Shown here: one piece after another, positions 1-24,007 of the stretch
Numbering within the stretch: the stretch's first letter is position 1
How the letters are laid out: every line of letters begins with the position of its first letter
NCBI GenBank assembly: GCA_001803565.1
Contig: MHDQ01000174.1
Coordinates: forward strand, 1-24,007
Source of the DNA: Nitrospinae bacterium RIFCSPLOWO2_12_FULL_45_22
GTDB lineage: Bacteria; 2-12-FULL-45-22
DNA length: 24,007 nucleotides
Reading direction: 5' to 3'
The notes under the pieces: generated by a model
What the model saw: only the letters and a program-made list of their open reading frames with translations
Told to the model about the DNA's origin: nothing
The model's database searches: none
Program-made: the position numbers and the translations under genes

Positions 1-2321
1 TGCCAGTGCCTAACCAGCCGGGCAAGTCTGGTTATAAAAAGCCTCTTTCTTCGCAGCTTGTCTCCCGGAGAGCCAGGATTATCCGGGCCAAATTCCCCCA
101 GCACAAACCAATCAATGCCCAGGGCAGCCGGGACTTCTTTACTAATATAGAACCCTTCCTGCACAAGGCCCAGATAGCGAGCCTCTATAGCCGCCAGGGG
201 CAGGGCCGTATTAAAGTTCCGTACCAGCACGGCATGGGCCATCTTCCAGGCCCTTATTGCCCGGGAGTGTCGCCTAATACAACCCTTTATAAAGCCCGGC
301 AGGCCAGGGTAACGGTATCGCTTTATATAGATATTTTCTGGGCCTGAGCCAGTAGGTAAGGTTGTGTGAAAGAGGGTAGATTTTTTCGTTTCTTTCACTA
401 CTGTTAGATTTTCTAAATTATCAATCAGCGCTGGTAGTTCTTTCTCCATAGCCGCTGCCCGGCGGAGATATCCCCGGTAAGGGCCATTATTAAAGACCAT
501 AAAATCGTTATTGCTCCTCAGACAGCGTTTTTCTCGGCGGCTATAGAGTCTGAGAGAGGCTTTCCGGCTCCGGGCTTCAATCAGCCGGGCATATCGGGCT
601 ATATTATTTTCTATTCTCGTTATCTCCCGGCAATATTCTTTAAAAAACCGGAAACGGGCTGAAGCCCGGAGCCGCTGAGAAAAGAATAAGTTTAATTGCA
701 CCAGGTTATTTATCCTTTTATTCAGGCCTAAATCCTTCCCCTTTATCTTTACCTGATGGAGATCCATAAGGGATAACTGGTATGGCCCTTCAATGCCGTT
801 ACCTTTGACAAGGAAATTACCGGCATGAAAATCCGTATGATAGACCCCTTGCTGGTGGACTTTCTTGACCAATTGGGCCAGTTGGTTGGTTAGGGTCATC
901 TCTCGCCTAAAGCCTATCTTTCGGCCCTCTCGTAATGAGAGATTATCCAGAGAGAAGGCATCCTTTATCTCTTCCGTTATTAAGTAATTTTCTTGCAATA
1001 TCCTCCCCTTATACCGCTCGCCGATAGCTAAAGGGTTTATAGTAGGGATGCCTTTCTCTTTTAGCCTCAAGGCCGTCCCTGCCTCTCTTTGGGCCTTAGA
1101 AGGGCGAAAAAGATACTTGAACTGATCGCTCCACCCTGGTAATTTATATATCTTGAGATAGATACTCATAGGGTCGTTTCGGGTAGGGAGTTCTCCCTGG
1201 ACAATGCGCCGTATACGCCTGTCCTGTACAGTTAAACCGCTCTTCCCTGCTAGCAAGGCGTTTAGTGCCTCATAGGTTTCCTTAGTAAAGGCCGGCAATA
1301 GGTCTTGACGAATAAACCATTTTGTCCCGGCAAGCTGGATAGGTGTAGGAGAGAACCCTGGTGGCACTCCTTTGATGTCCGTCGGTCTTAAACCCATGCT
1401 GGCTGGGCATAAACGCAAATGCCAGAACAGAACGTACCAATATATGGCAGCCTTTTCCCGATAGTAGGGGGACCTGAATAAAGTAAGAAGATTGAGCAGG
1501 CTAGTAAATAGAGTGCTTAATATCAGTCTGAGGGATAACATAATAACCAGTAAGGTTAATCGGTGCCATCCCCGATGCTTCCTGAAGAAGAGATAGCGGG
1601 AGCGATAGTATTCTACCCGGGCCTTAGCCAGTTGTATTTGGGCGCTCTGGCCTTGAAGATGGACGATCTGGGCCGCAGGTAGATGATAGACCTTCCAGCC
1701 GGCCCTCCGGAGTCGAAAACACCAATCGGTCTCTTCCAGAAAAAAGAAATAGTCTTCATCCAATGGTCCTACTTGTTTAATCGCCTTGCTCCGTACCAGC
1801 ATGCAAGCCCCTATAACAGACTCTACCGCCAACGGCTCATCATAAGCCTGGTATTTACTGGGATACTTAGAGGGGAAAAGGTATCGCAGCAAACTCTTAT
1901 TAGTCAACTCAGTCAGCAGGTTAGGAAAATTATCAAAGGAGTTTTGTTTGGAACCAGCAGCATGAAGGAGTTGTCCACCAACTAAACCTACCTCCGGTCT
2001 CTTTTCCAAGAAGTCGAGGAGATAAGAAACCACTCCAGGCTTAAAGATTATATCGGTATTAAGGATAAGGACATAGGGACTGCTTGCCACCAGCAAAGCA
2101 GCATTACAGCCCCCAGCAAACCCTTTATTAACCGTATTCCTGATCAGATTAACCTGGGGAAACAACCGCCCTACTGCCTCGATGCTGCCGTCCTGAGAGG
2201 CATTATCCACTACCCAGACCTCCATATCTATTCCCTCTGTAGCTGCATAGAGGGACTGGAGGCAGTTCAAGAGGAGCTGCCGAGTATTGTAATTAACAAT
2301 AATAACTGATAATAAAGGCAT
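1..2321 (-). CDS. GT2 glycosyltransferase fused to two LPS-kinase domains (3' end cut)
   Basis: The reading frame is open from an ATG at 2321 to the left edge (773 codons seen, no stop), so the C-terminus is missing. Residues 1 to about 250 are a family 2 glycosyltransferase of the rhamnosyltransferase type: N-terminal LSVIIVNYNT, VVDNASQDGS, the metal-binding NTD at 88-90 and an EETDWCFRLRRAG motif. A hydrophobic stretch follows at about 255-300. Residues about 310-600 form a KdkA/WaaP-like lipopolysaccharide kinase with Lys390, the catalytic loop HTDFHAGN (495-502) and metal-binding Asp520 in MDLHQ. From about 645 a second kinase of the same family begins: IYIKRYRYPG with Lys667, then an RAW...PLA..EAR pattern. 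The likely role is adding a sugar and phosphorylating a lipid A or core glycan at the inner membrane; the acceptor is inferred. No clear ribosome-binding site precedes the ATG. Confidence 0.85.
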   Translation of the reverse strand, partial: MPLLSVIIVNYNTRQLLLNCLQSLYAATEGIDMEVWVVDNASQDGSIEAVGRLFPQVNLIRNTVNKGFAGGCNAALLVASSPYVLILNTDIIFKPGVVSYLLDFLEKRPEVGLVGGQLLHAAGSKQNSFDNFPNLLTELTNKSLLRYLFPSKYPSKYQAYDEPLAVESVIGACMLVRSKAIKQVGPLDEDYFFFLEETDWCFRLRRAGWKVYHLPAAQIVHLQGQSAQIQLAKARVEYYRSRYLFFRKHRGWHRLTLLVIMLSLRLILSTLFTSLLNLLTLFRSPYYREKAAIYWYVLFWHLRLCPASMGLRPTDIKGVPPGFSPTPIQLAGTKWFIRQDLLPAFTKETYEALNALLAGKSGLTVQDRRIRRIVQGELPTRNDPMSIYLKIYKLPGWSDQFKYLFRPSKAQREAGTALRLKEKGIPTINPLAIGERYKGRILQENYLITEEIKDAFSLDNLSLREGRKIGFRREMTLTNQLAQLVKKVHQQGVYHTDFHAGNFLVKGNGIEGPYQLSLMDLHQVKIKGKDLGLNKRINNLVQLNLFFSQRLRASARFRFFKEYCREITRIENNIARYARLIEARSRKASLRLYSRREKRCLRSNNDFMVFNNGPYRGYLRRAAAMEKELPALIDNLENLTVVKETKKSTLFHTTLPTGSGPENIYIKRYRYPGLPGFIKGCIRRHSRAIRAWKMAHAVLVRNFNTALPLAAIEARYLGLVQEGFYISKEVPAALGIDWFVLGEFGPDNPGSPGDKLRRKRLFITRLARLVRHW

Positions 2322-2368
2322 CAAATTGTAATTACTCGGATTTCCACGGAACAATTTTTGCCATCATT

Positions 2369-2450
2369 GCAAAATTAGCAATGCAAAATTAGCAATTAAC
2401 AAGAAGGAATTGATTTTGAAATGCTAATTGCTAATTTTATATTTTGCATT
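2369..2450. repeat. Tandem 14-mer and long hairpin with 7-bp periodicity
   Basis: The 14-mer GCAAAATTAGCAAT occurs twice in perfect tandem (2369-2382 and 2383-2396). The arm 2385-2398 is the exact 14-bp reverse complement of 2425-2438, leaving a 26-nt loop, and an outer pair joins 2380-2389 with 2441-2450. It fills the spacer between the split glycosyltransferase and the GT2-kinase gene, so an RNA spanning both would carry this stem. There is no U-tract typical of an intrinsic terminator. Confidence 0.75.
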
Positions 2451-2468
2451 GAAACGGATTTTTGTCCA

Positions 2469-2500
2469 CCTGTCTGCGTGCATCCTGACGCCTAGGCAGG
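2469..2500. repeat. Small imperfect hairpin (CCTG...CAGG type)
   Basis: CCTGTCTGCGT pairs imperfectly with a CGCCTAGGCAGG arm around a short loop. Related CCTAGGC or CAGGCAGG words recur at about 4120-4130 and 4383-4395, which suggests a degenerate dispersed intergenic element. No function is visible. Confidence 0.4.
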
Positions 2501-2545
2501 CCCGTGGTAAAAATCCCCTGAACACTTACCTTACTTACCTTGAAT

Positions 2546-3259
2546 TCAGTTTCTCAGTATGCGGTATATGAGCCATTTGTCCCCGCCTTCCTCTCTCCTG
2601 GCTTGCATCTTGCCTGGTATCAAGGCCAACTCGTCAGGGTGCATAGCCTGGAGGAAGGCGGTTAAGCCGGGACCTAAATCCCTGGTATCCACAATAAGGT
2701 AGTGGGCCCCGGTCTTTCTGGCTAACTGTATAATTGCCGAATAATTGTAGTCTTTCAATGATATGGTTTTACCCCGGGCATAAAAGGCAAAGCGGGGATC
2801 GCGGCTTATAATAATGGGGTGCTTAATCCCGTTTTCCCTGAGCCAGAGCCCAATCTCCTTCCTCAAATCCTGATTTCCTCTAAGGGATGCCAGGGACTTG
2901 GGCAGCATGATAACCATAGCCAAAATAACCAGTAGCCCTGCCCATCTATTTGCTGACCATAAGGAGCTTTTCTTACTAAGTCGGGCTGCCAGCTCCCATA
3001 GTCCCAACCCACACCATAACAGCACCAGGATAACTATAGGCAAAAAATAACGCTTGCTGGAATAATGATGGGTAAGGAAAAAGAGCCAGAGCAAGAAAAA
3101 ATATGGGATAGTGTAGGCGGCAAGATAAAGCTCTCCTTTATGGTATTTAGGGAGGGTGTGGCGCCTGACCAGACCAAAGAGAAAAAAGATGATCAGGAAG
3201 GGATGGGCAGCAGAAAAAAATTTCAGGATCAGCTTATAAAAGGCTATAAAGACAGTCAT
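2546..3259 (-). CDS. C-terminal half of a split family 39-type glycosyltransferase
   Basis: This 237-residue frame has about four membrane segments: around IIFFLFGLV, a strongly hydrophobic stretch near 47-62, YFLPIVILVLLWCGLGL and WAGLLVILAMVIML. A soluble tail of about 100 residues follows. There is no N-terminal catalytic Asp loop of its own. Its start overlaps the stop of the preceding frame in an ATGA arrangement, and the two products together (253 + 237 = 490 residues) match the usual length of one ArnT/PMT-like GT-C enzyme. One extra A in the AAAA run at the junction would fuse the frames. It may be a broken gene, a translationally coupled two-part enzyme or a sequencing indel. Confidence 0.7.
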   Translation of the reverse strand: MTVFIAFYKLILKFFSAAHPFLIIFFLFGLVRRHTLPKYHKGELYLAAYTIPYFFLLWLFFLTHHYSSKRYFLPIVILVLLWCGLGLWELAARLSKKSSLWSANRWAGLLVILAMVIMLPKSLASLRGNQDLRKEIGLWLRENGIKHPIIISRDPRFAFYARGKTISLKDYNYSAIIQLARKTGAHYLIVDTRDLGPGLTAFLQAMHPDELALIPGKMQARREEGGDKWLIYRILRN

Positions 3260-4017
3260 TTTGTCTCGATCTCAGGGGCTTGAGTGAGGCCAATAAGGGT
3301 TTTTAAACTCTTCTTTTTGGTCAGCATCCAGGAGCCAGTTTCTAGCTTGAGATGGAGCAGATAAGGGAATGCTAGCAGGAAAAAGGCCAGGGCTATAGAA
3401 GTAACAGCCACTAATCTTTGTCTATAATCTCTTCTAAAATGCCTTGCCCCAGCCACCATCACCCAAAGGACCAGGATAAATAGCGTGCCAAGGCCCTCCG
3501 GCCGGGTCAGATATGCCAAAGAGCCGGCCACAGAAGCCAGGAAATAGTAGCGATATTTTTTGCTGATAAGGGCTTGCCAGCCAAGGGCTATTGCCAGCAC
3601 ATAAAAAAAGATATAGGTAGCTTCAGAAAGTACTTCGGCTGAGGTGCGTACCAGATAAGGCTGGCAGGCAAACAGCAGACTGGCAATGACTGCCGTAGGG
3701 AAATTAAATATCTTAAGGCCCAGAAAATAAACGGGTATTAGGGTTAAGGAGCCAAGAACTACTGAGACAAACTGACCAGCCCTTTCAGGTTCAGAGAATA
3801 ACGGGTATATCGGTGCAATAAGCAAAGGGTAGAGGGGATGAAAATCTTCGGCTATGCCTTTATGAAACTCACCATGGCTGAAGTGTTCCGCCATCTCCAG
3901 GTATTTTATCCCATCCTTAGCGATCATACCAGCATTATGTGCCGCTGTTATACGAATAACCAGGGCAATAAGAATCAGGATGATCAACGCTAATGACTTG
4001 TATTTTATATCTTTCAA
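3256..4017 (-). CDS. N-terminal half of a split family 39-type (PMT/ArnT-like) glycosyltransferase
   Basis: The 253-residue product starts at TTG (4017), with an AAGGGA ribosome-binding site about 6 nt upstream. It has an N-terminal membrane anchor (about 8-27), then a periplasmic loop with the acidic GT-C motif KDGIKYLEMAEHF (Asp35, the likely catalytic base), followed by several more hydrophobic segments. Enzymes of this fold move a sugar from a polyprenyl phosphate donor to lipid or protein on the outer face of the inner membrane. The frame ends at 3256, where the next frame begins with a 4-bp overlap. Gene neighbours are envelope-glycan genes, so a lipid- or polysaccharide-modifying role is more likely than protein mannosylation. 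Confidence 0.7.
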   Translation of the reverse strand: MKDIKYKSLALIILILIALVIRITAAHNAGMIAKDGIKYLEMAEHFSHGEFHKGIAEDFHPLYPLLIAPIYPLFSEPERAGQFVSVVLGSLTLIPVYFLGLKIFNFPTAVIASLLFACQPYLVRTSAEVLSEATYIFFYVLAIALGWQALISKKYRYYFLASVAGSLAYLTRPEGLGTLFILVLWVMVAGARHFRRDYRQRLVAVTSIALAFFLLAFPYLLHLKLETGSWMLTKKKSLKTLIGLTQAPEIETK

Positions 4018-4075
4018 TCTTGTCCCTTTCTCTTGTATCTCAAATCTTCTCTGGATTACTCTGGTTTTAAATTAA

Positions 4076-4095
4076 CCGCCTTCGGCGGGACTTTT
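4076..4095. terminator. Possible bidirectional hairpin terminator
   Basis: CCGCC and GGCGG pair around a TTC loop (4076-4088), followed on the plus strand by ACTTTTT. On the minus strand, the direction of the local genes, the same stem is followed only by TTAATTT. It lies about 190 bp past the exporter stop, so it could end that transcript, but the minus-side U-tract is weak. Confidence 0.3.
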
Positions 4096-4246
4096 TAGAC
4101 CTGTCTGACAAGGCACAGGCAGGCAGGATCAACAGGAGTTACAATTTTTTATCTTTGGAGCCTCCTCCACATCTGACCAAAAGTAGTTAATCGGTTGAAA
4201 GAGCATAATGACTCACCTGTGTAAGAACAGGAGATTTGGAGATTAT

Positions 4247-4284
4247 GAGGATAGGGGGATATAATTGTTATTTCCCCTATCTCC
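4247..4284 (-). repeat. Stem-loop immediately after the exporter stop codon
   Basis: GAGGATAGGGG (4247-4257) pairs with CCCCTATCTCC (4274-4284) with 10 of 11 matches around a 16-nt A+T-rich loop, abutting the TAA of the MMPL gene. It could protect or terminate the message, although no U-run follows on the minus strand. Confidence 0.45.
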
Positions 4285-6690
4285 TTATCCCCCTTTTCTT
4301 ACACTTTTGTATTTATCATGTTTTATCCTGTAAATCCTGTCAAAAAAATGAAAATTCCTATACGATCTAGTTAAGGAATTCCGGCCTAGGCGAGGCCTAA
4401 TCAAAAAGAGTAAGGCTGGAACCAAGCTTACGGCGGCCAAGGCATTGATAAACATCATTAGAGATAGCAGTATAGCCATTTCTGCCTGAAAGCGGATACT
4501 GGATAGAAAATACCAAAATATAATCGCGCCTATCAAGCAAAGGGCCGTGAAAGTAACGGCCATTCCGCTGGTAGTAATAGCTTTTTGGATGGCGGTTGTG
4601 AGATCCTGTCCCATTTTTTTGTATTCCTGCCTTGCTCTATCCATAATATACACAGCATAATCAACTCCCACACCGATTCCTAAAGCTGTCACGGGAAGGG
4701 TATTTATATTCATGCCAATATCAGCTAGTACCATATAAGCTGTACAGATGAAAGTAGCCATAACCAGAGGGGCGATTATCAATAAAGTAGCAGTGATAGA
4801 AGAATAGCTGATAAAGATGCATAAAAATACCATGGCCAGCACCAGGATCAAATTCCATCGGTTAGATTTAGCTATCATTTCATTAGTACCAGCTAAGACC
4901 CCTATTATACCTCCGGCTAATTTAAAACTGATATCGTTAGTGGGGTAGCTTTTGATAAAATCCTGGGCCTGGCTTATAACTTTTTTAATAGTATCAGGCC
5001 GGGTATCTTTGTAATACATGGTTATTTTAGCCTCTTTGGCCTTCATATCTATATAAGAAGAAAGGACTCGGGGCACGGTTGATCCACATTCGTATAAAAA
5101 AAGGAGCCCGCCTACTTCGGATAAAGTACCAGGCACCATAGCCCATTTAGGATCGTCGTAATGCCATATTTTATTAACAGCCTTTACTAAGGTTGCTATA
5201 CTTATTCCTCCTCCAGCGCTCGGGTTTTTTAATAAATGAGCCTGAAATTTTTCCATAATAGAAAGAACCCTCGGTTCTTTCATAATAAAGGGATGATCGC
5301 CCGATAGGATTATATGGAGTTGATTTGCTCCAATAAAGTTTTGGTTAAGCCAGGCGGAAGCTTTATTATACTCCGAGTCAGGATATAGCAAGGATGAGCC
5401 AGGCCGATTGTCTCCGATGATGAGTTTGGGGCTTATGGCTGAAGATAGTCCCAGCAAAACCATTGCTATTATCAATATTAACCAACATCCTCGGCGGTTA
5501 GTAGAGAAAGCTGCCATATGCTTCAGATAAGCTGCTATAGGTTTGACCTTGTACCGGGTTCTTTTTTTAGGGGCTGGGAGTAAGGATATTAATAAGGGTG
5601 TTAAGATCAAAACGGAAACAATGATGCTTAGCGCCCAAAAGGCGCAAAAAAAAGCTAATTTTCTCATCACTGGTATAGAGGCTACAGCCATAATCAATAT
5701 CCCACCAGCATCGGTAATTACTCCCACCGTGCCGGGGAGGAAAAGCTCCCCCATAGCTAGAATAGCTGAACTTTCCTTATCGCCGGTAATTTCGTATTCT
5801 TCCAAAAAACGTTCCGTTACTTGGACAGAATGGCTGATACAGCGGGCCGTAATAATTAGAGGAATTACCAAGGTAAGGGGATCGAAATTATAACCCATCA
5901 TGCTAGCAAAACCTAATCCCCAGAGACAACTCACTGTCGCTCCCACTAATGGGACGACAACACCCACTGACCTCCTAAAATAGAAGGTTAGAAGTAATGC
6001 CAGAACCAGCATAGTAATCATCAAGATAAATAAGGTTTGGGGATAGTAATGATCAACCCAGCCATAAAGCATGGGCTGTCCCGTAATGTATAATCGGGTG
6101 TTTTTATCCTCCACCTGTTTTTGTAATTCTTTCAGTCTAGCAAAGAGGTCTCCATAATCTACTCTGCCTTCCAAAAAGCCCGCCGTGATTAAGGCAGCTT
6201 TCCCATCAAAAGAAATAAGCCTGCCATAAACTGCTTCATTACTAAAACACTGGGTTCTCAATCTTGCTAACTCCATAGGGGTTTCAGGGATTTTATCAGG
6301 CAGTAATAGCTCAGAATATACCATACCTATTAAGGTTGTCCTTACACTTCGGGTATTGATGTGGGCTAATGAATCAACCTGATAATGATCTATACCGGGA
6401 AGGAAGTCCATTTGCTCGGTAAGGTATTTGATCTTGGACAATGTTGTAGGGTTAAAGATATCTCCAGTTTTAACCTCCAGGGCTACGGTTAATAAATTTG
6501 CTCCACCAAATTTGTCCTTGACTTCCTGATGTACCTTAATAAAGGGGTGATTTGCCGGGAGCAAGTCTTCAAATTTAGAATAGAGGGAAAGTTTTAGCAG
6601 ATGGTAAGAGAAAAAGATGGTGGTTAAAAAGATAACCAGTAAGGTTAGTAACCGATGTTTCATAATCCATAGGGCAAATCTTAAGCTCAT
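4285..6690 (-). CDS. RND superfamily exporter with two MMPL domains
   Basis: The 801-residue protein has the two-fold RND plan. After a first membrane helix (about 13-33) comes a large periplasmic loop (KFEDLLPANHPFIKV onwards), a five-helix bundle containing FDPLTLVIPLIITARCISHS, a second N-terminal-type helix, a second periplasmic loop and a second bundle with the family motif GIGVGVDYAVYIMDR. Members are proton-driven exporters of lipids or other hydrophobic compounds, comparable to MmpL and HpnN. It has no adjacent adaptor or outer-membrane partner here. Lying between sugar transferases, it may move an envelope lipid; that is inference. The last 34 residues, after LLFLIRPR, are basic and hydrophilic and appear to be encoded by an intergenic repeat that the frame reads through. 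The start follows a weak upstream GAGGAG. Confidence 0.85.
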   Translation of the reverse strand: MSLRFALWIMKHRLLTLLVIFLTTIFFSYHLLKLSLYSKFEDLLPANHPFIKVHQEVKDKFGGANLLTVALEVKTGDIFNPTTLSKIKYLTEQMDFLPGIDHYQVDSLAHINTRSVRTTLIGMVYSELLLPDKIPETPMELARLRTQCFSNEAVYGRLISFDGKAALITAGFLEGRVDYGDLFARLKELQKQVEDKNTRLYITGQPMLYGWVDHYYPQTLFILMITMLVLALLLTFYFRRSVGVVVPLVGATVSCLWGLGFASMMGYNFDPLTLVIPLIITARCISHSVQVTERFLEEYEITGDKESSAILAMGELFLPGTVGVITDAGGILIMAVASIPVMRKLAFFCAFWALSIIVSVLILTPLLISLLPAPKKRTRYKVKPIAAYLKHMAAFSTNRRGCWLILIIAMVLLGLSSAISPKLIIGDNRPGSSLLYPDSEYNKASAWLNQNFIGANQLHIILSGDHPFIMKEPRVLSIMEKFQAHLLKNPSAGGGISIATLVKAVNKIWHYDDPKWAMVPGTLSEVGGLLFLYECGSTVPRVLSSYIDMKAKEAKITMYYKDTRPDTIKKVISQAQDFIKSYPTNDISFKLAGGIIGVLAGTNEMIAKSNRWNLILVLAMVFLCIFISYSSITATLLIIAPLVMATFICTAYMVLADIGMNINTLPVTALGIGVGVDYAVYIMDRARQEYKKMGQDLTTAIQKAITTSGMAVTFTALCLIGAIIFWYFLSSIRFQAEMAILLSLMMFINALAAVSLVPALLFLIRPRLGRNSLTRSYRNFHFFDRIYRIKHDKYKSVRKGG
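4350..4373. repeat. Copy A of a 24-bp dispersed repeat, inside the exporter 3' end
   Basis: This stretch matches 20060-20083 at 21 of 24 positions (shared core GAAAATTCCTAT, then ATCT and GTTA). Here it is translated as part of the exporter C-terminal tail. The copy at 20060 instead provides the stop codon of another gene. Confidence 0.6.
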
Positions 6691-6853
6691 ACCTGACAGA
6701 GTAAACTCCTCTATTAGCTCTTCTATTAAATGTTATAGCGCCTCATATTTTTAGTTTGATATTGCCCCATTATTGTTGGGGATCCCCTCTATAAGCTTGT
6801 CTCTATAAAGACGGACACAATATCCTACCCCTACAGCACGGAATCGGATAATG

Positions 6854-7867
6854 TCAGCCTAAATATGCCTTTTCTAAGATCGTATTAAACAAGGGGCTGA
6901 GGGCCTGATAAGAGAAAGAGGTTTCTATTTTTTCCCGGGCGGCCCGGCCCATCTGTAGCCGCAGTCCTGGATTTTCGATTAAGAGAGTCAGCTTCTCTAA
7001 CCACTCCTGAGGTTGCGACACTAAGAAGCCTTCTATTCCATTGGCTACTATGTCCCTATTAGCCTCGGTAACAGTGGCTACTACAGGCATACCTAGCGCC
7101 ATATATTTCAGGAGTTTAAAGCCACATTTACCCCTTGACCATAGATCATCACCCAGGGGCATTAGGCCAATATCAAAACTCCCTATCTCTTCTACCTCTT
7201 CTTCTTCCCGCCAATACTTATGGATTGCCCTTACTCCTGGTAGCTCAGGAAATTTCTGGCTGATGATCTTTAGCGCCACCTGGGGGTATTTTTGGGTTAT
7301 TTTTTCCAACACATCTCCCAGCCTCTGCAAATAGGGAATGTTGCCGGGACTGCCATACCAGCCTATAATAATCTGATCTCCCGGGGCTCTAGTAGCTCGA
7401 TAATTGTATCTATCAGTATCTACCGGGGTAGGTAAGGGATAAACGTTCTTATTGAATCTAAGGGCTTCTTGCTGCAAGAAAGAGTTGCCCGCAATAATTG
7501 TCTGACAATACACCATCATCCGCTGGAAATTTTTATAACTATTCCTAACCTTAAGGGATAGTGCTTTTTTGGTATTAAGGGAGGGGTCCAGAGCGGGGTA
7601 CATGATGGCATCGTCAAAATCAAATACAATCCGGGGATTTAAGGCCCTCAGTAAGCTTATTTCCCAGATGTGCAAGAGCTTTTTTTGGATAAAGATGCCC
7701 TGGTAGGCCATGGCCTTCGTTAAAATCCATAGCCGCTTCAAGGGTGTTTTAGGCAGATAAGCCAAATCCCACTGCCAACGGCAAGGATCAAGTCGTTTCA
7801 GGTGTTCTAACACCCTCAGCTTTGTACTAGGCAGATCTTTTCCCGCTAACAAAAAGAGTATCTTCAT
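6854..7867 (-). CDS. Family 4-type (GT-B) glycosyltransferase
   Basis: The 337-residue product has the C-terminal Rossmann half of a GT-B retaining transferase: IIIGWYGSPGN (about 166-176) starts the domain, and the donor-binding region is KCGFKLLKYMALGMPVV (247-263) followed by EANRDIV. The N-terminal half contains FDFDDA (83-88), frequent in bacterial family 4 enzymes that act on lipid-linked or surface sugars. It has no membrane segments and should be cytoplasmic or peripheral. It starts 10 bp after the methyltransferase stop, so the two are probably co-transcribed. The sugar and acceptor cannot be told from the sequence. Confidence 0.85.
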   Translation of the reverse strand: MKILFLLAGKDLPSTKLRVLEHLKRLDPCRWQWDLAYLPKTPLKRLWILTKAMAYQGIFIQKKLLHIWEISLLRALNPRIVFDFDDAIMYPALDPSLNTKKALSLKVRNSYKNFQRMMVYCQTIIAGNSFLQQEALRFNKNVYPLPTPVDTDRYNYRATRAPGDQIIIGWYGSPGNIPYLQRLGDVLEKITQKYPQVALKIISQKFPELPGVRAIHKYWREEEEVEEIGSFDIGLMPLGDDLWSRGKCGFKLLKYMALGMPVVATVTEANRDIVANGIEGFLVSQPQEWLEKLTLLIENPGLRLQMGRAAREKIETSFSYQALSPLFNTILEKAYLG

Positions 7868-7877
7868 GTCCGTTATT

Positions 7878-8531
7878 CTAAAGAGGTTTCCGGCCCACTA
7901 TCAGGATTGAGCGGGCAAAATCTATCCCCAGGTATCTGTGTAATGGAGCGGCCAGGTATAGCCTGAATAATCGTGGGATGAAGGGGGCATTATATACCCT
8001 ATAAATCCCTTCTATCTGATACCCTAGAGAGAGTATAAGACCACCCAGCTCATCGTAGCGATATGGGGTTTTATGGGAAATATCCCAGAAGCGGGTAGGG
8101 TGATAGAGATTAGGAGTAGATAGGATCAGCCAACCCCCTTTATTTAACAAAAGAAAGACCCGGCCCAGCAGTCCAAGCCCCTCCTCCAGGGGCAGATGTT
8201 CTATAACTTCTAATAAGAGAATGATGTTAAAGGTCTCCTTAATCTCTTCTAAACAATAATAGTCCTGATAATTAGCCCGGTCAGTATCCATACTCCGGTA
8301 AAAAATATCAGTGGATAATTGCTTTAGCTTAACTTCCCGGCTGCGGTCATAGGCCCCTATATCCAGGATATTCTCACCATTTTTGACTTTTTGGGCTATT
8401 AGTCCATGGACATTTTTGATGACTTTCAGCCGCCAAAAATTTGGGAATTGTTTTCTTATAGCAAGTCTTTCCTTCTGCAACTCACTCCAGTTCATATAAT
8501 TCCCCACGCCAGCTATACTTAACCTGGTCAT
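7878..8531 (-). CDS. Class I SAM-dependent methyltransferase
   Basis: The 217-residue protein has the Rossmann-type methyltransferase motifs: motif I NILDIGAYDRS (54-64), an acidic residue ending strand 2 in SMDTD, and LLLEVIEHLP (105-114), as in UbiG-like and polysaccharide-linked methyltransferases. STPN follows in the later strand. It likely methylates a sugar or lipid intermediate in the same envelope pathway as the glycosyltransferase 10 bp downstream. Two starts are credible: ATG at 8531 with GGAAAG about 9 nt upstream, or ATG at 8495 (residue 13) with GGGGA about 6 nt upstream. Confidence 0.8.
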   Translation of the reverse strand: MTRLSIAGVGNYMNWSELQKERLAIRKQFPNFWRLKVIKNVHGLIAQKVKNGENILDIGAYDRSREVKLKQLSTDIFYRSMDTDRANYQDYYCLEEIKETFNIILLLEVIEHLPLEEGLGLLGRVFLLLNKGGWLILSTPNLYHPTRFWDISHKTPYRYDELGGLILSLGYQIEGIYRVYNAPFIPRLFRLYLAAPLHRYLGIDFARSILIVGRKPL

Positions 8532-8653
8532 AAATTGTTACTTTCCAAAAAAGGATTCAGGCGAGATGCCTGATCTGGTCTCAATGTTATTTGATAAAAA
8601 CAGCCTGAGTATCCGGCTGGGAAAAAGCTAGCTGAAAAGTATAGACCCATCCT

Positions 8654-8681
8654 ATTTTATACTAAAAAGCGGGTAGTGCAA
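8654..8681 (-). promoter_or_regulatory. Candidate promoter for the methyltransferase operon
   Basis: On the minus strand TTGCAC (8681-8676) and TAAAAT (8659-8654) are separated by 16 bp, which fits a moderate sigma-70 promoter about 115 bp upstream of the methyltransferase. It is back to back with the toxin-antitoxin promoter. Confidence 0.3.
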
Positions 8682-8753
8682 GGACAATGGTAGGCATCGA
8701 GTTTTCTGTCGTGAGGCTCCCCCCTATCCCGATTAGACCCTCTCGACAATAAA

Positions 8754-8782
8754 TTGACATAAGCACAGTAACTGACTATAAT
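8754..8782 (+). promoter_or_regulatory. Perfect-consensus sigma-70 promoter of the toxin-antitoxin pair
   Basis: TTGACA (8754-8759) and TATAAT (8777-8782) are both exact consensus hexamers with an optimal 17-bp spacer. The transcript should begin near 8789, only about 4 nt before the toxin ATG at 8793. So strong a promoter implies tight repression, for which the overlapping palindrome is the obvious site. Confidence 0.85.
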
Positions 8783-8789
8783 TATAGTC
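8774..8789. promoter_or_regulatory. 16-bp palindromic operator over the -10 box
   Basis: GACTATAATTATAGTC is a perfect 16-bp inverted repeat containing the whole TATAAT box and reaching the predicted transcription start. Phd/YefM-type antitoxins bind short palindromes at their own promoter, so this is the likely autoregulatory site of the pair. The site is seen; the binding is inferred. Confidence 0.7.
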
Positions 8790-8792
8790 ATA

Positions 8793-9116
8793 ATGGTGCG
8801 ACGGTCAAAATTTCTCCTGATTTATGCTCCAGTAACGAAATTACACCTCAAGGCAATTGAGCGAAAGTATTATTCACTTATTCGCACCACTATCGAAGAA
8901 GAGTTGCGGTTTGATCCAGATGTTGAAACCAAGAATCGAAAGCCATTGAAACGGCACGTAACATTCGAAGTAGAATGGGAGCTTCGCCTTGGCCCAAACA
9001 ATAGATTTAGAGTGTTCTACGACATAGATATGGATTTTCATAGGGCTCACATATTGGCGATTGGAGTAAAGGAGAATGATCATTTATTTATTGGCGGAAA
9101 GGAGGTTAAGGTATGA
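8793..9116 (+). CDS. RelE/ParE-family toxin
   Basis: The 107-residue protein has the small RelE/ParE toxin pattern: a first strand FLLIYAP, helix residues KLHLKAIERKYYSLIRTTIEEELRFD, a conserved NRKPLK turn and a closing sheet NRFRVFYDID. Toxins of this superfamily either cut mRNA in the ribosome or poison gyrase; this sequence does not decide which. The gene precedes its antitoxin, the reverse of the usual relBE or phd-doc order, and overlaps it by 4 bp (ATGA). There is no ribosome-binding site, and the predicted transcript starts only a few bases before the ATG, so translation is probably leaderless and weak. It is on the opposite strand to every other gene here, which suggests separate acquisition. 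Confidence 0.8.
   Translation: MVRRSKFLLIYAPVTKLHLKAIERKYYSLIRTTIEEELRFDPDVETKNRKPLKRHVTFEVEWELRLGPNNRFRVFYDIDMDFHRAHILAIGVKENDHLFIGGKEVKV
9099..9105 (+). promoter_or_regulatory. Strong ribosome-binding site of the antitoxin
   Basis: AAGGAGG inside the toxin 3' end lies 7 nt before the antitoxin ATG at 9113. The contrast with the toxin, which has none, should favour antitoxin over toxin synthesis from one message. Confidence 0.75.
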
Positions 9117-9379
9117 AAATTGCATCTGTAGCAGATGTGAAAGCTCATTTCAGCGCCTTTTTAAAAGAAAGTAAAGAGGGCCCCGTGGTAGTCACCCTAA
9201 ATGGCCGTCCAACAGCAGTATTGCTTTCAGTTGAAGACGAAGATGAAATAGAGCGTTTGTCATTAGCTTATTCGCCCAAGTTTCAGAAAATATTAAATTC
9301 AGCCAGACGGCAGATTCGTGCTGGTAGCGGCATCCGACATGAGGATTTTTGGAGAGAAGTAGATGATGATGACAAATGA
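9113..9379 (+). CDS. Phd/YefM-family antitoxin
   Basis: The 88-residue protein begins with the Phd/YefM DNA-binding fold: IASVADVKAHFSAFLKE, then GPVVVTLNGRPTAVLLS, where the NGRP turn is diagnostic. The acidic C-terminal part (about 55-88, ending DFWREVDDDDK) would wrap and neutralise the toxin. Such antitoxins dimerise, repress their own promoter and are removed by Lon or Clp proteases. The lon gene is the next gene, convergent and 70 bp away. Translation is coupled to the toxin through the ATGA overlap and helped by a strong ribosome-binding site. Confidence 0.85.
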   Translation: MKIASVADVKAHFSAFLKESKEGPVVVTLNGRPTAVLLSVEDEDEIERLSLAYSPKFQKILNSARRQIRAGSGIRHEDFWREVDDDDK

Positions 9380-9449
9380 GGCCTAAATTACAAATAGGTC
9401 TACTGAGTCGCTGAAGCTGACGTCAAAACCGTGGGCGTGAATTTTAGAT

Positions 9450-11807
9450 TTAAGTGTTTAGGGGGGGTTGCAGGGCTACTTTTAAAACTTCATCCACCTT
9501 ATCTGCAAAGCAGAAGTCTAACCCTGATCGAATGTGGGCCGGGATATCCTCGAGGTCTTTATTATTCTGTTTAGGTAGTATGACCGTTTTGATACCTGCC
9601 CCCTTAGCAGCCAGGACCTTCTCTTTTATCCCCCCTACGGGTAAGAGCTTGCCCCTTAAGGTTATCTCTCCGGTCATAGCTGTATCGTTCTTCACGGGCC
9701 GGCCCGTGAGCAAAGAAGCCAGGGCAACCAGTATAGTAACGCCGGCTGAAGGGCCATCTTTTGGGACTGCACCCGAGGGTACATGGATATGGATGTCATA
9801 ATTATCAAAAAAGTCTTCCGGTATTTGCAGGGTCTGGGCCTTGGAACGAATATAGGTCAAGGCAGCCTGGGCCGACTCTTTCATTACATCACCTAGTTGA
9901 CCTGTCAGAGAGAGATTCTTTTGTCCCCTCATCTTAGTAGCCTCAACAAAGATAATATTACCGCCAGCCGGGGTCCAGGCCAGACCAGTAGCCACACCAG
10001 GGACAGTTTTACGCTCAGCAATCTCCGGAAAGAACTTAATAGGTCCCAGGAAATCGGCCACTCTCTTGGGAGTAATTACTATGGTATCTTTTTTGCCTTG
10101 AGCTACCTCTTTCGCCACTGCCCGGCAGATAGTAGCTATCTCTCGCTCCAGATTCCGTAGCCCTGCCTCCCGGGTATACTCAGTAATAATCTTATCTAAA
10201 GAACCATCTTCAAAAGTCAGCAATTCTTCGGTAAGGCCATGCTCTTTTAATTGCCGGGGGATTAAAAATTTTTTAGCAATCATTATCTTCTCTTCCTTGG
10301 TGTAGCCGGGTAGCTCTAACACCTCCATCCGATCCCGTAGAGGCGCTGGTATGGGGTCCAGGATGTTGGCTGTGGTGATAAACATGACCCTGGAGAGATC
10401 AAAATCTGCATCTAGATAATGGTCAGAAAAAGAAAAGTTTTGCTCTGGGTCCAGCACTTCCAGTAAGGCCGCCGTAGGGTCGCCCCGAAAATCGGTTCCT
10501 ACCTTATCTATCTCGTCCAGCATAAACACCGGGTTATTAGAACCGGCCTTCTTTATCCCCTGAATAATCCTACCAGGTAAGGCCCCTACATAAGTGCGGC
10601 GGTGTCCGCGAATCTCTGCCTCGTCCCGTATGCCGCCAAGGGAGAGCCGGACAAATTTCCTCCCCAGGGCCCGGGCAATAGACTTACCCAGTGAGGTCTT
10701 ACCTACCCCCGGTGGCCCTACAAAGCAGAGGATAGGACCCTTCATATCCTTCTTGAGTTTCCTGACAGCGAGATATTCCAAAATCCGTTTCTTTATTTTC
10801 TCCAGGTTGTAATGATCCTCTTCCAAGACTTGTTGGGCAGAAGGAATATCCAGATTATCCTCCGTGGATATAGCCCAGGGCATCTCTATCAGCCAGTCGA
10901 GATAGGTACGGGCAACGGTATACTCTGCGGCTGCGGGTGGGATCTTGGCCAGACGATTCAATTCTTTTAAGCTCTGTTTTTCTACTTCAGGGGGCATCTG
11001 GGCCTTTACAATTTTTTCTCTGAGCTCCTCTATTTCACGGCCCCTGTCTTCACCCTCCCCCAGCTCTTTTTGAATAGCTCTCAGTTGCTCCCGTAAATAA
11101 TAATCCCGCTGACTCTTCTCCATTTCCCCTTTCACCTGGGAGTGAATCTTGGTGCCAATCTCCAATATATCTAACTCGCGGTTTAACAAGACCGTAATCT
11201 TCTCCAGTCTCTTCCTGACATCTAAGGTCTCCAAAATATCCTGCTTTTCCTCAGTACTAATGTTAATATTGCTAGCCACAAAATCTGCCAGGCCATTTGG
11301 GTCTTCAATATTAATAATCATCATACCTACTTCTTTAGGCAGATTAGTAGCCACCTCTATCGCCTTCTGAAATAGGTTCTTGATGTTCACCATAAGCGCA
11401 TCAGTCTCCAGATCCCGCTCTACTGTCTCAGGGATAATTTCTATTCTGGCCTTAAAATATGGCTCTTCTTGGATAAACTCTCCGAGCTTTATTCTAGATA
11501 GTCCCTCTACCAATGCCCGGACTGTCCCATCGGGCATTTTAACCATCTTCATGATATAAGCGGCAGTACCCATAGAGTAGAGATGCTCAACCCTGGTCTC
11601 TTTTTCCTGCGGCTCCCGGGTCGTTATTACTCCCATGACCTTATCTGTATTTAATACGGTATCAATAAGATTGAGGGATTTGGGCTGGCCAATTAGCAGG
11701 GGCATGACCATCTTGGGAAATAATACCGTATCTTTTAGAGGCAATATCGGTAATGTTTCCGGAATTTGGATATTATCTCTCACAAATTGTTCGCTGCTCT
11801 CTGACAA
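9450..11807 (-). CDS. lon: ATP-dependent Lon protease
   Basis: The 785-residue protein is full length for bacterial LonA. The N-terminal substrate-binding domain starts at LPILPLKDTVLFPKMVMPL (19 on). A coiled region (about 225-300) leads to the AAA+ module with Walker A GPPGVGKT (364-371) and Walker B FMLDEID (428-434). The C-terminal serine-lysine protease has PKDGPSAG with Ser687 and GGIKEK with Lys730. It degrades damaged and regulatory proteins in the cytoplasm. The start is TTG at 11807, preceded by a GGGGGG ribosome-binding site about 7 nt upstream; no better in-frame start is seen. A promoter at 11927-11955 would give it a leader of about 110 nt made largely of heptamer repeats, independent of the mutM operon upstream. 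Confidence 0.97.
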   Translation of the reverse strand: MSESSEQFVRDNIQIPETLPILPLKDTVLFPKMVMPLLIGQPKSLNLIDTVLNTDKVMGVITTREPQEKETRVEHLYSMGTAAYIMKMVKMPDGTVRALVEGLSRIKLGEFIQEEPYFKARIEIIPETVERDLETDALMVNIKNLFQKAIEVATNLPKEVGMMIINIEDPNGLADFVASNINISTEEKQDILETLDVRKRLEKITVLLNRELDILEIGTKIHSQVKGEMEKSQRDYYLREQLRAIQKELGEGEDRGREIEELREKIVKAQMPPEVEKQSLKELNRLAKIPPAAAEYTVARTYLDWLIEMPWAISTEDNLDIPSAQQVLEEDHYNLEKIKKRILEYLAVRKLKKDMKGPILCFVGPPGVGKTSLGKSIARALGRKFVRLSLGGIRDEAEIRGHRRTYVGALPGRIIQGIKKAGSNNPVFMLDEIDKVGTDFRGDPTAALLEVLDPEQNFSFSDHYLDADFDLSRVMFITTANILDPIPAPLRDRMEVLELPGYTKEEKIMIAKKFLIPRQLKEHGLTEELLTFEDGSLDKIITEYTREAGLRNLEREIATICRAVAKEVAQGKKDTIVITPKRVADFLGPIKFFPEIAERKTVPGVATGLAWTPAGGNIIFVEATKMRGQKNLSLTGQLGDVMKESAQAALTYIRSKAQTLQIPEDFFDNYDIHIHVPSGAVPKDGPSAGVTILVALASLLTGRPVKNDTAMTGEITLRGKLLPVGGIKEKVLAAKGAGIKTVILPKQNNKDLEDIPAHIRSGLDFCFADKVDEVLKVALQPPLNT

Positions 11808-11837
11808 AACTATCCCCCCTTTTTTGCATCCTTCATT

Positions 11838-11921
11838 GGTTAATGGTTAATGGTTATTAGTTATTGGTTACTGGTCTTTGGTTACTGGTCTTTGCTCTTT
11901 GATCTTGGTTCTTTGCTCTTA
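11838..11921. repeat. Twelve degenerate 7-bp tandem repeats in the lon leader
   Basis: Read in steps of seven from 11838, the plus strand gives GGTTAAT twice, GGTTATT, AGTTATT, then GGTTACT-GGTCTTT twice, then GCTCTTT, GATCTTG, GTTCTTT, GCTCTTA. The phase is kept for 84 bp. It occupies most of the predicted lon 5' untranslated region. Confidence 0.8.
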
Positions 11922-11926
11922 TTAAT

Positions 11927-11955
11927 ATATTATCTTGTTAATCAAGGATTATCAA
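11927..11955 (-). promoter_or_regulatory. Predicted lon promoter
   Basis: On the minus strand TTGATA (11955-11950) and TAATAT (11932-11927) are spaced by 17 bp, a fair sigma-70 match (5 of 6 and 4 of 6). Transcription would start near 11920, at the edge of the heptamer array. No heat-shock-type element was recognised. Confidence 0.45.
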
Positions 11956-11992
11956 GCATTTGTAAAATTTGTACGGGTAATGGCTATCAGAT

Positions 11993-12811
11993 TTATTTTT
12001 GGCAGGTAGGGCAGTAGTAGGTGCTGCGGTTAGCAAGTTTAGTGCGGACGATCCTGGTAGTGCAATGAGAGCAGGCCTCTCCTTCTCGCAGATACACCTT
12101 TAAAAAATGCTTATAGTTTCCCTCTTTACCCTCTACATCCAGGTAATCAGAAAAAGAGGTCCCGCGGTGTTCTATAGCGGCCCGCAGGACCCCCTGCATA
12201 GCTTGCCGGAGCCTCTTAATCTCTTCCATCCTCAACTGGTTAGCGCTCCGTAGGGGCTTGATGCCAGCATGGAATAGTATCTCTGAGGCATATATGTTGC
12301 CGATCCCAGCTATGCGTTTCTGGTCCAGCAAAAAGTCTTTTATTGCCCGACGGCTCTTGCTCAACAGATGTGCCAGGCGCTGCCAGGTAAAACCAGCATC
12401 TAAAGGGTCTGGCCCCAGGCCCATAACAAATGGGATCTGCTCGGGCTCAATGCCTTCATATAATTGAAGGCGGCCAAACTGCCTCTGGTCATGATAAATC
12501 AATTGGCCGCCCTGCGAAAAAGAGAATAGGACATGGGTATGTTTATCTACCGGGGCAGTGTCGGGATAAAATATCAGCCTACCGGTCATACCTAGATTTA
12601 CCATTAGATAGGCCTTTTGTCCCGTCTGCATTATTATAGCCTTACCCTGCCGTTCCACTCGACGGATAGCTCTGTCCTTTAGCTTATTCCTAAAAGGGTC
12701 ACTGTTTATCACCATTTTAGGCTCAAGTACCTGGACTTCTTTTATTATGCGCCCCAATACCTTTCCCCTGAGACCCTTAACAATAGTTTCTACTTCGGGC
12801 AGTTCTGGCAA
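11993..12811 (-). CDS. mutM: Formamidopyrimidine-DNA glycosylase
   Basis: The 272-residue protein removes oxidised purines such as 8-oxoguanine and nicks the site. It starts PELPEVETI, with the catalytic Pro2 and Glu3, and has Lys57 in RQGKAII, the helix-two-turn-helix region IGNIYASE and a C-terminal zinc finger with Cys247, Cys250, Cys267 and Cys270. The start codon is TTG at 12811. This is fixed by function, because the proline after the initiator must become the N-terminal nucleophile. It begins 6 bp after the stop of the molybdopterin subunit, so it is probably the last gene of that operon. Nei-type glycosylases share the fold, but the PELPEVE start and the finger spacing favour MutM. 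Confidence 0.95.
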   Translation of the reverse strand: MPELPEVETIVKGLRGKVLGRIIKEVQVLEPKMVINSDPFRNKLKDRAIRRVERQGKAIIMQTGQKAYLMVNLGMTGRLIFYPDTAPVDKHTHVLFSFSQGGQLIYHDQRQFGRLQLYEGIEPEQIPFVMGLGPDPLDAGFTWQRLAHLLSKSRRAIKDFLLDQKRIAGIGNIYASEILFHAGIKPLRSANQLRMEEIKRLRQAMQGVLRAAIEHRGTSFSDYLDVEGKEGNYKHFLKVYLREGEACSHCTTRIVRTKLANRSTYYCPTCQK

Positions 12812-12817
12812 CTTCTG

Positions 12818-15049
12818 CTATCTCCCCTTCGTCTTCAGGGCCAGTATTATCTTTTCTGGAGTAATAGGCAGGCTATAAAGCCGTACGCCAATGGCCTGAT
12901 AAATGGCATTAGCGATAGCCGCAGCGGTAGGTATGTGGGGCGGCTCGCCTACACCACGGACACCGTAAGGATGCTGGGGGGAAGGTTCCTCAATAATAAT
13001 GGTCTCGATAGGAGGAAGGTCTATAGCTGTGGGCATTTTATAGTCAGCAAAATTAGGGTTGATGACTTCTCCCTGATTAAATTTCATCTGTTCGAATAGG
13101 GCAAATCCCATCCCCTGGGCTATTCCACCCTGGATCTGTCCTTCTACTAACCCGGGATTAAGGGCGAAACCAGCATCCTGAGCCCCTACCAGCCGTAAGA
13201 CCCTTACTTCACCGCTCTTGGGGTCAACTTCTACTTCGGCCCCCTGGGCTACAAAGGTTATAGTATTAGCTAAAGATTGATCACGGGCTCCACCCTTTAT
13301 CCAATCAGTATGCTGTTTTTTATGCCGGGCAGACAGCTCACCTATGGCCAGTTTCTGATCAGTATTTTGTCGGTTGAATATATGGCCATTATCTATTCCT
13401 AAGTCCTCTGGCCTGAGGTCTAATTCTTGTGCAGCTATTTCCAGCAATTTATCTTTGGCTTGCTGGCAGGCGATCCTGGTAGCATTGCTCATATTATACG
13501 CCAGCCAACTGCCACCGCTTGCCGGTGCTTCTATAGCCCTGCTAGTACTTTCGGTTCGTATCCGGACTTTTTCTAAAGGGACAGATAGCTCCTCAGCAGC
13601 TACCTGGGCTAATACCGTACTAGAACCCGTCAGGTCTACTGAACCGGTTATAATTTCTACATCACTATCCCGGGTAATCATTACCTCTATGCCACAGCCA
13701 ATGCCCATAGTGTTCCATTGACCACAAGCCAGCCCCTTACCACGGTTCCCATGTGGGGCAACCTTATCCCACTGGATTGCCTCTGCTACTCCCTTCAAGA
13801 CCCGCTCCAGGCTACAGCGATCTAGTTTTTCCCCAGCAAAGGTCATATCGCCATCCTGTAAGATATTTTTTAGCCGAAATTCTAATGGATTCATGCTCAA
13901 TTTCTCGGCTATCTCATCCATCTGTGACTCTATAGCAAAGGTAACTTGAGGAAAACCCGGGGCACGATAAGAGCCACAAGAGACCGTATTGGTATAGACA
14001 CAATAGCCCTCCAGCCGGGCATTTGGTATTCGATAGGGACCGCAGGCGGCTGAGGTAGAGCCCTGAGCGGTCAAGGGGCTCATGCCGGCATAGGCGCCAG
14101 AATCATATATCAGTCGGGCTTCGCGGGCTATGATCGTGCCCTCTTTCTTTACGCCGGTCTTGAGATAAATCTTAGAAGAAGAGCGGGGGTTAGAGTACTT
14201 AAACTCCTCTTCCCTGGTCATAGTTATCTTTACTGGCTGCTTTGCTTTCCTGGCTAATAATACTGCTACATGGGAGATAAGGGGTGGGAACTTACCGCCA
14301 AAACCCCCGCCAATCACGGATGGGATTACTTCTACCTGATCTTCTGGTATGCCCAGGGCCTGACAGAGGAGCATCCGGTGCATAAAGCTACCCTGAGTAG
14401 ATACCCAGAGGGTTACTTTACCGTTGGCATCTACTTTTGCCAGGGCAGAATGGGGCTCTAAATAGCCCTGGTGGACATTGGGTGTAGTAAAAATACCTTC
14501 AAAGATAAAATCGGCTTCCTGAAAGGCCCTCTCTACATCGCCCACCTTTGACCGGTAATAGAAGTTTATGTTCCCTCGGCCTCTGCCTGCCAGGGCTCCC
14601 TTATATTGCCCTAATTCTTCATGGATAATAACCGCTTCGGGCTTCATAGCCTCTTCTGGGTCAAATACGTCCGCTAATGGCTCATACTCGACTTGAATAA
14701 GGGCAAGGGCCTCTTCAACTATATCGTCTCGCTCCGCTGCTACAGCAGCTACCCGATCACCTTTATAGCGCACCTTATCCCGGGCAAAGATCCATTCATC
14801 AGAGATCAGCCAACCATAAGGCTTAGCTGGTGCATCAGCGGCAGTAACTACTGCCTTCACACCCGGTAGCTTTTCCGCTTTGCCGGTATCCAGGGATACT
14901 ATCCGGGCATGGGCATAAGGGCTGTAGAGGATCTTGCCGCATAACATACCTGGCCCATACTTATCATCGCCAAATAATGCCTTACCCGTGACCTTATCCC
15001 AGGCATCTACCCGCTTCACTATTTTGCCTAGAACCTTATAAGTACTCAT
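12818..15049 (-). CDS. Xanthine-dehydrogenase-family molybdopterin-binding subunit
   Basis: The 743-residue catalytic subunit has the family landmarks: GGGFGGK (247-253), a GSYRAPGFPQ motif (359-368) with Arg362 at the substrate-site position, and GVGEPP (699-704) with the essential Glu702 that activates the molybdenum-bound hydroxyl. It hydroxylates or dehydroxylates a carbon centre, passing electrons to the [2Fe-2S] and FAD subunits encoded just upstream. The active-site loop lacks the AYxCSFR signature of aerobic CO dehydrogenase, so that function is unlikely. The substrate (purine, N-heterocycle, aldehyde or aromatic thioester) cannot be fixed. The gene follows the iron-sulfur subunit across a 143-bp spacer containing a hairpin repeat, which may alter subunit ratios. 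Confidence 0.93.
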   Translation of the reverse strand: MSTYKVLGKIVKRVDAWDKVTGKALFGDDKYGPGMLCGKILYSPYAHARIVSLDTGKAEKLPGVKAVVTAADAPAKPYGWLISDEWIFARDKVRYKGDRVAAVAAERDDIVEEALALIQVEYEPLADVFDPEEAMKPEAVIIHEELGQYKGALAGRGRGNINFYYRSKVGDVERAFQEADFIFEGIFTTPNVHQGYLEPHSALAKVDANGKVTLWVSTQGSFMHRMLLCQALGIPEDQVEVIPSVIGGGFGGKFPPLISHVAVLLARKAKQPVKITMTREEEFKYSNPRSSSKIYLKTGVKKEGTIIAREARLIYDSGAYAGMSPLTAQGSTSAACGPYRIPNARLEGYCVYTNTVSCGSYRAPGFPQVTFAIESQMDEIAEKLSMNPLEFRLKNILQDGDMTFAGEKLDRCSLERVLKGVAEAIQWDKVAPHGNRGKGLACGQWNTMGIGCGIEVMITRDSDVEIITGSVDLTGSSTVLAQVAAEELSVPLEKVRIRTESTSRAIEAPASGGSWLAYNMSNATRIACQQAKDKLLEIAAQELDLRPEDLGIDNGHIFNRQNTDQKLAIGELSARHKKQHTDWIKGGARDQSLANTITFVAQGAEVEVDPKSGEVRVLRLVGAQDAGFALNPGLVEGQIQGGIAQGMGFALFEQMKFNQGEVINPNFADYKMPTAIDLPPIETIIIEEPSPQHPYGVRGVGEPPHIPTAAAIANAIYQAIGVRLYSLPITPEKIILALKTKGR

Positions 15050-15087
15050 ATTGTTTCTCTTTTTCCCAGATGCCCACAGATATTTTA

Positions 15088-15143
15088 GTGAGCAGTAAGC
15101 CGTGAGGAGTAAGAAGTTAACGGCTCACTGCTTACTCCTCACC
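15088..15143. repeat. Eight 7-bp repeats folding into a hairpin
   Basis: Heptamers in strict phase: GTGAGCA, GTAAGCC, GTGAGGA, GTAAGAA, GTTAACG, GCTCACT, GCTTACT, CCTCACC. The arm GTGAGGAGTAAG (15102-15113) is the perfect 12-bp complement of 15131-15142 around a 17-nt loop. It lies between the iron-sulfur and molybdopterin subunit genes. Confidence 0.8.
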
Positions 15144-15192
15144 CTATTTAATCTCCTGATAATCTGCGTTCATCTGCGGCCAAAATAGGGAA

Positions 15193-15660
15193 TTATGATC
15201 CGACAGACATTATCGCCTTGACGATTTTATCATAACCGGTACAACGGCAGAGATTGCCCGCAATAGCCATTCGTACCTCCTCTTCACCAGGCCTGGGACA
15301 GCTATCTAATAAAGCCTTGGCTGCTAATACCATTCCTGGAGTGCAAAAGCCGCATTGGATAGCCCCATGATCAATAAAGGCCTGCTGGATAGGATGGAGT
15401 TGGTCTCCTTCGGCTAGCCCTTCAATAGTAAGTATATTCTGGCCAGCTACTTCTACGACTAAGGTCAGGCAAGAATTAATGGCCTGGCCGTTGACCAATA
15501 GGGTACAAGCCCCACAATCGCCCTGGCCACAACCCTCTTTCGTGCCGGTAAGGCCCAGGTCTTCCCTGATTACCTCTAATAAAGTCTTATTGGCTTCTAC
15601 AGTAAAACTATATCGTTTCTGGTTAACCGTCAGAGTAATAGGGTATTTAGAAAATTCCAT
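15193..15660 (-). CDS. [2Fe-2S] subunit of the molybdenum hydroxylase
   Basis: The 155-residue protein carries two [2Fe-2S] clusters. The N-terminal plant-ferredoxin-like domain has Cys44, Cys49, Cys52 and Cys64 (EGCGQGDCGACT pattern). The C-terminal helical domain has Cys103, Cys106, Cys138 and Cys140 (QCGFCTPG and NLCRCTGY). It relays electrons between the molybdenum and FAD subunits. The frame stays open 27 codons further upstream to 15741, but those codons are the heptamer repeat. The family-like sequence begins at the ATG at 15660, preceded by an AGAGAAG stretch, so 15660 is taken as the start. Confidence 0.93.
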   Translation of the reverse strand: MEFSKYPITLTVNQKRYSFTVEANKTLLEVIREDLGLTGTKEGCGQGDCGACTLLVNGQAINSCLTLVVEVAGQNILTIEGLAEGDQLHPIQQAFIDHGAIQCGFCTPGMVLAAKALLDSCPRPGEEEVRMAIAGNLCRCTGYDKIVKAIMSVGS

Positions 15661-15700
15661 GCTCTTCTCTTGTAACCGTTCACCCGAGTGAGTTTTCTTA

Positions 15701-15833
15701 ACCACTAAGGCACAAAGACACCAAGGAAACGTAAAACGCAAAGCTAAAAGTGCAAAGCTGAGGAATAATTACCTTAGTTTTACACCTTGCATTTTAAGCT
15801 TTGAGCTTCTTAGTGGCTTAGTGCCTTGGTGGC
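15701..15833. repeat. Large inverted heptamer-repeat element
   Basis: The left half reads ACCACTA, AGGCACA, AAGACAC, CAAGGAA, ACGTAAA, ACGCAAA, GCTAAAA, GTGCAAA, GCTGAGG in exact 7-bp steps (15701-15763). The right half (15778-15833) reads roughly as its complement, again in sevens: TTTTACA, CCTTGCA, TTTTAAG, CTTTGAG, CTTCTTA, GTGGCTT, AGTGCCT, TGGTGGC. CACCAAGG (719-726 of the 15-kb block) pairs perfectly with 15824-15831. It separates the FAD and iron-sulfur subunit genes. Confidence 0.75.
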
Positions 15834-15846
15834 TGAATGATTACAT

Positions 15847-16713
15847 CTAGATTATCCTGGCAGCATGAGTGATGGCCCGGGCAGTTAAAACCCGTACTAT
15901 TTCCTGGCGATATTCGGCTGATCCCCTCAGGTCTGTTATCGGTTGAGCGTGGGCTGCAGCTATACTGGCTGCCTTCTCTATCTCCTCCGGAGCAATTATT
16001 TTGCCTTGGAGGCTATTCTCTGCCTCGACCACCCGTATAGGAGTAGGTGCAACCGCACCCAGAGCAATCCTTACCTCAGCACAAGTCCTTCTATCTGGTT
16101 TTAGGGCCATGAGGACTGCTACTCCCACGATAGCAATCTCCATGGCCCGCCGGATACCATGCTTCAAATATATGGCCTTACTCCTTTCAGGCATGCGTGG
16201 TACCTCTATCTCTTGTAGTATTTCACCATCCTTTAATATAGTCTGGTTAGGGGCACAGAAGAACTCTTCTAGTGGGATAAATTTTTTACCTTTTAGCCCC
16301 CGGACTACTGCCCTGGCATTAAGTACCAGTAGCGGGGGGGCAAGGTCTGCCGAAGGCACTGCATGACATAGATTGCCTCCTACGGTACCTTTGTTCCTTA
16401 TCTGTACCGAACCGATGGTTTGGGCAGCCTGGGCCAGTATAGGGTAATAGCCGAGGATCCATGGATTATGTAGCAGTTCACTATGGGTTACTAACGCCCT
16501 GATCCTCAAGCCTTTTTCAGGATCATATTCTATCCCTTTCAATCGTTTGATCTTTTTCAGATCAATCAAAAACTGTGGCTTAACCAGGTTTCGCTTCATC
16601 TGGATTAATAAGTCTGTACCACCGGCCAATAAGCGAGCTTGCCCCTGGGCTTCAGAGAGGAGGCGGCAGGCCTGATTCAAAGAAGTAGGTGCATAATAAG
16701 AGAAAGTAAGCAT
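15847..16713 (-). CDS. FAD-binding subunit of the molybdenum hydroxylase
   Basis: The 288-residue protein has the FAD pyrophosphate-binding loop LAGGTDLL (29-36) and the second FAD motif GTVGGNLCHAVPSADLAPP (109-127), followed by the CO-dehydrogenase-type C-terminal domain. It passes electrons from the iron-sulfur subunit to a soluble acceptor. At 288 residues it lacks the roughly 40-residue [4Fe-4S] insertion of 4-hydroxybenzoyl-CoA reductase beta subunits, which argues against that enzyme. The gene order FAD, iron-sulfur, molybdopterin matches the coxMSL-type order. It starts 49 bp after the HU gene. Confidence 0.92.
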   Translation of the reverse strand: MLTFSYYAPTSLNQACRLLSEAQGQARLLAGGTDLLIQMKRNLVKPQFLIDLKKIKRLKGIEYDPEKGLRIRALVTHSELLHNPWILGYYPILAQAAQTIGSVQIRNKGTVGGNLCHAVPSADLAPPLLVLNARAVVRGLKGKKFIPLEEFFCAPNQTILKDGEILQEIEVPRMPERSKAIYLKHGIRRAMEIAIVGVAVLMALKPDRRTCAEVRIALGAVAPTPIRVVEAENSLQGKIIAPEEIEKAASIAAAHAQPITDLRGSAEYRQEIVRVLTARAITHAARII

Positions 16714-16762
16714 TTTCTGTTATCTCTCTTCCGGTAATGAAATAAGCAGTAAGCAAAAAAAG

Positions 16763-17035
16763 CTACCTAACTGCTTCTTTTAGGGCTTTACCCGGTTTAA
16801 ATTTAGGGCTCCTGCTAGCCGGTATATTAATTTTTGCCCCAGTCTGGGGATTGCGGCCTTTCCGAGCCGCCCGATTTCTAACCGAAAAGGTTCCAAAACC
16901 AACCAGGGTAACGCTATTTCCCTTTTTCAAATCCCTGGTTACCCCAGAAACAATGGCATTTAATGCCTGATCGGCCTTGGCTTTAGTAATATTGGCCCCC
17001 GCTGCTATTTGAACAATAAGATCTGATTTGTTCAT
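16763..17035 (-). CDS. hup: HU-family nucleoid DNA-binding protein
   Basis: The 90-residue protein is full length for HU/IHF: N-terminal dimerisation helices ([11 protein letters not shown]...), the [18 protein letters not shown] region and the beta-arm [21 protein letters not shown], whose proline intercalates into DNA. It bends and compacts DNA and helps replication and repair. The ATG at 17035 has GGAGGG 7 nt upstream. HU and IHF are hard to separate from one sequence, but the homodimer-like features favour HU. It may be co-transcribed with the hydroxylase genes 49 bp downstream. Confidence 0.93.
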
Positions 17036-17190
17036 AACCTATCCCTCCTATATAAAGACGTTATACAAGAAAAACTTTTTAGATTTTTGGGCAGTCATAC
17101 TACAAAATTCTGCCTCAGAGGTCAAGAGAAAAAGAAGCTGGAGTTTCCCCAAAAATTTCTGCAACCAGGTATCATCCTTTTCAAAATTTC

Positions 17191-17217
17191 ACCGCAGATC
17201 TCTGCGACCTCTGCGGT
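17191..17217. repeat. Small hairpin of the CTCTGCGG type
   Basis: ACCGCAGA (17191-17198) is the exact 8-bp complement of TCTGCGGT (17210-17217) around an 11-nt loop. The same CGCAGAG words recur at about 21616-21635. The rest of the 251-bp spacer between the DUF167 and HU genes shows no gene, and I could not place a convincing HU promoter in it. Confidence 0.5.
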
Positions 17218-17286
17218 TAGTTCCTACTCCTCTGAGCGGGTAATGCTTTGCTTACAACAATGCGGAAGGTTTTATACCATCTGGTT

Positions 17287-17505
17287 TCAGAGTATCTCCA
17301 CAAACTTTTTCCGCGAAGAGGCCCCTTTGTACAGGATAATGGCCTGCCGGGGACGGTCAAAATAGTCTGCCAGGACTTCGATCAGGGCTTGATTGGCTTT
17401 ACCTTCCCGGGCTGGGGCCTTGACCCATACCCGGTATTCGCCATCGGAGACCTTCTCGACCTTTTCATTTCTGGCGTTGGGCCGTACCCAAACTGTCACT
17501 CTCAT
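17287..17505 (-). CDS. DUF167 (YggU-family) small protein
   Basis: The 72-residue protein matches the DUF167 fold: strand VTVWVRPNARNEKV, then YRVWVKAPAREGKANQALIEVLADYF, then IILYKGASSRKKFVEI. The conserved APAREGKAN and GASSRKK segments are diagnostic. The biochemical role is not established. There is no ribosome-binding site, but a TATAAT lies 8 nt before the ATG (17519-17514), so the message may be leaderless; no good -35 box was found to support this. Confidence 0.85.
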   Translation of the reverse strand: MRVTVWVRPNARNEKVEKVSDGEYRVWVKAPAREGKANQALIEVLADYFDRPRQAIILYKGASSRKKFVEIL

Positions 17506-17580
17506 TAACGTAAATTATACGTAAGCGTTCAGCCCTCAGTTGTCAGTGGTCAGTAATACTTATCGGAAGGCGATAGGCAC

Positions 17581-17664
17581 AAAGCGTGAGAGCGTTAAGC
17601 GTAAGGGTAAAAAAATCCCCTCACGCCTTACCCCTTACGACTCGCTCACTCCTTACGCCTCACG
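17581..17664. repeat. Twelve 7-bp repeats in two inverted halves
   Basis: In strict steps of seven: AAAGCGT, GAGAGCG, TTAAGCG, TAAGGGT, a poly-A heptamer, TCCCCTC, ACGCCTT, ACCCCTT, ACGACTC, GCTCACT, CCTTACG, CCTCACG. GCGTAAGG near 17599-17606 pairs with CCTTACGC at 17651-17658, and CGTGAG at 17585-17590 with CTCACG at 17659-17664, leaving one heptamer unpaired. A shorter run of the same phase (CAGTTGT, CAGTGGT, CAGTAAT) lies at about 17537-17557. It separates the SDR and DUF167 genes. Confidence 0.8.
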
Positions 17665-17718
17665 ATTGTTTTATTTAACTGAAAGCGGAAGGTTGATAGC
17701 TGAATACTTACGGTAAAG

Positions 17719-18660
17719 TTATTTATCGGGCACAGGGGGCGCGGGGTTCACATATCCAGTAAGTAGAGTACTGGGTGCAAGACGGATTATATCCTCTAGC
17801 CGCCAGGGTCCCTCCTTCTCGTGATCCTTATAGATGCCGGTTATCTCTTCTGGCCAGGAATAACGGGCTATCCTGCCTCCCCCGGCACCGAATACCTGTC
17901 CATTAATATTAGCCGCCTCATCCGTTACTAAATAAACTACAATAGGTGGTACAAATTGCGGTCCCGGCATCTTTATCAAGTCATCGTATTGCTGCTTGGT
18001 AATCAAGCCTGCGTCTAGTCTCTTCTTCATCCCGGCTATAACACCTTCATTCAAGGTCATCCGGGTAGCTGCCATAGGGGCGATGACATTGCAAGTTATA
18101 CCATATCTTCCTAACTCCCGGGCAATGGCCCGGGTAAAACTAACAATACCACCCTTTGCCGCCGCATAGTTGGCCTGCCCAACACTACCCCACCGGTAAG
18201 CATCGGAGGTACAAGTTACTATGCGACCATATTTTTGCTCTTTCATCAATCCCGAGGCATGTCGGCACATATTGAAAGTACCATTTAGATGAACCTTTAT
18301 TACGGTATCCCAATCATCTTCGGTCATATTATAGATCATACGTTCCCGGAGGACACCAGCCCCATTAATCAGGATATCAAGGCGGCCGTATGTATCCACA
18401 CAGGTCTTAATTATCTTCTCAGCAGCATCAAATTCCGCTACTGACTCATAGCTGGGAATTGCCTCTCCCCCCTTGCTTTTTATTTCCTTTACTACTTCGT
18501 CTGCCGGAGCAACCTCACTCCCTTCACCACCCCTTCCCACACCGGGGTCAACTACCACTACCCGCACACCTTCGGCTGCTAGTGCCAGGGCAACCTCTCT
18601 AAATATCCCTCTCCCTGCACCGGTTACTATGGCATTCTTTCCCTTTAACCTATCTCCCAT
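17719..18660 (-). CDS. Short-chain dehydrogenase/reductase, 3-hydroxyacyl-CoA type
   Basis: The 313-residue protein is a classical SDR most like the dehydrogenase part of peroxisomal multifunctional enzyme type 2, which oxidises 3-hydroxyacyl-CoA. It shows DRLKGKNAIVTGAG at the start, NGAG (99-102) and the catalytic Ser152, Tyr165 and Lys169 (YAAAK). The nucleotide loop reads TGAGRGIF, so Phe20 replaces the third glycine of TGxxxGxG, which may alter cofactor binding. A C-terminal tail of about 50 residues is longer than in simple SDRs. ATG at 18660 is chosen because GGGAGGG lies 7 nt upstream; a GTG two codons earlier is too close to it. It starts 35 bp after the thiolase stop. Confidence 0.88.
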   Translation of the reverse strand: MGDRLKGKNAIVTGAGRGIFREVALALAAEGVRVVVVDPGVGRGGEGSEVAPADEVVKEIKSKGGEAIPSYESVAEFDAAEKIIKTCVDTYGRLDILINGAGVLRERMIYNMTEDDWDTVIKVHLNGTFNMCRHASGLMKEQKYGRIVTCTSDAYRWGSVGQANYAAAKGGIVSFTRAIARELGRYGITCNVIAPMAATRMTLNEGVIAGMKKRLDAGLITKQQYDDLIKMPGPQFVPPIVVYLVTDEAANINGQVFGAGGGRIARYSWPEEITGIYKDHEKEGPWRLEDIIRLAPSTLLTGYVNPAPPVPDK

Positions 18661-18695
18661 TTTCACGCCCTCCCTCTATTCATTAGATTATTGCG

Positions 18696-19880
18696 TTATT
18701 TTAATCCCACGATACAAACGCTTATCGTACATCCACCCGGTTGCCCACCCAGGCTATGGGTTAGGCCCAGGCGCGGATTTTTGATCTGCCTCTTACCTGC
18801 CCGGCCCTGGAGCTGGAGGTACATCTCATAAAGCATCCTTATTCCCGAAGCGCCTACCGGGTGGCCGAAACACTTAAGCCCCCCATCGGGTTGTACCGGG
18901 AGCCCACCATCAAGGTTAAAGAAGCCCGATTCGATATCTTCTCTGGCCCTCCCCCGGGGAGAAAACTGCAGGTCTTCCATGGTAACCAGTTCGGTTATGG
19001 AGAAACAGTCGTGCACTTCGGCCATACTGATCTCCTCTCTCGGATTCTTAATACCAGCCTCTTCATAAGCCCGCTGGCCGGCCAGATAAGTCTCCGGTAT
19101 GTGGGTATAATCATATTTGGTACTGATTCGCCCATAATCGGCACTAACGCAGATCTGTAATGCCTTGACATAAACCGGATCGGACCTGAAGTTCCGGGCC
19201 ATATCAGCCCGGGTGATGATTGCCGCTGCTGCCCCATCGCTCACCCCGCAACAGTCATAAAGCCCTAGTGGTTCAGCAATTATTGGGGCATTGATTACCT
19301 GCTCCAGGGTAATTTTGTTTTGAAAATGGGCCTTTGGATTGAGAGACCCATTGGCATGGCTTTTGACCGAAATAGCCCCAATGGCCCTCTTCCCCTCTTC
19401 GTAGCTCAAGCCATATTTCTCAAAGTATCGGGTAGCTAGAATAGCAAAGGCGCCTGGGGCGGTGAGCATGGGCTGGGTATTGGATACCCCCGGGTAATAT
19501 CCTACACCCAATCCACTGAAACCCATATCCTTGATCTTTTCTACCCCCAGGGCCAGGACCAGGTCATAAATTCCGGCTGCTACTGCATAGCAGGCATTAC
19601 GGAAGGCATCAATCCCCGTAGCACAGGCATTCTCTACCCGGGTCACAGGCACACCCTGTAGCCTTAAAGGAGCGGTTAACCCCATGCCGGTCTTGGCAGA
19701 AACATCATAAGAGGCCCCGACCCAGCCTGCTTGAATATCTTTGGGTTCCACCCCAGCATCTTCAAAGGCTTCATATGCTGCCTCTACCACCAGGTCTGAG
19801 GCACTTTTATTCCACAGTTCCCCAAATCTGGTGCAGCCCATACCCACAATAGCTACCCTATCTTTTATACTCCCTGACAT
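18696..19880 (-). CDS. SCP2-type thiolase (acyl-CoA C-acyltransferase)
   Basis: The 394-residue protein is a full-length thiolase of the sterol-carrier-protein-x group. The nucleophile is Cys86 in ENACATG, followed by the subgroup motif VHDCF with His290, the general-base region GHPVGASG with His340, and Cys384 in GGQPGGC. All thiolysis residues are present, unlike steroid side-chain aldolases of the same fold that lost the cysteine. It should join or cleave a beta-ketoacyl-CoA. Bacterial members often need a separate DUF35 partner, which here is fused to the condensing enzyme upstream. AGGAGG lies 8 nt before the ATG. Confidence 0.92.
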   Translation of the reverse strand: MSGSIKDRVAIVGMGCTRFGELWNKSASDLVVEAAYEAFEDAGVEPKDIQAGWVGASYDVSAKTGMGLTAPLRLQGVPVTRVENACATGIDAFRNACYAVAAGIYDLVLALGVEKIKDMGFSGLGVGYYPGVSNTQPMLTAPGAFAILATRYFEKYGLSYEEGKRAIGAISVKSHANGSLNPKAHFQNKITLEQVINAPIIAEPLGLYDCCGVSDGAAAAIITRADMARNFRSDPVYVKALQICVSADYGRISTKYDYTHIPETYLAGQRAYEEAGIKNPREEISMAEVHDCFSITELVTMEDLQFSPRGRAREDIESGFFNLDGGLPVQPDGGLKCFGHPVGASGIRMLYEMYLQLQGRAGKRQIKNPRLGLTHSLGGQPGGCTISVCIVGLK

Positions 19881-19972
19881 TTCTCTTTTCCTCCTTATTA
19901 ACCCCCTTTAAATTATATTCAGGACGCAGGTTTACGCAGATTAGCGCATATAATAGCAGGTTATTCCTTACC

Positions 19973-20035
19973 CCTAATAACCCAATAACGCAATAACGCA
20001 ATTGGGTTATTGGGTAATAACCAGTGACTAATGAC
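19973..20035. repeat. Nine 7-bp repeats with an 11-bp inverted arm
   Basis: Heptamers in phase: CCTAATA, ACCCAAT, AACGCAA, TAACGCA, ATTGGGT, TATTGGG, TAATAAC, CAGTGAC, TAATGAC. AATAACCCAAT (19976-19986) is the exact complement of ATTGGGTTATT (20001-20011) with a 14-nt loop. It lies in the 200-bp spacer between the condensing enzyme and the thiolase; a short open frame through this spacer has no gene character. Confidence 0.8.
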
Positions 20036-20059
20036 GAGATGTTCATCTGCGTCCAAAAA

Positions 20060-20083
20060 GAAAATTCCTATGCTATCTGGTTA
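20060..20083. repeat. Copy B of the 24-bp dispersed repeat, supplying a stop codon
   Basis: It matches 4350-4373 at 21 of 24 positions. On the minus strand the TAA of the condensing-enzyme gene (20083-20081) is the first three bases of this copy. It is followed by a degenerate GACGCAGATGAAC stretch. Confidence 0.6.
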
Positions 20084-21538
20084 GCTCCTTATTGGTTTGG
20101 TCTTCCAGTAATAATTGTGAATTCCCCGGTCAAAGAAAAGCTTCCGGAAGGTTAACTCTACCGGCATGCCTACCTTGACCTCTGCGGGGTCCCGGTCGGT
20201 CATCTCAAAGGCGGCCCTACCTCCTCCTTCAAAATCTATAATGGTAACGGTCAGAGGAGGGTCCAGGCTGGCAGCCAGCTTATCCTGGGTATAGGTACAG
20301 ACTGTTCCCTTTTTGTCATAGAAGGGATAATCATCAAATTGGTCTTTGGTACCGCATTCCACACATACCCTCTGGGGCATGACGTAAGATGAAATCAGGC
20401 CCGCCTGGCTATATTGTGGTGTCCCGCACTTTTTACATTTTACCCCATAGAGGGAAAGGAGTATCTTGGCATTACGCCGGAGGTTGGAGAGAGAGGTAGG
20501 AGGAAGATCGGGACGTCTGGATTTTTCCATGCTCACGATATTTCTCCATCTGAGGTAGGTGGGATAATTATAGATCATTCTCTTGGTGTTTAACTGCCTG
20601 GCAAAGGTTCCATTGTTTCTAACTTTTGCGATACCATTGGTGACTTTCAGAATAAAGACATCCACACCATTCCCGTAGCTAGCAAAAAGGAGCCTATCGC
20701 CGGCCTTTGCCTGTTCTAAGGCAGCTACTAGCATCATACTGGCCATGGCCGTCCCGGTATGCCCAATTTGCTCAAAGAATGGCTCCTGAAGCTGTTCTTT
20801 GCTGATACCCAATTTCCTGGCCAGCATAGCGTGCCTGCGGTTATCCGCCGGTGGGTCATAGACAATTTTAGCAAAGCTATCTAAAGACCGCGCAGCCTTT
20901 TTTACCGCCCTGATAATAGCCTCTTCCATAATCCTGGAATAACCCTCATCATGCACCATACGGTCTTCCCACATGCGTATGAAGGTATCCTCGTGCGATC
21001 GCCACATACCGCAAAATTCATCGGTTATGGTATACCGGTCTTCAACCTCGGCAATAAGGTCTTCTTTCGCTAGAAGAAAAGCTGCACCCCCGTCCCCCAC
21101 CGACTGCTCAAATTCACTCCCCGGGGCACCTAATCTACAGTCGGAAGAGGTTAGCAGGACGGTTTTAGCAGCCCCGGCTGCCAGGGCATCCAGGGCCGAT
21201 GAGAGTCCTATGGTGGCACATCTCAAGCTGTTGGAGAAATCCGCTGTGCGGATGTCACTCCTCAAATCAAGGGCCATAGCCATGGTGGCTGAGGCAAGCT
21301 TTTCTCTGTAAGGAAAGGTGGTGGAGCAAGCAAAAAGTCCATCAACTTCCTTTCGCTCCAGACCGGTAAGGCAGTCAATCCCGGCAGCTACAGCTATAGT
21401 GAGGCTGTCCTCATCAAAATTAGCCACCGTTCTTTCTCCCTTCATGGGAAAAGGCATGGTCTGCCAGGTATTATGGATCTCAGCACGACTCAATCTGTTA
21501 TAAGGGATATATACACCGTAAGACTTAATACCAACCAT
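20081..21538 (-). CDS. HMG-CoA-synthase-like condensing enzyme fused to a DUF35 zinc-ribbon/OB domain
   Basis: The 485-residue protein has two parts. Residues 1 to about 310 are a KAS III/HMG-CoA-synthase fold: SYGVYIPYNRLSR start, FACSTTFPYREK, the acyl-accepting Cys107 in SNSLRCATIGL, GDGGAAFLL (148-156), GHTGTA (259-264) and ASYGNGVDVFIL (286-297). From about 355 a DUF35 domain follows, with a zinc ribbon (Cys368, Cys371, Cys392, Cys395) and an OB-fold (GTVCTYTQDKL... PVELTFRKLFFDRG). DUF35 proteins bridge thiolases and condensing enzymes and bind the CoA arm, so a complex with the neighbouring thiolase is likely. The reaction is probably acetyl-CoA addition to, or removal from, a beta-ketoacyl-CoA. 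GAGGAG is 7 nt before the ATG. Confidence 0.88.
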   Translation of the reverse strand: MVGIKSYGVYIPYNRLSRAEIHNTWQTMPFPMKGERTVANFDEDSLTIAVAAGIDCLTGLERKEVDGLFACSTTFPYREKLASATMAMALDLRSDIRTADFSNSLRCATIGLSSALDALAAGAAKTVLLTSSDCRLGAPGSEFEQSVGDGGAAFLLAKEDLIAEVEDRYTITDEFCGMWRSHEDTFIRMWEDRMVHDEGYSRIMEEAIIRAVKKAARSLDSFAKIVYDPPADNRRHAMLARKLGISKEQLQEPFFEQIGHTGTAMASMMLVAALEQAKAGDRLLFASYGNGVDVFILKVTNGIAKVRNNGTFARQLNTKRMIYNYPTYLRWRNIVSMEKSRRPDLPPTSLSNLRRNAKILLSLYGVKCKKCGTPQYSQAGLISSYVMPQRVCVECGTKDQFDDYPFYDKKGTVCTYTQDKLAASLDPPLTVTIIDFEGGGRAAFEMTDRDPAEVKVGMPVELTFRKLFFDRGIHNYYWKTKPIRS

Positions 21539-21613
21539 TTGCTATCTCCTCTCATAACTCCTGCATCCTGATTTTCAGCTACCCAACAAAATACATATTT
21601 ATCCTCTAATCAT

Positions 21614-22465
21614 TCACCGCAGAGCACGCAGAGATGAGACATAAAAGTGAACGGCCTCAGTCCCAGCCCCAGTATGGTCTACCTGACCTTCTTTTTCTAG
21701 CTTAGCTAGATGGGCCATGATTTGCTGTTCAGCTACCCCATAGAATCTCTCATCAAGCTCTACAGCATAGATCTTCAGCATAAGCTGATGCGGGGTCATA
21801 TGGCCACCTACCCTTAAGGCATCAATGATCTGCTGTTCCCGGGCTAAGCGGTGCTCATAGTATTCTTTAATCTTTGCCCCGGCATCTTCCATAACTGGTC
21901 CATGAGCCGGGCAGATTTTCTGGGCCGGATAATTGAGCAGCTTTTTCAAAGACTCTAAATAATCTATCATATCCATCACTACCACAGTACTGATCCCTAC
22001 GATATGGTCACCGGTAAAGAGAACCCTGTCCTCTGCCAAATAGAGGCAGATATGGCCAATACTGTGGCCGGGCGTATGGATAGTTTCTAGTTTAGCGCCA
22101 GCTATCTCTAATATATCACCATCTTTCAGGGTATCGTCAACCAGGGCCTGGCTGAACTCGCTATTGATAAGATCGGCTTCCTGGTAATGGGCTAATACCT
22201 TCGCGCCGGTTAATCTCTTTATCTTCTCTGCCCCTTCAAAATGGTCCCTGTGTCCATGAGTAATAATCAGGTAGGGAACGCTGGGATTGCCCAAGCGCTG
22301 CAGCTCTTGCACCACTTGCTGGTATGATTCTTCATGGGCATAGCCAGCATCAACCATGACCAGCTCTTGCTGACCAATGAGATAGATATTGGTGGTGGTG
22401 TATAGAGGTTGGAAGGTTTTACTACTAATGGGAATCATGTAGACCCTGGGCGACACCCGCATCAT
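21614..22465 (-). CDS. Metallo-beta-lactamase-fold hydrolase
   Basis: The 283-residue protein has the zinc-binding set THGHRDH (His70, His72, Asp74, His75), TPGHS (His134), GDH (Asp153) and PAHGP (His188). A C-terminal winged-helix-like domain (about 205-275) follows, as in LACTB2-type hydrolases. Its place among CoA enzymes suggests a thioester hydrolase, but nuclease or lactonase activity cannot be excluded. ATG at 22465 is preferred because GGAGGG sits 5 nt upstream; an ATG seven codons earlier has no such site. The last residues (SSLRALR and the stop) are encoded by a CTCTGCG repeat of the intergenic type. Confidence 0.85.
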   Translation of the reverse strand: MMRVSPRVYMIPISSKTFQPLYTTTNIYLIGQQELVMVDAGYAHEESYQQVVQELQRLGNPSVPYLIITHGHRDHFEGAEKIKRLTGAKVLAHYQEADLINSEFSQALVDDTLKDGDILEIAGAKLETIHTPGHSIGHICLYLAEDRVLFTGDHIVGISTVVVMDMIDYLESLKKLLNYPAQKICPAHGPVMEDAGAKIKEYYEHRLAREQQIIDALRVGGHMTPHQLMLKIYAVELDERFYGVAEQQIMAHLAKLEKEGQVDHTGAGTEAVHFYVSSLRALR

Positions 22466-22503
22466 CACTACCCTCCAGTAAATCATCAGTCATTTATCTT
22501 TTT

Positions 22504-22545
22504 ACCAATGACCAATGACCAATGACTAATGACTAATGACCACTA
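22504..22545. repeat. Six 7-bp repeats upstream of the hydrolase
   Basis: ACCAATG three times, ACTAATG twice and ACCACTA, all in phase, fill most of the spacer between the alcohol dehydrogenase and hydrolase genes and end about 10 bp from the dehydrogenase stop codon. Confidence 0.85.
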
Positions 22546-22555
22546 ACCTAATCAG

Positions 22556-23653
22556 TTAAGGCGTGATAACTACCTTGATGGGATACTCCCCTTCTATCTC
22601 ACCAGCCAGGGCCCTTACCCCGGTCTCAGCCTGTTCCAGTGGGTAACGATGGGTAACCATCTTTTTCAGGGGATATTTTTTGGCGGCCACCAGCCTAATA
22701 GCCGGGATTACTGCCCTGAAATCGCATGACCGCCCCCCTTGAAAGCGGAGCTCATTCATAACAATAAGGTCGCTGATAAAATTGGGTATAGGCTTGAATC
22801 CTGTCAGGCCAATAGATACTACTGTCCCTAATTTCCTGACTGCCTGGATAGACTGGGCAACGGCTTCCGGGACACCAGTAGTATCTATCACCACATCGGC
22901 CATCTCTCCATTGGTAATCTCCCTGACCCGTTCTATCGGGTTCTCTTTCTCTACATTGATAGTATGGGTAGCGCCAAATTCCTTAGCTAAAGCAAAGCGG
23001 TCTTTATCCCGTGTTAGGCCAGTGATCATAATACTTGCAGCCCCGGCCTCATGGGCTGCTATAGTGCTTACCAGGCCCATCTGTCCTGCCCCCTGGATCA
23101 ATACCCTATCACCAATGGTCACCTGACCCAATTCCCTTACAAACCGGATACCATTAGCCAGGGCTGATGCTGCCAGGACAGCCTCTTCCGCGGGGATATC
23201 TTGGTCTATCCGGTGGACAATAGACCCTGGGTTAACATACATATATTCCCCGTAGCCACCCCAGAGGTGAGGTGGGGTATCAGAAGTTACCGATGCACCA
23301 TAACCTATCCCTTTATCGCATATCCGATAATTGCCTGTGAGGCAGAGCTTGCACTTCCCGCAGGGGACAAAGGCTTCTACAATAACCCTATCGCCTACCT
23401 TAGCCTGGTACAGTTCGCTCGCCTTAGCCCCTATTTCTACTATCCGGCCCAGGATTTCGTGACCCATGATTAAGGGATATTTAATGCCCAGGATTTTAAA
23501 CTTACCGGAATAGATGCCGATATCAGAACCACATATACCCGTCAGCTCGAGCTTTATTAAGGCATCTTCCGGTCCGATCTTGGGTAGATCAAACTCCTGG
23601 ATCTCCATCTTCTTATCATCTACTACTACTGCGGCTTTCCCTTTTGTAGCCAT
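22556..23653 (-). CDS. Zinc-dependent medium-chain alcohol dehydrogenase
   Basis: The 365-residue protein has the catalytic zinc ligands Cys41 (GICGSD), His65 and Glu66 (MGHE), and four structural-zinc cysteines 98, 101, 104 and 112 (CGKCKLC...IC). The nucleotide loop is GAGQMG (188-193) and an IDTTG strand follows. It oxidises a secondary alcohol or reduces the matching ketone with NAD(P). The substrate is unknown; with the downstream CoA enzymes it may feed a hydroxy compound into the pathway. ATG at 23653 is chosen because GGAGGG lies 7 nt upstream; the frame extends 17 codons further without a ribosome-binding site. It is probably the first gene of the cluster. Confidence 0.9.
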   Translation of the reverse strand: MATKGKAAVVVDDKKMEIQEFDLPKIGPEDALIKLELTGICGSDIGIYSGKFKILGIKYPLIMGHEILGRIVEIGAKASELYQAKVGDRVIVEAFVPCGKCKLCLTGNYRICDKGIGYGASVTSDTPPHLWGGYGEYMYVNPGSIVHRIDQDIPAEEAVLAASALANGIRFVRELGQVTIGDRVLIQGAGQMGLVSTIAAHEAGAASIMITGLTRDKDRFALAKEFGATHTINVEKENPIERVREITNGEMADVVIDTTGVPEAVAQSIQAVRKLGTVVSIGLTGFKPIPNFISDLIVMNELRFQGGRSCDFRAVIPAIRLVAAKKYPLKKMVTHRYPLEQAETGVRALAGEIEGEYPIKVVITP

Positions 23654-23776
23654 ATCTCTTCCCTCCAAAATAATAATAGTTTGCCTAAAATTGCTGATTG
23701 CCAATTCGTATCCATAAATGTGCTTATTGAGTTAACTCCGAATGCCGTGTTATACGGCGTCGGGCTTATTATATAT

Positions 23777-24007
23777 TTATTCCAACTGAGCGACTGGTAT
23801 AGCTTCTGTTCTCGCAGGAGCTCGTTTGCCCTCGGCGATTTCGTCAACCCTTTTTAATATTATTGAATGATAATATCGGTAGCCACACTTATCGCATATA
23901 CCTACAGGAACATTTTCAAGCATAACGAACCCCTCTTTATGCTTGAAGATTTCCTTTTTTACCACTCGCTCTTTGACAGTGCCCTCGCAATATTCACAAC
24001 TATAACC
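23777..24007 (-). CDS. YgiT-type zinc-finger protein (5' end cut)
   Basis: The frame runs from the right edge to a stop at 23777 (76 codons seen). It contains CEYC near the edge and CDKC further on, four cysteines spaced as in YgiT/MqsA-type zinc fingers, then the family segment VMLENVPVGICDKCGYRYYH and a short helical tail LKRVDEIAEGKRAP. Members are often antitoxin-like partners of a small toxin, such as a DUF4258 protein, encoded just upstream. That gene would lie outside the window, so the pairing cannot be confirmed. An internal GTG at 23965 would lose the first cysteine pair and is not the start. Confidence 0.8.
   Translation of the reverse strand, partial: GYSCEYCEGTVKERVVKKEIFKHKEGFVMLENVPVGICDKCGYRYYHSIILKRVDEIAEGKRAPARTEAIPVAQLE

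Follow-up and report, generated by a model that had tools for sequence, protein, structure and literature searches.

A GT2 glycosyltransferase and tandem LPS-kinase-like domains in one open frame of a Nitrospinae contig

Does one polypeptide join a GT2 glycosyltransferase to two consecutive kinases of the LPS type and, if it does, what would such a protein do? The question is raised by the left edge of a contig of Nitrospinae bacterium RIFCSPLOWO2_12_FULL_45_22 (GenBank assembly GCA_001803565.1, contig MHDQ01000174.1). We call the window the whole stretch of 24,007 nt that was analysed, whose start is base 1 of this draft contig (G000:C174).

The open frame and its domains

A sequence-only reading of the window had proposed a single frame with a GT2 domain, a complete kinase and the start of a second one. 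This was borne out by the open frame, by Pfam, by a profile of the second kinase and by a structural model, and the residues that it had named (K390, D497, N502, D520 and K667) were all correct. We hence consider the single frame GT2-kinase 1-kinase 2 (the kinases K1 and K2 from here on) as confirmed. Its coordinates are collected in Table 1, with those of the neighbouring genes.

Table 1. Features at the left edge of the window
Feature	Position	Strand	Remarks
GT2-K1-K2 (partial), one open frame	3..2321	-	773 aa from ATG 2321; 3' end cut by contig end
GT2 glycosyltransferase domain, residues 1-320	1362..2321	-	PF00535
Kinase 1, residues 326-609	495..1346	-	PF06293; all WaaP-type catalytic residues present
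Kinase 2, N-terminal half, residues 612-773	3..488	-	K667; catalytic loop past contig end
PMT-type (PF13231) integral-membrane glycosyltransferase, two frames	2546..4017	-	3256-4017 and 2546-3259, 4-base overlap
MMPL/RND-type transporter	4285..6690	-	In the same gene run; putative link to the kinase protein
GT4-like glycosyltransferase, conserved companion	6854..7867	-	Homologues in tandem-kinase clusters
SAM methyltransferase	7878..8531	-	Methyltransferases present in relatives' clusters too

An alternative TTG start at 2354 would give an open frame at 3..2354 (-) of 784 aa. At the other end, the contig stops at 'LARLVRHW', just short of the HxD..N catalytic loop of K2. With a relative's K2 protein as query, no other contig of the genome was found to hold the missing half, and neither a Kdo family search nor the terminal 24 bases matched another contig of the assembly; the continuation to the left of base 1 had no match among viral contigs. 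A chance open frame was ruled out because both halves of the protein are conserved, at about 22-54% identity.

In the GT2 domain, PF00535 is found at residues 5-184 with E 5.6e-23 (82.1 bits versus a gathering threshold of 23.3, hence reached). Most of the stand-alone GT2 proteins that were aligned with this domain, taken from related loci and in many cases from LPS-type clusters, are 44-54% identical to it. The domain shares the fold and the general motif pattern of the rhamnosyltransferase-type GT2 proteins of TIGR01556, but its score is far under the curated subfamily cut-off (49.7 versus 200.55 bits). GT2 homology fades near residue 320 and kinase homology picks up near residues 326-340; the linker between them (residues about 320-340) is in frame and holds no stop.

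For K1, PF06293 (Kdo/WaaP kinase) is found at residues 399-544 with E 1.9e-15 (57.3 bits versus a gathering threshold of 21.3, also reached), and the residue set is complete: the catalytic K390, the alpha-C E413, H495-x-D497, N502 at the metal-binding Asn/His position and D520-L-H. In P. aeruginosa WaaP the counterparts K51, E78, H161xD163 and D188LH have proved to be either essential or strongly required (PMC6147952). From its residues, K1 of the window looks active. WaaP (6DFL) is the best sequence match to the window kinase, and it is also the best solved relative (E 3.9e-15) of the AlphaFold2 model, which was run on the kinase region alone, with 17 relatives, and is confident (mean pLDDT 87.4); a tandem relative, L003, matches the fold of 6DFL with Z 20.8. 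WaaP/RfaP (PF06293) has in common with K1 the kinase fold and the Lys, alpha-C Glu, HxD and D-L-H motifs, but it is a one-domain protein (about 260 aa) in which His stands where K1 has Asn (HRDCYICH); K1, moreover, is part of a tandem and is fused to GT2. Neither curated kinase equivalog was reached: the score was 74.2 bits versus a cut-off of 170 for the RfaP/WaaP heptose(I) kinase (NF011703) and, in a partial match to K1, 30.3 versus 142 for the Kdo kinase KdkA (NF002475), which belongs to the same Kdo/WaaP superfamily. As the RfaP, KdkA and rhamnosyltransferase models were not reached, we give the protein no specific enzyme name.

The half of K2 present in the window shares 31.5% identity with K1 (E about 1e-6), and in the model it forms a kinase N-lobe that leads into the beginning of a C-lobe. 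It keeps K667 and has Ala at the position of the alpha-C Glu, as most other K2 domains do. Pfam misses this domain because it is truncated.

The tandem kinases and their relatives

Relatives were collected by a scan of genome contigs, which gave 51 loci, and by running a profile of the kinase pair against 386 genomes across bacteria. The premise of the sequence-only reading, that an LPS kinase as a rule stands alone, was not supported, as the tandem pair itself is widespread. The K1-K2 proteins are mostly of about 490-680 aa; they include a related group of ten from Planctomycetota (Brocadia and its close kin), and occur also in Scalindua, in Desulfobacterota, in deltaproteobacterial MAGs and in others. 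The pair usually has its own gene, which shares an LPS-type cluster with the GT2 gene: directly upstream of it in L003, L004, L007 and L018, a few genes away in the Brocadiales, and directly downstream, which is the fusion order, in L002, L019 and L048 (in some cases end to end). Kinase domains lay within about 6 kb of GT2 in 26 of the 49 loci found with the window protein, a count in which some of the remaining loci are cut by contig ends and for which the kinase part supplied half of the seed peptides. The proteins of Brocadiales and Desulfobacterota (e.g. L012, L003 and L018) share with the window the order of the two kinases and a nearby GT2 of the same kind, but theirs is a gene of its own, unfused to GT2.

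In a tree of the kinase domains most first domains stand apart from the second ones, the best split placing 32 first domains together with 3 second domains. Since the two groups are separate the duplication should be old, and the tandem kinase pair is, as judged from this tree, an ancient duplication. The window fits this family when scored with leave-one-out profiles, from which its own sequence was excluded: K1 gave 217 bits with the K1 profile versus 132 with the K2 profile, and K2 gave 101 bits with the K2 profile versus 62 with the K1 profile. The order is hence a K1-type and then a K2-type domain, either of them scoring highest with the profile of its own type, and the pair lies in a glycolipid cluster together with the homologous GT2.

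The first domains of the relatives have the Lys, the alpha-C Glu, HxD, the Asn and often D-L-H, as in WaaP. Their second domains keep HxDLKxxN and D-L-D, with the alpha-C Glu mostly replaced by Ala, Ser, Val or Thr; one such case is the second kinase domain at L003:5995-7710, in which the replaced Glu is the one that pairs with the ATP lysine, and which has an intact HxDLKxxN loop.

K1 has lost its catalytic Asp in some of the 34 tandem proteins. This residue is Glu in 11 of the 34 (the ten related Planctomycetota proteins and L033), so that the K1 of the Brocadiales differs at this position from that of the window, which has Asp497. It is Asn in one, the fused protein L055, whose K1 is without both the catalytic His and the catalytic Asp (its Lys is aligned as Gln, probably by a two-column misalignment). 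The catalytic Asp of K2 is lost in three of the 33 readable tandem proteins (L019, L023 and L126). By lineage, this makes about three losses in K1 and about three in K2; no tandem protein has lost both. As the loss strikes either K1 or K2 and never both, the two options that had been put forward, two phosphorylations or one active and one regulatory kinase, both appear, judging by sequence, to exist in the family, and the latter option gains support from the relatives with one domain affected.

A different WaaP-like tandem was also seen, at L028:2-1468, L043:2-1234 and L096:2952-4472, with YPDLYxKH in the first domain, HKDFYxGH in the second and, as in WaaP, His instead of Asn. In L096 (G228) it lies directly after another tandem kinase gene, which places four kinase domains in a row.

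Distribution and origin of the fusion

Only the fusion to GT2 is rare. Apart from the window, GT2-K1-K2 in one frame was found in only two genomes, G027 and G174, both of one small phylum of which they are the sole members in the compared set. The protein of G027 (L055) has 842 aa and is internal to its contig; that of G174 (L093) has at least 837 aa, the start of its GT2 being cut. Both have the same one-frame architecture as the window protein, but their GT2 domains sit in other parts of the GT2 tree, which suggests separate fusions. Precisely, the three fused proteins do not group: the window goes with the set L003/L004/L007/L044 with weak support (91/54), and L055 goes with a GT2 of Auribacterota (99/85). 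The starred branches of this tree, whose bootstrap had not settled, need at least two label changes; a single fusion common to all three genomes is therefore not favoured, and the GT2-kinase fusion probably arose repeatedly.

The same GT2 was seen in one frame with other partners. At L130:5082-7427 (G049) it is joined to a GT9 heptosyltransferase, in a frame that overlaps the start of the tandem kinase gene; G049 and G058 are each the sole representative of their phylum in the genome set. At L004:2335-4044 its partner is a SAM methyltransferase, which the close relative L003 encodes in a gene of its own immediately downstream, and low coverage of the L004 contig (8x) means that this fusion may be a sequencing error.

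We found no description of a GT2-LPS kinase fusion in the literature, in a search that reached few subscription papers. The window protein combines known enzyme families in an uncommon way, and this combination of domains is new.

Proposed function and its alternatives

We consider it fairly probable (roughly 0.6) that the protein is a fused enzyme that serves to assemble the core of LPS, or of an outer-membrane glycolipid closely related to it. The GT2 domain would add one core sugar at the cytoplasmic face of the inner membrane; K1 would then phosphorylate, using ATP, a hydroxyl of that sugar or of a neighbour; and K2 would phosphorylate a second site or act as a K1-dependent partner. The fusion would fix the stoichiometry and hand the product over, so that the newly added sugar would be phosphorylated before export. 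The most likely role, as we infer it, is to add a sugar to the LPS core and to phosphorylate it. Sugar transfer and phosphorylation on a core glycan had already been suggested from the sequence; with the coupling added, and given that the parts of this one-frame protein lie in LPS-core-type clusters, this stands as the best reading.

The clusters of relatives hold several companions, the heptosyltransferase being of family GT9. That of G027 has a lipid A acyltransferase and a heptosyltransferase, that of L009 a heptosyltransferase and an O-antigen ligase, that of L016 a heptosyltransferase and that of L003 a PfkB sugar kinase. The GT4-like gene of the window is 37% identical to a gene of the L003 cluster and 33% identical to one of the L009 cluster. 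Directly upstream of the fusion, the two PMT-type frames match a single L016 gene of 536 aa, one in its N-terminal and the other in its C-terminal part; in L016 this gene comes directly after the tandem kinase. The gene at 2546-4017 thus appears to be a split gene, a pseudogene or the product of an assembly frameshift. Farther into the window, a small two-gene unit at 8754-9379 (+) consists of a 107-aa frame and then a PhdYeFM-type antitoxin (9113-9379), with a perfect TTGACA-17-TATAAT promoter match just upstream, and the large, 2Fe-2S and FAD-binding subunits of a molybdenum hydroxylase (xanthine dehydrogenase-type) are encoded at 12818-16713 (-).

The glycan acted on could be another one of the envelope, such as an exopolysaccharide, or a glycolipid or protein glycan made by way of PMT and MMPL. 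The neighbours in the window, GT4-like, PMT-type and MMPL, would suit this, the GT4-like gene weakly matches the GT4 model of the GPMC system, and neither a GT9 heptosyltransferase nor a Kdo transferase nor an O-antigen ligase is found in the 24 kb of the window. We hold it unlikely, however, as the clusters in which relatives carry homologous companions also have genes for GT9, a lipid A acyltransferase and an O-antigen ligase, and the window genome encodes LpxC. Far less likely is an artefact in which an indel of the draft contig joined two separate genes. The genes are indeed separate in most relatives, and end to end in the same order in some (L002, L019 and L048), as the sequence-only reading had envisaged for such a case, and, with the PMT gene split, the contig may hold a frame error at some point. 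At the GT2-K1 junction, however, the linker is open in frame, inspection found no ATGA-type overlap and no in-frame start with a ribosome-binding site at the usual distance before it, and GC by codon position runs on without an abrupt change. A clean junction, together with the presence of this architecture in two other genomes (in G027 inside a contig), makes an assembly fusion unlikely.

A rather unlikely arrangement, yet one that the family itself brings up, is that one kinase domain is inactive and regulates or scaffolds the other, with only one position phosphorylated. The losses of the catalytic Asp described above speak for it, as do the K2 domains mostly without the alpha-C Glu; in WaaP, losing this residue increases the sensitivity to EDTA about 128-fold (PMC6147952). 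The K1 of the window is intact, however, many lineages, the fused protein of G174 included, keep both catalytic Asps, and a change from Asp to Glu is no proof of inactivity. As a tentative and somewhat doubtful extension, tandem LPS kinases may be the bacterial sugar-kinase counterpart of pseudokinase-kinase pairs, with one domain repeatedly dead and gating or scaffolding the live one; in the fusions, phosphorylation would be coupled to the GT2 step and the core sugar phosphorylated as it is added.

The fusion predicts that GT2 and the kinase pair act on the same or on adjacent sugars, and it also gives a lead on function for the tandem kinases of anammox and sulphate-reducing bacteria. The evolutionary story is a modest one, of likely repeated fusion and of complementary loss of catalytic residues. 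With catalytic residues lost from one domain or the other across the family, possible pseudokinases can be put to the test in the phosphorylation of the LPS core, which is essential in P. aeruginosa.
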